DNA of 64,000 nucleotides, taken from positions 124,001 to 188,000 of the forward strand of contig NZ_BONV01000015.1 of assembly GCF_016862895.1 (NCBI RefSeq), written 5' to 3'. The position numbers and the translations under genes were made by a program. The stretch is from Planotetraspora kaengkrachanensis (GTDB lineage Bacteria; Actinomycetota; Actinomycetes; Streptosporangiales; Streptosporangiaceae). Positions 1 through 64,000 of the stretch are shown in pieces (positions within the stretch are counted from its first letter, which is position 1; each line of letters opens with the position of its first letter). The notes under the pieces were generated by a model that was not told the origin of the DNA, did not search any database, and saw only the letters and a list, made by a program, of their open reading frames with translations.

Positions 1-40
1 GGCGTCACCGCCAGGGCCTTCGGTTCACCCGTGTCCGTTC

Positions 41-66
41 GGCGTCCCCGCCGATGCGAGGACGCC
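41..66 (-). terminator. Hairpin downstream of nrdJ
   Basis: A 7-bp perfect inverted repeat (GGCGTCC / GGACGCC) with a 12-nt loop lies just past the nrdJ stop codon in the direction of nrdJ transcription. No U-tract follows, as is common in high-GC actinobacteria. It is a plausible terminator only. Confidence 0.35.
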
Positions 67-75
67 GCCGCGACG

Positions 76-2955
76 TCAGCTGCAGCCGCTGGTGCTGCCG
101 CAGCCCTCGCAGACGTAGCAGCTGCCGGCGGGCCGCATCTTCGTCCCGCAGGTCATGCACAGCGGGGCGTCGGCCGTACGGCCGGCGTGGCTCTCCAGCG
201 ACGGGATGAGCTCGAGTTCCTGCCGGGCGGGGGCAGGAGCCGCCGCGGACTTGCCCTCGGCCTGCTTGCCCTCGGCCGGCTTCGCCTCGATCGGCGCCGA
301 CTGGGCGAGCGCGGCGGTGTCCACGACGTCCTGGAGCGCCGCCGGGTCCTCGCCTCGCGCCTGAGCCGTACGCTCGGCGGCCGAGTAGATGCCCAGCGCC
401 GCCCGGTCCTCGTACGGCAGGTAGTCGAGGGCCAGCCGCCGGAAGATGTAGTCCATGACGGACTGCGCCATCCGGACGTCCGGGTCGTCGGTCATCCCGG
501 CCGGCTCGAACCGCATGTTGACGAACTTCTGGACGAAGGTGTCCAGCGGCACGCCGTACTGCAGGCCGATCGAGATGGCGACGGAGAACGCGTCCATGAC
601 GCCGGCGAGCGTGGACCCCTGCTTCGACATCTTGAGGAAGACCTCGCCGACGCCGTCGTCGGGGTAGGAGGACGCCGTCATGTAACCCTTGGCGCCGCCG
701 ACCGTGAACCGGGTGGTCAGGCTCGGCCGCTGGTTCGGCATCCGGCGGCGCGTCGGCCGCGGCACCTCGATGACCTGGACGGCGGGCGTCTCGGCCTTCG
801 CCTCTTCCGAGGGCTTCTTGGCGACGGAGAGCGGCTGGCCCACCTTGCAGTTGTCGCGGTAGACGGCCAGCGCCTTCAGGCCGAGCTTCCAGCCCTGCAG
901 GTAGACCTGCTCGATGTCGTCGATCGTGGCCGACTCCGGCAGGTTGACCGTCTTGGAGATCGCACCGGACAGGAACGGCTGGGTGGCCGCCATCATCCGG
1001 ACGTGTCCCATCGGGGCGATGGCCCGCTCGCCCATCGCGCAGTCGAACACCTCGTAGTGCTCAGGCCGCAGGCCGGGGGCGTCGACCACGTGACTGTGCT
1101 CGGCGATGTACTCGACGATCGCCTCGACCTGCTCCTCCTGGTAGCCCAGGCGCCGCAGCGCACGCGGGATCGTCTGGTTGACGATCTGCATCGAGCCGCC
1201 GCCGACGAGCTTCTTGAACTTGACCAGGGCCAGGTCGGGCTCGATGCCGGTGGTGTCGCAGTCCATCATCAGGCCGATGGTGCCGGTCGGCGCGAGCAGC
1301 GAGGCCTGCGCGTTGCGGTAGCCGTTCTTGTCGCCGAGCTTGAGGCACTCCTGCCACTGCCGGGTGGCCTCGGCGTGGATGGTCCGGTCCATGTCGTCGA
1401 TCGTGCGCAGGTCGTCGTTCGCCGCCGCGTGCTTGCGCATGACCCGCTTGTGCGGCTCGGCGTTGCGCTCGTAGCCGTCGTACGGGCCGACGATCGCGGC
1501 CAGTTCGGCCGAGCGGCGGTAGGACGTGCCGGTCATCAGCGACGTGATCGCTCCGGCGATGGCCCGGCCGCCGTCGGAGTCGTAGGCGTGGCCGGTGGCC
1601 ATGAGCAGCGCGCCGAGGTTGGCGTAGCCGATCCCGAGCTGGCGGTACGCCCGGGTCGTCTCACCGATCTTCTCCGTCGGGAAGTCCGCGAAGGTGATCG
1701 AGATGTCCATCGCGGTGATGATCAGCTCGGTCAGCTTCACGAAGTTCGGGACGTCGAAGCTGTCGTCGTCGCGCAGGAACTTCAGCAGGTTGATCGAGGC
1801 CAGGTTGCAGGACGAGTTGTCCAGGTGCAGGTACTCCGAGCACGGGTTGCTGGCCGTGATCCGCCCGGTCTCCGGGCAGGTGTGCCAGTCGTTGATCGTG
1901 TCGTCGTACTGCAGGCCGGGGTCGGCGCACTCCCAGGCGGCCTGGGCCATCTTGCGGAAGAGCGACCTGCCGTCGACCTCCTCGATGACCTCGCCGGTCA
2001 GGCGGGCCCGCAGGCCGAACTTGCCGCCGGCCTCGACCACGCGCATGAACTCGTCGGAGACGCGGACCGAGTTGTTGGCGTTCTGGTACTGCACGGACAC
2101 GATGTCCTTGCCGCCCAGGTCCATGTCGAACCCGGCGTCGCGCAGGGCGCGGATCTTGTCCTCTTCCCGCGCCTTGGTCTCGATGAACTCCTCGATGTCG
2201 GGGTGGTCGACGTCGAGCACGACCATCTTGGCGGCCCTGCGGGTCGCGCCGCCCGACTTGATCGTCCCGGCCGAGGCGTCGGCGCCGCGCATGAAGGACA
2301 CGGGACCGCTCGCGGTGCCGCCGCTGGACAGCAGTTCCTTCGACGAGCGGATGCGGGACAGGTTGATTCCCGAACCGGAGCCGCCCTTGAAGATCACACC
2401 CTCTTCCTTGTACCAGTCGAGGATCGCTTCCATCGTGTCGTCGACGGCGAGGATGAAACAGGCCGACACCTGCTGCGGAGACAGCGTGCCGACGTTGAAC
2501 CACACGGGCGAGTTGAAGCTGAAGATCTGGTGGACCAGCGAGTGCTTGAGCTCGTGGTCGAAGATCTCGGCGTCCTCGTCGGAGGCGAAGTAGCCGTTCT
2601 CCACGCCGGTCTTCGTGTAGACGCCCACCACCCGGTCGACGAGCTGCTTCAGGCTCCACTCGCGCTGCGGCGTGCCGACGGCGCCGCGGAAGTACTTCGT
2701 CGTGACGATGTTCGCGGCGTTCACGGACCAGAACTCAGGGAACTCGACGCCGTGCTGCTCGAAGTTGACCGAGCCGTCGCGCCAGTTCGTCATCACGACG
2801 TCGCGGCGCTCCCAGCGGATCTCGTCGTAGGGGTGCACCCCCGGCGTCGTGAAGATGCGCTTCATCTTGAGGCCCTTGCGCGGACGCTTTCCCCCACGGC
2901 CTCCGCCGGCCGTCCCCCCGGTTCCTGTCGCGGTGCCGTTCACGATCTCCGTCAT
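76..2955 (-). CDS. nrdJ: Class II (adenosylcobalamin-dependent) ribonucleoside-diphosphate reductase
   Basis: Reduces ribonucleotides to deoxyribonucleotides using a 5'-deoxyadenosyl radical from vitamin B12, so it works with or without oxygen. The 959-residue product shows FNSPVWFN, the NPCSE motif with the expected thiyl-radical cysteine near residue 370, and SSCNLASINL in the barrel. Its C-terminal tail is cysteine-rich (CMTCG..CYVCEGC), fitting the redox/zinc tail of actinobacterial NrdJ. I place the start at 2955 because AAGGGGGAAG sits just upstream; an upstream in-frame ATG at 3000 lacks a ribosome site. It lies about 100 bp downstream of nrdR on the same strand and is probably co-transcribed with it, under the NrdR boxes upstream of nrdR. 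Confidence 0.97.
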   Translation of the reverse strand: MTEIVNGTATGTGGTAGGGRGGKRPRKGLKMKRIFTTPGVHPYDEIRWERRDVVMTNWRDGSVNFEQHGVEFPEFWSVNAANIVTTKYFRGAVGTPQREWSLKQLVDRVVGVYTKTGVENGYFASDEDAEIFDHELKHSLVHQIFSFNSPVWFNVGTLSPQQVSACFILAVDDTMEAILDWYKEEGVIFKGGSGSGINLSRIRSSKELLSSGGTASGPVSFMRGADASAGTIKSGGATRRAAKMVVLDVDHPDIEEFIETKAREEDKIRALRDAGFDMDLGGKDIVSVQYQNANNSVRVSDEFMRVVEAGGKFGLRARLTGEVIEEVDGRSLFRKMAQAAWECADPGLQYDDTINDWHTCPETGRITASNPCSEYLHLDNSSCNLASINLLKFLRDDDSFDVPNFVKLTELIITAMDISITFADFPTEKIGETTRAYRQLGIGYANLGALLMATGHAYDSDGGRAIAGAITSLMTGTSYRRSAELAAIVGPYDGYERNAEPHKRVMRKHAAANDDLRTIDDMDRTIHAEATRQWQECLKLGDKNGYRNAQASLLAPTGTIGLMMDCDTTGIEPDLALVKFKKLVGGGSMQIVNQTIPRALRRLGYQEEQVEAIVEYIAEHSHVVDAPGLRPEHYEVFDCAMGERAIAPMGHVRMMAATQPFLSGAISKTVNLPESATIDDIEQVYLQGWKLGLKALAVYRDNCKVGQPLSVAKKPSEEAKAETPAVQVIEVPRPTRRRMPNQRPSLTTRFTVGGAKGYMTASSYPDDGVGEVFLKMSKQGSTLAGVMDAFSVAISIGLQYGVPLDTFVQKFVNMRFEPAGMTDDPDVRMAQSVMDYIFRRLALDYLPYEDRAALGIYSAAERTAQARGEDPAALQDVVDTAALAQSAPIEAKPAEGKQAEGKSAAAPAPARQELELIPSLESHAGRTADAPLCMTCGTKMRPAGSCYVCEGCGSTSGCS

Positions 2956-3054
2956 GACTTCCCCCTTCAAGGGCCCGGTGGGAGCCCCTTGTCGGACCAC
3001 ATGTCTCTATAACCACACCGACGTGCCGGCCGGTACCCGGCACGGGGCGGGCTG

Positions 3055-3516
3055 TTACTGATCGGCCGGAGCGCGAGCGGCCCTGAGCTGCTCGATCTCG
3101 GCCTCGAAGTCGGCCAGCGTCTCGAAGCCCCGATAGACCGAGGCGAATCGCAGGTAGGCCACCTCGTCGAGATCACGCAACGGCCCCAGGATGGCGAGAC
3201 CGACCTCGTGTGAGGCGATCTCCGCCGCTCCGGTGCCCCGGATGGTCTCCTCCACACGCTGCCCCAGCTGCGCGAGCGAGTCCTCGCTGACCGACCGGCC
3301 CTGGCAGGCCCGCCGCACCCCCGCGATGACCTTGTCCCTGGAGAACGGCTCGGTCACGCCGCTGCGCTTGCTCACCATGAGGAGTACGGTCTCCTGGGTG
3401 GTGAACCTGCGCCCGCATTCGGAGCAGGTCCGCCTGCGGCGGATCGCCGCCCCATCCTCGGTCGACCGGCTGTCCACGACTCGCGTGTCAGGGTGACGAC
3501 AGAACGGACAGTACAT
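3055..3516 (-). CDS. nrdR: Transcriptional repressor NrdR
   Basis: ATP/dATP-sensing repressor of ribonucleotide reductase genes. The 153-residue protein has the family architecture: an N-terminal zinc ribbon (CPFC at 3-6, CSEC near 31-34) that binds DNA, then an ATP-cone domain covering roughly residues 45-140 ([13 protein letters not shown]... ). Length is typical for NrdR. The ATG start at 3516 is preceded by GGGAGG. It precedes nrdJ in the same direction, as in Streptomyces nrdRJ. Its own promoter region carries two NrdR-box-like palindromes, implying autoregulation. Confidence 0.97.
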
Positions 3517-3546
3517 GTCATCACCTCCCGGGACCGCACACCGTAA

Positions 3547-3593
3547 CCACTAGGTATGGTGAAGTTACATCGGTGTGACTACTAGATGTTGTG
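3547..3593 (-). promoter_or_regulatory. Tandem NrdR boxes upstream of nrdR-nrdJ
   Basis: Two related 15-bp partial palindromes, CCACTAGGTATGGTG (3547-3561) and CTACTAGATGTTGTG (3579-3593), agree at 11 of 15 positions. Their starts are 32 bp apart, three helical turns, which is the usual geometry of paired NrdR boxes. They lie 31-77 bp upstream of the nrdR start. Family knowledge: NrdR binds such pairs cooperatively to shut off nrd transcription when dATP is plentiful. Confidence 0.75.
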
Positions 3594-3692
3594 GTCCAAC
3601 GGTAGAAGTGCCCGACCATGAACGCAAGTCGACCCGCCCCGCCACGCCGAAGTCGCTGTTCAGCCCGCGTGTCACAGGAGTCCCCCCACGCG

Positions 3693-4760
3693 TCACGGAA
3701 GGTTCGCCGGAGACATGCCGCTGGGGACGTAGAGCCGGGTGCCCGGACGGATCAGCGAGTCGGACAGCCCGTTCAGGTTCATGATCTGGCGGACCATCAC
3801 GGAGGGGTCGCCGCCGTCGCCGACCGCGTCCGCGATCGTCCAGAGCGTGTCCCCGCGCCGGACGTCCACGTACGGCAGGCCGTCGTGTGCGGGCGACGCC
3901 GGGCCGGTCGACGCGGTCACCGCGGCGAGGGTGCCCAGCCACAGGACGCCGAGGGCCGCCATCGTGACGGCCGCGACGAGCACCACCTTTCCCCGCCGGG
4001 TCAGCCGCAACGGCGGGGCCGTGCGGCCGTGGCCGGCGGCGCCCTGACGGGACGCGCCGCCTCCCCTGGGACCTCGGCGCGCCGCCGAGCGGGAACGGGC
4101 CGAGGAACCGGAGACCCCTTGCGTCCGGGAACCCGGGCGCGCCACGACACGCGGGAGGGTCGCGGAACCAGAGACCTCTTCCGTCCGGGAACCCGGGCGC
4201 GCCATGACACGCGCGAGGGTCGCGGAACCGGAGCCGTCCCCGGCCTCGGGACCGCGGCGCGCCACGGGACGGGAGCGGGGCGCGCCCTGGACGCCGGGAC
4301 GGCGCCCCGCGGCGGCGCCGTCCACCCTGGGGCGGTTCTGCGGCGCCCCGCCTCCGGCGGCCGCGCCGAGCCCGGTGGCGCTCGCCGAGCGAGGCGGCCC
4401 GGCGATCTTGGTGACACCGGCGGAGGCGCCCGGCTTCCCGCCGGGGAGACCGGCGGCCCGGACGTCCGGCCGCGACGCGCCGAGCGCGGTGACGCCCGCG
4501 GAGCGGGACGACGCGCCGCGCGGACGCGCCGGCGGCCGCCCGGACCGTGCCGGCCGGACGAACTCCCGGACGTTACTCGGAAGCTCCGGTGCCTCCCCCT
4601 CACGGGCACGCGCACCGGGCACACCGTGCACATCCGCGGAACCCTCGCGGATTTCGCAAGCGTGTTCCCGAGCGCCATGCACCCGTTCGCGGCCCTCATG
4701 AGGCCGTGAAACGTCTGAATTGATACGGAGAATACGGGGGACGTTGGGCTCCGGCCGCAC
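3693..4760 (-). CDS. LysM-domain membrane protein, probable SOS-linked cell-division factor (Rv2719c/ChiZ position)
   Basis: 355-residue single-pass membrane protein. Residues about 1-255 are disordered and rich in Pro, Ala, Arg and Gly, including a 20-residue tandem repeat. A transmembrane helix follows near 259-281 (VVLVAAVTMAALGVLWLGTL), then an extracytoplasmic LysM domain at about 297-346 (YVDVRRGDTLWTIADAVG...TRLYVP), which should bind peptidoglycan. The GTG start at 4760 is chosen for AAGGGAGG five bases upstream. The order nrdR, LysM gene, divergent lexA matches Mycobacterium, where Rv2719c (ChiZ) is a DNA-damage-induced cell-division gene. LexA boxes lie in the shared promoter region. 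The N-terminal extension is much longer than in the mycobacterial protein, and the exact start is uncertain. Confidence 0.8.
   Translation of the reverse strand: MRPEPNVPRILRINSDVSRPHEGRERVHGAREHACEIREGSADVHGVPGARAREGEAPELPSNVREFVRPARSGRPPARPRGASSRSAGVTALGASRPDVRAAGLPGGKPGASAGVTKIAGPPRSASATGLGAAAGGGAPQNRPRVDGAAAGRRPGVQGAPRSRPVARRGPEAGDGSGSATLARVMARPGSRTEEVSGSATLPRVVARPGSRTQGVSGSSARSRSAARRGPRGGGASRQGAAGHGRTAPPLRLTRRGKVVLVAAVTMAALGVLWLGTLAAVTASTGPASPAHDGLPYVDVRRGDTLWTIADAVGDGGDPSVMVRQIMNLNGLSDSLIRPGTRLYVPSGMSPANLP
4053..4232 (-). repeat. 60-bp in-frame tandem repeat inside the LysM gene
   Basis: Three consecutive 20-residue units are encoded: SGSATLARVMARPGSRTEEV, SGSATLPRVVARPGSRTQGV and a degenerate third (SGSSARSRSAARRGP...). 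A partial unit precedes them. The DNA of the first two units is nearly identical, so the copy number may vary between strains. Confidence 0.75.
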
Positions 4761-4820
4761 GATGGCCTCCCTTAACTGTTCCTGAGCTGCATGGACACAG
4801 TTGAAAAGAAGATCGGAAAA

Positions 4821-4904
4821 TCGAACACGATGTCGATCGAACTCCCGTACGATGTTGTACACCACGGTGCCCACGTTTTCGAGGACTATCGAACAATTGT
4901 TTGA
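4821..4904. promoter_or_regulatory. LexA (SOS) boxes between the LysM gene and lexA
   Basis: Two 16-bp sites match the actinobacterial SOS box TCGAAC-N4-GTTCGA with one mismatch each: TCGAACTCCCGTACGA (4837-4852) and TCGAACAATTGTTTGA (4889-4904). A weaker third site, TCGAACACGATGTCGA, sits at 4821-4836. The 4889 site is 68 bp upstream of lexA and the 4837 site is 77 bp upstream of the divergent LysM gene, so LexA probably controls both. Confidence 0.8.
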
Positions 4905-4971
4905 TATTGATCTTGAATCGAGGTACCGTCGCTCTGAGCGACATGAGGAACACGGATTGAGAGGTGGCAAC

Positions 4972-5682
4972 GTGAGCGACCGAATGGAGCAGGCGGAGAA
5001 TGTCAGCGATCTCGCCGTTCGCAGGCGTGACTCGCTTGGCCTCACCCCGAGACAGCGCAAGATCCTCGAGGTGATCCGCGACTCGGTCCAGCAGCGGGGC
5101 TACCCGCCGTCGATGCGGGAGATCGGCGAGGCGGTCCAGCTGACCAGCACCTCGAGTGTGTCCCACCAGCTGACGGCACTTCAGCGCAAGGGCTATCTGC
5201 GGCGCGACCCGCATCGTCCCCGGGCGCTGGAGGTTCGGTTGCCGGGCGAGCCGGTGCTGTGGGTGGATCCCGACGCGACCGAGGAGGAGGCCGGCTTCAA
5301 CCGGCCGACCGCGGCCTACGTGCCGCTCGTCGGGCGCATCGCCGCCGGTGGGCCGATCCTGGCCGAGCAGAGCATCGAGGACGTCTTCGCGCTGCCCAAG
5401 CAGCTCGTGGGCGAGGGCACGCTGTTCCTGCTGCAGGTCACCGGTGACTCGATGATCGAGGCGGCGATCGCCGACGGCGACTGGGTGGTCGTCAGGCAGC
5501 AGCCCGTGGCGGACAACGGCGACATCGTGGCCGCCATGATCGACGGCGAGGCCACGGTCAAGACCTTCAAGCGCAAGGACGGGCACGTGTGGCTGGTGCC
5601 GCACAACCCGAGCTACGAGCCGATCCCCGGTGACGAGGCGACCGTGCTCGGCAAGGTCACGGCGGTCCTGCGCAAGCTCTAG
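4972..5682 (+). CDS. lexA: SOS repressor LexA
   Basis: Represses DNA-damage genes and is inactivated by RecA-stimulated self-cleavage. The 236-residue protein has an N-terminal winged helix ([32 protein letters not shown]) and a C-terminal S24 protease domain. The Ala-Gly cleavage site is in GRIAAGGPI, the catalytic Ser in TGDSMIEA, and the catalytic Lys in ATVKTFKR. The GTG start at 4972 follows GAGAGGTGG. Autoregulatory LexA boxes lie upstream. Confidence 0.97.
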
Positions 5683-5684
5683 GC

Positions 5685-5700
5685 GTGTGTCACGACACAC
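5685..5700 (+). terminator. Hairpin after lexA
   Basis: GTGTGT-CACG-ACACAC forms a 6-bp stem with a 4-nt loop two bases after the lexA stop codon. It is a candidate terminator without a U-tract. Confidence 0.4.
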
Positions 5701-5715
5701 CCTGACAGCCGGGTG

Positions 5716-5746
5716 CTCCGCGGAGTGGATCGCGGCTCCGCGGAGC
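5716..5746. repeat. Duplicated CTCCGCGGAG palindrome
   Basis: The 10-bp palindrome CTCCGCGGAG occurs at 5716-5725 and 5736-5745; the second copy extends to a 12-bp palindrome. The copies are 20 bp apart, two helical turns. They could act as a protein-binding pair or as part of the lexA terminator. Confidence 0.5.
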
Positions 5747-5749
5747 AAT

Positions 5750-5784
5750 AACCTATTTCGTCCATTAATAGGGCGGAATAGGTT
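5750..5784 (+). promoter_or_regulatory. Inverted repeat covering the ribosome-site region of the MalY/PatB gene
   Basis: Arms AACCTATTTCGTCC and GGGCGGAATAGGTT pair over 14 bp (two G-U pairs in RNA) around a 7-nt loop and end six bases before the ATG at 5791. The right arm contains GGGCGGA, the only ribosome-site-like sequence. The element could be an operator or an RNA hairpin that limits translation. Confidence 0.5.
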
Positions 5785-5790
5785 GTATCC

Positions 5791-6891
5791 ATGGCGTATG
5801 ATCTTGACTCTTTGTCCCTCGACGACGCGCGTGCCCGCGACGGGATCAAGTGGGCGGCCACCGCGCCCGGCGTGATCCCCGCCTGGGTCGCGGACATGGA
5901 CTTCCCTGTCCCCGACGAAGTCCGCGAAGCCGTCCTGCGGCGTGCCGGGCGCGATCTGGGCTACCCGACGTGGGTGGACGACGCAAGTGTTCCCCCGCTC
6001 GCCGAGGCGTTCGCCGAGCGCATGGCGGACAGGTACGGCTGGCGGCTCGACCCCGGCCAGGTCAGATCCTTCACGGACATCGCCCAGGCGCTCCAGGTGG
6101 TGCTGCGGCTGACCACCCGGCCCGGTGACGCCGTGGCGATGCATGTGCCGGCCTACGATCCCTTCTTCGGCACACTCCGGGCCATGGGCCTGCGGCTGCT
6201 GCCCATCCCGATCGGGCCAGACGGCCGGTTCGAGATGCCGGACGAGCCCGCTCGCGTGGTCCTCCTGGTGAACCCGCAGAATCCGACGGGCCGCTCGTTC
6301 ACCCGCGCGGAGCTGACGGACGTCGCCGAATACGCCGAACGGCACGAAGCCCTGGTGATCTCCGACGAGATCCACGCGGAACTCGTCCACGCCCCGGCGG
6401 TGCACATCCCCTTCGCGACGATCCTCCCGGAGCGCACCGTCACGCTCACCTCGGCGAGCAAGGCCTTCAACATGGGGGGTCTGCACTGCTCCGTCGCCCA
6501 CATCGGGGCCCCGGCCGTACGCGACGCGCTCGCCGCAGAACCGCCGAACATCTACGGCTCACCGAGTGTGCTGGGCGTCGACGCCACGATCGCGGCGTGG
6601 CGGCACGGCAATGCCTGGCAGGCCGAGGTCCTGGCGATTCTCGACCGCAACCGGGAGCTGATCGCCAAACGGCTGCCACCACGGGTCGGCTACCGGATCC
6701 CTGAGGCCACCTATCTCGCGTGGCTGGACTTCGGCATCACCGACGCCGCCGCGTTCGTCGGGCGGGAGGCACAGGTGCGGCTCAACCCCGGTCCGATATA
6801 CGGCGGCCCCGACACGCACGCCCGCCTCAACTTCGCCACCTCGGCCCCTATCCTCGAGGAGATGCTCTCCCGCATCACGCGGGCGCTCTGA
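5791..6891 (+). CDS. PLP-dependent aminotransferase-fold enzyme, MalY/PatB family (cystathionine beta-lyase type)
   Basis: 366-residue fold-type I PLP enzyme. The N-terminus (IPAWVADMDFPVPDEV) is the MalY/PatB signature. NPQNPTGRSF and SDEIHAEL supply cofactor contacts, and the PLP-binding lysine is K224 in SASKAFNMGGLHCS. Members usually cleave cystathionine or cysteine (C-S beta-lyase), and some also regulate. Substrate here is unknown. The ATG is preceded by an unusual inverted repeat instead of a clear ribosome site. It is convergent with leuS, separated by two hairpins. Confidence 0.85.
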   Translation: MAYDLDSLSLDDARARDGIKWAATAPGVIPAWVADMDFPVPDEVREAVLRRAGRDLGYPTWVDDASVPPLAEAFAERMADRYGWRLDPGQVRSFTDIAQALQVVLRLTTRPGDAVAMHVPAYDPFFGTLRAMGLRLLPIPIGPDGRFEMPDEPARVVLLVNPQNPTGRSFTRAELTDVAEYAERHEALVISDEIHAELVHAPAVHIPFATILPERTVTLTSASKAFNMGGLHCSVAHIGAPAVRDALAAEPPNIYGSPSVLGVDATIAAWRHGNAWQAEVLAILDRNRELIAKRLPPRVGYRIPEATYLAWLDFGITDAAAFVGREAQVRLNPGPIYGGPDTHARLNFATSAPILEEMLSRITRAL

Positions 6892-6903
6892 TCTCCCCGG
6901 CCT

Positions 6904-6981
6904 CGTACGGCAGGCACCGGAACGCGGGCCTGCCGTACGGGATCGAAATCAGGCGTCGGCGGCGCGGGAGGCGCCGCCGAC
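6904..6981. terminator. Two back-to-back bidirectional terminator hairpins
   Basis: Hairpin 1 pairs CGTACGGCAGGC (6904-6915) with GCCTGCCGTACG (6928-6939), a perfect 12-bp stem. Hairpin 2 pairs GTCGGCGGCGC (6955-6965) with GCGCCGCCGAC (6971-6981), a perfect 11-bp stem with a 5-nt loop. They lie between convergent genes and can stop transcription from both sides. Confidence 0.7.
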
Positions 6982-7001
6982 CGGGGACCGTCAGCGGGCG
7001 G

Positions 7002-9464
7002 TCACGGGACGATGTTGACCAGCTTCGGCGCCCGCACGATCACCTTGCGCGGCGTGCCGTCGAGGTGAGCCTGGACCTTGCCGGAGGCCAGCGCCAGCTC
7101 GCGCAGGTCGTCCTCGGAGATCTCCGGCGAGACCTCCAGGCGGTCGCGCACCTTGCCGGCGACCTGGACGACGGCCGTGACCGATTCACGCACCAGCAGC
7201 GCAGGGTCGGCCGTCGGCCAGCCGGCCCGCGCGACCGTCGGCCCGTGGCCGAGCCGCTCCCAGCCCTCTTCCGTGACGTACGGCGCGACCAGCGAGAGCA
7301 TCACGGCCAGCGTCTCGGCGGCCTCGCGCACCGCGGGATCGGCGGCGCCGGGGCCGGAGTCGATCGCCTTGCGCACGGCGGACGTCAGCTCCATCATGCG
7401 CGCGACGGCGACGTTGAAGCGGTACGTCTCGACGAGCTTGGTGACCTCGTCGATGGTCCGGTGGGTGACCTTGCGCAGCTCCACATCGCCGGTGGCGGGG
7501 TCGGTGCCGGGCGCGGAAGCGGCGCCGGCCTCGGCCATCACGCGGAACGCACGCGCCAGGAACTTCTGCGACGCCGCGGGCGACACGTCGGCCCAGTCGA
7601 TGTCGTCTTCGGGCGGACCGGCGAACACCATGGTCAGCCGGACGGCGTCCACGCCGAAGGAGTCGATCTGCTCACCCAAGTCGACGCCGTTGCCGAGCGA
7701 CTTGGACATCGCCTTGCCCCGGTTGATCACCTGACCCTGGTTGAGCAGGCGCAGGAACGGCTCGGTGAAGTCGACCATCCCCATGTCGTGCAGGACCTTG
7801 GTGAAGAACCTCGAGTACAGCAGGTGCAGCACCGCGTGCTCGACACCGCCGACGTACTGGTCGATCGGGCCCCACTTGCGGACCTTCTCGACGTCGAACG
7901 GCCCGTCCTCGTAGTGGGGGTCGACGTATCGCAGGAAGTACCACGACGAGTCGACGAACGTGTCCATCGTGTCGGTGTCGCGCTGCGCCGGGCCGCCGCA
8001 CTTGGGGCACTCGACGTTCACCCAGTCGGTGGCCGCGGCCAGCGGCGAGACGCCCTTGGGCTTGAGGTCCGCGCCGCGCAGGTCGGGCAGCGCGACCGGC
8101 AGCTGCTCGTCGGGGACCGGAACCTCGCCGCAGTCGGGGCAGTGGATGATCGGGATCGGCGTGCCCCAGAAACGCTGACGGGACAGCAGCCAGTCGCGCA
8201 GCCTGAAGTTGACCGTCGCCTTGCCGGTGCCGCGCTCCGCCAGGATCTCGATGATCCGCTGGATGGCCTCGACCTTGGACAGACCGTCGAGCGGCCCCGA
8301 GTTGACCAGGGTGCCCTCGCCCGGCGTCGCGATGCCGGTCTCGCCCGGGTCGGCCATGCCGGTGTGCACGACCGTCTTGACCGGCAGGCCGAACTTCCGC
8401 GCGAAGTCGAGGTCGCGCTGGTCGTGCGCGGGGACCGCCATGATCGCGCCGTGGCCGTAGTCGGACAGCACGTAGTCGGCCGCCCAGACCGGGATGCGCT
8501 CGCCGTTGACCGGGTTGATCGCGTACGTCCCCAGGAAGACGCCGGTCTTCTCCTTCTCCGTCGACAGCCGCTCGATGTCGGAGAGCTTGGCGACCTCGGC
8601 CCTGTACACGGCCAGAGCCTCACGGCGGTCGGGGGCGACGATCTCCTCGGCCAGCGCGGCGTCGGCGGCGACCACGAAGAACGTCGCGCCGTACAGCGTG
8701 TCAGGGCGGGTGGTGTAGACGGTGACGGGCTCGTCGCGGCCCTCGATCCGGAACTGGACGTCGGCGCCGGTCGACCGGCCGATCCAGTTGCGCTGCATGG
8801 TCAGCACACGCTCGGGCCAGCCGCCCTCCAGCTGCGCCATGTCGTCGAGCAGCCGGTCGGCGTAGTCGGTGATCTTGAAATACCACTGGGTCAGCTCGCG
8901 GCGGACCACCTCGGAGCCGCAGCGCTCGCATCTGCCCGCGACGACCTGCTCGTTGGCCAGCACCGTCTGGTCGACCGGGCACCAGTTGACCAGGCCGCCC
9001 TTGCGGTAGGCCAGGCCGCGCTCGAAGAAGCGGTTGAACAGCCACTGGTTCCAGCGGTAGTACTCGGGGTCGCTGGTGTGCAGGCGGCGGGACCAGTCGA
9101 AGGAGATCCCGTACCGCTTGAACGAGGTGGCCTGCGTCTCGATGTTCGCGTAGGTCCACTCGGCGGGGTGCGCGTTGCGCTTGATCGCCGCGTTCTCGGC
9201 GGGCAGGCCGAAGGAGTCCCAGCCGATCGGGTGCAGGACATTGTCGCCCCGCTGCATCCAGTACCGCGCGACGACGTCGCCGATGGCGAACACCTCGCCG
9301 TGCCCCATGTGCAGATCGCCCGAGGGGTAGGGGAACATGTCGAGCATGTACGTGCGCGGCCGGAGGTCGCCGGCGTCCTCCGACGCGGCGAAGGGCTTCA
9401 GCTCCTCCCACCGCGGCAGCCACTTGGCCTGCAGCGCCCGCGGGTCGTACACCGGCTCGTCCAC
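7002..9464 (-). CDS. leuS: Leucyl-tRNA synthetase
   Basis: Charges tRNA-Leu with leucine in the cytoplasm; class Ia synthetase of 820 residues. The HIGH-type motif appears as HMGH in [14 protein letters not shown], and the KMSKS loop as KAMSKSLGN near residue 588. An editing CP1 insert ([12 protein letters not shown]) and zinc-ribbon cysteines (CERCGSE, CPKCGG) are present. I prefer the GTG at 9464, which has GAGGAG five bases upstream, over the GTG at 9470. Downstream it converges on the MalY/PatB-type gene. Confidence 0.97.
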
Positions 9465-9741
9465 TTCCACTCCTCGCCAGGCGGCTGATCAGATGAAAGA
9501 CGCCTGCTCATGACGGAGCCCCCCGCTCCGCACGAGGGGCAGCCTGCGTTTCCGCACATCGTGCCGACTCACGGAACAGCTGCCTGAAAAGCAGGGTCGC
9601 GACACGCGAGTCCAGCGTAGCGCAGACGACAAGGCGGTCGCCGACGGATATTCGGGGCTGACGGTGCGAGTCAAGCCGCGCTGCCCGCTGGAGACAGATC
9701 CGTAGTGACCTCTTATGTCCCGTTAGTCTACTGTCTTCGCT
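9465..9741. other. 277-bp intergenic region between leuS and the divergent membrane-protein gene
   Basis: No gene is supported here. It should contain the leuS promoter/leader and, at its right end, a TANNNT hexamer for the leaderless gene at 9742. I see no T-box or other riboswitch I can name. Confidence 0.5.
9729..9734 (+). promoter_or_regulatory. Candidate -10 hexamer for a leaderless transcript
   Basis: TACTGT (TANNNT) lies exactly seven bases before the GTG at 9742, and no ribosome site is visible. Transcription would start at or next to the GTG. The paralogous gene at 34568-35473 has the same arrangement. Confidence 0.5.
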
Positions 9742-11733
9742 GTGGCCGACCCATTCCCGGACCTGCCCATGCAGGATCCGCCAACCGATCCCTCGGGGGA
9801 GCAGTTTCGTGGGGCATTCTCCAGTTTCGCTGCGGCACCCCCCACGGGGCATGAGAACATGCCAGGCACCCCCAATCCGGGCATGAATTCGGGAGGTAAC
9901 GTGCCCTCGGACCGTAATGAGCCACACCGGTCGAACTCCTGGCCGGAGGTACCCCCAGCGTGGCCAGAGGTCCCAGGACCATCCTCGTCGTTCAACGACC
10001 CCGTTCCGGCCTTCGGCGAGAACGGCCCCGCGACCGCGGCGATGCCGCCCATCCCCGCCACCCCTGACTCTCCGTACTCCTCCCCGGTGTCCGCGCCCGG
10101 CCGGGGTACGTCGAACGCCCCCAAATACCAGTGGACCGGGCCCATCGGCACCGACATCCCCGCGGCGTCCCAGCAGCGGAACGCCGAGATGCGTTCGCCG
10201 TTCACCCCGGTCACCGCCCCCGTGCCCGGCACTGAGCCCTCGGACATCGCGTGGACCCCGTCCGCCTCGTTCGACGCCATGCCCACCACCGGAGGCCCCT
10301 TCGACGGCGCCCGTCCGGCGCCAGGGGGACCGTTCGACCCTCTCCGGCCGAGTTCGGCGCCGCCGGAGCCCCCGGCGCCCTCCTGGGCCCAGCCGGGCCA
10401 GGGCGACACCGCGTCATGGTCGCAGCCGGGCCAGGCGGACTGGTCCCAGCCTGACCGGTCGGAACGGCCCATGTCGGGTCACGGGGAGCGGCCACAGCCG
10501 GGACAGGGGGGATGGCCCGATTCGTCCGGCCAGGCCGACACCGCGTCATGGCCCGCCCCCGCCTCCATGTCCGCGCCCGCCGCCCCCGCTCCCGCCTGGT
10601 CGACGCCGGCTCCCCCGGCTCCCGCCGAGACGTCCTGGGGCGCGCCCACCGGGTCGGACGCAAACTGGTCCGCCGCGGGTGCGGGCGGCTCCGACACGGC
10701 CTGGGGCACCGCCGGTACGGGCGGGTCCGATACGGCCTGGGCCGCGAATGAGGCCCGGGGAGCGGACCCGGCGTGGAGCGGGGCACCCGCCCAGGCGAGC
10801 CCGCCCTGGCCCGGCCCGCCCGCCGACGTGGCGCAGCCGACGTCGCCCGACCCCTCGCGAGGCGAGGATCCGTACAAGCCGTTCGTGACGGCGGGACAGA
10901 TCAGCGGGCCCAAGACGCCTCCCGCGCACCGGCAGCAGGAACTGTGGGACACGGTCTTCGGCGACACCTCCCAGACGATGGACGACTACGACGACGAGCG
11001 CGGCCGTCCTGTCTGGGTCTTCGCGCTGGTGACCACGGTGATCCTGGCGTTGATCGGCGGGCTGGTGTGGGCCTTCGTCGCGGGGCCGCTCAGCTCCGGC
11101 GACACCGGCGACACGAGCGCCGCGCCGTCGGCCGAGCCGACGACGTCGGCCGCCGCGGCCAAGCCGGAGGTGCTCTTCCCGGCCCTCGCGGCCTACAAGG
11201 GCACGCCCTCCCCCGTCAAGGGCACGGTGCCCGACCCGGACGCGGCCCTTTCGCTGCCGCGGCTGCGCGGGCCGTGGAAGGTCGACACCAACGCGGCCTC
11301 CATCCGCACAACGTACGGATTCTCCACGCGCCAGTACGTCCCCGCCGGGATGACCACCCGCGGCAAGCAGGAGTTCGCCCAGGTGATGTCGGGGCCGCTC
11401 CCCGAGTCGCTGGCCTCGAAGTACACCTCGCCGAGCAAGCTCACTCCCGTGGTCGCCGCCGTGATGACGACGGCGCGGCAGACGTTCTTCCCCAAGGGCA
11501 GCACCGCTTCGAAGGTCGCGCAGCAGCGCTACTCGCACAACGGCATCACCGGCCTGCTCGTGACCTACAAGGTCACCGCCGACCACGAGGACACGACGGT
11601 CGCCGTCGCGGCCCTCAACACGGGCGGCGACCTGCCGGCGATCGTCTACGTGGCGGTGCCCGAACTCAAGGACGACCTGCTTCCCGACATCAACTCGGTC
11701 TTCAAGTCGACGCGCAAGCTCAAGGCGAGCTAG
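9742..11733 (+). CDS. Proline-rich single-pass membrane protein with conserved extracytoplasmic domain (paralogue of the gene at 34568)
   Basis: 663 residues, function unknown. Residues 1 to about 420 are disordered, rich in Pro/Ser/Ala/Trp/Gly, with repeated WSQPGQ- and SDTAWG-like phrases. A transmembrane helix follows at about 424-448 (VWVFALVTTVILALIGGLVWAFVAG), then a roughly 210-residue outer domain. That domain aligns by eye with the protein at 34568-35473: both have an SLPRLRGPWK / SIPRFTKVWRP segment near its start and end in PA(I/L)VY..(V/I)P....(D/R)INSV. The GTG start appears leaderless. I recognise no named domain. The layout suggests a cytoplasmic interaction tail tied to an envelope sensor or binding domain. 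Confidence 0.75.
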   Translation: MADPFPDLPMQDPPTDPSGEQFRGAFSSFAAAPPTGHENMPGTPNPGMNSGGNVPSDRNEPHRSNSWPEVPPAWPEVPGPSSSFNDPVPAFGENGPATAAMPPIPATPDSPYSSPVSAPGRGTSNAPKYQWTGPIGTDIPAASQQRNAEMRSPFTPVTAPVPGTEPSDIAWTPSASFDAMPTTGGPFDGARPAPGGPFDPLRPSSAPPEPPAPSWAQPGQGDTASWSQPGQADWSQPDRSERPMSGHGERPQPGQGGWPDSSGQADTASWPAPASMSAPAAPAPAWSTPAPPAPAETSWGAPTGSDANWSAAGAGGSDTAWGTAGTGGSDTAWAANEARGADPAWSGAPAQASPPWPGPPADVAQPTSPDPSRGEDPYKPFVTAGQISGPKTPPAHRQQELWDTVFGDTSQTMDDYDDERGRPVWVFALVTTVILALIGGLVWAFVAGPLSSGDTGDTSAAPSAEPTTSAAAAKPEVLFPALAAYKGTPSPVKGTVPDPDAALSLPRLRGPWKVDTNAASIRTTYGFSTRQYVPAGMTTRGKQEFAQVMSGPLPESLASKYTSPSKLTPVVAAVMTTARQTFFPKGSTASKVAQQRYSHNGITGLLVTYKVTADHEDTTVAVAALNTGGDLPAIVYVAVPELKDDLLPDINSVFKSTRKLKAS

Positions 11734-11753
11734 GCGAGACGCGGCGGGGGCGG

Positions 11754-13028
11754 TCAGAAGGTGCACTCCATGTGCTTGGTGCCGTTGATGAAGCTGGAGA
11801 ACAGGCGCTCGGGCTCCCCCGCCTCGATCTGAGGCACCCGCCGGAGCAGCTCGCGGAACATCACGGTGATCTCCCGCCGTGCCAGGTGGGCGCCCAGGCA
11901 GAAGTGCGGACCCGGGCCGCCGAAGCCCACGTGCGGGTTGGGGTTGCGGGCGATGTCGAACCGGAGCGAGTCGTCGAAGACGTTCTCGTCCCGGTTGGCC
12001 GACCAGTAGTAGAGGACGACCTTCTCGCCCTCGCGGTACAGGTTGCCGTTCATCTCGTGGTCCCTGGTCACCTTGCGCCGCATGTAGTTGACCGGGGAGG
12101 CCAGCCGGACGATCTCCTCGACGGCGCCGGGCGCCCGGCCGTCGACGTCCTCGAGCCACGACCTCTTCTGGTCGGGGTTGAGCGTCAGCAGCCGCATGCC
12201 GTACGAGATGGCGTTGCGGGTGGTCTCGTTGCCGGCGACCACGAGCAGGATGAAGAACGAGCCCAGTTCCTGGGCGGTCAGTCTCTCCCCGTCGATGTTG
12301 GCATTGACCAGGGAGGACGTCAGGTCGTTCGTGGGGTTCTCCACCCGGTCGGCCGCCAGCCTCTGCACGAGCTCCTGGAGCTCCATGCCGGCGGTGAGCA
12401 GTGCGGCGCCGATCGACTCGGCGTCGGCGACGTACTCGGGGTCGGAGGCGCCCAGGATGATGTTGGACCGGTCGAAGACGAAGCCGTAGTCGCTCTCCTG
12501 GATGCCCATCATGTCGCAGATGATCTTGAGGGGAAGGCGTGCCGCGACCTCGGTGACGAAGTCGCAGCCCGAGCCCGTCGCCAGAAGGTCGTCGACGATG
12601 CTCGCCGCGGCGACCTCCACGTCGTCCTCGAACTGTTTGATCATCTTGGGCGTGAACGCGCGGGAGACGATCCGCCGCAGTCGGGCGTGGCGGGGGTCGT
12701 CCATGTTGATCATCGAGCCGAAGTACTCGGCGAACTCCGCCGGCATGTCGATGATGCTGGTCGCGCCACCCTGGCCGGAGGCGAAGACCTCGGGGTTGCG
12801 GCTCGCCTCGAGGATGTCCGCGTGACGGACGAGAGCGTGGTAGCCGAGCCCCTTGACCGACATGTACGGGACCTCGGGGTCGGCGAAGAACGCGGGCTTG
12901 TCGAGTTCGCGTAGCAGGCGGAAGGCGTGCTCCCGCTCCGCGGGCGGGCGCAGCCAGAAGGCGTGATCGGACAGGTTGATGTCCGCGGCCGACGTGATGG
13001 GAGTGCTTTCCACAGGCTGGGAGGTCAC
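11754..13028 (-). CDS. Cytochrome P450, CYP124/125/142-like (copy 1 of a tandem pair)
   Basis: Haem monooxygenase of 424 residues. It shows FILLVVAGNETTRNA (I-helix oxygen-activation motif), EEIVR (ExxR), and the haem loop GFGGPGPHFCLGAHLARRE with the cysteine ligand at C377. Sequence style (SMINMDDPRHARLRRIVSRAFTP) resembles mycobacterial P450s that hydroxylate sterol side chains or methyl-branched lipids; that substrate is inference. The GTG at 13028 is chosen for AAAGGGA six bases upstream. A 23-bp palindrome precedes it. The next gene upstream is a clear paralogue, so the pair arose by duplication. No ferredoxin or ferredoxin reductase gene is adjacent. Confidence 0.92.
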   Translation of the reverse strand: MTSQPVESTPITSAADINLSDHAFWLRPPAEREHAFRLLRELDKPAFFADPEVPYMSVKGLGYHALVRHADILEASRNPEVFASGQGGATSIIDMPAEFAEYFGSMINMDDPRHARLRRIVSRAFTPKMIKQFEDDVEVAAASIVDDLLATGSGCDFVTEVAARLPLKIICDMMGIQESDYGFVFDRSNIILGASDPEYVADAESIGAALLTAGMELQELVQRLAADRVENPTNDLTSSLVNANIDGERLTAQELGSFFILLVVAGNETTRNAISYGMRLLTLNPDQKRSWLEDVDGRAPGAVEEIVRLASPVNYMRRKVTRDHEMNGNLYREGEKVVLYYWSANRDENVFDDSLRFDIARNPNPHVGFGGPGPHFCLGAHLARREITVMFRELLRRVPQIEAGEPERLFSSFINGTKHMECTF

Positions 13029-13052
13029 GGCCGATCCCTTTCTGGCGGTGCC

Positions 13053-13075
13053 AAAACAGAATGACATTCGGTTTT
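13053..13075 (-). promoter_or_regulatory. 23-bp palindromic operator candidate upstream of P450 copy 1
   Basis: Nested arms AAAAC/GTTTT and GAATG/CATTC are symmetric around position 13064, with one mismatched pair. The site starts 25 bp upstream of the P450 start, where a repressor would block transcription. No regulator gene is adjacent. TetR-type binding is a guess from size and symmetry. Confidence 0.55.
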
Positions 13076-13123
13076 ATCCTGCCACAGACCACCCCGATTC
13101 CGGTGATCTCTCAAAAATTCCCG

Positions 13124-13267
13124 GCATGATCACGCCCAGCCCCTCCTTGGCGTGATCATGCGCAGATTCGGCGGCGCCCGCCCCCACCTGCACCGTCCCG
13201 GTTTGTGATCATGCACAGATTCGGCGGCGACCACCCCGACCTGCGCGAAAGCCGTACGTGATCATGC
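13124..13267 (-). repeat. 53-bp repeat array A (TGATCA core)
   Basis: TGATCA occurs at 13259, 13206 and 13153, exactly 53 bp apart. Read on the minus strand, each unit begins GCATGATCAC, has CGCAGGTC-like sequence near positions 23-30 and ends GCCGAATCTG(T/C). A fourth core at 13127 is in opposite orientation and forms a perfect 13-bp inverted repeat with the third (GCATGATCACGCC, 13124-13136, against 13149-13161). The array ends three bases before the stop codon of P450 copy 2. Confidence 0.9.
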
Positions 13268-13269
13268 AC

Positions 13270-14544
13270 TTAGAAGCGATAGTTCAGGTGCTTGATCCCG
13301 TTGATGAAGTTGGAGAGCAGATACGAAGGCTCCCCCTCGGTGCGGATGCCGGGCATCCGGGTGAACAGCTCTCGGAACATCACGGTGATCTCCCGCCTGG
13401 CCAGGTGGGCGCCGAGGCAGTAGTGCGGGCCGGGCCCGCCGAAGCCGACGTGCGGGTTCGGCGTGCGCGTGATGTCGAAGGCGTCCGGATCCGCGAACAC
13501 GGCCTCATCCCGGTTGGCCGAGTTGTAGAACAGCAGAACCTTGTCGCCCTTCTTGTAGTCCATGCCGTTCATGGTGTGATCACGGGTGACCGTGCGGCGG
13601 AACTGGATGACCGGGGTCGAGTAGCGGATGATCTCCTCGACGGCGCCGGCGATGTGTCTCTCGAAGTCGCCGGTCAGCAACGCACGCTGGTCCGGATTGT
13701 CGGTGAACGCCTTGAGCCCGTGGCTGATCGCGTTGCGGGTGGTCTCGCTGCCGGCGACCACGAGCAGGATGAAGAACGACCCGAGTTCCTGAGTGGTGAG
13801 CCGCTCGTCCCCGTTGACCAGCAGGGTGGTCAGATCATCGGTCGGGTTGCGGCGGCGCTCGCGCCCGAGGCGCTGCGCCAGCGAGCTCAGCGCGTGGCCG
13901 GCGCGCAGCAGCCGGATCAGACCGCGGGCCGTCGTCCAGCGGCCCGCGACCTCGTCGGGACGCGCGGAGTCCACGCCGAATCCCGCATACTCGGAGTCGG
14001 CGTTGGCCAGGATCGTGTTGGTACGACTGAGCACCATGTCATGAAATTTCGCCGGAATGCCGATCATGTCGCAGATGACCTGTACGGGAAGCCGCGCGGC
14101 GATCTGCGGGACGAAGTCGCCGGCGCCCTGTTTCACGGCCCTGTCGACGATCTCTTCGGCGGCCCGCTGGAGGTCCTCCTCCATCTTGGCGAGCACGCGC
14201 GGCGTGAAGGCCCGCGAGACGATCCGGCGGAGCCTCGCATGTCGGGGGTCATCCATATTGATCATGGAGCCGAAGTAGACGGCCAGCCAGCGTGGCATGT
14301 CCGGAATGCTGTTGGCCGTCGGCTCACTGCTGAAGATCCCGGCGTTCCTGCTGGCCTCGCTCACGTCCGCGTGCCGTACGAGCGCGTAATAACCAGCGCC
14401 CTGCGGGATGAAGGGGATCTTGTTCTCGACGAGGAAGACCGGCCGGTCCAGCTCGCGCAGCCGCCGGAAGGCGTCCAGCCGCTCGGCCCGAGGCAGCGCC
14501 CAGAACGGAATTCGCGACAGGTCGAGCTCCGGTGCCACGCTCAT
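13270..14544 (-). CDS. Cytochrome P450, CYP124/125/142-like (copy 2 of a tandem pair)
   Basis: 424 residues and strongly similar to the neighbouring P450. It has FILLVVAGSETTRNA in the I helix, EEIIR as ExxR, and GFGGPGPHYCLGAHLARRE with the haem cysteine at C376. The shared SMINMDDPRHARLRRIVSRAFTPR block suggests the same substrate class, probably sterol-like or branched lipid (inference). The ATG at 14544 has only a weak ribosome site. The gene is bracketed by inverted copies of the 53-bp repeat: array A beyond its stop and array B upstream of its start. Its promoter differs from that of copy 1, which suggests separate control. Confidence 0.92.
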   Translation of the reverse strand: MSVAPELDLSRIPFWALPRAERLDAFRRLRELDRPVFLVENKIPFIPQGAGYYALVRHADVSEASRNAGIFSSEPTANSIPDMPRWLAVYFGSMINMDDPRHARLRRIVSRAFTPRVLAKMEEDLQRAAEEIVDRAVKQGAGDFVPQIAARLPVQVICDMIGIPAKFHDMVLSRTNTILANADSEYAGFGVDSARPDEVAGRWTTARGLIRLLRAGHALSSLAQRLGRERRRNPTDDLTTLLVNGDERLTTQELGSFFILLVVAGSETTRNAISHGLKAFTDNPDQRALLTGDFERHIAGAVEEIIRYSTPVIQFRRTVTRDHTMNGMDYKKGDKVLLFYNSANRDEAVFADPDAFDITRTPNPHVGFGGPGPHYCLGAHLARREITVMFRELFTRMPGIRTEGEPSYLLSNFINGIKHLNYRF

Positions 14545-14594
14545 GCCGCCAAATCTTGTGCACACGCCCGCGTGCGTCAAGACCTCCGCCTACT

Positions 14595-14763
14595 GCATGA
14601 TCACGTACGGCTTTCGCGCTGGTCAGCGGTGCCGTCACCGAATCCGCGCATGATCACGGACCCCGTTTGCGCAGGTCAGCCCGGCGGTCCGCGAATGCGT
14701 GCATGATCACGCGCGGTGGGCGCCCTGCTCAACCGCGTGATCACCGAACCTGTGCATGATCAC
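14595..14763 (+). repeat. 53-bp repeat array B (TGATCA core)
   Basis: GCATGATCAC occurs at 14595, 14648, 14701 and 14754, with an exact 53-bp period; the last copy is truncated. Unit ends read CCGAATCCGC, GCGAATGCGT and CCGAACCTGT. The third unit holds an extra internal TGATCA at 14738. The first unit matches the first unit of array A at 29 of its first 30 bases but in inverted orientation. The array fills the gap between the P450 start and the stop of the methyltransferase gene. Confidence 0.9.
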
Positions 14764-14788
14764 GCGGAAGAGCGAGGAAGGCCGGGGA

Positions 14789-16048
14789 TCAGGGCCAGTC
14801 GATGCTCGGGCGGAGGGGAATCTGCGCCGACGCGTCGTCGTCGAGCCTGATGCCGAGCACCTGGTGCAGCTGCACCTTGTTCCGCTCGAACCCGACCACG
14901 CATCCGGCCATGTAGAGGCGCCAGACCCGGGCGGTGCCCATGCCGACCTCGGCGACGGCCTCGTCCCAGTGGTCGTCGAGGTTCTTGCACCACTCGCGGA
15001 GGGTCAGCGCGTAGTGCTCGCGCAGGTTCTCCTCGTGGCGGATCTCGTAGCCGATGTCCTCCATCTGGCGGACCAGGTGGCCGACAGACTCGAGCTCACC
15101 GTCAGGGAAGACGTAGCGGTTGATGAAACCGCCCTTGTTGATCGTCTTCTCGGTGCCCGTGGGGCGGGTGATGCAGTGGTTCAGGAGCCGCCCGCCCGGC
15201 TTGAGCTTGCCGTACAGGAACGAGAAGTACGACGGGAGCTGCTCCTTGCCGATGTGCTCGGTCAGGCCGATCGAGCTGACCCGGTCGAATCCGGTCTCCG
15301 CCACGTCGCGGTAGTCCATGTAGCGGACCTCGGCCAGCTCGGACAGACCCGCCTCGGCGATCGCCTTCTGGGCCCACTCCGCCTGCTGGCGCGACAGCGT
15401 CACGCCGAGGCCCTTCACGCCGTACTCGCGGGCGGCGTGCATCACCATGCCGCCCCAGCCGCAGCCGACGTCGAGCAGGCGCATGCCGGGCTTGAGTTCG
15501 AGCTTCTTGGCCACGAGGTCGAACTTGGTGTGCTGCGCCTCCTCGAGCGTCGCGTCGGCGGTCGGGAAGACCGCGCACGTGTACGCCATAGAGGGGCCGA
15601 GCACCCACTCGTAGAACTTGTTCGAGACGTCGTAGTGGTGGTGGATCGCCTCGGCGTCACGCTGCTTGGCGTGGCGGCTGCCGAGCCTGGCGAGCGCGCT
15701 GCGGCGCATCTCCTGGGGCGGCAGGGGCGCCTTCATCATCAGCGGCTTGGGGCCGATGGAGCGGATGGCGGCGACCTTCTCGCTGAGCGGCAGGTCGTTG
15801 AGCGTCAGCGACCACATGCGATCGAGCAGCGTGTACATGTCGCCGTGGACGTCGAGGTGCCCGGAGATGTACGCCCTCGCGAGGCCCAGCTCCCCCGGCG
15901 CCTTGGCGAGGTAGGCCACCGCCTGCGGCGATTTGACCTCGATGCGGATGTCGGCGCCCGCCGAGCCCGCCTTGCTTCCGTCGTACGCGGAGAACTGCAC
16001 ACCCGCGTCGCTGCCAACGATTTTCTCGAAAATCTCGGCAAGAGTCAT
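14789..16048 (-). CDS. tmsB: Cyclopropane-synthase-like SAM methyltransferase, TmsB/BfaB type (10-methylene fatty acid formation)
   Basis: 419-residue SAM-dependent fatty-acyl methyltransferase. The SAM loop is LDVGCGWGG (192-200), preceded by the family motif HHYDVSNKFY (138-147). Paired with the FAD enzyme next door, it matches the TmsB/BfaB plus TmsA/BfaA system: the methyltransferase adds a methylene group to C10 of a phospholipid-bound unsaturated chain, then the flavoenzyme reduces it to a 10-methyl branch (tuberculostearate type). 10-Methyl fatty acids are typical membrane lipids in Streptosporangiaceae. It lies 54 bp downstream of tmsA on the same strand, so the two are probably one operon. 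Confidence 0.85.
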   Translation of the reverse strand: MTLAEIFEKIVGSDAGVQFSAYDGSKAGSAGADIRIEVKSPQAVAYLAKAPGELGLARAYISGHLDVHGDMYTLLDRMWSLTLNDLPLSEKVAAIRSIGPKPLMMKAPLPPQEMRRSALARLGSRHAKQRDAEAIHHHYDVSNKFYEWVLGPSMAYTCAVFPTADATLEEAQHTKFDLVAKKLELKPGMRLLDVGCGWGGMVMHAAREYGVKGLGVTLSRQQAEWAQKAIAEAGLSELAEVRYMDYRDVAETGFDRVSSIGLTEHIGKEQLPSYFSFLYGKLKPGGRLLNHCITRPTGTEKTINKGGFINRYVFPDGELESVGHLVRQMEDIGYEIRHEENLREHYALTLREWCKNLDDHWDEAVAEVGMGTARVWRLYMAGCVVGFERNKVQLHQVLGIRLDDDASAQIPLRPSIDWP

Positions 16049-16102
16049 GTCAACCTCTCCCCACGTACGAAATCTCGTACGAAATCCACACGTAGGAACT
16101 GC

Positions 16103-17497
16103 CTACTTGCCCCGGACACATTTGTCGTACAGGTCGAGCAGTCGCCCGCCCGGGTCGTACGCACGCTTGACCGGCCAGTACGAGTCCCCGTTGTACAGCC
16201 GCCAGAACTCCGCCCGCTCGTAGTACGAGCTGGAGTAGAGCGACTTGTGGCCACCGAGCCTGTGCACGGCATGCTCGATGAGACGGTTGTAATAGCCGTC
16301 CTGCTGGCCACGCGGCAACGGGACCATGCCCCAGAAGCCGAAGTTGATGTAGAGCTTGCCCGGCTCGAGCGGGTAGATCGGCCAGTCGCGGGTCGCCTTC
16401 AGCGGGCACATCCAGACCGGCGTCATGCCGACCTCGCTCTGGAAGATCTCGAGGAACTCCGCGCCCCGCTCGACCGGCACCTCGACGTCCTGGATGACCG
16501 ACTCCTGCACCGGCCTGTCCCGCCAGCGGTCGAGCCGGGCGGTCACGCCGTGCCGCTGGTCGAAGCCCACCAGCTTGCGGTAGACGTCCGAGCGCAGCCA
16601 GCGGCGCGGCACCAGGGACCGGACCAGCGGCTGCTGCACGCCGAAGGCGCGCGAGCACCAGAACCAGTCGGTGTCCCAGCGCCACAGGTAGTCGCGGATG
16701 GTGAGCCAGTCGCGCGGCCGGGTGCGGATCGACTGGTAGTAGATGCGCATCCCGGTGTAGTCGGACGTGTAGGGCGCCTTGTCGGCGAACGTCCCGACGG
16801 TGACGTAGAGCTCGCCGGGGCCGAAGTAGGTGCCGTCGACGAAGTCGATCGGCTCGCCCTCGTGGCTGCGGCTCTCGCAGATCTCGCTCAGGGCGAGCAT
16901 GCACTTGTCGGCGTCGGTGAACCGGATGTGCGTCAGCCGTACGAACGGCTTGACCGGCGCCAGCTTGATGCGGATCCGCAGCGCGTAGCCGAGCGTGCCG
17001 TAGGAGTTGGGGAAGGCGTTGAACAGGTCGGCGTGCTCATTGTCCGCCCGCGCGACCACGATCCGCCCGTCGCCCGTCAGGATCTCGAGCTCCTCGACCG
17101 ACTCGTGCGGCAGGCCGTCGCGGAAGCTGGACGACTCGATACCGAGGCCGGTGACCGCCCCGCCGAGGGTGATGGTCTTGAGCTGCGGCACGACGTGCGG
17201 CATGAGCCCGTACGGCAGGGTCGCGTCGACCAGGTGCTCGTACGTCGTCATGCCCTGGACCTCGGCCGTCATGGTCTCGGGGTCCACCTGGATCACCTGG
17301 TCCAGGTCACGGGCCGACAGCGACGCCGTCTTGGTGGGTTCGCGGAACCGGAAGAGGTTCGTGGTGGCCTTCGCCAGCCGGGGGGCCGCGTCTTCAGGGA
17401 TCGCCGCGTAGGAGTCCCTGATCTGCTCCACCGCCTTGTTGTGGGCGGTCATACTGGTCGTGCTGCGCGTGGGCATGGCACCACCCCCATGGATCAT
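16103..17497 (-). CDS. tmsA: FAD-binding oxidoreductase, TmsA/BfaA type (10-methylene fatty acid reductase)
   Basis: 464-residue PCMH-type flavoprotein. The N-terminal FAD half includes VDPETMTAEVQGMTTYEHLVDATLPYGLMPHVVPQLKTITLGGAVTGLGIES, and the C-terminal half resembles DWARF1/sterol-reductase-like enzymes. With the downstream methyltransferase it should complete 10-methyl fatty acid synthesis by reducing the 10-methylene intermediate. Two starts are possible: ATG 17497 (GAGG eight bases upstream) or ATG 17476 (GGGGGTGG four bases upstream). Electron donor and the accessory TmsC are not visible nearby. Confidence 0.85.
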   Translation of the reverse strand: MIHGGGAMPTRSTTSMTAHNKAVEQIRDSYAAIPEDAAPRLAKATTNLFRFREPTKTASLSARDLDQVIQVDPETMTAEVQGMTTYEHLVDATLPYGLMPHVVPQLKTITLGGAVTGLGIESSSFRDGLPHESVEELEILTGDGRIVVARADNEHADLFNAFPNSYGTLGYALRIRIKLAPVKPFVRLTHIRFTDADKCMLALSEICESRSHEGEPIDFVDGTYFGPGELYVTVGTFADKAPYTSDYTGMRIYYQSIRTRPRDWLTIRDYLWRWDTDWFWCSRAFGVQQPLVRSLVPRRWLRSDVYRKLVGFDQRHGVTARLDRWRDRPVQESVIQDVEVPVERGAEFLEIFQSEVGMTPVWMCPLKATRDWPIYPLEPGKLYINFGFWGMVPLPRGQQDGYYNRLIEHAVHRLGGHKSLYSSSYYERAEFWRLYNGDSYWPVKRAYDPGGRLLDLYDKCVRGK

Positions 17498-17700
17498 TGA
17501 GACCGCCTCTAGGCACGTTATCCCTCGAAAACACCGCAGACCAGATTAGACACGTTACGGCTCCGAAAATCATCGGGGTATGCCGTAGCCGGCGGCGAGG
17601 CCTCCCGCCGTTCCAGGCCTTTCGAATCGTCGCAGGTCAGACGGTACGCCACCCGGTGATCTATGGACGGACGGCGCGGCCGGGGCGAGGATGACGTCTT

Positions 17701-18435
17701 GTGGATCTCGTTGTGAGCACCCTCGCGGAGCGTCCGGAACTCGCGCACGACCTGTTCGGCATGCCCACGGCATGGCCCGAATTCATGTTCAACGATCCGA
17801 TCGCCGCCCTGTACTACTCGGTGGCCGTGACCGACTATCCCGAGTTCGTGCTCGTCGCCACCATCGACGGCGGTCTCGCCGCGAAGGCGCTGTCGGTCCC
17901 CCTGCGGCTCGGCGGGGACCCGCTGCCCGCAGGCGGCTGGGACGAGGTCGTCATGCGGGCGTGGCGCGCCAGGCTGCGGGGCGACCGTCCCGACGCCGTC
18001 TCGGCCCTCGAGATCTCGATACGCCCCGACGTGCTCGGGCGTGGCCTGTCGGCGGTGATGCTGGCCCATCTGCGCGACCAGGTCGCGGCGCTCGGGTTCG
18101 CCGAACTGCTCGCCCCCGTGCGCCCCAACGCCAAGCACCTCGAGCCGTGGACGCCGATGTCCGAGTACGCCTGGCGGACCCGCGACGACGGCCTGCCCCA
18201 CGACCCGTGGCTTCGCGTGCACGTCCGCGCGGGCGGGGTGGTCGACCGCGTGGCGCCGAGATCCATGGTGATCCCCGGCACGCTCGCGGAGTGGCGGCGC
18301 TGGACGGGGCTCCCCTTCGACCGGGCGGGGCGCCTCGAGGTCCCGGGGGCGCTGAGCCCCGTGCACGTGGACCTCGAGGCGGACCAGGCCGTCTACGTCG
18401 AGCCCAACGTCTGGGTACGGCACGCCCTTCGCTGA
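17701..18435 (+). CDS. GNAT-fold acetyltransferase-like protein
   Basis: 244 residues. Residues about 95-140 look like the acetyl-CoA-binding core of GNAT enzymes (ALEISIRPDVLGRGLSAVMLAHLRDQVAALGF). The C-terminal half (WLRVHVRAGGVVDRVAPRSMVIPGTLAEWRRWTGLPF) is shared by an actinobacterial subfamily without a firmly assigned substrate. The GTG start at 17701 has GGGGCGAGGA nine bases upstream. It diverges from the 10-methyl fatty acid operon, with a 203-bp gap in which I see no other feature. Substrate unknown. Confidence 0.7.
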   Translation: MDLVVSTLAERPELAHDLFGMPTAWPEFMFNDPIAALYYSVAVTDYPEFVLVATIDGGLAAKALSVPLRLGGDPLPAGGWDEVVMRAWRARLRGDRPDAVSALEISIRPDVLGRGLSAVMLAHLRDQVAALGFAELLAPVRPNAKHLEPWTPMSEYAWRTRDDGLPHDPWLRVHVRAGGVVDRVAPRSMVIPGTLAEWRRWTGLPFDRAGRLEVPGALSPVHVDLEADQAVYVEPNVWVRHALR

Positions 18436-18463
18436 GGGCTCACCTGCGCGGACGACCGGTGGC

Positions 18464-19441
18464 TCACCTGCGCCGGACGACCGGGTCGACGCCGTTGACG
18501 ACGTTGACGACGGGGCGGCCCTCGACCGCCGCCGCGAGGTTGTCGAGCACGCACTGGATGAGCCGCCCGCTCGCCTCCGGCGTCACGGCGGCGGCGTGCG
18601 GCGACAGCAGGACCTTCTCCGCCGCGCGCAGCGGGTCCGCGGCGGCGAGTGGCTCGGTGTCGTACACGTCGAGCGCGGCCCCGGCGAGATGCCCGGACTC
18701 CAGCGCGGACAGCAGCGCGCAGTCGTCCACGATCGGGCCCCTGGCCGCGTTGATGAGCACGGCGCCGCGGGGCATCCGCGACAGCCGTACGGCGTCGAAG
18801 AGACCGCGGGTCTCGTCGGCGAGCGCGATGGCGAGCACCAGCACGTCACTGGACGCGGTCAGCTCGTCGAGCTCCAGATAGGCGGCGCCGCCGGCGTCCG
18901 GCCTGGGCGTACGCGACCAGTAGGACACCCGGCATCCCAGCGCGCCGAACATGCGGGCGCACGCGGCGCCGACCGGTCCGAAGCCGACGATCCCGACGCG
19001 GGCACCCGCGAGCTCACGCCGCTGGAACGTGAACTGCGGCCAGCCTCCGGCCCGCATCTCGCGGTCCGCGTCCGGCAGATGCCGCAGCAGCGCCAGCGAC
19101 GCCGCGAGACACCATTCGCTGACGGCGTCGGCGTTGACGCCGGCCGTGTTGGACACCGGCACGTCGGCTTTCGCCAGCGCCTCCAGGTCATGACCGTCCA
19201 CGCCGACCGACGGCTGCTGCACGAAGGACAGCCTCGGGGCGTGCCGTACGGCCTCCGCGTCGAGCACGAGCGCGCCGCTCCAGTCGCCGACGACGATGTC
19301 GGCGTCGGGCAGCGCGTCGATCACGGCTTCCCGGTCGCGGCGGGCGGGGACGACGAGTCGCACCTGGTCGCCGAGGCCTCCGAGCAGGTCGCGGAGGGCC
19401 TCCTCCGGCAGTGGGGGGAGCGCAAGGATCTTCCACGTCAC
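18464..19441 (-). CDS. D-isomer-specific 2-hydroxyacid dehydrogenase family protein
   Basis: 325-residue NAD(P)-dependent dehydrogenase. The nucleotide loop is VGIVGFGPVG. Catalytic residues fall in the usual motifs: Arg in INAARGPIVDD, Glu in DVYDTEPL and His in LLSPHAAAV. It would reduce a 2-keto acid to a D-2-hydroxyacid or the reverse; substrate unknown. The GTG start at 19441 (VTWKILALPPLPEEA) is the best match to family N-termini but has no strong ribosome site. It diverges from the acyl-CoA racemase gene across 75 bp. Confidence 0.88.
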   Translation of the reverse strand: MTWKILALPPLPEEALRDLLGGLGDQVRLVVPARRDREAVIDALPDADIVVGDWSGALVLDAEAVRHAPRLSFVQQPSVGVDGHDLEALAKADVPVSNTAGVNADAVSEWCLAASLALLRHLPDADREMRAGGWPQFTFQRRELAGARVGIVGFGPVGAACARMFGALGCRVSYWSRTPRPDAGGAAYLELDELTASSDVLVLAIALADETRGLFDAVRLSRMPRGAVLINAARGPIVDDCALLSALESGHLAGAALDVYDTEPLAAADPLRAAEKVLLSPHAAAVTPEASGRLIQCVLDNLAAAVEGRPVVNVVNGVDPVVRRR

Positions 19442-19516
19442 GGTCGGAGTCTCGCATGCTCCAGAAACATGTTCTACTGGGCGCAGCAAATGTAGGTCCC
19501 ACCGAGGAGAGCCGGA

Positions 19517-20638
19517 ATGGAACAGCCCCGGAAGGGCCCGCTGGCCGGGGTACGCGTGCTGGAGCTGGCAGGGCTCGCTCCCGGGCCGTTCGCCGGGATG
19601 ATGCTCGCCGACCACGGCGCGGAGGTGCTGCGCGTCGACCGGGTCACGGCCGTGACCGACGCTCCGCGCCCCGACGTCATGGACCGCGGCAAGCGCACGA
19701 TCGGCATCGACCTCAAGTCGCCCGCGGGCGTCGAGGCGTTCAAGAAGCTGGCGGCCGGAGCCGACGTGGTGATCGAGGTATTCCGCCCGGGCGTCGCCGA
19801 GCGGCTCGGCATCGGGCCGGACGACCTTCGCGCGGACAACGAGCGGCTGATCTACGGCCGGATGACCGGCTGGGGGCAGGACGGCCCGCTGGCGAAGTCC
19901 GCGGGACACGACATCGACTACATCGCGATCGCCGGCGTCCTGTCGATGCTCGGCCGCGCGGGCGGCCGGCCCACTCCCCCGATCAACATCCTCGGCGACT
20001 TCGCCGGTGGCGGCCTCATGCTGGCGTACGGCGTGCTGCTCGCCCTGTTCGAGCGGGAGCGCACCGGCAGGGGCCAGGTGATCGACGCCGCGATGGTGGA
20101 CGGCGCGGCCCTGCTGTTCTCGATGTTCTACCAGGGGGTCCAGAGCGGCTCGTGGGGCCCTCGCGGCACGAACCTGCTGGACACGGGCGCTCCGATGTAC
20201 GACACGTACGAGACGGCCGACGGAGGGTTCCTCGCCGTGGGGCCGCTGGAACCACAGTTCTGGGCCGAGATGGTGACCAGGATGGGCCTCGACGACCTGC
20301 CCGGCCGCGACGACCAGGCCAACTGGCCGCGGATCCGCGAGCGGCTCGCCGCCGCGTTCCGGTCCAGGACCCGGGCGGAGTGGGAGGCGGTCTTCGAGGG
20401 CTCCGACGCCTGCGTCTCCCCCGTGTTGTCGATGGGCGAAGCGGCCCGGCATCCCCACAACCAGGCTCGCGGCACGTTCGTCGAGGTCGACGGCGTGGTG
20501 CAGCCGGTCCCCGCCCCGCGCCTGCTCGGGAGCGGCAGGGGTGACCTGTCCGCCAACACCCGGCTGCGCGACCTCGACGCCTGGGGCCTGTCCGAGAAGG
20601 AGGCCGAGGCGTACCGCGCGGCGGGCGTCCTGAGCTGA
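19517..20638 (+). CDS. Alpha-methylacyl-CoA racemase (CaiB/BaiF family III)
   Basis: 373 residues. Epimerises (2R)- and (2S)-2-methylacyl-CoA esters so that branched chains, including sterol side chains, can enter beta-oxidation. The catalytic acid/base pair is recognisable: His131 in SAGHDIDYIAIAG and Asp161 in NILGDFAGG. Their spacing of 30 residues equals that of the mycobacterial racemase. This separates it from plain family III CoA-transferases. GAGGAGA precedes the ATG. With the neighbouring P450s and the 10-methyl lipid genes it supports a branched-lipid theme. Confidence 0.85.
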   Translation: MEQPRKGPLAGVRVLELAGLAPGPFAGMMLADHGAEVLRVDRVTAVTDAPRPDVMDRGKRTIGIDLKSPAGVEAFKKLAAGADVVIEVFRPGVAERLGIGPDDLRADNERLIYGRMTGWGQDGPLAKSAGHDIDYIAIAGVLSMLGRAGGRPTPPINILGDFAGGGLMLAYGVLLALFERERTGRGQVIDAAMVDGAALLFSMFYQGVQSGSWGPRGTNLLDTGAPMYDTYETADGGFLAVGPLEPQFWAEMVTRMGLDDLPGRDDQANWPRIRERLAAAFRSRTRAEWEAVFEGSDACVSPVLSMGEAARHPHNQARGTFVEVDGVVQPVPAPRLLGSGRGDLSANTRLRDLDAWGLSEKEAEAYRAAGVLS

Positions 20639-20708
20639 CCACCGGAAACCGATGAGAGACCCGCGGCGCGCACGTGCCGCACGACCGTGAGCGAGGAATG
20701 AACGGCCG

Positions 20709-21377
20709 ATGAGCATGGACCTCTTCGAGGCGCTGTACACGACCCGCGCGATGCGCCGGGTGAAGTCAGACCCGATCCCCCAGGAGATCCAGGAGCGGAT
20801 TCTCGACGCAGCGGTCCGGGCGCCGAGCGGCGGCAACGCGCAGGGCTGGCGTTTCATGCTGGTGGACGATCCGTCGGTGAAGGAGCAGCTCGCGCCGCTG
20901 TATCGCGACGCGCTCGGCACCCTGTACGACGGGCACTACAAGGCCGCGCGGGAGCGCGCCGAGGCGAGCGGCGACGCCAGGACGCTGAGCGTGATGAACT
21001 CGTCCCTCCATCTGGCGGAGAACTTCGAGGGCTACCCGCTGCTCCTGTTCGCCTTCACCAGGAACGACCCGAGCGGCGGCTCGATCTACCCCTCGGTGTG
21101 GAGCGCGCAGCTCGCCGCCCGCGGTTTCGGCGTGGGCAGCGCGCTGACGACGGTGCTGGGACTCTTCCACGGCGCCGAGGCGATGCGGATCCTGGGCGTC
21201 CCCGAGGGCAAGGGCTGGGAGATGGCCTGCATGGTCACCTTCGGGTACCCGACCGGCCGCTGGGGTGTGGCGCCCCGCCGGCCCGTCCACGAGGTGAGTT
21301 ACCGCAACCAGTGGGGCGAGCCGGTCGGCTTCGAGATCTCCGAGCCCCTGTGGCCCGGCGACGACCCGAGTGCATGA
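20709..21377 (+). CDS. Nitroreductase family flavoprotein
   Basis: 222-residue FMN-dependent oxidoreductase with the family opening LFEALYTTRAMRRVKSDPIPQEIQERILDAAVRAPSGGNAQGWRF and the C-terminal GYPTGRWG-type segment. Such enzymes reduce quinones, nitro groups or enones with NAD(P)H; the substrate cannot be read here. Two ATG codons, 20709 and 20715, are possible. It lies 70 bp after the racemase on the same strand and may share its transcript. Its stop codon TGA is the first half of a TGATCA core of repeat array C. Confidence 0.87.
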   Translation: MSMDLFEALYTTRAMRRVKSDPIPQEIQERILDAAVRAPSGGNAQGWRFMLVDDPSVKEQLAPLYRDALGTLYDGHYKAARERAEASGDARTLSVMNSSLHLAENFEGYPLLLFAFTRNDPSGGSIYPSVWSAQLAARGFGVGSALTTVLGLFHGAEAMRILGVPEGKGWEMACMVTFGYPTGRWGVAPRRPVHEVSYRNQWGEPVGFEISEPLWPGDDPSA

Positions 21378-21483
21378 TCACGAACCGCGAATCCGCAGGC
21401 CGGAGCGGACGCCGCCGAACCTGAGCATGATCACCGACGGCTGCGGCGCAGGTCAGAGGTGCCGCGACCGAATCCGTGCATGA

Positions 21484-21487
<4 letters not shown>
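21372..21487 (+). repeat. 53-bp repeat array C (TGATCA core)
   Basis: GCATGATCAC occurs at 21372, 21425 and 21478, again exactly 53 bp apart, with unit ends CCGAACCTGA and CCGAATCCGT. The second unit has GCGCAGGTCAG near its middle. The array spans the whole gap between two convergent genes, and the outermost TGATCA cores supply the TGA stop codons of both. Confidence 0.9.
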
Positions 21488-23500
<2,013 letters not shown>

Positions 23501-23570
23501 TGACGTGCATATCGGGCCACCGTCGGGTAGTGCCGTGTCGTATCGACCGCACAACCCGACGGAGGCGAAG

Positions 23571-24305
23571 ATGTTCACCTCTCCCGCCAAAGGGCCGGTC
23601 GCACAGACTGCCGACATGCGGCCACTGGCCAGTTACCCCGACTACGCGTCGGCGCAACGGACGGTCGACACCCTGTCCGACGCCGGCTTCCCGGTGGAGA
23701 CGACCGCCATCGTCGGCAGCGACCTCCGGCTCGAGGAGACGGTCACAGGAAGGCTGACCAGCGGCAAGGCTGCGCTGCGCGGGGCGAGCAACGGAGCGCT
23801 CATCGGTCTCGTCATCGGCCTGTTCCTCGGGCTGTTCACCGCGACCACGATCTCGTTCATCGGCATCGTGATCTGGTCGATCATCTGGGCGGCCATCGTC
23901 GGCGCCATCTTCGGCTACGTGGCCCACGCCCTGAGCCGCGGACAGCGTGACTTCACCTCACGCAGCGCGATCGTCGCCGGCCACTACGACGTGCTCGTGG
24001 CGAGCCCCATGGTCGAGCAGGCCCGGTCGGCGCTCGCCCACGCGGCCTCCGGCACGGCGGGTCGCTCCGCGCCGGGAAGCCCGGGCACCATGCACATGCC
24101 CGGCGGCCCCGGCCCGGACGGCCCCATGCACATGCAGGACCGCGGCATGCGGGCACCGGGCGGCCAGGACCACATGGGCATGCCGGGCAGGCCGTCCATG
24201 GAACGGCCCGACACGCACCGCACCGAGACGAGGGGGACCGATCCCGGACGGACGGACCTCGGGCACGGGCCCGGCCCGGACACCCGCAGGGACCGCCCGG
24301 AGTAA
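23571..24305 (+). CDS. General stress protein 17M-like membrane protein
   Basis: 244 residues. The N-terminal domain (PLASYPDYASAQRTVDTLSDAGFPVETTAIVGSDLRLEE) is the YflT/general-stress-protein 17M type. A hydrophobic glycine-rich hairpin follows at about 80-125 (GALIGLVIGLFLGLF...IWAAIVGAIFGYVA) and probably spans the membrane twice. The last 80 residues are Met/Pro/Gly-rich and disordered (MHMPGG, MHMQDRGM), a possible metal-contacting tail. ATG 23571 has GGAGG five bases upstream. Role unknown beyond stress association. Confidence 0.8.
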   Translation: MFTSPAKGPVAQTADMRPLASYPDYASAQRTVDTLSDAGFPVETTAIVGSDLRLEETVTGRLTSGKAALRGASNGALIGLVIGLFLGLFTATTISFIGIVIWSIIWAAIVGAIFGYVAHALSRGQRDFTSRSAIVAGHYDVLVASPMVEQARSALAHAASGTAGRSAPGSPGTMHMPGGPGPDGPMHMQDRGMRAPGGQDHMGMPGRPSMERPDTHRTETRGTDPGRTDLGHGPGPDTRRDRPE

Positions 24306-24352
24306 CCCACTCAGACCAGCACGAACTGACCGCCACGCCGTGCCGTCGGCCA

Positions 24353-24381
24353 CGCCCTTCCCACCAGAGTCGGGGAGGGCG
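24353..24381 (+). terminator. Terminator hairpin between the stress gene and the FKBP gene
   Basis: CGCCCTTCCC (24353-24362) pairs with GGGGAGGGCG (24372-24381), ten pairs with one G-U, around a 9-nt loop. It lies 48 bp after the stress-protein stop codon. Confidence 0.5.
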
Positions 24382-24458
24382 TCGGTCGTCTGGGCGATCT
24401 TCGGTAGAGTCGTTCGGTCGGCCGGGAACATCCGGCGCGCAGAGAACAGGAGACCCAC

Positions 24459-24833
24459 GTGGCACTCGAGAAGCCCGAGATCGACTTCCCGGAGGGGGCG
24501 CCTCCGGCGGACCTCGAGATCGTCGACCTCGTCGAGGGGGACGGACCTGAGGCCAAGCCCGGACACACCGTGACCGTGCACTACGTCGGCGTCGCCTTCT
24601 CCACGGGCGAGGAGTTCGACGCGTCCTGGAACCGCGGGTCGCCCTTCCAGTTCCCGCTCGGCGGCGGCCGGGTCATCGCCGGCTGGGACCGCGGAGTCGC
24701 GGGCATGAAGGTCGGCGGGCGCCGCCGGCTCACGATCCCCGCCCACCTCGGCTACGGCAACCGCGGCGCGGGCAACGCCATCAAGCCCGGTGAGACGCTC
24801 ATCTTCGTCGTCGACCTGCTCGGCGTCGCCTGA
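24459..24833 (+). CDS. FKBP-type peptidyl-prolyl cis-trans isomerase
   Basis: 124-residue single-domain FKBP that speeds proline isomerisation during folding. Typical blocks are VTVHYVGVAFSTGEEFDASWNRGSPFQFPLG, VIAGWDRGVAGMKVGGRRRLTIPAHLGYG and IFVVDLLGV. No signal peptide is seen, so it should be cytoplasmic. The GTG start at 24459 follows AGGAGA. Length and sequence match common actinobacterial FkpA-like proteins. Confidence 0.95.
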   Translation: MALEKPEIDFPEGAPPADLEIVDLVEGDGPEAKPGHTVTVHYVGVAFSTGEEFDASWNRGSPFQFPLGGGRVIAGWDRGVAGMKVGGRRRLTIPAHLGYGNRGAGNAIKPGETLIFVVDLLGVA

Positions 24834-24922
24834 TCGTCCGGTTCGGCCGCCTACGGCGCGCCGATCGAGGAGGGCCGCCCCGGGGGGTGGTGCGGGCGGC
24901 CCGGTGACATGATGATGTCCCC

Positions 24923-26395
24923 GTGACCACGATCACCGAGGTCCACGAGGGCGCTCGCATCCCCCCGTTCGCCCGAGCCCCTGTCGGCGGCGTCGCGCTT
25001 GCCACGGTGGCGGTCCTTCTCGCCGTCAGCCCCTGGTACGGCTACCACCGCGACGAACTCTACTTCCGGCTCCTCGGCGAGCATCCTCGGCTGGGATATT
25101 TCGACACCCCGCCGCTCACACCGATGATCGCCCGGGTCTCGGCCGCCGTGTTCGGCGACACCGTCGTCGCCCTGCGGATCATCCCCGCGTTGTGCACCGG
25201 GGCCGTGATCGTGCTGGTCGCCCTCCTCGCGCGTGAGCTCGGCGGAGGCAGGGCCGCACAGGTCCTGGCCGCCGCTGGAACGGCGACGGCGGTGCTCCCG
25301 CTGATCGCCGGTCACACGCTGCTCACCCTCACCCCCGACCTCGTCGTCTGGACGGCGGTCGTGCTCTGCCTCCTGCGCGTCCTGCTGCACGGGGACGGCC
25401 GCTACTGGCTGTGGGTGGGCGTGCTCGCGGGCGTGGCGACCTACAACCGCGACCTGATCGTGCTGCTGCTCGTCTCCGCCGGGGTCGGCCTCCTCGCGGC
25501 GGGACCGAGGAAGGTGCTCCTGGACCGGCGGCTGTGGATCGGCGCCGGCCTCGCTCTCGTCATCGCCGCGCCCAACCTCGTCTACCAGGTGACGCACGAC
25601 TGGCCGCAGTTGCAGATGGCGGACGCGTTGAAGCTCGACGAGGGCTCCGACAACCGGGCCGTCTTCGTGCCCCTGCAGATCCTGCTGCTCGGCCCGCCTC
25701 AGTTCGTCCTCGTCGTCGCGGGATGGATCCGGCTGTGGCGCGACCGCGCGACCCGGGCCCTCGCGATCGCCTACCCGGTCGCCTGCGCGCTGACGCTCTA
25801 CTCAGGCGGCCGACCGGACTACGTCGGCGTGTTCCTCCTCTACCTGTTCGCGGCGGGCTGCGTGACGGCGGCCGGATGGCGGCGGCGGCCGGTGCTGGTC
25901 GCGGCACTGGCCGTCAACGCGGCCGCGTCGATCGTGGTCGCCCTGCCCGTGATCCCGGCGTCCTCGCTGACCGGAACCCCGGTGGCCACGATCAACGAGG
26001 TGGCCCGCGAGTCGGTCGGCATGCGCGGCCTCGCCGTACAGGTCGCGGAGGTCGTACGGGGGCTGCCGCCGGCCGACCGGGCCGGGGCGGTGCTGCTCAC
26101 GAGCAATTACGGCCAGGCAGGCGCCCTCGACCGGTGGGCGGGCGAGCTCGGCCTGCCGAAGGTCTACAGCGGGCACGACGAGCTGTGGTGGTGGGGCCCG
26201 CCTCCGGAGGGCACCCGGGTCGTGGTGGCGCTCTCCTGGGACACCTCCTTCCTGGCCGCGCGCTTCGCCCGGTGCACCCAGGCGGGCACCGTGCACGGCA
26301 TGGCGGGCGAGGAGGAGGGCATCCCGATCAGCGTCTGCCGCGACCCGGTCCGGCCCTGGAGGCAGATGTGGCCGGAGGCGCGGCACTACAGCTGA
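24923..26395 (+). CDS. Polytopic GT39/PMT-like glycosyltransferase (GT-C fold)
   Basis: 490-residue membrane protein with about nine to ten hydrophobic helices over residues 20-345 and a soluble C-terminal domain. The first periplasmic loop carries the acidic GT-C motif in YHRDELYFRLLGEHPRLGYFDTPPLTP, as in dolichyl/polyprenyl-phosphate-sugar-dependent transferases (ArnT/PMT_2). It probably transfers a sugar from a polyprenyl-phosphate donor to an envelope acceptor; both are unknown. The GTG start lacks a strong ribosome site. Confidence 0.82.
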   Translation: MTTITEVHEGARIPPFARAPVGGVALATVAVLLAVSPWYGYHRDELYFRLLGEHPRLGYFDTPPLTPMIARVSAAVFGDTVVALRIIPALCTGAVIVLVALLARELGGGRAAQVLAAAGTATAVLPLIAGHTLLTLTPDLVVWTAVVLCLLRVLLHGDGRYWLWVGVLAGVATYNRDLIVLLLVSAGVGLLAAGPRKVLLDRRLWIGAGLALVIAAPNLVYQVTHDWPQLQMADALKLDEGSDNRAVFVPLQILLLGPPQFVLVVAGWIRLWRDRATRALAIAYPVACALTLYSGGRPDYVGVFLLYLFAAGCVTAAGWRRRPVLVAALAVNAAASIVVALPVIPASSLTGTPVATINEVARESVGMRGLAVQVAEVVRGLPPADRAGAVLLTSNYGQAGALDRWAGELGLPKVYSGHDELWWWGPPPEGTRVVVALSWDTSFLAARFARCTQAGTVHGMAGEEEGIPISVCRDPVRPWRQMWPEARHYS

Positions 26396-26440
26396 GGTCC
26401 ACCGTGGGCAAACGTCGGTGCGTTGAGGCAGGATGACGAT

Positions 26441-27967
26441 GTGTTGCTGATTGACCTCACCCGGACGTCCGCGGCGGTCGCCTCGGATGCCGCCCGTCTG
26501 GCCAAGATCGCGCATCTGGCCGAGCTCCTGAGCCGGGTGGGTCCGGACGAAGCCGAGATCGCGGTCGCCTACCTCTCCGGAGAGCTGCCCCAGCGCCAGA
26601 TCGGCGTCGGCTGGCGCACCCTCCAGGACGTGCCCGAGCCGCGTCAGGTGGCCATCGCCACCCTCACCGAGGTCGACTCCCTGCTGCAGCGGATCAAGGC
26701 GCAGTCGGGTGCGGGCTCCCAGGCCGCGCGCAGGGCGCTGCTGGCCGAGCTGTTCGGCTCGGTGACGCGGCAGGAGCAGTCGTTCCTGCAGCGGCTGCTG
26801 ACCGGAGAGCTGAGGCAGGGCGCGCTCGACGGGGTGATGATCGAGGCGATCGCGAAGGCCTCAGGCGCCCCGTCGGCCGAGGTCAGAAAGGCGCTGACGC
26901 TGCGCGGATGGCTGCCCGCCGTCGGAGCGGCCGCGCTGCGGGGCGGCGTCGAGGAGCTGCGCGCGTTCACGCTGGAGGTCGGGCGCCCCGTCGCCCCGAT
27001 GCTCGCGCAGAGCGCCCCGACCGTCACCGCCGCGCTGGAGAAGATCGGCGGACCGGCGGCCGTGGAGTGGAAGCTCGACGGCGTGCGGGTGCAGGCGCAT
27101 CGCTCGGGTGAGCGCGTCGGCGTATTCACCCGCACCCTGGACGACATCACCGCCCAGGTGCCCGAGCTGGTCGAGGCGGTCCTCGCGCTGCCGTCGGAGG
27201 ACCTCGTCCTCGACGGAGAGGTGATCGCGCTGCGGCCGGACGGCCGGCCCGAGCCCTTCCAGGTCACCGGTGGGCGGGTGGCCAGCAAGACCGACGTCGC
27301 CGTGCTGCGGCAGACCGTTCCGCTCAGCGTCTTCTTCTTCGACGCCCTCCGCGTCGGCGGCGCCGACCTGCTCGACCTGCCCGACGAGGAAAGGCACGCC
27401 GCGCTGGCGGCGGCCGTCCCCTCGCAGCTCCTCACCCCGCGGCTGGTCACGGCCGACGCCGAGGAGGGCGAGGCGTTCTTCGCCGAGGCCCTGCGGCGCG
27501 GCCACGAGGGTGTGGTGGTCAAGTCGCCTGCCACGCCGTACGCCGCAGGCCGGCGGGGCGCCGGGTGGATCAAGGTGAAGCCGCGGCACACCCTCGACCT
27601 CGTCGTGCTGGCCGCCGAGTGGGGCAGCGGACGCCGCAGCGGACGGCTGTCCAACCTTCATCTGGGCGCGCTCGACCCGGAGACCGGCGGGTTCGTGATG
27701 CTCGGCAAGACCTTCAAGGGGCTGACCGACGAGCTGCTGGCCTGGCAGACCGAGCAGTTCCTGCGCCTGGCGGCGGGACCGACCGACGACTGGGTCGTCG
27801 CCGTCAAGCCCGAGCTCGTGGTGGAGATCGCCTTCGACGGCGTGCAGAGGTCGACCCGTTATCCGGGCGGCATGGCGTTGCGGTTCGCCCGTGTCCTGCG
27901 CTACCGGCCCGACAAGCGGGCCGAGGAGGCCGACACGGTGGCGGCGGTCCGGGCGCTCATGCTCTGA
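26441..27967 (+). CDS. ligB: ATP-dependent DNA ligase, LigB type
   Basis: 508 residues, close to mycobacterial LigB. An N-terminal DNA-binding domain (about 1-200) precedes the nucleotidyltransferase core, with AMP-accepting lysine K211 in [14 protein letters not shown], then motifs [27 protein letters not shown] and [22 protein letters not shown], ending in an OB fold. It seals nicks in DNA with ATP and is probably accessory to the NAD-dependent LigA. The GTG at 26441 has GAGGCAGGA upstream. Not linked to Ku or LigD genes here. Confidence 0.92.
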
Positions 27968-27980
27968 CCGCCGGCGGGCG

Positions 27981-28565
27981 TCACTTCACCAGCCGGACCG
28001 TCAGCGGGTACCGGAAGCGGCCGTCCGCGAGGGCGGCGACCCCGCCGACGACGGACAGGACGAACGCCAGGATCCAGATGAACGGCAGCAGGATCACGCC
28101 GATCACCGTGATCGGCAGCAGCAGCGTCGCGCCCAGCACGGTGAGATGGAAGTTGAGCGCCTCAAGGGCGTGCCGCCTGATGTAGGGCGAGCTGCGGCCT
28201 CCCGCGAGCAGCATGATCAGGGGGCCGACGACGAACAGGCCGCAGAAGGTGAGCAGGTGGGCCGCGGCGCCGCCGACGCGTTCCCCCGCGTCCGGCACGG
28301 GCTCCTCTGTGGGGAACCGCGGCCCGGGGTCGAACTCCGCGCGGACGCCGTACAGGTCGTTCATGATCGGCAGGAGGTCGGCGTGGGTGCGGGCGGTCAT
28401 CGCGAGATGGAGCCGCTCATCCATCTCGTCCTTGTCGAGCCTGCCTTCGGCGAAGGCCGCCTGGACATGCTCGACGACCCGCTCGCGGTCCTGGTTGGTC
28501 ACCCTCAGCCCCGGGTGGGGCATCGGTGCCCGCCCCTGCCACGGTGGTGTCGCTGCCGCCGGCAT
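27981..28565 (-). CDS. DUF1707-DUF4870 membrane protein
   Basis: 194 residues. The N-terminal DUF1707 motif (LRVTNQDRERVVEHVQAAFAEGRLDKDEMDERLHLAMTARTHADLLPIMNDL) precedes a DUF4870 domain with three hydrophobic segments (LLTFCGLFVVGPLIMLLAG..., LTVLGATLLLPITVIGVILLPFIWILAFVLSVVGG). Both are common in actinobacteria and functionally unassigned. It converges on ligB with a 13-bp gap. The ATG at 28565 has GGAAGG eight bases upstream. Confidence 0.82.
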   Translation of the reverse strand: MPAAATPPWQGRAPMPHPGLRVTNQDRERVVEHVQAAFAEGRLDKDEMDERLHLAMTARTHADLLPIMNDLYGVRAEFDPGPRFPTEEPVPDAGERVGGAAAHLLTFCGLFVVGPLIMLLAGGRSSPYIRRHALEALNFHLTVLGATLLLPITVIGVILLPFIWILAFVLSVVGGVAALADGRFRYPLTVRLVK

Positions 28566-28726
28566 CACACCATGCCTTCCCGTCGATGAAGTCACCCCGC
28601 CCTGTGCCGGGCCTGACTCCATCTTGCGCGGCGAATCGACGTCCGGTCCATCGGGGACTTCCCTTACCTGGCCCCGAGAAGTCCCTCTTAACACCAACGT
28701 GATAATCGGAACGGTATACAAGGCAT

Positions 28727-29077
28727 ATGAAATGGCGCGATCGCTACGGGATCCGGCGGCTCCGAGGCCCCCGGATCGCCAGGTTCGACCGTGAAGCCAC
28801 GAACGACGACATCGAAGCACTCATCGAGTTCGCGAAGTCCCGCCGCGGGGTGGAGTTCTTCGTCGAACCGGAGACCTTCGCGACCGACACCACCGCGGTC
28901 GCCGTGGCCCACGACGGGGAGTGGACACGCCGCCGCGTCGGCTCACCCGCCGTCATCAGGAAGGTCGCCAGAGATCTGGCCCTCCCCGTCTACGACGTCC
29001 AGCTCACCGGTTACCCGGCGCGGATGCGCGCGTACAACGAGCGGCGCCGCCAGGCCGAGAGCGGTGAGCACGCCTGA
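28727..29077 (+). CDS. Conserved hypothetical protein, 116 residues
   Basis: A small basic soluble protein with a regular alpha/beta pattern (DDIEALIEFAKSRRGVEFFVEPETFATDTTAVAVAHDGEWTRRRVGSPAVIRKVARDLALPVYDVQLTGYPARMRAYNERRRQ). I do not recognise a named domain. Coding support is good: GC-rich third codon positions and AAGG before the ATG. It is divergent from the DUF1707 gene. Confidence 0.7.
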   Translation: MKWRDRYGIRRLRGPRIARFDREATNDDIEALIEFAKSRRGVEFFVEPETFATDTTAVAVAHDGEWTRRRVGSPAVIRKVARDLALPVYDVQLTGYPARMRAYNERRRQAESGEHA

Positions 29078-29143
29078 CCGCACGCCCCTGTCCCCCACCG
29101 TGCCCCCGCCCCGTGCCCCCGCCCCGTGCCCCCGTGAACCGCC

Positions 29144-30205
29144 TCAGCCCGCCCGCGCGGACGGCTCGTCGGACAGCCATGTGACGAGAGGGGCGAGCCA
29201 GCAGCCCCTGGGCGGCCCCATCTCGGCCGCCAGTTCGTCCGGCGTGGGCATCCGGTCCAGCAGGGACGCGGGCGACAGCATGTGGATCAACGCGTCCCTG
29301 AGGAGATGGGCCATCGAGTAGGCGCCGTCCGCCTCCAGGGCGCGCTCGACCGCCATGCCCGCCAGCGCGCAGTCGCCCGACCGCCAGGCCGCCGCGGCCA
29401 GCAGCGAGGCGGCGGGCGCGGCGTAGCGGGGGTCGAGCCGCCGGGTCAGGTCCTTCCACAGGGCCAGATGGGCGCCGGCGTCGTCGAGCAGGGCCCACGC
29501 CTCGTCGCGTACGCGGATGATCGAGAGGTCGAACCCGAGGCGCGCCGCGGCTCGATCGTCGAGGCGGCCGCCTGAGCCGTAGAGGTCGATCGCGGCACGG
29601 ACCCTCGCTACTCCCCCCGCGACGAACTCCGCCGCGATCGCGTCGTCCGGTTGCCCCTGCCGGGCCAGCCGGGCCCGCAACTCCCCCGCCACGGCCCGCG
29701 AGACCTCCCGCATCGCCGCCGCGGCGCTCGGCTCGACGCTCCTGCGCAGGCTGCCCCGGTCGGGCAGCGCGACGAGCCCGTGCACGACCGCCTCGGCCGC
29801 CACCGGGCTGGACACCGGGTCGTACGGCAGGCCCTCGTCGGGGCAGCACACGATGGTCGGGCACGTGTAGGACCAGTAGCGCCCGTCCTCCGCGCGCAGC
29901 GCCTCGGTCACCCGGACGCCGGCGGCCTCGAGCAGCCGGCCGGCCTCCAGCACGGCGGAGTCCACGACCGGCTCGGGGCCGTATCCGGCGAGGACGGCCA
30001 TGGTGACCCCCTCCCGCACGAACAGCGGCGCGAGACGGTCGAGGTCGCCGGGCCCGGCGGGCAGGTCCCACCGCGTGCTCAGCGCGAGCGACGGCCCGGT
30101 GAAGCCGATCACGACGAGGCTGTCGGCGGGGTGGAACCCGACGAGATAGGGGACGACGGCGAGGATGTCCGCCGGACTGGAGAGCACGAGCTTCGGGGTG
30201 GTCAT
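29144..30205 (-). CDS. DUF4192 family protein
   Basis: 353 residues with the DUF4192 opening LVLSSPADILAVVPYLVGFHPADSLVVIGFTGPSLALSTRWDLP. This family is widespread in actinobacteria and has no established function. The rest is helical and Ala/Arg/Leu-rich and includes CPTIVCCPDEGLPYDP, possibly a small cysteine-containing motif. ATG 30205 (MTTPKLVLSS) is the family-like start; an in-frame ATG at 30217 is the alternative. Neither has a clear ribosome site. Confidence 0.82.
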   Translation of the reverse strand: MTTPKLVLSSPADILAVVPYLVGFHPADSLVVIGFTGPSLALSTRWDLPAGPGDLDRLAPLFVREGVTMAVLAGYGPEPVVDSAVLEAGRLLEAAGVRVTEALRAEDGRYWSYTCPTIVCCPDEGLPYDPVSSPVAAEAVVHGLVALPDRGSLRRSVEPSAAAAMREVSRAVAGELRARLARQGQPDDAIAAEFVAGGVARVRAAIDLYGSGGRLDDRAAARLGFDLSIIRVRDEAWALLDDAGAHLALWKDLTRRLDPRYAAPAASLLAAAAWRSGDCALAGMAVERALEADGAYSMAHLLRDALIHMLSPASLLDRMPTPDELAAEMGPPRGCWLAPLVTWLSDEPSARAG

Positions 30206-30368
30206 GGCCGTGAGCATCGCCGAGACGCGCGCGCCGACCAGGAGCTTAACGCTGTTCTGTGGAGGAGCGCGGTTGTCCACAGCGCCGCCCCCTCGAGGCT
30301 GAAGGAGGGTGCCGCACGGCCACCGTCTCGGAGGGAGGTTCCACCTCACAGGGGGAACGCTCGCCGTC

Positions 30369-31166
30369 ATGGAACTGCGGGGAAGACACGTGGTGGTGAC
30401 TGGCGGGGGCAGCGGCATCGGCCGGGCACTGGTGGAGCGTTTCGCCAGTGACGCCGCGGGCGTCGTCGTCGTCGATCGCGACGGCGCCGCGGCCGCCGAG
30501 GTCGCCGCGTCGGTCGGCGGCCTGGCGATCACGGCCGACGTGGGCCGGGAACGGGAGATCCGCCGAGTGATCACGGAGGCGGAGGAGGCTTACGGGCCCG
30601 TCGACCTGTTCTGTTCCAACGCCGGCCAGGCCCACCCCCTCGGCGGACTGGACACAGACGACGAGGGCTGGACCCGACAGTGGAACGTGCACGTCATGGC
30701 GCATCTGTGGGCGGCCCGTGCGCTCGTCCCCGCCATGGTCAGGCGGGGTGGCGGGTATCTGCTCAGCACGATCTCGGCGGTGGGCCTGCTGATGGTCCCC
30801 GGGGCTCTGCCGTACACCGTGACCAAGCACGCCGCGCTGGCCCTGGCCGAGCAGCTGGCCGTGCTCTACCGGGGATCGGGAGTGCGTTTCTCCTGCCTGT
30901 GCCCGGCCCTGGTGGAGACGCCGCTGATCGAGGGGGTGGGCGACGGGGCGGTCGGCCGGTTCCTGCGTCTCAACGGCCCGCCCATGGACCCGGCGGAGGT
31001 CGCGGACATCGTCGTCGAGGGCCTGCGGGAGGAGCGCTTCCTGATCTTCACCCACCCGGAGACGGCGCCGGCCGTACGCCTGCGGGCGGCCGATCCCGAG
31101 AGGTACCTGGACGCGGTCGCGGCGATCTGGGCGGCGGCCGGCGAAACCGAGGGGCCGCCCGTGTGA
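30369..31166 (+). CDS. Short-chain dehydrogenase/reductase (SDR)
   Basis: 265-residue NAD(P)-dependent oxidoreductase. The Rossmann glycine motif is TGGGSGIGRA, NAG is in FCSNAGQAHP, and the catalytic YxxxK is YTVTK (with an upstream STISAVG serine). The substrate is unknown. It resembles the SDR at 40411-41205 in length and in the C-terminal pattern (PAEVADIVVEGLREERFLIFTHPETA versus PEEVAGHVVEGLDAERFYILPHPEVA), so the two are probably paralogues. Confidence 0.88.
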   Translation: MELRGRHVVVTGGGSGIGRALVERFASDAAGVVVVDRDGAAAAEVAASVGGLAITADVGREREIRRVITEAEEAYGPVDLFCSNAGQAHPLGGLDTDDEGWTRQWNVHVMAHLWAARALVPAMVRRGGGYLLSTISAVGLLMVPGALPYTVTKHAALALAEQLAVLYRGSGVRFSCLCPALVETPLIEGVGDGAVGRFLRLNGPPMDPAEVADIVVEGLREERFLIFTHPETAPAVRLRAADPERYLDAVAAIWAAAGETEGPPV

Positions 31167-31193
31167 TCCCGGGCGGTACCCCGCCCGGCACGA

Positions 31194-31952
31194 TCAGGAA
31201 GCGGCCAGCCGTCCCCTGACCATCATCGCGGCCCCCGCCACGGCCCCCGGCATCGCGACGACGACGACCAGCGGCACCAGGAAGGCCAGGAAGACGGGGA
31301 CGCCGAAGCCCAGCGACATGGCCAGGTTCGAGCGCAGGAGGGCGAAGCGCTCCTTGCGCGCGATGCCCCGCCGTTCCATGGCGAGGGCCGTCAGCTCCAC
31401 CGTCAGAAAGAACCCGGAGATGATCGCGCCGAGGACCGGGACGACCGTCTGCCCGACGACCGGCACGAAACCCAGCGCGAACAGGGGGATGGTGAACATC
31501 AGGACGTAGACCAGCGTGACGATGCTGTCGCGGATCGACCGGAAGAAGGTCCGCCAGAAGGGCAGGTCGACTCCACCGGGAAGGCCGCCGAGGTCCTCCT
31601 CCACCTTCTCCGACAACTTCTCGTAGAAGGGTTCACCGATCGCCAGCGCGACCGCCGTGAAGGTCACCACCGCGAGCGCCAGGCCGCCCACGAAGATCAT
31701 GATGCCGACGAGGACGCGAAAGAGGTCCCGCCAGCCCCAGTCGTCGGCGAACGGCGTGATCCACTCCGCCACGTCGGTGGCGTGGGTGCCCAGCCAGATC
31801 AGCGCGAGAACGTAGAGCACCAACGCGATCAGCGCCGGGATCACCCCGAACAGCCACCACCGTGGATGCCTGGCGACCCAGCCGACTCCCCTGAACGCGA
31901 AGCCGATGCCGTCGGCGAAACCGCCGACCTGTCGCCGTCCCATGCCGCTCAT
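31194..31952 (-). CDS. EI24/CysZ-like polytopic membrane protein
   Basis: 252 residues with about five to six hydrophobic segments and the EI24-domain pattern (GFAFRGVGWVARHPRWWLFGVIPALIALVLYVLALIWLG; PFYEKLSEKVEEDL; FFLTVELTALAMERRGIARKERFALLRSNLAMSLGFG). CysZ, a relative, carries sulfate; the role here is not shown. It starts 10 bp after the Maf stop codon and is probably co-transcribed. Confidence 0.8.
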   Translation of the reverse strand: MSGMGRRQVGGFADGIGFAFRGVGWVARHPRWWLFGVIPALIALVLYVLALIWLGTHATDVAEWITPFADDWGWRDLFRVLVGIMIFVGGLALAVVTFTAVALAIGEPFYEKLSEKVEEDLGGLPGGVDLPFWRTFFRSIRDSIVTLVYVLMFTIPLFALGFVPVVGQTVVPVLGAIISGFFLTVELTALAMERRGIARKERFALLRSNLAMSLGFGVPVFLAFLVPLVVVVAMPGAVAGAAMMVRGRLAAS

Positions 31953-31962
31953 GCCCGGCAGG

Positions 31963-32550
31963 CTAGCGCCACAGGCTCGTGACAGACACGCCCAATTCCC
32001 CGAAAAGGCGGCGCAGCAACGGAAGTGAGATGCCGAGGACGTTCCCGTGGTCGCCGTCGATCCCCTCGATGAACCAGCCGCCCAGCCCGTCGAGGGTGAA
32101 TGCGCCGGCGACGCGCAGCGGCTCCCCGCTGGCCGCGTAGGCGGCGATCTCCTCGTCGGTCGGCGTTCCGAACCGGACGACCGTCGCACCGACCTCGGAG
32201 ATCGCGCGGCCGGTCGCGACGTCGATGACGCAGTGACCGGTCAGCAGTCGGCCCTGCCCGCCCCGCATCGCCCGCCATCTGTCGATCGCCTCCTGCGGCG
32301 ACCCCGGCTTGCCGTACGCGACGCCGTCGAACTCGAGCACCGAGTCGCAGCCGATGACGATCCCGTCCGTCAGGGATCCGGCCACCACGGCCGCCTTGGC
32401 CTCGGCGAGAGCACGGCAGAGCCGCTCCGGCGATTCGGCCGTTATCGCCTCCTCGTCGACCCCGCTGACGATCACTTTCGGGTCGAGGCCGGCCCCGCGC
32501 AGCACGCCGAGACGGGCGGGGGAGGCAGAGGCCAGAACGAGCTCAGTCAC
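31963..32550 (-). CDS. maf: Maf family nucleotide pyrophosphatase
   Basis: 195 residues. Hydrolyses non-canonical or modified nucleoside triphosphates to monophosphates, which limits their incorporation. Family motifs are [16 protein letters not shown] at the N-terminus, the ESPERL..ALAEAKA segment, [10 protein letters not shown] containing the catalytic Asp, and [23 protein letters not shown] near the end. The GTG start at 32550 has a weak ribosome site. It is first in a two-gene unit with the EI24 gene. Confidence 0.92.
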
Positions 32551-32576
32551 ACCACCAGAGCCTAGCGGCCCCTACT

Positions 32577-34484
32577 ATGAGTCGATCAATGATCGTATTT
32601 GTCCGGAGGTGCTGTCCTTTGTCGAGGGCGACTGTCAGGGAACGCCTGAGGTACTGGTTCGACAACACCATGGCGAAGGGCACCGGCGCCCTCATCGGCT
32701 GGCTGGCCCTCGTCTCGGGCGCCTTGATCCTGGCCGTCAGCGCGCTGACGCTGTGGCTGACGCCGAACGAGGTGGACGCCCACAAGGGATGGGCCGGCGT
32801 GCTGTGGATGACGCTGATGCGCGCCCTGAGCCCCGGCAAGATCGCCAGTGACACCGGGACCGCGCCGTTCCTCGGCCTGATGCTGGCCGCGTCGCTCGGC
32901 GGCATCTTCATCGTCAGCACCCTCGTCGGTGTGCTCTCCACCGGACTCAAGGGCAAGATCGAGGAGTTGCGCAAGGGCCGCTCGAGGATCATCGAGAGCG
33001 GCCACACCGTGATCCTCGGCTGGTCCGAGCAGGTCTTCACGATCGTCTCGGAACTCGTGAAGGCGCACGCCAGCCAGCGGGGGTCGGTCATCGCGATCCT
33101 CGCGGACGTGGACAAGCCCGCGATGGAGGACGCCATCCGCTCGCGGGTCGGCGACACCGGCAGGACCCGCCTGGTCTGCCGCACCGGGCGGCCGACCGAG
33201 CCGACCGACCTGGATCTGATGAACCTGGACTCCGCGCGCTCCGTCGTGGTCCTGTCCCCGCAGGGCGAGGAGCCGGACGCGCACGTCATCAAGACGCTGC
33301 TCGCGCTGGCCAAGCGCGCCGGCGACCACCCGCCGGTGGTGGCCGCCATCACCACCTCCCGCAACATGGCGGCCGCCCGCCTCGCCGGCGGCCCCGGGGT
33401 CCACCTCGTCGACTCCGACGACACCATCTCCCGGCTGATCGTGCAGTCGTCCCGGCAGTCCGGCATGTCGGTGGTGTGCATGGACCTGCTCAACTTCGAC
33501 GGCGGGGAGATCTACTTACGCTCCGACCCCGCGCTCGCGGGCATGCCGTACGGGCGAACGCTGGGCGCCTACGCGTCCGCGACCGTCATCGGCCTGCGCG
33601 GCTCCGACGGCGTCATGCTCAACCCGCCGATGGACACCGTGCTCGGCACCTCCGACCAGATCATCGTGATCGCCCAGGACGACTCCCTCATCCGGCTGGC
33701 GGGCGACGCCGGCGTGATCGACGAGGACCACGTCCGCGACCACGAGCACACGCGGCCCGGCCCCGGGCGGACGCTCCTGCTCGGCTGGAACGGCCGGGCG
33801 TCCCAGATCGTGCGCTACCTCGACGGCTACGTCCCCGCCGGCTCGGTCCTCGACGTCGCGAGCGACCATCCCTCGGCCGGCGACGGGCTGGTGGGCCTGC
33901 GCAACCTCACGGTCAGCGTCAAGGAGTGCGACTCCACCGACAGGTACGCCCTGGAGTCGCTGGGAGTCGGGCTCTACCAGCACGTGATCGTGTTGTCGGA
34001 CGACCGGTACACGCCGCACCACGCCGACACCCGCACGCTGATGACGCTGCTGCAGCTCCGCGACATGCAGGCGACCCTGGGCGAGCGGTACTCGATCGTG
34101 AGCGAGATGCACGACGAGAACAACCGGGCGCTGGCGGAGGTGACCGAGGCCGACGACATCGTGATCAGTGACACGGTCATCGGCCTGCTGCTCGCGCAGC
34201 TCGCGGAGAGCCCGCACCTGAGCGAGGTGTTCGGCTATCTCTTCGACTCCCGGGGGTCGGAGATCTATCCGCGGCCGGCGGGCGCCTACGTCGACGAGGG
34301 CACGCCCGTCGCCTTCCCCACCGTGCTCGAGGCGGCCCGCAGAAGGGGCGAGACCGCGATCGGCTACCGCCTGGCCGCCGGAGCGGGTGAGGCGCCCCAC
34401 TTCGGCGTCGTCCTCAACCCGGACAGGTCAGGGCCCGTGACGTTCGGGCCCGGCGACTCGGTGATCGTGCTGGCGGAGCGTTAG
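32577..34484 (+). CDS. CASTOR/POLLUX-like RCK-domain ion channel
   Basis: 635 residues. Two transmembrane helices near the N-terminus (GALIGWLALVSGALILAVSALTLWL and GLMLAASLGGIFIVSTLVGVLSTGL) flank a pore-like stretch. Two RCK/TrkA-N-like nucleotide-binding regions follow (HTVILGWSEQVFTIVSELVKA; RTLLLGWNGRASQIVRYLDGY). This matches bacterial relatives of plant CASTOR/POLLUX channels, which carry cations under RCK control. The start may instead be TTG 32619, preceded by GGAGG nine bases upstream. Confidence 0.85.
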   Translation: MSRSMIVFVRRCCPLSRATVRERLRYWFDNTMAKGTGALIGWLALVSGALILAVSALTLWLTPNEVDAHKGWAGVLWMTLMRALSPGKIASDTGTAPFLGLMLAASLGGIFIVSTLVGVLSTGLKGKIEELRKGRSRIIESGHTVILGWSEQVFTIVSELVKAHASQRGSVIAILADVDKPAMEDAIRSRVGDTGRTRLVCRTGRPTEPTDLDLMNLDSARSVVVLSPQGEEPDAHVIKTLLALAKRAGDHPPVVAAITTSRNMAAARLAGGPGVHLVDSDDTISRLIVQSSRQSGMSVVCMDLLNFDGGEIYLRSDPALAGMPYGRTLGAYASATVIGLRGSDGVMLNPPMDTVLGTSDQIIVIAQDDSLIRLAGDAGVIDEDHVRDHEHTRPGPGRTLLLGWNGRASQIVRYLDGYVPAGSVLDVASDHPSAGDGLVGLRNLTVSVKECDSTDRYALESLGVGLYQHVIVLSDDRYTPHHADTRTLMTLLQLRDMQATLGERYSIVSEMHDENNRALAEVTEADDIVISDTVIGLLLAQLAESPHLSEVFGYLFDSRGSEIYPRPAGAYVDEGTPVAFPTVLEAARRRGETAIGYRLAAGAGEAPHFGVVLNPDRSGPVTFGPGDSVIVLAER

Positions 34485-34567
34485 ACCCTCGCGAACCGTG
34501 GAGACCTTCGCGGGAAAACGGAGACCCTCGCGAACCGCAGGAATCTCGCTGAAACGCGTGACCGGGA

Positions 34568-35473
34568 TCAAGGAATCTTGATCCCGGTCACCACACTGTT
34601 GATGTCCCGCCAGGCCTTCTTCTGCGTGTCGGGGATCACGGCGTACACCAGGGCGGGCTTCCTGTTCGGAACGTCGACGACGACGACCGCCGCCGACGAG
34701 GTCCGCTTCTTGCCCTTGACCTTGTAGTGCGCGTTGAAGCCGAGCACGAGGGCGTCCCGCTTGGCGATCGTGACCTCGTCCATCGCCGTCCAGGACAGCG
34801 TGGTGCCCTTCGGCTGGTACTTCAGCGTCCACCGGGCGGCCAGCAGGGCGGTGTCGCGCATCTCCTCCTGCTCGGGCACGGGCAGCGGGAGGGAGATCAC
34901 CATGCCGTGGACCGGGGACCCCTTCACCAGGGGGAGGTCCTGCCGCGTGCCGAAGGCCTTGGTCTTCACGGGCCGCCAGACCTTGGTGAACCGCGGAATC
35001 GAGACGCCGGCCCGGCGGTCCTTGAGCACCCCGCGCCTGGGCGCGGGCTTGCCGGGCAGCCTGCCCAGCCTCTTCTCACCGTCGGGCAGCGGCTCAAGCC
35101 GGGAGTCGGCGAATGCCGCCGCCAGCGCCGCGGGGACCGTCGGCGTGGGAGTGGGCGTCGGGGTTGGCGTCGGAGTCGGAGTCGGGCTCGCCGTGGCCAT
35201 CAGGGGCGAGGGCACGGCGGCCGCCGCGCGGGGGGCCTCCGATCCGGTCCTGCCGAGGATCACGACGGTCGCCACGGTGCCGACCCCCACGACCGCGGCG
35301 GTTCCGGCGATGAGACGGTAGATGACCCGCATCGGAAGATCGCCGAGACCCCTGCGGGCGTTCACCGGGACCGGTGGAGCCAGCGGAACCGTGATCTTCG
35401 GAAGGGGGGTCGTCTCCGCCTCGGCCGCTACGTAAGTGGGAACAGCTTTCGTCCCATAGTCCCCAGGTGCCAC
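34568..35473 (-). CDS. Single-pass membrane protein with Pro-Thr linker (paralogue of the gene at 9742)
   Basis: 301 residues, unknown function. A transmembrane helix (about 50-72, VIYRLIAGTAAVVGVGTVATVVILG) is followed by a strict (TP)n run of about eight repeats and an outer domain of about 170 residues. The C-terminal domain parallels the 9742 protein: GVSIPRFTKVWRPVKTKAFGTRQDLPLV, then NRKPALVYAVIPDTQKKAWRDINSVVTGIKIP at the end. Its short N-terminus lacks the 400-residue low-complexity tail of the paralogue. The GTG start has no ribosome site, but TACGCT (TANNNT) lies exactly seven bases upstream, so the transcript is probably leaderless. Confidence 0.75.
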   Translation of the reverse strand: MAPGDYGTKAVPTYVAAEAETTPLPKITVPLAPPVPVNARRGLGDLPMRVIYRLIAGTAAVVGVGTVATVVILGRTGSEAPRAAAAVPSPLMATASPTPTPTPTPTPTPTPTVPAALAAAFADSRLEPLPDGEKRLGRLPGKPAPRRGVLKDRRAGVSIPRFTKVWRPVKTKAFGTRQDLPLVKGSPVHGMVISLPLPVPEQEEMRDTALLAARWTLKYQPKGTTLSWTAMDEVTIAKRDALVLGFNAHYKVKGKKRTSSAAVVVVDVPNRKPALVYAVIPDTQKKAWRDINSVVTGIKIP

Positions 35474-35480
35474 GGATCGG

Positions 35481-35486
35481 AGCGTA
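35481..35486 (-). promoter_or_regulatory. Candidate -10 hexamer for a leaderless transcript
   Basis: TACGCT on the minus strand, seven bases before the GTG at 35473. It has the same spacing as the TACTGT hexamer of the paralogue at 9742. Confidence 0.45.
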
Positions 35487-35519
35487 CGGCATATCCCGGT
35501 CGCTCGTGTCCGATCCCGA

Positions 35520-36182
35520 TCACACTTCGAAAACGCCCAGGCGCAGCCAGGGCGCCTCGGCGACCACCGTCGCCGAGCCCGGTTCGATCTCCGTGAAACC
35601 GGCGTCCCTGACGACCGGCAGACCACTGCCGACCAGCGCGGACCACCGGTCCGGGCTCGCGGTCCGCACCGCCGTCGCGAAGCCCCGGTCCCGCCACTCT
35701 GCGCGCGCCGGCTCGTCGGACCCCCACCACGCGAGCTGCGCGCCGTGCCCCGCCTGGGCCATGGCCTTACCCGCGGTCATGTCGAGGTGGGGGTTGACCC
35801 AGAGCACCGCCCCGCCGGTCGCGGACGGCGGCGGGGCGGTGTCCGCGAGGTCGGTGCCGGAGACCTGCAGCCGCGACAGGTCCTTGGGCCAGTCGTCCAG
35901 CGGCACCGGCGGGTGGACGCGGACCTCGGCCGTCCGCACCGTGACGGTGATGCCGGGCAGTTCGAGCACCCGCCGCCACTCCGCGCCGCGCGCCCGCCTG
36001 ACCACCTTCCTGATCCGGTGGTCCTCCCATTCGCTGATGGCCTCGTCCCAGGCCGGCCTCTGGTCCTGGAGGGGGTCGAGCAGGCTCAGCACGGCCGTGG
36101 CGGCGGCCTCGAGCGCGTCGGTGCGCTCCGGCGGAGCGGCGCGCTCGATCCTGACCACGAGGGGAAGTACACGTTCGGTCAC
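35520..36182 (-). CDS. Pth2-like peptidyl-tRNA hydrolase domain protein
   Basis: 220 residues. The C-terminal half carries the Pth2 signature (DMTAGKAMAQAGHGAQLAWWG), with GKAMAQAGHG corresponding to the archaeal/eukaryotic Pth2 catalytic segment. The N-terminal ~110 residues are an actinobacterial extension. Family knowledge suggests peptidyl-tRNA hydrolysis, but actinobacteria also encode Pth1, so a different role is possible. The GTG start overlaps the stop of the MFS gene (GTGA), implying translational coupling. Confidence 0.75.
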   Translation of the reverse strand: MTERVLPLVVRIERAAPPERTDALEAAATAVLSLLDPLQDQRPAWDEAISEWEDHRIRKVVRRARGAEWRRVLELPGITVTVRTAEVRVHPPVPLDDWPKDLSRLQVSGTDLADTAPPPSATGGAVLWVNPHLDMTAGKAMAQAGHGAQLAWWGSDEPARAEWRDRGFATAVRTASPDRWSALVGSGLPVVRDAGFTEIEPGSATVVAEAPWLRLGVFEV

Positions 36183-37438
36183 CCGACCAGGATCGCAGCC
36201 TTCCGGTTCTGCTCCGCCCCGGAGACCACGCGGAACGACATCAGCGCGGCGAACATGCACAGGACGCCCGCGCCGTACCAGGCGAGGTCGTAGTTTCCGA
36301 GATGGTCGCGGGTGACGCCCGCCACGCTCGCCGCGATCGCCGCACCGATCTGGTGCGACGCGAACACCCAGCCGAAGACCACCGACCCCTCCGCGCCGAA
36401 GATCTTCCGGCACAGGGCCACGGTCGGCGGCACGGTCGCCACCCAGTCGAGGCCGTAGAAGACGATGAAGACGAGCATGCTGGGCTGGGTCGTCGCGGCG
36501 AACAGCTGGGGCAGGATCAGGAGGGACAGGCCGCGCAGCGCGTAGTAGACGGTGAGGAGGATGCGCGAGTCCACCCGGTCGCTCAGCCAGCCGGACAGGA
36601 CGGTTCCCGCGATGTCGAAGACGCCGATGACCGCGAGCAGCGAGGCTGCGGCCGTCTCCCCCATGCCGTGGTCGTGCGCCGCCGGGATGAAGTGGGTGCC
36701 CACCAGCCCGTTCGTGCTCGCCCCACAGATCGCGAACCCGCCGACCAGATACCAGAAGCGCCTGTGCCGCGCCGCCTGGCCGAGCACGCGGAACGCCCGG
36801 GCGGCCGCTCCCCCGCCGGCGGTCCGTACGGCCGGCTCGGTGGCGCCCAGCGCGGTCAGGCCGATCTCCTCCGGGGTGTCGCGGAGCAGGAACCACACGA
36901 GCGGGACGACGGCGAGGGCGGCGGCCGCCACGGTCAGCGACGCGGTCCGCCAGCCCTGCATCTCGGCCAGGTGCGCGAGCACCGGGAGGAACAGGAGCTG
37001 GCCCGTCGCGCCACCGGCCGTCAGCACCCCGGTGACGAGGCCGCGATGCCGGACGAACCACCGGTCGGTGAGCGTCGCCGCGAAGACGAGCGCCATCGAC
37101 CCCGTGCCCGCCCCGACGAGCACTCCCCACAGGGCGACGAGCTGCCAGCTCGCGGTCATGAAGACGGTGAGGGCGCTGCCCGCCGTGACCAGCAGCAGGG
37201 CGCAGGTCACCACCCGCCGCATGCCGAACCGGTCCATCAGGGCCGCCGCGAAGGGCGCGAACAGGCCGTAGAACATCAGGTTGACCGAGACCGCGAGCGA
37301 GATCGTGCCCCTCGTCCACCCGAACTCGTCCTGCAGCGGGGTGATCAGCACTCCGGGGGTCGCCCGGAATCCCGCGGCTCCGATGATGGCGACGAAGGCG
37401 ACGGCGGCCACTAGCCAGGCGCGATGCAACGATCTCAT
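36179..37438 (-). CDS. MFS transporter, oxalate:formate antiporter/monocarboxylate-type
   Basis: 419 residues with 12 predicted helices. The first repeat holds GFRATPGVLITPLQDEFGWTRGTISLAVSVNLMFYGLFAPFAAALMDRFGMRR, typical of the OFA/MCT branch, which carries monocarboxylates or dicarboxylates. Substrate unknown. It is coupled to the Pth2-like gene downstream by a GTGA overlap and divergent from a GlxA-type regulator 72 bp away, which may control it. Confidence 0.87.
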   Translation of the reverse strand: MRSLHRAWLVAAVAFVAIIGAAGFRATPGVLITPLQDEFGWTRGTISLAVSVNLMFYGLFAPFAAALMDRFGMRRVVTCALLLVTAGSALTVFMTASWQLVALWGVLVGAGTGSMALVFAATLTDRWFVRHRGLVTGVLTAGGATGQLLFLPVLAHLAEMQGWRTASLTVAAAALAVVPLVWFLLRDTPEEIGLTALGATEPAVRTAGGGAAARAFRVLGQAARHRRFWYLVGGFAICGASTNGLVGTHFIPAAHDHGMGETAAASLLAVIGVFDIAGTVLSGWLSDRVDSRILLTVYYALRGLSLLILPQLFAATTQPSMLVFIVFYGLDWVATVPPTVALCRKIFGAEGSVVFGWVFASHQIGAAIAASVAGVTRDHLGNYDLAWYGAGVLCMFAALMSFRVVSGAEQNRKAAILVG

Positions 37439-37510
37439 GAGCCCACATCCTGAACGGAGCGGCGGGCACCGGCCAGTGGCCGGAAGGCCAAGATGTGAAA
37501 GAATCCGGCC

Positions 37511-38539
37511 ATGCATCGCATCGCCATGGTGGTCCTGGACGATTTCGCGACGCTCGACGTCGGCATCCCCGGCCAGGTGTTCTGGGCCGCCCTCGACCCC
37601 GACCGGCTCTACGAGATCGTCACCTGCACACCGGACGGCCTGCCCGTGCGGACCTCGGCGGCGGGGTACGCCCTGACGCCCGACCACGATCTCAGCGTGC
37701 TGAAGACCGCCGACACGGTGCTGGTCCCGGGCATCCACGGGGGCTCCGCACTGACCGACGGCACGATCGACCCGTCCCTGCGGACGGCGTTGCGGGAGGC
37801 CGCCCAGCACAGCCGGCTCATCTCCATCTGCACCGGCGCGTTCGTCCTCGCCGCCGCCGGTCTGCTCGACGGCCGCCCGGCGACGACGCACTGGCGCAAC
37901 GCCGACCGGTTCCGCGAGTTGTTCCCCCGTGTACGGCTCAGGCCCGACGTGCTGTTCGTCGACGACGGGGACATCCTGACCTCGGCGGGCGTCTCCGCCG
38001 GGATCGACCTGTGCCTGCACGTGATCCGGCGCGACCACGGCAGCAAGGTCGCCAACCGCACGGCCAAGCGCTGCGTGACGGCACCGTTCAGGGAAGGCGG
38101 CCAGGCGCAGTACATCGACCGGCCGCTGCCCGATCCCCTCGACACGAGCACGGCGTCCACCCGCACCTGGATGCAGGAGAACCTGCACGACCCACTCGAC
38201 CTGACCGTCCTGGCGGCCCACGCCCGCATGAGCGTCCGGACGTTCACCCGGCGGTTCCGCGAGGAGACGGGCCTGAGCCCGGCGAGGTGGCTGGCCCGGC
38301 TGCGGGTGGAGCACGCGCGCCACCTGCTGGAGACGACCGACCTGTCCGTCGACGTGATCGCCCGCCAGGCCGGGTTCGGCACGGCCGTCTCGTTGCGGCA
38401 GCACCTCCACACGGCCGTCGGCGTGTCCCCTCTGGCCTACCGCCAGGCGTTCCGCACGCCGGCCGCCGATCCCGCCGTCATCCGCGCGGCCGTCGCGACC
38501 GGGGTCGCCGACGGCGCGGCCCTTCCGCGGCCGGCGTGA
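37511..38539 (+). CDS. GlxA-type transcriptional regulator (DJ-1/PfpI domain plus AraC HTH), copy 1
   Basis: 342 residues. The N-terminal DJ-1/PfpI domain (about 1-190; SICTGAFVLAAAGLLDGRPATTHWRN) contains the nucleophile-elbow-like Cys in ICTGAF. The C-terminal AraC domain (about 220-320) has two helix-turn-helix motifs (LDLTVLAAHARMSVRTFTRRFREETGLSPARWL; DVIARQAGFGTAVSLRQHLHTAVGVSPLAYR). It is divergent from the MFS gene and probably regulates it. A second protein of the same architecture lies at 39418. Confidence 0.9.
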   Translation: MHRIAMVVLDDFATLDVGIPGQVFWAALDPDRLYEIVTCTPDGLPVRTSAAGYALTPDHDLSVLKTADTVLVPGIHGGSALTDGTIDPSLRTALREAAQHSRLISICTGAFVLAAAGLLDGRPATTHWRNADRFRELFPRVRLRPDVLFVDDGDILTSAGVSAGIDLCLHVIRRDHGSKVANRTAKRCVTAPFREGGQAQYIDRPLPDPLDTSTASTRTWMQENLHDPLDLTVLAAHARMSVRTFTRRFREETGLSPARWLARLRVEHARHLLETTDLSVDVIARQAGFGTAVSLRQHLHTAVGVSPLAYRQAFRTPAADPAVIRAAVATGVADGAALPRPA

Positions 38540-38601
38540 TCACCTGGCCGGCGTCTCATGGATGACCGCTCCGGACCGGGGCACCCGGCCGGAGCGCCTG
38601 G

Positions 38602-38817
38602 TCAGCCGACCCGCGCCCGGCGGCGGGTCCGGCCGGTCGGTCCCTGCCATGTGTGGGGTCCACGCGGCTCCCGCCCCGGCTCGCGCAGCTCCGGGGGCCG
38701 TCCCTCACGGTCGGCGCGCCTCTTGCGGACGATCCACCAGCCGATGCCGAGCAGGATGAGCCCCAGAGGCGTGCGGGCCAGCCAGCGGGTGACGAGGAGC
38801 TGAAAAATCCGCTTCAT
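38602..38817 (-). CDS. Small single-helix membrane protein
   Basis: 71 residues: MKRIFQLLVTRWLARTPLG, then a hydrophobic helix (LILLGIGWWIV) and a highly basic tail. Short proteins of this form recur in Streptosporangiales; I think it resembles DUF6203 but cannot confirm. Ribosome site is weak. It converges on GlxA copy 1. Confidence 0.5.
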   Translation of the reverse strand: MKRIFQLLVTRWLARTPLGLILLGIGWWIVRKRRADREGRPPELREPGREPRGPHTWQGPTGRTRRRARVG

Positions 38818-38857
38818 ACCCGTTCGACTACCCGTGGCCTGTCCTTTCATGTGGCCG

Positions 38858-39316
38858 TCAGCAGTCACACGTGATGGACCCGACGGGAGCGGTCAGCGGG
38901 TCGACCGGCCGGCGTTCCACGCCGTCGTCGGTCTCGACGGGAAAGCCCTCCCGTGTCCAGTACTCGAAGCCGCCGATCATCTCCTTGACCGCGTAGCCGA
39001 GCCTGGCGAACTCCAGCGCGGCCCGGGTCGCACCGTTGCAGCCGGGCCCCCAGCAGTACGTCACCACGGTGACGTGACGAGGGATCATCGAGGCGGCCCT
39101 GTCCGCGATCTCGCTCGTGGGCAGGTGCACGGCGCCCCTGATCCTGCCCTGCCGCCAGCTCTCGTCGCCGCGGGAGTCCACGACCACGATGCCGGGCTCG
39201 CCGGCGGCCAGGTCGGCGTGGACGTCGGACGCGTCCGTCTCATATGACAGCCGCCCGGAGAAGTGGGCGATCGCGGCGGCGCCGTCGGCCGCGGGGGTGC
39301 TCGTGACGAAGGACAT
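38858..39316 (-). CDS. Rhodanese-like domain protein
   Basis: 152 residues, a single rhodanese domain. The likely active-site loop is YCWGPGCNGATRAA with C88 as the sulfur-carrying cysteine. A C-terminal CDC-type tail (SITCDC) adds two more cysteines. It probably transfers sulfane sulfur to cyanide or a thiol acceptor. It is divergent from GlxA copy 2 (about 100 bp between starts), which may control it. Confidence 0.88.
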   Translation of the reverse strand: MSFVTSTPAADGAAAIAHFSGRLSYETDASDVHADLAAGEPGIVVVDSRGDESWRQGRIRGAVHLPTSEIADRAASMIPRHVTVVTYCWGPGCNGATRAALEFARLGYAVKEMIGGFEYWTREGFPVETDDGVERRPVDPLTAPVGSITCDC

Positions 39317-39417
39317 CGTCCGCCTCCAGATCTCGGTTCGTTCCTGGGAGCAAGGCTGCCGGGCGGAGGCCGTCTCCGAGGAGTGGCACGAATGCCCTAT
39401 ATCGCTAATATCCAGCC

Positions 39418-40440
39418 ATGCTCGAACGCCGCGGCACCCGTACCGTCTCGGTCCTGGCCTTCGACGGCATGAGCCCCTTCGAGCTGGGATGCGTGGTCGA
39501 ACTGTTCGGCCTGCCCCGGCCGGAATTGGGCGTCCCGTGGTACGACCTCCAGGTCTGCGCCGAGTCCGCCGGGCCGCTCAAGGCCGTCGGCGGCTTCACC
39601 GTTCAGGCGGCCCACGACCTGGAGGATTTCGCGGCGGCCAGGACGGTCATCGTCCCGGGCGTACCCGACGTCCGGGGCGCGGTCTCCCCCGCGCTGGTCG
39701 CGGCGCTGCGGGCGGCCCACGACCGGGGGGCCAGGGTCGTCTCGATCTGCTCGGGGGCCTTCGCCCTCGCGGCGGCGGGCCTGCTCGACGGCAGGGAGGC
39801 GACGACCCACTGGAAGTACGCCGCGATCCTGCAGCAACGGTTCCCCGAGGTCAGGGTGAACCCCGGCGTGCTCTACGTGGACGGCGGAGACGTCCTCACC
39901 AGCGCGGGCAGCGCCGCGGGGATCGACCTGCTGATCCACCTGGTCAGGCTCGACCACGGCCCGAGCGTGGCCAACGCCGTGGCCCGGCGGCTGGTCGTGC
40001 CGCCCCACCGCGAGGGCGGTCAGGCCCAGTTCATCGAGGCCGCCGTCACCCCCGTGGACGACGACGACGCCGTCGGACGGGCGATGGAGTGGGCTCTGGC
40101 CCATCTCAGCGAGCCGATCACGGTAGCCGTGCTCGCCGGGGTCGCGCGGATGTCGCCGCGCAGCTTCGTCCGCCATTTCAACCGGCGGACCGGGACGAGC
40201 CCGCTCCGCTGGGTCGTCGCGCAGCGGATCACGGCCAGCCTGCCCCTGCTGGAGACCACGGCGGTGCCGGTCGAGGAGGTGGGCGCCGCCGTCGGCTTCG
40301 AGAGCCCGGTGACGTTCCGCCACCATTTCGCCCGTGCCATGCGGACGTCCCCCTCGGCGTACCGGCGGACGTTCGGGGCGGTTCTCCGCCGGGACACGGC
40401 GCCCGCCGGCTCAGCGGGCGAGCGACTCCACGAAACGTGA
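39418..40440 (+). CDS. GlxA-type transcriptional regulator (DJ-1/PfpI domain plus AraC HTH), copy 2
   Basis: 340 residues with the same architecture as the regulator at 37511. The DJ-1/PfpI domain has SICSGAFALAAAGLLDGREATTHWKYA, and the AraC domain has ITVAVLAGVARMSPRSFVRHFNRRTGTSPLRWV and VEEVGAAVGFESPVTFRHHFARAMRTSPSAYRRTF. It is divergent from the rhodanese gene. Its last 30 bp overlap the 3' end of the convergent SDR gene, so the two reading frames share DNA. Confidence 0.9.
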   Translation: MLERRGTRTVSVLAFDGMSPFELGCVVELFGLPRPELGVPWYDLQVCAESAGPLKAVGGFTVQAAHDLEDFAAARTVIVPGVPDVRGAVSPALVAALRAAHDRGARVVSICSGAFALAAAGLLDGREATTHWKYAAILQQRFPEVRVNPGVLYVDGGDVLTSAGSAAGIDLLIHLVRLDHGPSVANAVARRLVVPPHREGGQAQFIEAAVTPVDDDDAVGRAMEWALAHLSEPITVAVLAGVARMSPRSFVRHFNRRTGTSPLRWVVAQRITASLPLLETTAVPVEEVGAAVGFESPVTFRHHFARAMRTSPSAYRRTFGAVLRRDTAPAGSAGERLHET

Positions 40441-41205
40441 CATCCCGCTGAGCCAGCGGTCGGGGTCGCCGGCCTTCATCTGGAAGAAGCCGGCCACCTC
40501 CGGATGGGGCAGGATGTAGAACCGCTCCGCGTCCAGGCCCTCGACCACGTGGCCCGCGACCTCCTCGGGTTCGAGCACGGCTCCGGAGGAGATGACGGCA
40601 CGGGCCGTGAGGTTCTCGTCCTCGAGGTCCTCCCGCATCATCCCGGTGCGCACTCCCTGAGGGCACAGCACGCTGACCCCGATGCCCCTGGCCCGGTAGT
40701 GGATCGCCACCCACTCGGCGAAGGAGATCGCCGCCGCCTTGCTCACGGCGTACGGCGCGTCGCCGGGGCAGTTCACCAGGCCCGCGGCCGAGCAGGTGTT
40801 GAGCAGGTATCCGCCGCCGCGCTCGACCATGGCGGGAAGAACCGCGCGGGCGGCGTAGACGTGGGCGAGGGTGTTGACCGCGAGGGTGCGCGACCACTCC
40901 TCGTCCGTCGCCTCCTCCACGCCGTGGCCGGTGATGATCCCGGCGTTGGAGCAGAACAGGGCGATCGGGCCGAGGGAACGCTCGGCGGTGTCGACGATCG
41001 CCCGGACGTCGTCCTCGACGCTCACGTCCGCCCGGACGGCCCTCGCGCGATCGCCGATCCGTTCCGCGACGGCGGCCGCGCCCGCCTCGTCCAGGTCGGC
41101 CACGAGGATCCCGGCCGCCCCTTCCTCGGCGAACCGCAACGCCATGGCGCGGCCGATCCCGCTCGCCGCACCGGTCACGACGACCACCTTGTCCTGAACT
41201 CGCAT
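40411..41205 (-). CDS. Short-chain dehydrogenase/reductase (SDR)
   Basis: 264-residue NAD(P)-dependent enzyme with TGAASGIGRA, CSNAGIITGH, the catalytic YAVSK and a preceding serine region (NTCSAAGL). Similar to the SDR at 30369. GGAGG lies six bases before the ATG at 41205. A TetR-type palindrome sits 14 bp upstream, so an unlinked TetR repressor probably controls it. Its 3' end overlaps the convergent regulator by 30 bp. Confidence 0.88.
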   Translation of the reverse strand: MRVQDKVVVVTGAASGIGRAMALRFAEEGAAGILVADLDEAGAAAVAERIGDRARAVRADVSVEDDVRAIVDTAERSLGPIALFCSNAGIITGHGVEEATDEEWSRTLAVNTLAHVYAARAVLPAMVERGGGYLLNTCSAAGLVNCPGDAPYAVSKAAAISFAEWVAIHYRARGIGVSVLCPQGVRTGMMREDLEDENLTARAVISSGAVLEPEEVAGHVVEGLDAERFYILPHPEVAGFFQMKAGDPDRWLSGMSRFVESLAR

Positions 41206-41217
41206 GCGACCCCTCCG

Positions 41218-41233
41218 AACCGACCAGTCGGTA
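41218..41233 (-). promoter_or_regulatory. TetR-type operator upstream of the SDR gene
   Basis: The sequence AACCGACCAGTCGGTA contains the perfect arms ACCGAC and GTCGGT around a 2-bp centre (41219-41232). ACCGAC-N2-GTCGGT palindromes are common actinobacterial TetR-family operators. No tetR gene is in the window. Confidence 0.55.
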
Positions 41234-41362
41234 TCGGAACCTACGCGCCCGTCGCGGCGGCCGTCAACGCGGCCTGCAGTACGGGATCGGCGGGGAGAAC
41301 CACACGGTCCTGCCCGTCGAAGACGTCAGCGCGGCCCACGCCGAGTTCACCGGTGAGGCCGC

Positions 41363-42028
41363 TCAGAGCTGCTCGCGCCGGCAGTTGAAGAACAGCTGGA
41401 TCTCCGGTGGGGCCTGGGTGGTCGCCGGGGCGTACGAGATGTGGTTCTCGGTCAGGACGGTGAAGCCGGCGTCCTCGACCGCCGCTCGCAACTCGTCGCG
41501 CAGATAGCCGGTCACCCGCACCGGCGCCCCGAGGAACTGGAAGGGAACGTCGTCGAGGTCGATCTCCACCATGCTCAGCGAGAACAGCCCGCCGGGCGCG
41601 AGCGCCGAGTAGATCTTGCCGAGGGCCTCGGTGATGCCCGCGCGGGGCAACATCAGCAGCGAGAAGAACGCGGTCACCGCGTCGAAGGCGCCGAGTGAGC
41701 CGTCCAGCTCGAGCACGTCGAGCTCCAGGAACGTGCCCTCGGGGACGTTCTCCCGCGCGATCTCGAGCATGACCGGGGAGATGTCGATGCCGGTCACCTC
41801 GCAACCGGCCTGTGCGAACTGCTGCGCGCTGGGCGCTCCGGTTCCGCAGCCCACATCGAGGACGCGCGAGCCGGGCTTGAGCTGCTTGATCAACCATTCC
41901 CCAGCGGCGACTTGTCCCTCTTTATGGGGAAATGCGTCGTCGTAGCGGACACCGATGCGGTTGAACGCCTCCGCCTGCAGTGCGCGGTACTCCTGCCGGG
42001 CGCTACCCGAACCAGATTCGATTGTCAT
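41363..42028 (-). CDS. Class I SAM-dependent methyltransferase
   Basis: 221 residues. The SAM-binding motif I is VLDVGCGTGAPSAQQFAQAGCEVTGIDIS, followed by FDAVTAFFSLLMLPR and LAPGGLFSLSM. Substrate unknown. It starts at ATG 42028 with only a GGTGG-like ribosome site. The 227 bp upstream are unusually AT-rich for this genome and adjoin a decayed ltrA fragment, so this edge may be a rearrangement site. Confidence 0.87.
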   Translation of the reverse strand: MTIESGSGSARQEYRALQAEAFNRIGVRYDDAFPHKEGQVAAGEWLIKQLKPGSRVLDVGCGTGAPSAQQFAQAGCEVTGIDISPVMLEIARENVPEGTFLELDVLELDGSLGAFDAVTAFFSLLMLPRAGITEALGKIYSALAPGGLFSLSMVEIDLDDVPFQFLGAPVRVTGYLRDELRAAVEDAGFTVLTENHISYAPATTQAPPEIQLFFNCRREQL

Positions 42029-42176
42029 CTACGCCACCAATGGTGCTCATCCGACTCCTGCTTCTCCTGAATAGAGGGTGGCCACTATTCGAGTCAAGCC
42101 ATTTCACCATAAATTCAGCATTATCCCAGTTCTGCGAGGTCAAGGCGGGTTGTCAAATTGCGCCTCCCACGCGAAT

Positions 42177-42192
42177 GCCGTCATTAGACGGC
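42177..42192. terminator. Small hairpin in the AT-rich gap
   Basis: GCCGTC-ATTA-GACGGC, a perfect 6-bp stem with a 4-nt loop followed by TAAAAG. It lies between the methyltransferase start and the ltrA remnant and may be a leftover terminator. Confidence 0.35.
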
Positions 42193-42255
42193 TAAAAGCC
42201 TTAACGTAGAGATAACTCCCATCTACTTCCGTTTCGTACGGAATATCCCCAACGT

Positions 42256-42640
42256 GTGGTCCGTGACGACGGACTCGGGCCTGCTGCGCTCGCCCGCTCG
42301 GCCCACACCTTCCTCCACCCGCCCATGGTCGCGGGCATCGTCGCGTCCGCGGTCGGCGACGAGTTGGTCATCAGCCATCCGGGCGAGGCCCGCGTGGAGG
42401 TCGCCCTGACCGCGTCGAGCGGACCGGTGCTCTTCCTCGCCGGTCACGCCCTGTTCAAGCGCGTGCTCTGGGGGCACCTCCCCGCGTCCCATCTCGCCGG
42501 GGTCGCGGCCCTGATCGCCCTCATGCCCGCCGAGTTCGTGGCGCTCGCTGTGGCCGCCGCCGCGGTGACGGTCGTCGTCGCCGTCGCGAGCTGGGAGTCG
42601 CTCCGCCGCGGGCCGCGCGCCTCGCTCGGAATTACCCGAC
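42256..42640 (+). pseudogene. 3' fragment of a low-temperature-requirement A (LtrA) family membrane protein
   Basis: The reading frame matches only the C-terminal part of LtrA proteins: SAHTFLHPPMVAGIVASAVGDELVISHPGEARV..., SGPVLFLAGHALFKRVLWGH, then two hydrophobic helices. Full-length LtrA proteins have nearly 400 residues; about 120 remain, with no start-proximal half upstream. It is best read as a truncated, non-functional copy. Confidence 0.6.
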
Positions 42641-42711
42641 AAGCCAGATTTTTTCCACCTTTCTCGGGACTTGACCAAATCCTGACTCTCGATCTACCGT
42701 AGCCGCCAATT

Positions 42712-42730
42712 GTTAGTAAGCCTTCCTAAC
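42712..42730 (+). promoter_or_regulatory. Palindromic operator upstream of the chitosanase gene
   Basis: GTTAGTAAGCCTTCCTAAC is an imperfect palindrome 15 bp before the GH75 start. From memory it resembles the operator bound by CsnR-type (ROK) repressors of actinobacterial chitosanase genes (GTTAGGAAA-TTTCCTAAC type), matching at about 15 of 19 positions. Confidence 0.55.
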
Positions 42731-42745
42731 TTCTGGAGGTGAGGG

Positions 42746-43825
42746 ATGCGAAGGACCCCCCGCTTCGCATCAGCGCTGGTGATGCTGGGTCTCGTGGCGG
42801 CCGGCCTGTTCGCCGGAGGCTCCGCGAACGCGGCGACCAACCGGTTGGAGGCGGAGAACGCCGTCGTCTCCCAGGGCGTGGTCGAGGCGAACCACGCCGG
42901 CTACTCCGGCAGCGGATTCGTCAACGGCGACAACGTCTCGGGCAGCTACACCGAATGGACCGTGACCGCGGCGGCCGCCGGCAGCTCGACCCTGGCGATC
43001 CGCTACTCCAACGGACCGAGCACGACCCGGACCGCGAACATCGCGGTCAACGGCACCGTCGTCTCGGCCAACCGCGCGTTCAACAGCACCGGCAACTGGG
43101 ACACCTGGGCGACCGTCTCGATCACCACGAACCTCAACGCGGGCGCCAACAAGGTGCGGATCACCGCCGCGAACGCGGACGGCAACCCGAACTTCGACTA
43201 CATCGACGCCACCACACCCGGCGGGGGCGGCGGCACCGTCACCGCCGACCAGTTGCTGGCCAAGGTGACGTCGTGCTCGCAGATCTCCAGCGGCAAGTAC
43301 AAGACCGACGAGGACGTCAGCACGGCGACGGTCCCGGTGTGCCAGAAGACCGGCGCGGTGTTCTGGAAGGCCGACATGGACATCGACTGCGACGGCGTCC
43401 GCACCACCCAGTGCAACGAGGACACCGACTGCTGCTTCTACCCCGACACCGCCTGCCACACGACGGGCGACTCCCCCCTCAACTCCGCGGCCCTGCCGTA
43501 CGTCGTGGTGCCGAGCTCGAGCAGCATCTGGAACTACACGTCGAAGGGCATCGGTTGCGGCACGGTGGTCGCCGTCATCTACAACGGCAAGATCGAGTAC
43601 GCGGTGGTCGGCGACACCGGACCCACGCAGATCATCGGTGAGGCGTCCCACAAGGCGGCCTCCGACCTGGGCATCGACCCCGACCCCAGCACCGGCGGCA
43701 CCGACGGGCCGGTGACGTACGTCGTCTTCACCGGCTCGGGCACCAAGGTCTCGGCCGTCGAGAACCACCAGCAGGCCGTCACCCTCGGCCAGCAACTCGC
43801 CCAGCAGTTCGTCTCCGCCAACTGA
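42746..43825 (+). CDS. Secreted GH75 chitosanase with N-terminal CBM35-like domain
   Basis: 359-residue exported enzyme that should cleave chitosan outside the cell. Signal peptide 1 to about 30 (RFASALVMLGLVAAGLFAGGSANA). A CBM35-like carbohydrate-binding module at about 31-157 (RLEAENAVVSQGVV...GYSGSGFVN...) is followed by a Gly-rich linker. The GH75 catalytic domain (about 165-359) has DMDIDCDG (210-217) and GEASHKAASDLGI. Many cysteines fit an extracellular disulfide-bonded fold. GGAGGT precedes the ATG. An operator-like palindrome suggests substrate-dependent control. Confidence 0.92.
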   Translation: MRRTPRFASALVMLGLVAAGLFAGGSANAATNRLEAENAVVSQGVVEANHAGYSGSGFVNGDNVSGSYTEWTVTAAAAGSSTLAIRYSNGPSTTRTANIAVNGTVVSANRAFNSTGNWDTWATVSITTNLNAGANKVRITAANADGNPNFDYIDATTPGGGGGTVTADQLLAKVTSCSQISSGKYKTDEDVSTATVPVCQKTGAVFWKADMDIDCDGVRTTQCNEDTDCCFYPDTACHTTGDSPLNSAALPYVVVPSSSSIWNYTSKGIGCGTVVAVIYNGKIEYAVVGDTGPTQIIGEASHKAASDLGIDPDPSTGGTDGPVTYVVFTGSGTKVSAVENHQQAVTLGQQLAQQFVSAN

Positions 43826-43883
43826 ACGCGTGATGTGCCCGCCCCGGCGCCGCGGGGCGGGCACGTCACGTTCCCTCCGGCGG

Positions 43884-44360
43884 TCACACCATGAGGGCCC
43901 AGATCATGAAGGCGAAGGCGGCGAGGTGGACGAAGGTGCGGGCGACGTTCCAGCGCACCCACCTGCGCTCGAACCGCTGCCGCGCCAGGGCGTGCTCGGC
44001 CGCCGGGGCCGCCTCGTCGACCTTGTCGAGCGCGTTGTTGAGCGGGATGTTGACGGAGAACGTGAGCACGAGGGCCAGCGCGTACGTCACGAACGCCGCC
44101 ACCAGCGGGGGCGTCTGCGGCTCACCGAGATGGAGGAGCGCCGCCGCCAGGGTCAGCAGGGCCGACCCGCCGAAGGCCAGAAGGAACAGGCCGTTCTGGA
44201 TGGCGATGTTGATCCTGCGCATCGCCACCACGAAGGTCCGGTCGTCGGACGCGGCCAGGCCGGGCATCACCGAGACCGAGTACGCGTAGAACAGCCCTGC
44301 CATCAGCCCCGTCGTCATCGTGGCCGCGAACAGGACCACCGTGCGCAGCGACTCGCTCAT
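43884..44360 (-). CDS. DUF1772 membrane protein
   Basis: 158 residues with four hydrophobic segments (VVLFAATMTTGLMAGLFYAYSVSVMPGLA; NGLFLLAFGGSALLTLAAALLHLG; LVAAFVTYALALVLTFSVNIPLNNAL; VHLAAFAFMIWALMV), the DUF1772/anthrone-oxygenase-like pattern. Function unassigned in bacteria. It is divergent from an AraC-family regulator. Its ATG overlaps the stop of a possible small upstream ORF (ATGA). Confidence 0.82.
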   Translation of the reverse strand: MSESLRTVVLFAATMTTGLMAGLFYAYSVSVMPGLAASDDRTFVVAMRRINIAIQNGLFLLAFGGSALLTLAAALLHLGEPQTPPLVAAFVTYALALVLTFSVNIPLNNALDKVDEAAPAAEHALARQRFERRWVRWNVARTFVHLAAFAFMIWALMV

Positions 44361-44464
44361 GACGTCTCCCCCTCGCCCGGCGTGGCCGCCCCGGGGGCGT
44401 GGCCGGCGAAGTCGCGGATCGCGGTGGCCGCACCGGTCGCCCTCTTGTCTCCGTTTCCTGTCAT
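44357..44464 (-). CDS. Possible 35-residue small ORF coupled to the DUF1772 gene
   Basis: ATG at 44464 opens MTGNGDKRATGAATAIRDFAG..., ending in a TGA that overlaps the DUF1772 ATG (ATGA). The overlap is the main support; codon use and homology cannot be judged at this length. It may only be leader sequence. Confidence 0.2.
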   Translation of the reverse strand: MTGNGDKRATGAATAIRDFAGHAPGAATPGEGETS

Positions 44465-44545
44465 GGCTCCAGTGAAGTCCGCCCGGGCGATCCCCGCCAT
44501 CGCTGAGAATCCCGATGGCATGTCCGAGTGTCTAGACTCGGGCGC

Positions 44546-45481
44546 ATGGACGCGTTCGCCGGCCTCCTCGACGGGCCGAGAGCCCGCGGAGCGTTCCTGA
44601 TCCGCTCCATCCTCGACCCTCCCTGGTCTCTTCGCGTCGAGGACCGCGCGCCGCTCACACTCGTCGCCATGGTGCGGGGCGAGGCCTGGGTCGCCCCCGA
44701 CCGGGGCGAGACCGTGCGGCTCGGCCCGGGGCAGATCGCGCTCATGCGCGGCCCCGACCCCTACACCGTCTCCGACGACCCGTCCACGCCGGTCCAGGCG
44801 GTGGTCCGGCCGGGCGGCTGCACCACGACCCCGGCGGGCGAGGACCTGTGCGACGCGATGAACCAGGGGGTCCGCACCTGGGGCAACGCCCTGGACGGCG
44901 CCGCGGTGATGCTGACGGGCACCTACCAGGCGGGCGGCGAGATCGGCGGACGACTGCTGTCGGCCCTGCCCCCGTCGCTCGCCCTCTCCGCGGGATCCGC
45001 GGGCGCATCGATCCTGCCGCTGCTCTGCGACGAGATCGTCAAGGACGAGCCCGGTCAGGAGGTCGTCCTCGACCGGCTGCTCGACCTCCTCCTGGTCGCC
45101 GTCCTGCGGGCGTGGTTCGCCCGGCCGGAGGCGAACGCCCCCGCCTGGTACCGGGCCCAGGGCGATCCGGTGGTGGGCACCGCCCTGCGGCTGCTCCACG
45201 ACAACCCGGCGCATCCCTGGACGGTCGCATCACTGGCGGCGAGGACAGGCGTCTCGCGTGCCGCCCTCGCCCGGAGGTTCACCGAGATGGTCGGCCAGCC
45301 GCCCATGTCCTATCTGACGAGCCGGCGCATCGCCCTGGCCGCGGACCTGCTGCGCGACTCCGACGCCACGGTCGGCGCGGTGGCCAGGCAGGTCGGCTAC
45401 GGCAGCCCGTTCGCGCTCAGCACCGCGTTCAAGCGCGTCCACGGGGTCAGTCCGCAGGAACACCGCTCGGCGCGCGCCTGA
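44546..45481 (+). CDS. AraC-family regulator with cupin N-terminal domain
   Basis: 311 residues. The N-terminal cupin-6-type domain (PPWSLRVEDRAPLTLVAMVRGEAWVAPDRGETVRLGPGQIALMRG) is followed by a two-HTH AraC domain (WTVASLAARTGVSRAALARRFTEMVGQPPMSYLTSRRIALAADLL; VGAVARQVGYGSPFALSTAFKRVHGVSPQEHR). It is divergent from the DUF1772 gene, its most likely target. ATG 44546 is preferred over 44528 on family alignment; ribosome site weak. Confidence 0.88.
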   Translation: MDAFAGLLDGPRARGAFLIRSILDPPWSLRVEDRAPLTLVAMVRGEAWVAPDRGETVRLGPGQIALMRGPDPYTVSDDPSTPVQAVVRPGGCTTTPAGEDLCDAMNQGVRTWGNALDGAAVMLTGTYQAGGEIGGRLLSALPPSLALSAGSAGASILPLLCDEIVKDEPGQEVVLDRLLDLLLVAVLRAWFARPEANAPAWYRAQGDPVVGTALRLLHDNPAHPWTVASLAARTGVSRAALARRFTEMVGQPPMSYLTSRRIALAADLLRDSDATVGAVARQVGYGSPFALSTAFKRVHGVSPQEHRSARA

Positions 45482-45584
45482 CCGGCATGTGCCGGGGAGA
45501 CCCCACGCCTCCCCGGCCCCCGGTTCCCCGCCCGCGCTTCCCCTGCCCGTGGTTCGGCTGCCGCGCCTGTCCGGTTCCGGCGGC

Positions 45585-46031
45585 TCAGCGGCCGGGGATG
45601 CGCTCGGTGACCTCCTGCAGCACGAAGCCGTTCCCGTCGGGATCGCTGAACGAGGCGAACGAGCCGTACGAGCGCCGGTCGGGCTGCGGGCCCGGCACCC
45701 GCTTCTCCGTCTCCGCGTGGTGGAAGACGCCGCCCTCGTCGTGGAAGATCTCGCTCACCTCGACGCCGCGGCCGACCAGATCCGCCCTGGCCGCTTCGAT
45801 GTCCGCCACGATGAGGTGCACGTTCTCCACAGACCCCGGCCGGGCCGTACCGACGCCCGTGCCGACCACGATCGAGCACTGGGAGCCAGGCGGCGTGAAG
45901 TGCACGACCCGGAAGTCGTCGCCGCTCGCATAGTCGACGTCCTCCCGGAAACCGATCCGCCTGTAGAACTCCTTGGCCCGGTCGACGTCCGCGACGGGCA
46001 GGACGATCACCTCGAGCTTGTACTCCACCAT
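45585..46031 (-). CDS. VOC (glyoxalase/bleomycin-resistance) family protein
   Basis: 148 residues with the vicinal-oxygen-chelate pattern: VIVLPVADVDRAKEFYRRIGFREDVDYA, then VHLIVADIEAARADLVGRGVEVSEIF, and FSDPDGNGFVLQEV at the end. Probably a metal-dependent enzyme or a binding protein; ligand unknown. GAGGAG precedes the ATG by five bases. Confidence 0.87.
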   Translation of the reverse strand: MVEYKLEVIVLPVADVDRAKEFYRRIGFREDVDYASGDDFRVVHFTPPGSQCSIVVGTGVGTARPGSVENVHLIVADIEAARADLVGRGVEVSEIFHDEGGVFHHAETEKRVPGPQPDRRSYGSFASFSDPDGNGFVLQEVTERIPGR

Positions 46032-46179
46032 GTCCGCTCCTCAGCGATACCGGATGCCGGTCGGCATCCCGGCATCCACGATCGCCGCCGGAGCGTCGCC
46101 TCGCCCCAGGGAGACTCCCTGGGATCACCCCCGGGGGGTCACCGGCCCCTGGTCACCGCCCTTGGCCAGCGGTCCTTGG

Positions 46180-48903
46180 TCACCGGCCGCGCAACGCCGC
46201 GGCGAGCTCGCGGCGTGACCCGATGCCCAGCTTGATGAAGACCTTGCGCAGATGCCACTCGACCGTTCGCGGGCTGAGGAACAGCACGGCGCCGATCTCG
46301 GGATTGGTCCGGCCGGACACCGCCAGGCGGGCGATCTGCGCCTCCTGGGAGGTGAGTTCCTCGCGCGCTCCCAGGGTCCGCTGGCGGACGGTCTCGCCGG
46401 TGGCGGCCAACTCCCGGCCGGCCCGTTCCGCGAAGCCCTCCGCGCCCATGGTGGTGAACGCGTCGTGGGCGGTGCGCAACTGGACCCGGGCGTCGCCGCG
46501 GCGGTTCTCACGGCGCAGCCACTCGCCGTAAAGCAGGTGAGCCCGGGCCAGGGACAGCCGGATCCGCGTCGCCGACAGCCGCTCCACGGCCTCGCGGTAG
46601 CTCTCCTCCGCCTGCCCGGGCGGACCGGCCAGCGCGTCGGCGAGTGCCTGTACGCCACGCGCCCAGTCCGTCCCGGCGGCCGCGGTCCGCGCCGCGAGCC
46701 GCTCGCGCGCCTGCGACGCGACCGCCTGCTCGCCGCTGCGCACCGCCGCCTCCACCAGCTCGCCGAGCGCCCAGTTGCAGACGGCCAGGTCCTCGTACTC
46801 GGCGGCCTGCCCGGCGGCCTCAAGCGCGGCCGGATAGCGGCCGAGCCCGTTGAACAGCGCCGCCCTGGCATAGCCGGTCATGCCGAGCAGCCGGCCCTCA
46901 CCACGTGCGTCGGCGTCCTTGACCGCGGCCTCGATCAGCTCCAGCGCGGGGAGTTCCCTGCCGGTGTGGGCGGCCAGGGCGAGCGAGGCGGACGGATGCA
47001 CGCCCAGGCCGGTGGCCCGGCCCAGGGCGTCGACCTCGTCGAGCAGATCCGACGCGTCCGCGAACCGGCCCTCGAACAGCAGCGCGCCCGCGCGGAGGAC
47101 GAGCGCGGTGGACAGCAGCGACAGGGCCCCGGTGGCGCGGGCGAAGCCGATCGCCTGCTCGGCGAGGCGATGCCAGGCCTCGTCCCGCCACACCTCGTGC
47201 GCGACGGGGCCGGCCAGCCACAGCAGGCCCGGATCCTCGTCCGTCGTGAGCGCGTCAAGCGCCCGGCACAGCAGCGGCGCTGCCTGCGCGTACCCGTCCA
47301 GGCTCCACGCCGTGAGACCGGCGAGCAGGAGACCGGCCGGGTCCTCCCCCGTGGGGACGGCCCGGGCGGCCTCCGCCGCCCGGCGCAGGTCGTCTCCGCC
47401 GAGCCGGCCCGCGTGCACGGCCGCGCCCAGCGCCGACAGATAGGTCCCCCGGGCTGCGGCGAGGTCCATCGTCTCGAGCCGGCGGGCTGCCGCGAGCAGC
47501 GGAGGGACGGCCGCGCGGCCGGGGTTGAGCACGAACGCGACCTGGGCGCGCAGCCGCTCCAGGTCCGCACGCCGCAACGGGTCGAGCGGGCCCAGCTCGG
47601 CGGCGGCCAGCAGGTCAGGCACCAGCGCCGGGGCGCCGGCCGCCAAGTGGGCGCGCGCGGCGGCCAGCGCCAGCGCCGCCCGCCGGCCCGGGTCCGCGGT
47701 CAGCTCGGTCGCGCGCTCGAGGAAGGACGCCGCCGCCGCCCGTCCGCCGCGGGCCAGCGCCCGGTCGGCCGAGCGTTCCAGCTCGCTCGCGACCTCCTCG
47801 TCAGGCCCGACCGTGGCGTGCGCCCGGTGCCAGGCGCGCCGGTCGGGATCCCGCCCCGGGTCGGTCACCTCGGCCAGCGCGCGGTGCACCTCGCGCAACT
47901 CGGCCGCGTCGGCCGACCGCCACGCGGCCGAGCGCGCCAGCGGGTGCCGGAACCGGACCCGGGCGCCGAGCTCGACCAGTCCGGCCGCCTCCGCGGGCGC
48001 GACGGCGCCCGGGCTGACGCCAAGCCGCTCGAGCGCGCGCCACAGCAGGGTCACGTCGCCGACCGGCTCGACGGCGGCGGTGAGGAGCAGACGGCGCGTG
48101 TCCGCGGGCAGCGCCGCGATGCGCCGCTGGAAGCTCTCCTCGACGCGGCTCACGAGAGGCGTCGCGCTCCGCGCGCCGAACCCGAACGCCAGCTCCGCGG
48201 GGGTGAGGTCGTGGGGCAGCTCGAGCAGGGCCAGTGGGTTGCCGCGCGTCTCGGCGACGATTCGATCGCGTACGCGCGCATCGACGGGACCGGTGAGCAC
48301 GGAGTCGAGCAGCGCCCGCGCGTCCGCGTCGGGCAGTCCGTCGACGCGCAGTTCCGGCAGGCCGCTGAGCACCTGCTCGTCTCCCGGGCTGCGCGAGGCG
48401 AAGACCAGTGCGACCGACTCGGCGTCGAGCCTGCGGGCCACGAATGTGAGGATCACCTCGGACATCCGGTCGACCCACTGCACGTCGTCCACCACGCAGA
48501 CGAGCGGCTGCTCCGACGCGGCCTCGGCGAACAGGCCGAGCACGGCCAGTCCGACGAGCAGGCCCTCCGGCGGGTCGCCGGGCGTCAGCCCGAAGGCGGT
48601 GGCGAGCGCGACCCGCTGCGGCTCGGGCAACCGCTCCAACCGGTCGAGCAGCGGCGCGCAGAGTTGCTGCAGCGCCGAGTAGGCGATCTCGGACTCCGGC
48701 TCGACCCCGGCCGTGCGGGTCACCCGGCCGGCCGGCGCACGCTCGATCAGATAGTCGAGCAGAGCGGTCTTTCCGGCGCCCGGCTCCCCACGCAGAACCA
48801 GCACGTGGCTCCGGCCGTCGTGGACGTCGCGCAGCAGGCGGTCGATCGTGTCCCGCTCGCGTTGCCGGCCGCGCAGTTCGAACCCCCTGGCGTTACTCGG
48901 CAC
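46180..48903 (-). CDS. Large ATP-binding LuxR-family (LAL) transcriptional regulator
   Basis: 907 residues. The N-terminal AAA/NACHT-like ATPase has a Walker A motif near residue 38 (GEPGAGKTALLDYL) and a Walker B-like VCVVDDVQWVD. A long helical, TPR-like middle is followed by a C-terminal LuxR HTH (LTSQEAQIARLAVSGRTNPEIGAVLFLSPRTVEWHLRKVFIKLG). LAL proteins such as MalT are usually activated by a ligand and control nearby genes. It is divergent from the tannase/feruloyl esterase gene (126 bp), its most likely target. GTG 48903 has GGGGGAGG five bases upstream. Confidence 0.9.
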   Translation of the reverse strand: MPSNARGFELRGRQRERDTIDRLLRDVHDGRSHVLVLRGEPGAGKTALLDYLIERAPAGRVTRTAGVEPESEIAYSALQQLCAPLLDRLERLPEPQRVALATAFGLTPGDPPEGLLVGLAVLGLFAEAASEQPLVCVVDDVQWVDRMSEVILTFVARRLDAESVALVFASRSPGDEQVLSGLPELRVDGLPDADARALLDSVLTGPVDARVRDRIVAETRGNPLALLELPHDLTPAELAFGFGARSATPLVSRVEESFQRRIAALPADTRRLLLTAAVEPVGDVTLLWRALERLGVSPGAVAPAEAAGLVELGARVRFRHPLARSAAWRSADAAELREVHRALAEVTDPGRDPDRRAWHRAHATVGPDEEVASELERSADRALARGGRAAAASFLERATELTADPGRRAALALAAARAHLAAGAPALVPDLLAAAELGPLDPLRRADLERLRAQVAFVLNPGRAAVPPLLAAARRLETMDLAAARGTYLSALGAAVHAGRLGGDDLRRAAEAARAVPTGEDPAGLLLAGLTAWSLDGYAQAAPLLCRALDALTTDEDPGLLWLAGPVAHEVWRDEAWHRLAEQAIGFARATGALSLLSTALVLRAGALLFEGRFADASDLLDEVDALGRATGLGVHPSASLALAAHTGRELPALELIEAAVKDADARGEGRLLGMTGYARAALFNGLGRYPAALEAAGQAAEYEDLAVCNWALGELVEAAVRSGEQAVASQARERLAARTAAAGTDWARGVQALADALAGPPGQAEESYREAVERLSATRIRLSLARAHLLYGEWLRRENRRGDARVQLRTAHDAFTTMGAEGFAERAGRELAATGETVRQRTLGAREELTSQEAQIARLAVSGRTNPEIGAVLFLSPRTVEWHLRKVFIKLGIGSRRELAAALRGR

Positions 48904-49029
48904 CTCACCCTCCCCCCGGCAGGACGCTACACCCGCCCGCGGCGGCGACCCGGACCCGGGACGCCGGGGAGCGACCCCCGTGTGCCTCCCTGGGGCGAAG
49001 CCGGCACCATCCACGTGAAAGTGGCCGGC

Positions 49030-50637
49030 ATGAAACGTCTGATCATGCTGATGGTCGCGGCGATCGTTCCCCTGTCGGCGGCGCTGGCGCCGACAGGGGC
49101 CGACGCGGCCGTCCACCACGGCGGCGACGCCGCCTCGACCGTCTGCTCCACGCTCCCCGTCTCCGCTCCGCCCGGCGCCAAGATCGAGTCGGTGACGGCG
49201 GCCGCCCATGCCGGGGGCACCGTCACGTTCCCCGATGCGCCTCCGCTGCCCACTCCGGCGCCGATCACCGACGTCCCGGCCTGGTGCGACATCACGGTCA
49301 CGCTCACCCATCCTGGCGCGAACGACCACGTCAATGTCAAGATCTCGCTGCCCCGGGACCCGCACAAGTGGACCGGGCGGTTCCAGGCCACCGGCGGCAG
49401 CGCGTATCTGGCCGGCGACTTCGGCGCCCCGCTCGTCACCGCGGTCAAGGCCGGTTATGTGGCGGCGGCCACCGACGCCGGTGTCGGCAGTTCGCCGATC
49501 GACGTGAGCGGGTGGGCGCTGGCCCCCGACGGCGAGGTCAACACGCCGCTGCTCAAGGACTTCGCCTCACGGTCGCTGCACGACATGGCGGTCGTCGGCA
49601 AGGACGTGGCGTTGAAGTTCTACGGCAGCCCGGTTCGGTACGCGTACTGGAACGGCTGCTCGACCGGCGGCCGTCAGGGATTCGCTGAGGCGCAGGACCA
49701 TCCGGGCGACTTCCAGGGCATCCTGGCCGACGCTCCGGCGACCGACTGGGACCGGTTCGCGGTCGCCACGCTCTGGTCGCAGGTGGTCTTCAACGAGGAG
49801 AAGACCTACCCGACGCAGTGCGAACTCGAGGCGTTCAACACCGCCGCGGTCAAGGCCTGCGACGACCTCGACGGCGTCAAGGACGGCATCATCGACGACC
49901 CGGCGTCCTGCCACTGGGACGCGCGGCGCCTGGTCGGCGTCAAGGTCCTCTGCGAAGGCAAGGAGATCACCATCACCGCAGCCGACGCCGAGGTGGTCGA
50001 CAAGATCTGGGCGGGGCCGGTCTCACCGGACGGGGAAAAGCTCTGGTACGGCCCGAACAAGGGCGCGAGCTTCGGCTACCTGGCCCAGGTCGGAGTGCCC
50101 TTCTTCGTCGCGGACAACTGGGTGAAGTACTTCGTGGAGAAGGACCCGCGGTTCGACACGACCACGCTGACCTACCGGAGTTTCGCCCAGATCTTCCGGC
50201 GGTCCCAGCGGGACTTCAACGACGTGATCGGCACCGGCGACCCGAACCTGTCCGCGTTCCGCAAGGCCGGCGGCAAGCTGCTGAGCTGGCACGGCCAGGC
50301 TGACGAACTGGTCCCCACCCAGGGCAGCGTCGACTACCGCGAGCGCGTCGACAGGCTCATGGGCGGCGACAAGAAGGTCGACGACTTCTACCGGCTCTTC
50401 CTGCTCCCCGGCGTGACCCACTGCGGCGGCGGCCCCGGCCCGCAGCCGACCGACGCGCTGGGCGCGCTGGTGCAGTGGGTGGAGAAGGGCCAGGCCCCGG
50501 CCACCCTGGCCGCGGCGACCACCGGAGCCGACGGCAGGCCCGTCACCCGCGACGTGTGCCGGTACCCGCAGGTGGCCCGGTACACCGGGCACGGCGACCC
50601 GGCGGCGGCCTCCAGCTACCGCTGCGTGACCACCTGA
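49030..50637 (+). CDS. Secreted tannase/feruloyl esterase family hydrolase
   Basis: 535-residue exported alpha/beta hydrolase. Signal peptide about 1-26 (LIMLMVAAIVPLSAALAPTGADA). The catalytic CS-D-HC motif of this family is visible: Cys210-Ser211 in YWNGCSTGGRQGF, Asp in GQADELVPTQG, and His-Cys in GVTHCGGGPG, where the two cysteines form a disulfide. It should hydrolyse gallate or hydroxycinnamate esters from plant material. ATG 49030 was chosen; GTG 49015 and 49021 are alternatives. Divergent from the LAL regulator. Confidence 0.9.
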   Translation: MKRLIMLMVAAIVPLSAALAPTGADAAVHHGGDAASTVCSTLPVSAPPGAKIESVTAAAHAGGTVTFPDAPPLPTPAPITDVPAWCDITVTLTHPGANDHVNVKISLPRDPHKWTGRFQATGGSAYLAGDFGAPLVTAVKAGYVAAATDAGVGSSPIDVSGWALAPDGEVNTPLLKDFASRSLHDMAVVGKDVALKFYGSPVRYAYWNGCSTGGRQGFAEAQDHPGDFQGILADAPATDWDRFAVATLWSQVVFNEEKTYPTQCELEAFNTAAVKACDDLDGVKDGIIDDPASCHWDARRLVGVKVLCEGKEITITAADAEVVDKIWAGPVSPDGEKLWYGPNKGASFGYLAQVGVPFFVADNWVKYFVEKDPRFDTTTLTYRSFAQIFRRSQRDFNDVIGTGDPNLSAFRKAGGKLLSWHGQADELVPTQGSVDYRERVDRLMGGDKKVDDFYRLFLLPGVTHCGGGPGPQPTDALGALVQWVEKGQAPATLAAATTGADGRPVTRDVCRYPQVARYTGHGDPAAASSYRCVTT

Positions 50638-50702
50638 GCCACCTGATCCATTTCGCTTGACGACGGCGGTCCCGGACGAGATCGGGACCGCCGTCCCTGC
50701 CG

Positions 50703-50772
50703 TGCCGGCGTGCTCCTGCCGGCGTGCCCCTGCCGGCGTGCCCCTGCCGGCGTGCTCCTGCCGGCGTGCTCC
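50703..50772. repeat. 14-bp tandem repeat, five units
   Basis: TGCCGGCGTGC(T/C)CC is repeated five times without interruption in the gap between the esterase and the DUF308 gene. The only variation is T or C at position 12. It looks like a minisatellite prone to slippage. Confidence 0.9.
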
Positions 50773-50896
50773 GGGCGCCCGCGGGGAGCACCCGTGGAAC
50801 CAGGGCTCCGGCCAGGGTCCTCCCCTGGGGACCGCGGGAGGCCCGGCGCACGAGAGTGATCGGAGTATCCGAGCCTCGAAGGGAATTCGCACTCTC

Positions 50897-51439
50897 ATGT
50901 CCGTCCTGCTGCGCATCTACCTCGTCCGCGGCCTCGTCGCGATCGCCTGGGCCGTGGGCTTCTCGGCCGTCCACGACTCCATGTCCGCCGCGTCGGTCGT
51001 CCTGCTCGTCGCCTATCCGCTGATCGACGTGGTGGCCTCACTGCTCGACGTGCGGGAGGATCCCGGCACCCCGGCCCGGACGCTCCAGGTGTTCAACACC
51101 GCGCTCAGCGCCCTGGCGGCCGTGGCGCTGGGCCTCGCGGCGGCCGGCGGCGACGCGGCGGTCCTGTTCGCGTTCGGCGTCTGGGCCGTCGTCTCCGGCG
51201 TGGCCCAGTTCACGGTCGCCGTACGGCGGCGCGGTCCCGAACTGGGCCTGCAGTGGCCGATGTTGATCGCCGGCGCTCTTTCGGTGATCGCGGGTTCGAC
51301 GTACTTCGTCCAGGCCGCGGGCGAGAACCCGAGCCTCGCCCCGCTCGTCACCTACACGGCCGCGGGCGGCACGTTCTTCGTCCTCCAGGCCGCGGCGCTC
51401 GCCTGGCGCCGACGCCGGACCCGCCACGTCACGGCCTGA
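50897..51439 (+). CDS. DUF308-like integral membrane protein
   Basis: 180 residues with five to six hydrophobic segments (LVRGLVAIAWAVGFSAV; AASVVLLVAYPLIDVVASLL; LSALAAVALGLAAAGGDAAVLFAFGVWAVVSGVAQFTVAV; LIAGALSVIAGSTYFVQAA; GGTFFVLQAAALAW), resembling HdeD/DUF308 proteins. Function unknown. ATG 50897 has an AGGGA sequence rather far upstream. The preceding 259-bp gap holds the 14-bp tandem repeat. Confidence 0.75.
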   Translation: MSVLLRIYLVRGLVAIAWAVGFSAVHDSMSAASVVLLVAYPLIDVVASLLDVREDPGTPARTLQVFNTALSALAAVALGLAAAGGDAAVLFAFGVWAVVSGVAQFTVAVRRRGPELGLQWPMLIAGALSVIAGSTYFVQAAGENPSLAPLVTYTAAGGTFFVLQAAALAWRRRRTRHVTA

Positions 51440-51558
51440 CCCGCCGCGACCCGCACATCGAGGAACGGCGGATCGGCACCCGCCTTCCCCTGAACACGAC
51501 AGCGTGGGTTCACCGCGTGGTCCTCCTCGACTCGCCTGCCGGACACCAAGGTGGGCAT

Positions 51559-51576
51559 AAGTTGGCTATACAACTT
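51559..51576 (+). promoter_or_regulatory. Operator/promoter of the fused phosphonate oxygenase gene
   Basis: AAGTTGGCTATACAACTT has perfect 6-bp arms (AAGTTG/CAACTT) and contains a -10-like TATACA (51567-51572). It ends 20 bp before the ATG. Its minus-strand core TTGTATAGCCAA matches at about 9 of 12 positions what I recall of the mycobacterial PhnF operator (TGGTATAGACCA). The adjacent GntR protein is the likely binder. Confidence 0.65.
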
Positions 51577-51596
51577 TCCCGCCTCTGGAGGACACC

Positions 51597-53252
51597 ATGC
51601 CGGACCTGCCGATTTCCGCGCCCCCCGCGACCGACCCCGCCGCCCTCGTCGCGGGGCCGCCTCCGGCATGGCTGCGGGACAACTGCCCGTGCGCCGAGTG
51701 CCGTGATCCGCGCAGCGGGCAGAAGTTCTTTCAGATCACCGACCTGCCGGCCGGCCTCGCCGTCGGCGCCGTGACCGCGCGGCAGGTCCACGGCGCGGAT
51801 GCGGTGGAGGTGATCTGGTCTCCGGACGGCCACCGCTCGGTCTACGCCGTCGAGTGGCTGACCGCCGGACCGGCCGACCCGGACCAGGGGGACCACCGCA
51901 ACGAGGCCGGCAAGCAACTGTGGGAAGCCGCGGACCTGGGGGTACTGCCGGAGGCGGACTGGCCGGCCTATCTGTCAGCGGACGGGGAGCGTGCGCGGGT
52001 GCTTGTGGCCGTGCAGCAGCTCGGCTTCGCCCTGCTGCGTTCAGTGCCGGCCGAGGAGGGCCAGGTCCTGGCCGTGGCCCGGTCCTTCGGCTTCGTCCGT
52101 GAGACCAACTACGGCGAGCTCTTCGACGTCCGGGTGGAGCCCGCTCCGGACAACCTCGCCTTCTCCTCGCTGGCCATCGCCCCGCACACCGACAACCCGT
52201 ACCGCGACCCGGTGCCGACCATCCAGCTGCTGCACTGCCTCAGGAACGCTGCCGAGGGCGGCGACTCCGGGCTCGTCGACGGGTTCCACGCCGCTGCGCT
52301 GCTGCGCGAAGAGGACCCCGAGGCGTTCGCCGTGCTGACCCGCACCCCCGTGCCCTTCGGTTACCGCGACGCCCGCGCCGAACTGACGGCACACCGCCCG
52401 CTGATCGACCTCGACCCGATGGGCCGCATCCGCGAGGTACGGTTCAACAACCGGTCGATGGGCACCCTGCGCCTTCCCGCCCGCGAACTCGAGGCCTTCT
52501 ACGCGGCCTACCGCACCTTCGCCGAGTTGCTGCTGCGTCCCGAACTGCAGCTGACGTTCCGTCTGGGGCCGGGCGACTGCCTGATCTTCGACAACACGCG
52601 GCTGCTGCACGCACGCACCGCCTTCGAGCAGGCGGGAGCCCGGCACCTGCAGGGCGCCTACGCCGACCTCGACGGGCTGGCGAGCACCTTGGCGGTGCTG
52701 CGGCGTACCGCCGTCCTCGATGAGCTCGCCGAGCTCTTCCACGGCCCGGGTTCGGCCGACTACCTGGGTGAGGTGGTCACCGTGGCCGAGCACATGCTGC
52801 AGGCGGGCGCGCTTGCGGAGGCCGCGGGCGCTCCCGCGCACCTGGTGGCGGCCGCGCTCCTGCACGACGTCGGCCACTTCTCAGGGCCGGTCAGCGGGCA
52901 CGACCTGATGGCGGGCACCGACAACCGGCACAGCCACACCGGTGCCGACCTGCTCGCCCGGTGGTTCGGTCCGGAGGTCACCGAGCCGGTGCGGTTGCAC
53001 GTCGCCGCGAAGCGTTACCTGTGCGCGGTCGAGCCCGGCTACCGGGCGCTGCTGTCTGAGGCGTCGGAGTACACCCTTCAGGTGCAGGGTGGCCCCATGA
53101 ACGAGCAGGAGGCCGCGGCGTTCGCCGCCCTGCCCGGCGCGGCCGACGCTGTCGCGGTCCGACGCTGGGACGACGAGGCCAAGGAGACCGACGCGGCGAC
53201 CCCGGACTTCGAGCACTTCCGGCCGCTGCTCGCCTCGCTGCTGCGCCGCTGA
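51597..53252 (+). CDS. Fused TmpA/PhnY-like 2-oxoglutarate dioxygenase and PhnZ/TmpB-like HD oxygenase (predicted phosphonate-degrading enzyme)
   Basis: 551 residues, two enzymes in one chain. Residues about 20-95 form a gamma-butyrobetaine-hydroxylase N-domain with a zinc cluster (C30, C32, C35). About 125-365 is a TauD-type Fe(II)/2-oxoglutarate dioxygenase (H197-x-D199, distal H338, 2OG-binding R349). About 375-551 is an HD oxygenase with Y389/E392, H399, H423-D424, H445, H468, K472 and D525, a set and spacing nearly identical to PhnZ (Y24/E27, H34, H58-D59, H80, H104, D161). GGPMNEQE and HVAAKRYL are also family motifs. Predicted path: hydroxylation next to phosphorus, then oxidative C-P cleavage to phosphate plus glycine or glycine betaine. 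GGAGG precedes the ATG. Confidence 0.85.
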   Translation: MPDLPISAPPATDPAALVAGPPPAWLRDNCPCAECRDPRSGQKFFQITDLPAGLAVGAVTARQVHGADAVEVIWSPDGHRSVYAVEWLTAGPADPDQGDHRNEAGKQLWEAADLGVLPEADWPAYLSADGERARVLVAVQQLGFALLRSVPAEEGQVLAVARSFGFVRETNYGELFDVRVEPAPDNLAFSSLAIAPHTDNPYRDPVPTIQLLHCLRNAAEGGDSGLVDGFHAAALLREEDPEAFAVLTRTPVPFGYRDARAELTAHRPLIDLDPMGRIREVRFNNRSMGTLRLPARELEAFYAAYRTFAELLLRPELQLTFRLGPGDCLIFDNTRLLHARTAFEQAGARHLQGAYADLDGLASTLAVLRRTAVLDELAELFHGPGSADYLGEVVTVAEHMLQAGALAEAAGAPAHLVAAALLHDVGHFSGPVSGHDLMAGTDNRHSHTGADLLARWFGPEVTEPVRLHVAAKRYLCAVEPGYRALLSEASEYTLQVQGGPMNEQEAAAFAALPGAADAVAVRRWDDEAKETDAATPDFEHFRPLLASLLRR

Positions 53253-53259
53253 CCGCTCG

Positions 53260-54045
53260 TCAGCGGGCCGGGCCGGCGCGGTGCAGGCGCGAGAGGGCGG
53301 AGGCGGCGATGGAGTTGTGCACCGTGAAGGCGACGGTGCCCGGCAGGTAACGGTCCTCGGACCACTCCAGAGGCCGCCCCGCCGGATCGGTCGTGTGACG
53401 GCGTTCGCGCAGCAGCGCGGCGCCTTCGGCACATCCCAGCAGCCGGGCGTCGTCGGCGTCCGCGTAGGCCAGGTCGATGGTGTGGTCGGCGTCGGCGAAC
53501 ACGATGCCGTGCTCGAGCAGCTGCTCGGTGTAGGACACCTCGTTCGCGGGCAGCTCGGCCACGAGTTCGCCGACCCAGACCGGGTAAACGGTCCGCTCGA
53601 TCATCACCGGCCGGCCGGACAGAGTGCGCACCCGCCGCGCCGCGTACACGTCGGCGCCCGGTTCCAGGCGCAACTGCTCGCGCTCCTGGCCGTCCGCGGG
53701 GCGGGCCACCATGGAATCCAGGACGGCGCCGGGTTCTTCGCCTATCGACCGCGCCCAGTTGGTGAAGCTCAGCAGTTCGGAGAAACTCTGCACCGGCGCG
53801 GTGCCGAGCACCACGCGCCGGGTGCCGCGCCGGGAGGTCACGAGGCCGTTCGAGCGCAGCAACGCCAGGGCCTGCCGGATCGTGCCCCTGGAGACCCCGT
53901 AATGCTCGGCGAGGGCCGCCTCGGCGGGCAGCTTGCCGCCCGAGCCGTACGACCCGGCCGCTATGGCGTCGCGCAGATCCGCGGCCACCCGGCGATACAG
54001 CACGCCGTCGTCCGTGCCCCGCCGCGTCCCGTCACGGTCTGTCAT
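53260..54045 (-). CDS. GntR-family repressor, HutC/PhnF-like (UTRA domain)
   Basis: 261 residues. N-terminal winged helix (LYRRVAADLRDAIAAGSYGSGGKLPAEAALAEHYGVSRGTIRQALALLRSNGLVTSRRGTRRVV) and a C-terminal UTRA ligand domain (about 100-250). The HutC/PhnF subfamily senses small metabolites and represses catabolic genes. It is convergent with the fused oxygenase (7-bp gap), and a palindrome in that gene's promoter is the natural target. The ATG at 54045 has AGGAG five bases upstream. Some relatives sense histidine or sugars, so the phosphonate link rests on context. Confidence 0.88.
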   Translation of the reverse strand: MTDRDGTRRGTDDGVLYRRVAADLRDAIAAGSYGSGGKLPAEAALAEHYGVSRGTIRQALALLRSNGLVTSRRGTRRVVLGTAPVQSFSELLSFTNWARSIGEEPGAVLDSMVARPADGQEREQLRLEPGADVYAARRVRTLSGRPVMIERTVYPVWVGELVAELPANEVSYTEQLLEHGIVFADADHTIDLAYADADDARLLGCAEGAALLRERRHTTDPAGRPLEWSEDRYLPGTVAFTVHNSIAASALSRLHRAGPAR

Positions 54046-54173
54046 CCGGTCTCCTGCCGACTCTGGCGGCGCTTGCGCGAGCAGCCGTCCGGCGACTCTA
54101 TCCGCCGTCGGCATGCCCGCCGAGGGGGCCCGCATCGGGGCCACCGGGGATCATCGTCCGGCCGAAAGAAGAA

Positions 54174-54218
54174 AGGACCTGCGGGAAGCCACCCAGTGGG
54201 TGGTTTCCCGCAGGTCCT
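54174..54218 (-). terminator. Strong intrinsic terminator after tRNA-Ala
   Basis: A 21-bp stem with a single G-U pair and a 3-nt loop (54174-54194 against 54198-54218). On the minus strand it is followed by TTTCTTCTTTC. It lies 11 bases past the tRNA 3' end and shields the GntR gene from read-through. Confidence 0.9.
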
Positions 54219-54228
54219 CTGTCACGAG

Positions 54229-54301
54229 TGGAGCTATGGGGACTCGAACCCCAGACCCCCTCCATGCCATGGAGGTGCGCTACCAGCTGCGCTATAGCCC
54301 C
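54229..54301 (-). tRNA. tRNA-Ala (GGC anticodon)
   Basis: A 73-nt cloverleaf on the minus strand: acceptor GGGGCTA paired with TAGCTCC, D-arm GCGCAGCTGGTAGCGC, anticodon stem CCTCC/GGAGG with loop ATGGCAT giving GGC, and T-arm with GGTTCGAGTCC. CCA is not encoded. Confidence 0.95.
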
Positions 54302-54406
54302 TTGCGACGAGTGAAACTCTACAGGACTCCGCGCGGGACCGGGTAATCGAACGGGGCTCGCGAAGCCGATGTCACGCCCGGGTCCGTGTGATACGCATGT
54401 CCTCAT

Positions 54407-55321
54407 ATGACCGCAGAACGGTTCAACGAGCACCGCGACCTCATGATCGGTGTGGCCTACCGGATCCTCGGCAGCGCCGCCGACGCCGAGGACGTGGTCC
54501 AGGAGGCGTGGCTGCGCTGGTCGGAGATCGACCCGGCGGAGGTCGGCAACCCGAGGGCGTATCTCGTCCGGGTGACGACCAACCTCGCGATCGACCGGCT
54601 CCGCAAGGTCAAATCGCTGCGGGAGACCTATGTCGGCCCGTGGCTGCCCGAGCCGATCATCACGGCGCCGGACGTGGCCGAGCAGGCCGAGGTGGCCGAC
54701 AGTGTGGAACTGGCCCTCCTGGTCGTGCTGGAGACGTTGTCACCCCTCGAACGTGCCGTCTTCGTGCTGAGAGAGGCGTTCGGGTTCTCCCACGCCGAGA
54801 TCGCCGAGATGATCGGCCGGGGCGAGCCCGCCGTACGGCAGCTGGCGAGGCGGGCGCGCGACCACGTGCGCGAGCGGCGGCCGCGTTTCGACGTGGACCG
54901 GGCGCGGCGCCGTGAGGTGACCGAGCGGTTCATCGGGGCCGCCACCGGCGGCGACCTGGACGGCCTCATGGCGATGCTGGCGGCGGAGGTCACGCTGGTC
55001 GGCGATGGAGGAGGCAAGGCGAGGGCGCCGCTGCGGATCCTCGAGGGCTCCCGCAACGTCGCCGCCTTCCTCGCCGCCATCGCGACCGAGGACGGCGTCA
55101 TCCGGTTCCTCCAGTCGATCGGCGCCCCGCTCACCGCGGACATCGACATGGAGATCACCGACGTGAACGGCGGGCCGGGCGTCGTCCTGAGCGCGGAAGG
55201 CCGTGTGATCACGGTCATCTCCCTCGTGATCAGCGGAGGACTGATCGAGACCGTCTACCTCATCGCCAACCCCGACAAGATCGCCCGCCTGTCCGGACCG
55301 CCCGCGGACGAGGAGGCCTGA
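54407..55321 (+). CDS. ECF sigma factor, ECF41/SigJ group
   Basis: 304 residues: sigma region 2 (about 5-70) and region 4 (about 105-160) followed by a SnoaL-like C-terminal domain. Three hallmarks of ECF41 are present: WLPEP (79-83), DGGGK (200-204) and NPDK near the C-terminus, which in this group tune sigma activity in place of an anti-sigma factor. ECF41 genes usually neighbour an oxidoreductase or decarboxylase target; none is adjacent here. TGTCACG at 54370 resembles the group's -35 element, but no matching -10 is clear. Confidence 0.9.
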   Translation: MTAERFNEHRDLMIGVAYRILGSAADAEDVVQEAWLRWSEIDPAEVGNPRAYLVRVTTNLAIDRLRKVKSLRETYVGPWLPEPIITAPDVAEQAEVADSVELALLVVLETLSPLERAVFVLREAFGFSHAEIAEMIGRGEPAVRQLARRARDHVRERRPRFDVDRARRREVTERFIGAATGGDLDGLMAMLAAEVTLVGDGGGKARAPLRILEGSRNVAAFLAAIATEDGVIRFLQSIGAPLTADIDMEITDVNGGPGVVLSAEGRVITVISLVISGGLIETVYLIANPDKIARLSGPPADEEA

Positions 55322-55390
55322 GGGACGCACCCCGGCCTCCCCGCACCGGCGCTCCCCTGATCGAGATCGGCGCCGGTGCGGGGGCAGGGG

Positions 55391-56380
55391 TCAGCGCCTG
55401 GTCCTCGACGAGCCCAGCAGGCGCTGCAGCAGGATGAACAGCAGGAGCAGGACGCCGATCGCGATCCGCGTCCACCACGAGCTCAGCGTGCCCTGGAACC
55501 TGAGGATGGTCTGGATGGTCCCGAGCAGCATGACGCCCAGCACGGTGCCGACCACATAGCCGGAGCCGCCGGTGAGCAGGGTGCCGCCGATGACCACTGC
55601 CGCGATGGCGTCCAGTTCCGTCCCCACCTCGTGCAGCCCGCTCGCGGAGATCGTGTAGAAGGCGAACAGGATGCCGCCGAGCGCGGAGCACAGACCGCTG
55701 ACCATGTACGCGCGGATCCTGGTCCGGGCCACCGGCAACCCCATTAGCAGCGCCGACTGGTCGTTGCCGCCGATGGCGTACACCGCCCTGCCGAAGCGCG
55801 TGTAGTGCAACGTCCAGAAAGCGGCGGCGAACACGACCAGCCCGATGAGCACCGTCGGTGTGACGTTCGTCTCCTCCCCGAGCGGGATCCGCGTCTGCGC
55901 CCACTCGGTGAAGAACGGGTGCGTGATCGAGATCTGGTCGACGCTGATGACGAAGCACAGGCCGCGGGCGAGGAACATCCCGGCCAGCGTCGCGATGAAC
56001 GGCTGGATCTCGAAATGGTGGATGACGTAGCCCATCCCGAACCCGAACCCGACTCCCACCAGGAGTACCAGCGGCAGCACGACGGCCACCGGCCAGTGCC
56101 ACTGTCCGAGCAGGAAGGCGCACAACATGCCCGACAGCGCCGCCACCGCGCCCACCGACAGGTCGATCCCACCGGTGAGGATGACGAACGTCATACCGAT
56201 CGCGATGACGAGCAGGAAGCCGTTGTCGATGAACAGGTCGACCACGACCTGGGCGGACCCGAACGCCGGGTACACGATCGAACCGGCCGCGAACATGGCG
56301 ACCAGCAGCCCGAAGGTGACCAGGACGGCGGCGTGCTCCCGCCGGATCCGGACGGGGCCCTTCAAACCGAGCGTGGTCAT
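55391..56380 (-). CDS. Sugar ABC transporter permease, YjfF-like
   Basis: 329 residues with eight to ten helices of the RbsC/BPD_transp_2 family. The EAA-like region is around TGGIDLSVGAVAALSGML, with VVIGGTLLTGGSGYVVGTVLGV near the end. As second permease of a heteromeric import channel it corresponds to YjfF in the galactofuranose transporter. Its ATG overlaps the stop of the preceding permease (ATGA). Last gene of the operon. Confidence 0.88.
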   Translation of the reverse strand: MTTLGLKGPVRIRREHAAVLVTFGLLVAMFAAGSIVYPAFGSAQVVVDLFIDNGFLLVIAIGMTFVILTGGIDLSVGAVAALSGMLCAFLLGQWHWPVAVVLPLVLLVGVGFGFGMGYVIHHFEIQPFIATLAGMFLARGLCFVISVDQISITHPFFTEWAQTRIPLGEETNVTPTVLIGLVVFAAAFWTLHYTRFGRAVYAIGGNDQSALLMGLPVARTRIRAYMVSGLCSALGGILFAFYTISASGLHEVGTELDAIAAVVIGGTLLTGGSGYVVGTVLGVMLLGTIQTILRFQGTLSSWWTRIAIGVLLLLFILLQRLLGSSRTRR

Positions 56381-57429
56381 GCGTTCACCTCCACGTCCGC
56401 CGCGGCGGGTGCGGCCGGCGGAGGAGCCTCGGGCCTGGCCCTGCGGCGGAACACCTTCGCCCGGAAGGCCGGCGACTGGATCAGGCAGACGATCGCCACG
56501 ACGACCGCCTTGAACACGAGCGTCACCTGCGAGGGGACGCCGGTGGTGTAGATCGTGGTGGACAAGGTCTGGATGACCAACGCGCCCAGGATGGTGCCCG
56601 CCAGGGTGAAGCGGCCGCCGGTCAGCGCCGTGCCGCCGATCACCACCGCGAGGATCGCGTCCAGTTCCATCCACAGCCCGGCGTTGTTGCCGTCCGCCGT
56701 GGAGATGTTGGAGCTGATCATGAGCCCGGCGATGCCCGCGCACAACCCGCAGAAGGTGTACGCCAGGACGATGAGCCGCCGGGAGCGGATCCCGACCAGC
56801 CGGGACGCCTCCGCGTTGCCGCCGATCGCCTCCAGCAGCATGCCGAGGGCGGTCCGCCGTACGGCGAGGCCGGTCAGGGCGACCACCACGGCCACGACGA
56901 TGACGGCGAACGGCAGCGTCAGCCAGTAGCCGCCCCCGATCAGCTTGTACGGCGGGCTGTTGACGTTGATGTTCTTCCCCGACGTGATCAGCTGGGCGAC
57001 CCCGCGCCCCGCGACCATGAGGATCAGCGTCGCGATGATGGGCTGGAGTCCGACGCGCGCCACCAGCAGCCCGTTCCAGAATCCGAGCACCGCGGACAGC
57101 GCCAGCGCGAGCGCGACGGCGACCAGCACCCCGGTGACGGCGCCCTGGTCCTGCTGACCGCTGATGAGGTAGCAGGCGAGTGCCCCCGAGATCGCCACCA
57201 CCGCGCCGACCGACAGGTCGATCCCGCCGGTGGCGATCACGACGGTCATTCCCAGCGCGATGAGCATGAGGGGCGAGCCGAGCAGCAGGATGTCCACCAG
57301 GCTGCCGTAGAGGTGACCGTTCCTCACCTGGACGGAGAAGAACCCCGGGGTGACGACGACGTTGGCCAGCAGCATGACGACCAGCACGGCGGCCGGCCAG
57401 AAGAGACGGTGCCCGGTGACTGCCTTCAT
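56377..57429 (-). CDS. Sugar ABC transporter permease, YtfT-like
   Basis: 350 residues, RbsC-type permease (ATGGIDLSVGAVVAISGALACYL; VVIGGTALTGGRFTLAGTILGALVIQTLSTTIYTTGV). It pairs with the downstream permease to form the channel. ATGA overlaps on both sides (with the ATPase gene upstream and the YjfF-like gene downstream) show a tightly coupled operon. Its C-terminal tail is Pro/Ala-rich. Confidence 0.88.
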   Translation of the reverse strand: MKAVTGHRLFWPAAVLVVMLLANVVVTPGFFSVQVRNGHLYGSLVDILLLGSPLMLIALGMTVVIATGGIDLSVGAVVAISGALACYLISGQQDQGAVTGVLVAVALALALSAVLGFWNGLLVARVGLQPIIATLILMVAGRGVAQLITSGKNINVNSPPYKLIGGGYWLTLPFAVIVVAVVVALTGLAVRRTALGMLLEAIGGNAEASRLVGIRSRRLIVLAYTFCGLCAGIAGLMISSNISTADGNNAGLWMELDAILAVVIGGTALTGGRFTLAGTILGALVIQTLSTTIYTTGVPSQVTLVFKAVVVAIVCLIQSPAFRAKVFRRRARPEAPPPAAPAAADVEVNA

Positions 57430-58937
57430 GATGTCGTTCCGTTCGCGATGATCTCCAGGATCCCCTCGGGCGTGACGGAGCCGGTGTCGCCGATCTCGGC
57501 GATCAGGCGACGGTCGCGGAGGATTTCGATCTTGTGACTGATCCGCAGGACCTCCTCGAGCTCCGCGGAGACGAACAGGACGGCGACGCCGTCCTCCGCC
57601 AGTGAGACGACGAGTTTCTGGATCTCGGCCTTGGCGCCGACGTCGATGCCCCGGGTCGGCTCGTCGAGGATGAGCAGCTTCGGCTGGGTGATGAGCCAGC
57701 GGGCGAGCAGCACCTTCTGCTGGTTGCCGCCGCTGAGGTTGCGGGCCGGCATGTCCGGATCGGCCGGGGTGATCCTGAGCGCGGTCATGTAGCGCCCGAC
57801 CAGCTCCTGGCGCCTGGCCTGCGACAGAGGCCGCAGCCAGCCGTTGGCGGCCTGCAACGCGAGCACGATGTTCTCACCGACGGTCAGGTCCTCGATGAGT
57901 CCCTCGCTCTTGCGGTTCTCCGGGCAGAACGCGACGCCATGCTGGATCGCGGCGTTCGGACTCCGCAGCGGCACGGACGCACCGCCGAGGGCGACCGTGC
58001 CGGAGTCGGCGAGGTCCGCGCCGAACATCAGCCGCGCCGCCTCCGTACGGCCCGAGCCCAGCAGCCCGGCGAGACCGACCACCTCACCGGGATGGATCTC
58101 CAGGTCGAACGGCGCGATCGCACCCCTGCGGCCGACGCCGTCGGCCTTGAGCACGGGCTCGGCCTGGACGCGGGCCGTCTCGTCGCGGACGTGCAGCTGC
58201 TCGAGCGTACTGAGCGTCCGGCCGGTCATGTGGCCGACGAGGTCGATCCGGCTGAGCCGCGCGGTCTCGTACTCCCCGACCAGGGCGCCGTTGCGCAGCA
58301 CGGTCATCCGGTCGCTCACCTCGTAGACCTGGTCGAGGAAGTGCGAGACGAACAAAATCGCCACTCCGTCGTCGCGGAGCCTGCGCATGACCGTGAACAG
58401 CTGCTCGACCTCGTCGCGGTCCAGGCTGGACGTGGGCTCGTCCAGGATCAGCACCTTCGCCGAGATGTCGACCGCGCGGACGATCGCCACGAGTTGCTGG
58501 ATGGCCAGGGAACACGTGCCGAGCCGCGCACCCGGGTCGACGTCCACGCCGAACCGGGTGAGCAGCTCGGCCGCCCGGCGGCGGATCTCACGCCATCGGA
58601 TCGCGCCGGCCTTCGACGGCTCACGGCCGATGAAGACGTTCTCCGCCACGGTCAGGTTCGGGCAGAGGTTCACCTCCTGGTAGACGGTGCTGATGCCGAG
58701 GCTCTGCGCGTGCTGCGGGCCGGTGACCGTGACCCGCTCACCGCCGAGCCGCACCTCCCCCGCGTCCGCGGAGTGCACCCCGGTCAGCACCTTGATGAGG
58801 GTGGACTTCCCGGCCCCGTTCTCGCCCATCAGGGCGTGGATCTCTCCGGGAAACAGCCGGAAGTCGACATCGGCCAGCGCCCGCACTCCCGGAAATCCCT
58901 TGCTGACGCCGATCATCTCCAGCACGGCTCCGGGCAT
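57426..58937 (-). CDS. Sugar ABC transporter ATP-binding protein, YtfR/RbsA type (two ABC domains)
   Basis: 503 residues with duplicated nucleotide-binding domains, as in RbsA/XylG/YtfR. The first Walker A is GENGAGKST (near residue 38); the second domain is degenerate (GLLGSGRTE), with signature LSGGNQQKVLLARWL and Walker B LLILDEPTRGIDVGAK. It energises sugar import through the two downstream permeases. GAGGAG precedes the ATG by eight bases. The stop overlaps the YtfT-like start. Confidence 0.92.
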   Translation of the reverse strand: MPGAVLEMIGVSKGFPGVRALADVDFRLFPGEIHALMGENGAGKSTLIKVLTGVHSADAGEVRLGGERVTVTGPQHAQSLGISTVYQEVNLCPNLTVAENVFIGREPSKAGAIRWREIRRRAAELLTRFGVDVDPGARLGTCSLAIQQLVAIVRAVDISAKVLILDEPTSSLDRDEVEQLFTVMRRLRDDGVAILFVSHFLDQVYEVSDRMTVLRNGALVGEYETARLSRIDLVGHMTGRTLSTLEQLHVRDETARVQAEPVLKADGVGRRGAIAPFDLEIHPGEVVGLAGLLGSGRTEAARLMFGADLADSGTVALGGASVPLRSPNAAIQHGVAFCPENRKSEGLIEDLTVGENIVLALQAANGWLRPLSQARRQELVGRYMTALRITPADPDMPARNLSGGNQQKVLLARWLITQPKLLILDEPTRGIDVGAKAEIQKLVVSLAEDGVAVLFVSAELEEVLRISHKIEILRDRRLIAEIGDTGSVTPEGILEIIANGTTS

Positions 58938-59020
58938 GCTGGGGCTCCTCTCAGAGAGAAGGCGAGGGGCCCCGTCCCCTCGCGCCTGGTCTCAGTGGTC
59001 GTGTCTGAGTGGGTCGTATC

Positions 59021-59995
59021 TCAGTACTTGCGGCTCGGCAATGCCTCGGCGGCCTGCTCCTGGGTGAAGGTGGTCTCCTTCGTGATGATCCGCTTCTCCA
59101 CCGGCTGGCCGGCCTTGATCTGCTTCACGATCTCCATGAGCTGGTCGCCGAGCAGCGGGCTGCACTCCGCGATGAAGTTGATCTTGCCGTCGGCCAGCGC
59201 CTGCATGCCGTCCTTGACCGCGTCGATCGTGACGATCTTGATGTCCACTCCCGGCTTCTTGCCGGCCTCCTCGATCGCCTGGATGGCACCGAGGCCCATG
59301 TCGTCGTTGTGCGCGAACAGCAGGTCGATCTTGGGGTTGGCCTTGAGGATCGCCGTCATGACCTCCTTGCCGTCGGCCCGGGTGAAGTCGCCGCTCTGCG
59401 AGGCGATCACCTTGAGGTTCGGGTTCGACGCGATCTTGGCCTCGAAGCCCTTCTTGCGGTCGATGGCGGGCGCCGACCCGACCGAGCCCTCGAGCTGGAC
59501 GATGTTCACCGGCCCGGTGGCGTCCTTGTACTCGTTGAGGACCCAGTCGCCGACCGCCTCGCCCTCCTTGACGAAGTCGGAGCCGAGGAAGGACACGTAC
59601 AGCGAGGCGTCGGAGTCGACGGCCCGGTCGGTGAGCACGACGGGGATCTTGGCCGCCTGCGCCTCCTTGAGCACCGCGTCCCAGCCAGTGACGACGACCG
59701 GCGAGAACGCGATGACGTCGACCTTCTGCTGGATGTAGGACCGGATCGTGGCGATCTGGTTCTCCTGCTTCTGCTGCGCGTCGGAGAACTTGAGGTCGAT
59801 CCCCGCGGTCGACGCCGATTCCTTGATCGACTTGGTGTTCGCCTCGCGCCAGCCGCTCTCGGAGCCGACCTGCGAGAAGCCCAGCGTGATCTTCCCGTCG
59901 TCTGCGGTGGTGGTCCCGCCGGATCCGCTACCGCACGCGGTGACGACGAAGGCCAGGGCGGCGCTGAGCAGCACTGCCGGCAGCTTCCTTCTCAT
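59021..59995 (-). CDS. Sugar ABC transporter substrate-binding lipoprotein, YtfQ-like
   Basis: 324-residue lipoprotein (signal peptide MRRKLPAVLLSAALAFVVTAC, lipobox cysteine at C21). The ligand domain resembles YtfQ, the galactofuranose-binding protein: GFSQVGSESGWREANTKSI, PVVLTDRAVDSD, LFAHNDDMGLGAIQAIEEAGKKPG, IKAGQPVE. Furanose-type sugars are the best guess. AAGGAG lies six bases before the ATG at 59995. It heads the operon, and a LacI operator-like site lies about 115 bp upstream. Confidence 0.9.
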   Translation of the reverse strand: MRRKLPAVLLSAALAFVVTACGSGSGGTTTADDGKITLGFSQVGSESGWREANTKSIKESASTAGIDLKFSDAQQKQENQIATIRSYIQQKVDVIAFSPVVVTGWDAVLKEAQAAKIPVVLTDRAVDSDASLYVSFLGSDFVKEGEAVGDWVLNEYKDATGPVNIVQLEGSVGSAPAIDRKKGFEAKIASNPNLKVIASQSGDFTRADGKEVMTAILKANPKIDLLFAHNDDMGLGAIQAIEEAGKKPGVDIKIVTIDAVKDGMQALADGKINFIAECSPLLGDQLMEIVKQIKAGQPVEKRIITKETTFTQEQAAEALPSRKY

Positions 59996-60106
59996 TACTC
60001 TCTCCTTGCTTCTTCTCAGGGGGGTGGTGGAGGAGTACGTCGCTCCAGCCGTCCTCCACGGGTCGGGGACTCGTGGAGCGGATGGTCGACTCGATCTAGC
60101 ATTTGG

Positions 60107-60126
60107 TTGTGTTTGCGTTAACATTC
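60107..60126 (-). promoter_or_regulatory. LacI-family operator upstream of the sugar ABC operon
   Basis: TTGTGTTTGCGTTAACATTC shares the core TGTTTGCG(A/T)TAACA with the palindrome upstream of the lacI-type gene. It sits between the repressor gene's 3' end and the ABC operon start. Confidence 0.75.
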
Positions 60127-60161
60127 ATGGCCGTGCGCGTCCCCGGGCACGGGCCACGTTT

Positions 60162-61199
60162 TCAACCGGGAGGGCTCACACCCGCGCTCTCCCGGACGAC
60201 GAGCTCGGGCTCGACCTTGAGCCTGCGCTCTCCCAGGACGCCGTCGATCCGGTCGAGCACGAGCTGGAAGGCCAGCCGGCCGACCGTGGCGAAGTCCTGG
60301 CGGACCGTGGTCAGCGGCGGCCAGAAGTAGGCCGCCTCCGGGATGTCGTCGAACCCGACCACGCTGACATCCTCGGGAACCCTTCGCCCCGCCTCCCTCA
60401 GGGCTCTGAGCAGTCCCATGGCCATCTGGTCGTTGGCCGCGAACACGGCGGTCAGATCGTCCTCAAGGGCGAGGCGACGGCCGAGTTCGTGGCCCGAGCG
60501 CGCGGACCAGTCCCCGACCAGAGGCTCGCGGACCTCACGGCCCTCGGCCTCCAGCACCGACCGCCATCCGGCGACGCGCGCGTTGGCGTCCACCCAGTTG
60601 GCCGGGCCGGACAGATGCCACACCGTCCGGTGACCGAGACTGAGAAGATGGCGAGTCGCCCGTGCCGCCCCCGCGTGCTGGTCGACCATGACCACGGGAA
60701 AGGGCACTCCGTCCCCCGCGTCGACCGCGACCGCGGGCAGGTCCGGCGGCAGGTGCCGCAGCCCGTCGGTCGCGGACTCGTGCGGGGCGACGATGATGAC
60801 GCCGTCCACCGACTGGGAGGTGAGCCGGCCGACGCCCTCCGCGATCGACTTGCGGTTGAGCGCGTCCAGACTCGCGATGCTGACCGAGTACTCGTTCTGC
60901 CTCGCCGCCCGCTCGATCGCGTAGAGCGTGGACGCGGGGCCGTACTGGGTGGTGTCGAAGCTGACCACGCCCAGGACGCCCGACCTGCCGGTGACCAGGA
61001 CCCGTGCCGCGGAGTTGGGCCGGTAGCCCAGCTCCTGCACGGCGGCCAGGACGCGCGCCCTGGTTTCCGGCCGCACCTTCTCCGGCGCGTTGAGCACCCG
61101 TGAAACCGTCATCGCCGAAACACCGGCGAGTTCGGCCACGTCCTCCATCACGGCCACTTTCGGCCGATGGGGGATGTCTCCACGCTGCGGAGTCGTCAT
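60162..61199 (-). CDS. LacI-family transcriptional repressor of the sugar ABC operon
   Basis: 345 residues. An N-terminal HTH with hinge (MEDVAELAGVSAMTVSRVLNAPEKVRPETRARVLAAVQELGYRPNSAARVL) precedes a periplasmic-binding-protein-like sensor domain. AAGGGA precedes the ATG at 61199. It lies just upstream of the ABC operon on the same strand, and matching operators stand before both, so autoregulation plus operon repression is expected. Inducer unknown, probably the imported sugar. Confidence 0.92.
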   Translation of the reverse strand: MTTPQRGDIPHRPKVAVMEDVAELAGVSAMTVSRVLNAPEKVRPETRARVLAAVQELGYRPNSAARVLVTGRSGVLGVVSFDTTQYGPASTLYAIERAARQNEYSVSIASLDALNRKSIAEGVGRLTSQSVDGVIIVAPHESATDGLRHLPPDLPAVAVDAGDGVPFPVVMVDQHAGAARATRHLLSLGHRTVWHLSGPANWVDANARVAGWRSVLEAEGREVREPLVGDWSARSGHELGRRLALEDDLTAVFAANDQMAMGLLRALREAGRRVPEDVSVVGFDDIPEAAYFWPPLTTVRQDFATVGRLAFQLVLDRIDGVLGERRLKVEPELVVRESAGVSPPG

Positions 61200-61222
61200 G
61201 CGTCGTCCCTTCTCGGTTTCCC

Positions 61223-61351
61223 GAGTGTTTGCGATAACACTCATCCCCGTCAAGGACACAATTCGGTTAACCGCACGACCTGCGCAGTGACGAATTCGGC
61301 CCGGCCATAAATCGACGAATTCTGAGGTGATTAACGTGATAGCGCAAACAG
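61223..61351 (-). promoter_or_regulatory. LacI operators upstream of the repressor gene
   Basis: GAGTGTTTGCGATAACACTC (61223-61242) is a palindrome with perfect 7-bp outer arms, 24 bp before the repressor start. A second, weaker site, GTGATAGCGCAAACAG (61336-61351), matches 13 of 16 core positions in opposite orientation about 110 bp away, a spacing compatible with DNA looping. Confidence 0.75.
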
Positions 61352-61488
61352 AAACCTTTTCGGTGGAGTGCCGGTGAACGGCCGGGCGAACGCTCGAATC
61401 GGAAACGCCGGCCCGGCGGCCGCCGCCCGCCCGGCCGCCTTTCGGCGACAGGACCGCACAGCGACCGCCGGGCAGCGGTCGATTCAAT

Positions 61489-62370
61489 TCACCGGGCCCT
61501 TCCGCCGACCTGCGCCCGGGCCAGGACCACGACGGAGGCGAGCAGCAGCGCGCCGCCCGCGACCTGGCCGGGGCCGGGCCGCTCCCCCAGTGCCACCACG
61601 CCGATCACAGCCGCGACCAGCGGCTCCAGCAGCACGACCACCGAGGCGGTCGTCGCGCCGACCCGGGTCAGTCCCGAGAAGAACAGCGCGTAGGCCAACG
61701 CGGTCGGCACCGCACCGAGATAGGCCAGCACCGGCACGTCCGCATGGGACGGCACCAGCCCGGAGACTGCCGCCACGGGGAGCAGGCACAGGGCGCCGGC
61801 GGAGAACCCGCCCACCGCCCGGCCGTACGGGTCGGCCGCCGACGCCCTGGCGAGCAGCGTGGTCGCGGCGTAGGACACGGCCGACAGCAGCGCCCAGGCG
61901 ATCCCCCCGAGGGAGAATGTCCCGTCGCCGCCTGTCATCAGGAGCAGTCCACCCACCGACAGGACGATGGCGATCCCCTCGGCCCGGCCCAGCGACTCCC
62001 GCAGGAACACGCGGCCGCCGAGCGCGACCAGCACGGGCGTGGCCCCCATGGTGATCATCGTGGCGAGCGCGACGCCGGTCTCGGCGATCGAGGCGAAGTA
62101 CGCCACCTGGCACACCGCCATGAGCGGGCCCGCGAGTGCGGCCTCCCGCCAGCCGGTACGGCCCGCCCGCGGCCGGAGGCGGCCCAGCCGCCGGACGGCG
62201 ACGAGCAGCGCCGCGCCGATGGCGAACCGCCAGAAGGACACGGCCGCCGGGCCGAGGTCGCCGGTGCGGGTGAGGAGTGCCCCCGCGGCGCCTCCCGTCC
62301 CCCAGGCGATCGCGGCGACGAGGACATAACTGAAACCCTGCCGTTCGGACAGGGTGTGAACGCGCGTCAT
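61489..62370 (-). CDS. EamA (drug/metabolite) family exporter
   Basis: 293 residues with ten predicted helices in two EamA repeats (FSYVLVAAIAWGTGGAAGALL; GGIAWALLSAVSYAATTLLARASA). Members export amino acids, metabolites or toxic compounds; substrate unknown. The 256 bp upstream contain a candidate leader peptide and hairpins, suggesting translation-sensitive attenuation. GAGAG precedes the ATG at 62370. Confidence 0.88.
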   Translation of the reverse strand: MTRVHTLSERQGFSYVLVAAIAWGTGGAAGALLTRTGDLGPAAVSFWRFAIGAALLVAVRRLGRLRPRAGRTGWREAALAGPLMAVCQVAYFASIAETGVALATMITMGATPVLVALGGRVFLRESLGRAEGIAIVLSVGGLLLMTGGDGTFSLGGIAWALLSAVSYAATTLLARASAADPYGRAVGGFSAGALCLLPVAAVSGLVPSHADVPVLAYLGAVPTALAYALFFSGLTRVGATTASVVVLLEPLVAAVIGVVALGERPGPGQVAGGALLLASVVVLARAQVGGRAR

Positions 62371-62464
62371 CGTGACGTCTCTCTCTGCTGAGTGGTCGAT
62401 CAGGCCCGGAAGCGGGCAGAGACCACCGGCCCGGCCGTTTCCGGCCCGGCTCGTGAGAGGGAGT

Positions 62465-62519
62465 CCGCCCGCTAGGACGCGGGCGGAGGAGAGACGATCA
62501 ATCGCATGCCCGGACTCTA
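62465..62519 (-). promoter_or_regulatory. Candidate attenuator with 11-residue leader peptide upstream of the EamA gene
   Basis: TAGAGT (-10-like, 62514-62519) lies six bases before an ATG at 62507 that encodes MRLIVSPPPAS, stop at 62472. The Pro codons sit in the first arm of a perfect 8-bp hairpin (62465-62472 with 62479-62486) that spans the stop codon. A ribosome slowed on Pro-Pro-Pro would change folding ahead of the exporter gene. Confidence 0.4.
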
Positions 62520-62626
62520 ACAGCCCGTGCGGTCTGGAGAGATTCCGATATCGGCGAAGGGCGCCTACCCTGGCAGGTGGTCGCCCGAGGCGAGGTCAGG
62601 TCGCCTCGGGCGGCCACCCTCGGGCG

Positions 62627-63376
62627 TCAGGACCGCTCGTCGAGGAACGCGAGGATCCGCCGCCAGGCGTCGGCCGAGGCGCCGGCGAACTCCTCGTTCC
62701 CCATCTCGAAGAACCCGTGCGGCGCCCCGGGGTAGGTCACGAAATCATGGGGCACACCGGCGCTCTCGAGCGCGTGGCCGAAGGCGTCCACGACCGCCGG
62801 AGGGATGCCCTCGTCGCCGCCTCCGAACATGCCGAGGACAGGCGCGGTGAAACCGGAAGCGAGCTGGGTCGGGCCCGCCGCGCCGAACAACTCGTCGGGA
62901 TAGCCGTACAGCCCGACGACACCGGCCAGGCCGAACCGCTCGAGCGCGGTCGTGAACGCGAACCGGCCGCCCAGGCAGAAGCCGAGCGAAACGACGGCCG
63001 CGCACCCGCGCGAGCGGAGCCAGGTGACACCCGCCGTGAAGTCGTCGTAGAGGACGTCCCTGGTGAGCTTGCCGAGATGGTCCATGAACGGGAACTCGGG
63101 CTCGCGATCCTCCAGCCGGGACGTCCGGGAGAAGTAGTCGATCGCGACGGCCGGATGGCCGTGCTCGGCGAGGCGGAGGGAAAGCTGCTCGTAGAACCCG
63201 GAAAGACCGCGGTTGTCAGGAAGGACGAGCACTCCCACTCCGGACGGGCCGCCGGGCACGGCGTGGAAGGCGGCGACCTCGGTCCCGTCGGCCGAGGGCA
63301 GCGTGACGCGTCCCGAGGAGAGGACGACGGCCGACGACGCGGGCACAGGCGGCACGGCGTCTGCTTCGTAACACAC
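62627..63376 (-). CDS. Dienelactone hydrolase family protein
   Basis: 249-residue alpha/beta hydrolase. The triad is visible: nucleophile Cys in LGFCLGGRF, Asp in GGGDEGIP and His in PGAPHGFFE. Such enzymes open lactones from aromatic breakdown or act as general carboxymethylene hydrolases. GTG 63376 is preferred because AAAGGGA lies eight bases upstream; ATG 63424 is in the AT-rich upstream region. The promoter lies within a roughly 80-bp AT-rich stretch. Confidence 0.88.
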   Translation of the reverse strand: MCYEADAVPPVPASSAVVLSSGRVTLPSADGTEVAAFHAVPGGPSGVGVLVLPDNRGLSGFYEQLSLRLAEHGHPAVAIDYFSRTSRLEDREPEFPFMDHLGKLTRDVLYDDFTAGVTWLRSRGCAAVVSLGFCLGGRFAFTTALERFGLAGVVGLYGYPDELFGAAGPTQLASGFTAPVLGMFGGGDEGIPPAVVDAFGHALESAGVPHDFVTYPGAPHGFFEMGNEEFAGASADAWRRILAFLDERS

Positions 63377-63557
63377 AGGCGAATTCCCTTTCTCTGGGAT
63401 ATACGCCGTGATGCTACTCATCACAAAAGGATTATTTTCCTATCATAACATCCAAAGATAAATTTCCGGCTACTTGTGGATATATATCGAAAAACACCGG
63501 TACGGCGTGCGCCCATCGCGGGCGCGCGCCGAAACCGGGCCGCTGTCCAGACGGCTC

Positions 63558-63750
63558 TCATGACCCTGTGCGCAACGCCATCCATTCGACTACGCCGGTC
63601 GAGTAACCGGTTCTTGAGGCGATGCTCAACCGCAGCCGCGTGGTGTTCACCGAGGTGAACGTCGTGACGTTGTAGGTGTTGCCCGCGACGCCGCACGCCG
63701 ACTGACCGGGCACCGCCACGTAGGCGCTGCCGTTCCAGTACTGGACCTGA
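63558..63750 (-). pseudogene. C-terminal remnant of a secreted glycoside hydrolase (discoidin-like domain)
   Basis: About 64 codons read CQVQYWNGSAYVAVPGQSACGVAGNTYNVTTF...TTRLRLSIASRTGYSTGVVEWMALRTGS, the typical end of a galactose-binding-like (F5/8C-type) domain that closes many actinobacterial glycoside hydrolases. The frame upstream is not protein-like and no start or catalytic domain is present. A LacI operator lies directly upstream, as if a deletion joined promoter and tail. Confidence 0.65.
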
Positions 63751-63753
63751 CAG

Positions 63754-63769
63754 GTGTTTGCGATAACAC
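63754..63769 (-). promoter_or_regulatory. LacI operator copy beside the hydrolase remnant
   Basis: GTGTTTGCGATAACAC is identical to the 16-bp core of the operator in front of the lacI-type gene, 2.5 kb away. Confidence 0.8.
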
Positions 63770-63779
63770 GCTTTACATG

Positions 63780-63829
63780 CCTTCGGTACGGCCCGCACTC
63801 CGCTGTAGCGGTGCGGGCCGTACCGAAGG
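63780..63829. terminator. Long bidirectional hairpin
   Basis: A 19-bp outer stem (63780-63798 with 63811-63829), a 2-nt bulge on the left, then a 4-bp inner stem and a 2-nt loop. The stem contains CTTCGGTACGGCCCGCAC and its complement. It probably terminates a transcript entering from beyond the window or the lost hydrolase gene. Confidence 0.6.
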
Positions 63830-63934
63830 GAATCGACGCGGCATCCGGGGGCCGCGGATTCACCGCGGCCCGGACGGGCGCGTCTGGGCGGGCAGGCCGT
63901 GATCGCCGGCCCTCGCCCCGGACGGTGGTCCCGT

Positions 63935-63969
63935 GAGGCTTGCGCCGCCCCCGCGGTGGCGCACGCCTC
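63935..63969. terminator. Hairpin near the right edge
   Basis: GAGGCTTGCGCC pairs with GGCGCACGCCTC over 12 positions with one mismatch and an 11-nt loop. It is terminator-like, with no attached gene in the window. Confidence 0.4.
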
Positions 63970-64000
63970 AATGCCCGGGATCACTCGATGGCTGACTCTC

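Follow-up and report, generated by a model that had tools for sequence, protein, structure and literature searches.

Judged from its sequence, a single gene in the 64,000-nt stretch of Planotetraspora kaengkrachanensis DNA that we analyzed (hereafter, the window) is an intact fusion of a TmpA-type Fe/2-oxoglutarate (2OG) hydroxylase and a PhnZ/TmpB-type HD oxygenase. The best explanation, and one that we consider probable, is that a single polypeptide would convert 2-trimethylaminoethylphosphonate (TMAEP) to glycine betaine and phosphate in two steps, under the control of a neighboring GntR/UTRA protein. Such an enzyme would move phosphonate mineralization by paired iron oxygenases into soil actinobacteria, together with a candidate regulator, operator and importer.

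The fused gene and its two halves

The gene and its surrounding elements lie at the following window positions (aa, residues of the 551-aa protein):

51559..51576, no strand assigned: perfect 18-bp palindrome AAGTTG-N6-CAACTT upstream of the start codon, proposed operator
51587..51591, forward strand: GGAGG ribosome-binding site, 5 nt before the ATG, read from the sequence
51597..53252, forward strand: fused TmpA-TmpB-type gene, 551 aa plus stop, no internal stop
51663..51860, forward strand: GBBH-like N-domain, aa 23-88 (Pfam PF06155, 2.4e-9)
51951..52661, forward strand: TauD-type Fe/2OG hydroxylase domain, aa 119-355 (Pfam PF02668, 2.9e-51), with Fe triad H197, D199 and H338, 2OG arginine R349, phosphonate set N186, N285 and R286, and aromatic cage positions Y172, F176, F189 and Y355
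52668..52742, forward strand: junction without a linker, predicted as one continuous helix, aa 358-382 (AlphaFold2)
52710..53249, forward strand: HD diiron oxygenase half, aa 372-551 (TIGR03276, 216.1 bits), with Y389, E392, H399, H423, D424, H427, H445, H468, K472 and D525
53260..54144, reverse strand: convergent GntR/UTRA (HutC-type) regulator (Pfam GntR 1.1e-18, UTRA 1e-24)

We found three Pfam domains in this one open frame, in the order GBBH-like_N, TauD and HD (the last at aa 396-467, 7.2e-6), in agreement with a sequence-only reading of this DNA that had proposed a one-protein fusion of the two oxygenase types. The residues named in that reading (H197, D199, H338, Y389, E392, H399, H423, D424, H445, H468, K472 and D525) are all where it placed them. 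Its label "TmpA/PhnY-like" was apt for TmpA but not for PhnY, since the other partner proteins encoded beside the HD genes of relatives belong to a separate family, PhyH; Pfam gave no PhyH match in the 551-aa protein up to E 0.001. We take PhnY to be a member of the PhyH family, an assumption supported by the GmPhnY model NF052437, which gave a weak, below-cutoff match to part of a protein that begins with a PhyH domain.

The hydroxylase half passed the NCBIfam TmpA model NF049936 (429.1 bits against a cutoff of 400, aa 24-371), failed the model for gamma-butyrobetaine dioxygenase (BBOX; TIGR02409, 362.5 bits against 414.75) and did not reach the cutoff of the trimethyllysine dioxygenase model. 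Its closest solved chain was TmpA (1.7e-88), followed by BBOX. Residues N187, N287 and R288 of TmpA hydrogen-bond the phosphonate (PMC9296572, available in part); N186, N285 and R286 of the window protein align with them, and human BBOX has Ala at the column of R286. A similarity search with the window protein gave 85 loci, of which the best 80 included 39 same-order fused loci; together with the window, these made up the 40 same-order fusions in which we assessed conservation. All 17 tabulated hydroxylase-half positions (the zinc-type set, Fe triad, 2OG arginine, phosphonate contacts, aromatic cage and neighbors) were kept in 40/40, with H197, D199, H338 and R349 unchanged throughout.

The zinc-type set of the N-domain (C30, C32, C35 and H79, likewise kept in 40/40) aligns with the C, C, C and H of human BBOX, which presumably bind zinc in that enzyme. 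The GBBH-like N-domain had been put forward as favoring the trimethylated substrate, but it proved not to be diagnostic: BBOX has these cysteines, and characterized TmpA has A, D, T and K at the four columns. Because TmpA is without the cysteines, the N-domain says little about the substrate.

The HD half passed the phosphonate-HD model TIGR03276 narrowly (216.1 bits against a cutoff of 214.6; 219.2 in the genome search) and missed the TmpB model NF049941 by 104 bits (196.2 against 300). Two TmpA-linked proteobacterial HDs were likewise under the TmpB cutoff (257.7 and 273.1), and three PhyH-linked HDs that we tested scored 141-171 bits with this model. The score of the window's HD half with the hydroxymethylphosphonate model was lower than with TmpB (130.6 bits), and its closest solved chain was TmpB (1.8e-43), ahead of PhnZ (9.4e-31). 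By these comparisons, the HD half is of the general phosphonate HD oxygenase type, and we do not file it as TmpB proper.

The PhnZ/TmpB type is described as having an H..HD..H..H..D diiron motif with a YxxE loop (PMC8177086, in part) and a fifth His (PMC11203657, in part). In the window protein, the motif corresponds to H399, H423, D424, H445, H468 and D525, the loop to Y389/E392 and the fifth His to H427. The counterparts counted on the PhnZ chain are Y24, E27, H34, H58, D59, H80, H104, K108 and D161, and the near-identity of spacing noted previously was borne out (3, 7, 24, 22, 23, 57 in the window; 3, 7, 24, 22, 24, 57 in PhnZ). The ten residues given for this half in the feature list were kept in 40/40 same-order fusions (39 of them from the best 80 of 85 loci). 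Other HD columns vary even among fusions (A403, F428, R483, A484, N502, E503 and W524), possibly reflecting a shifted substrate preference.

An AlphaFold2 model built from an 86-row alignment (mean pLDDT 88.9, pTM 0.80) was compared to solved structures with VIA-align. It matched TmpA 6npb over 352 aligned residues (Z 37.1, rmsd 2.1), and its HD half matched substrate-bound PhnZ 4n71 (Z 27.1, rmsd 1.6, 177 residues) and TmpB 6npa (Z 27.0, rmsd 2.5, 175 residues). Thus, the earlier description of TmpA-like and PhnZ/TmpB-like halves agrees with the predicted folds as well as with the two sites, both intact in sequence. The pLDDT was 87-93 over aa 351-380 and 67 over aa 381-390. In fused proteins the end of the TmpA half runs directly into the first HD helix, with 1 to ~10 extra residues in some lineages. 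The predicted junction helix suggests at most a stiff connection between the two halves; channeling between them is speculation.

We considered that only one half might be active in vivo, for example in a carnitine-type (gamma-butyrobetaine) hydroxylase carrying a phosphohydrolase or a structural HD domain. Such a protein would account for the zinc-type N-domain shared with BBOX and for the BBOX score of 362.5 bits, but that score is under the BBOX cutoff and the Arg at position 286 is absent in BBOX. Moreover, the YxxE loop, the fifth His and the diiron ligands are intact in 40/40 fusions (39 from the best 80 of 85 loci), and purifying selection is at least as strong on the HD half (dN/dS 0.06-0.15) as on the hydroxylase half (0.19-0.22; four comparisons each). 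We therefore regard a single active half as very improbable.

Proposed reaction and comparison with known systems

In the two-step TMAEP reaction that we favor, the TmpA half would use Fe(II), 2OG and O2 to hydroxylate C1 of TMAEP, and the HD half, with a mixed-valent diiron center, would use a second O2 to cleave the C-P bond, releasing phosphate and glycine betaine at an overall cost of two O2 and one 2OG. This chemistry is established for TmpA and TmpB (PMC10574752 and PMC8177086, both in part). For the window protein we infer both activities, the substrate and the repression described below from residues, models and fold.

The trimethylated substrate proposed in the sequence-only reading still appears the likeliest, on grounds other than the N-domain: the TmpA model was passed and the BBOX model was not, the Asn/Asn/Arg set is kept (BBOX is without the Arg), and the aromatic cage positions are kept. 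The main rival is that the same two-step chemistry acts on another aminophosphonate, either aminoethylphosphonate (AEP), its mono- or dimethylated derivative, or a longer-chain homologue such as PhoF accepts. Consistent with this alternative, the ABC importer found with these genes has below-cutoff matches to AEP transporter models, the HD half misses the TmpB cutoff, and the fungal protein PhoF accepts AEP and 3-aminopropylphosphonate (PMC10574752, in part). On the other hand, the TmpA cutoff is reached, the aromatic positions and phosphonate set are kept in 40/40 fusions (39 from the best 80 of 85 loci), and the HD half fits the TmpB model (196.2) better than the hydroxymethylphosphonate one (130.6); the three PhyH-linked HDs reach only 141-171 with TmpB. 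Another aminophosphonate is possible, if on the unlikely side, and TMAEP remains our preferred substrate.

Each half of the window protein matches its counterpart in the TmpA + TmpB system of Leisingera caerulea (6npb/6npc and 6npa), with identities in structure alignments of 43-44% for TmpA and 40-43% for TmpB. The Fe triad, the phosphonate Asn/Asn/Arg, the diiron ligands and the YxxE loop are shared; in contrast, TmpA and TmpB are two proteins and the window protein is one polypeptide, with N-domain cysteines and an HD half under the TmpB cutoff. Human BBOX shares the GBBH N-domain with its zinc-type set, the TauD domain and the aromatic positions, but it has no HD half, carries Ala in place of Arg286, and is 29-30% identical. 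PhnY* + PhnZ (HF130_AEPn_1) follow the same pathway logic, with an HD fold like that of the window protein, but are separate proteins acting on AEP, and we take PhnY* to belong to a different hydroxylase family.

In PhoF, from the fungus Fonsecaea multimorphosa, the 2OG hydroxylase presumably lies N-terminal to the PhnZ-type HD domain, as in the window, and the PhnY-like first half is presumably of the PhyH type. Like the window protein, PhoF combines a 2OG hydroxylase and a PhnZ-type HD domain in one chain (PMC10574752, in part), and the previous statement that PhnY + PhnZ and TmpA + TmpB are only separate proteins is accordingly outdated, as PhoF is a PhnY-PhnZ fusion. According to the part of this source that describes PhoF, rather than to its sequence, its hydroxylase is PhnY-like where that of the window is TauD/GBBH (TmpA), its substrates are AEP and 3-aminopropylphosphonate, and its taxon is fungal rather than actinobacterial. 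DfmD, a 2OG enzyme of dehydrofosmidomycin biosynthesis in Streptomyces, also acts on TMAEP (PMC9296572, in part). It is 28-30% identical to the window protein in structure alignments, but it performs a biosynthetic rearrangement and desaturation, and one phosphonate-contact Asn is replaced by Ser (same source).

We recognized no bacterial TmpA-TmpB or PhnY-PhnZ fusion in the literature, in sources available in part; the sole fusion found was fungal PhoF, by way of a review, which is weak evidence of absence. Thus, the fusion principle is already known from PhoF, and what is new is a fusion of the TmpA type that recurs in several orders, together with its conserved regulatory unit.

With respect to other phosphonate routes in the window's genome, the C-P lyase PhnJ gave no match. 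Matches to the PEP mutase and phosphonatase families were all below cutoff, so neither phosphonate synthesis nor the PhnX route is shown there.

Fused and split genes among relatives

The fusion was present in 5/5 searched genomes of Planotetraspora, the window's genus, where identity to named strains was 93-95%, and as a single frame in 12/297 family genomes, from four genera. In 22 further family genomes there were matches at E 1e-30 or better that were not full-length, some of them as two neighboring genes. The fusion occurs in Planotetraspora, Herbidospora, Kitasatospora and Streptomyces, and elsewhere the two halves are usually encoded by neighboring genes, many of which overlap. Among 396 genomes drawn from the phylum, 11 had TmpA-family matches at E 1e-40 or better, two of them over the cutoff.

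The best 80 of the 85 loci comprised 39 TmpA-HD fusions, 3 HD-TmpA fusions, 27 adjacent split pairs, 1 distant pair, 8 with TmpA alone and 2 unscored (L062, with an interrupted TauD frame, and L087, cut by a contig end); fused proteins are over-represented in these counts because the loci were chosen by similarity to the window protein, and L007 and L069 are the same sequence counted twice. In Streptomyces sp. P3 (L062:7833-9131), the frame of the TauD half is interrupted and the HD gene is open. In 31 split pairs, counted after setting aside L019 and L020 (repeats of L007 and L008), L062 and L098 (halves 4.8 kb apart), the candidate HD start overlaps the TmpA stop by 4 nt in 20 pairs, by 1 nt in 4 and by 7 nt in 2. 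With overlaps of 1-7 nt, a small indel would suffice to join such pairs. The natural series of the same enzymes, either joined or overlapping, with Streptacidiphilus as an example of a split pair, is suited to testing channeling against mere co-expression.

This proximity of the split halves (26/31 pairs overlapping by 1-7 nt) is also what would make it conceivable that an assembly artefact or a recent frameshift joined two genes in the window. However, the identical architecture recurs in the 12/297 family genomes and in 39 of the best 80 of 85 loci (overlapping sets), and the junction sequence is similar among fused relatives. Conservation of the fused frame across relatives refutes an assembly artefact, and we give next to no credence to an accidental joining of either kind.

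A single origin of the same-order fusion was rejected: in a concatenated tree of 39 hand-thinned rows, placing the 26 same-order fusions in one clade gave a p-AU of 0.0001. The tree points to at least two fusions, or to fusion followed by fission in some lineages, both equally allowed. In an HD tree of 55 hand-thinned rows, the window sits among TmpA-linked HDs. Uniting all TmpA-linked HDs, TmpB among them, in one clade (36/55 rows) was not rejected (p-AU 0.633), and the tree held to that clade was 2.5 lnL better, but the clade appeared in only 10% of 200 bootstrap trees; PhnZ is on a long branch, so its place is unsure.

Several relatives have other arrangements of these domains:

L120:580-3021 (= L170), L171:1306-3810 and L119:661-2928 (= L172): single frames in the order phosphodiesterase-HD-TmpA
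L066:7944-9632, L067:7881-9683 and L068:7977-9629: Acidimicrobiaceae HD-TmpA fusions, in reverse order
L106:1483-3141 (reverse strand) and L107:139-2058: PhyH-HD single frames, a PhoF-like architecture in bacteria

The phosphodiesterase-HD-TmpA frames came from 3/247 genomes of one actinobacterial class, with that of L119 running off its contig. Their type I phosphodiesterase part (PF01663), which Pfam matched in L119 and L120 and which we recognized by alignment in L171, is similar to NPP enzymes and has a weak resemblance to phosphonoacetate hydrolase; their TmpA scores (307-311) are below the cutoff. Such a protein is a possible ester-to-phosphate enzyme. We entertained a broader scenario, in which actinobacteria repeatedly and independently built TMAEP-to-phosphate fusions, the rigid, linkerless junction would pass the 1-hydroxy intermediate directly, and some lineages added a phosphodiesterase that would take an ester to phosphate in one chain; taken together, this seems to us rather unlikely.

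The three Acidimicrobiaceae proteins were ruled out as same-order fusions, as HD comes first and TmpA second. Trp replaces the fifth His in 3/3, and in L066 the fusion is followed by separate genes for a PhyH protein and an HD protein. In the HD tree, which included two of these three proteins, the HD halves nest among PhyH-linked HDs, beside the free HD gene from their own locus (support 100/94 and 100/99). By its position in the tree, the Acidimicrobiaceae HD-TmpA protein is a separate fusion with another HD lineage.

The PhyH-HD architecture was assigned by Pfam for L107, where a phosphodiesterase-like gene adjoins the PhyH-HD gene, and by similarity to L107 for L106. A HAD hydrolase is fused to a phosphonate-type HD domain in L103:1471-2739 (reverse strand). 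PhyH-linked actinobacterial HDs of the L104-L117 group are mostly without one residue of the YxxE loop; in one alignment, the gap falls at the column of L390 in 14/16 rows, PhnZ being among the 16. TmpA-like genes without an HD partner in the locus were seen in L090, L092 and L096 (Onishia, Halomonas) and in L093, L094, L097 and L100; several are without phosphonate or cage residues, and these genes probably act on other substrates.

Regulator, palindrome and importer

In the regulatory part of the favored TMAEP reading, the GntR/UTRA protein probably represses the fused gene via the palindrome a short distance before its start codon, a phosphonate ligand would relieve this repression, and in many relatives a PhnS-like ABC importer would belong to the same regulon. 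The likely start of the regulator gene is near 54045, and the protein scored below cutoff with the HutC, PhnF and PhnR models. All 39 related fused loci from the best 80 of 85 have a homologue (61-92% identity) on the opposite strand, downstream of the fused gene; the distance is no more than 350 nt in 32 loci and 1.0-5.0 kb in 7.

The specific form of the palindrome, GTTGNCTRTACAAC, is expected 0 times in 64 kb and had one exact match in 8.77 Mb. With one mismatch allowed, there were 4 sites in the genome compared to 6 for a reversed control pattern, so no wider regulon is visible in the window's genome. Since the bare form GTTG-N6-CAAC arises by chance in 33/100 shuffled windows, the case for the palindrome rests on conservation. 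We found the bare form between -200 and +20 of the start of TauD homology in 38/39 related fused loci (from the best 80 of 85; L057 is without it), at a density of 4.66 per kb in that region compared to 0.044 per kb over the other 641,585 nt, and the full 18-mer was exact in 30/39. The available sequence of L057 and of L193-L195 contained no copy. Two copies ~113-124 nt apart precede the fused gene in L028 (7825, 7949) and L034 (7840, 7953).

We first noticed the palindrome in the window and then scored it in relatives that are kin to each other; because related loci are not independent, these counts and those for the regulator are weakened. Of the two positions, the copy beside the importer gives the more independent support. 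In 23 loci from the best 80 of 85, a gene for a PhnS-like binding protein is divergent from the GntR gene, and 23/23 loci with both have a palindrome either in the intervening stretch or at most 150 nt away. Thus, a unit of regulator, operator and enzyme is well supported by conservation across these loci.

Promoter and terminator consensus scans at the locus gave no match, nor did an Rfam search upstream of the fused gene. A tannase, a DUF308-like protein (below its cutoff), an ECF sigma factor, tRNA-Ala and a sugar-type ABC system (read from the open reading frames) are also near the fused gene in the window, and none of them is phosphonate-specific.

In the window's genome, the PhnS-like binding protein is 69% identical to that of a relative and is unlinked to the fused gene, in an ABC operon with permeases, an ATPase and a HAD hydrolase gene (G000:C28, L165:6571-11215). 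No palindrome was found in the 17 kb around this importer, wider patterns included; this, the missing linkage and the HD score under the TmpB cutoff count against the TMAEP explanation. The importer matches aminoethylphosphonate transporter models weakly, below cutoff, and these models point to AEP, not the trimethyl form. A second binding-protein match in the window's genome, 45% identical and with an internal stop, lies at C13.
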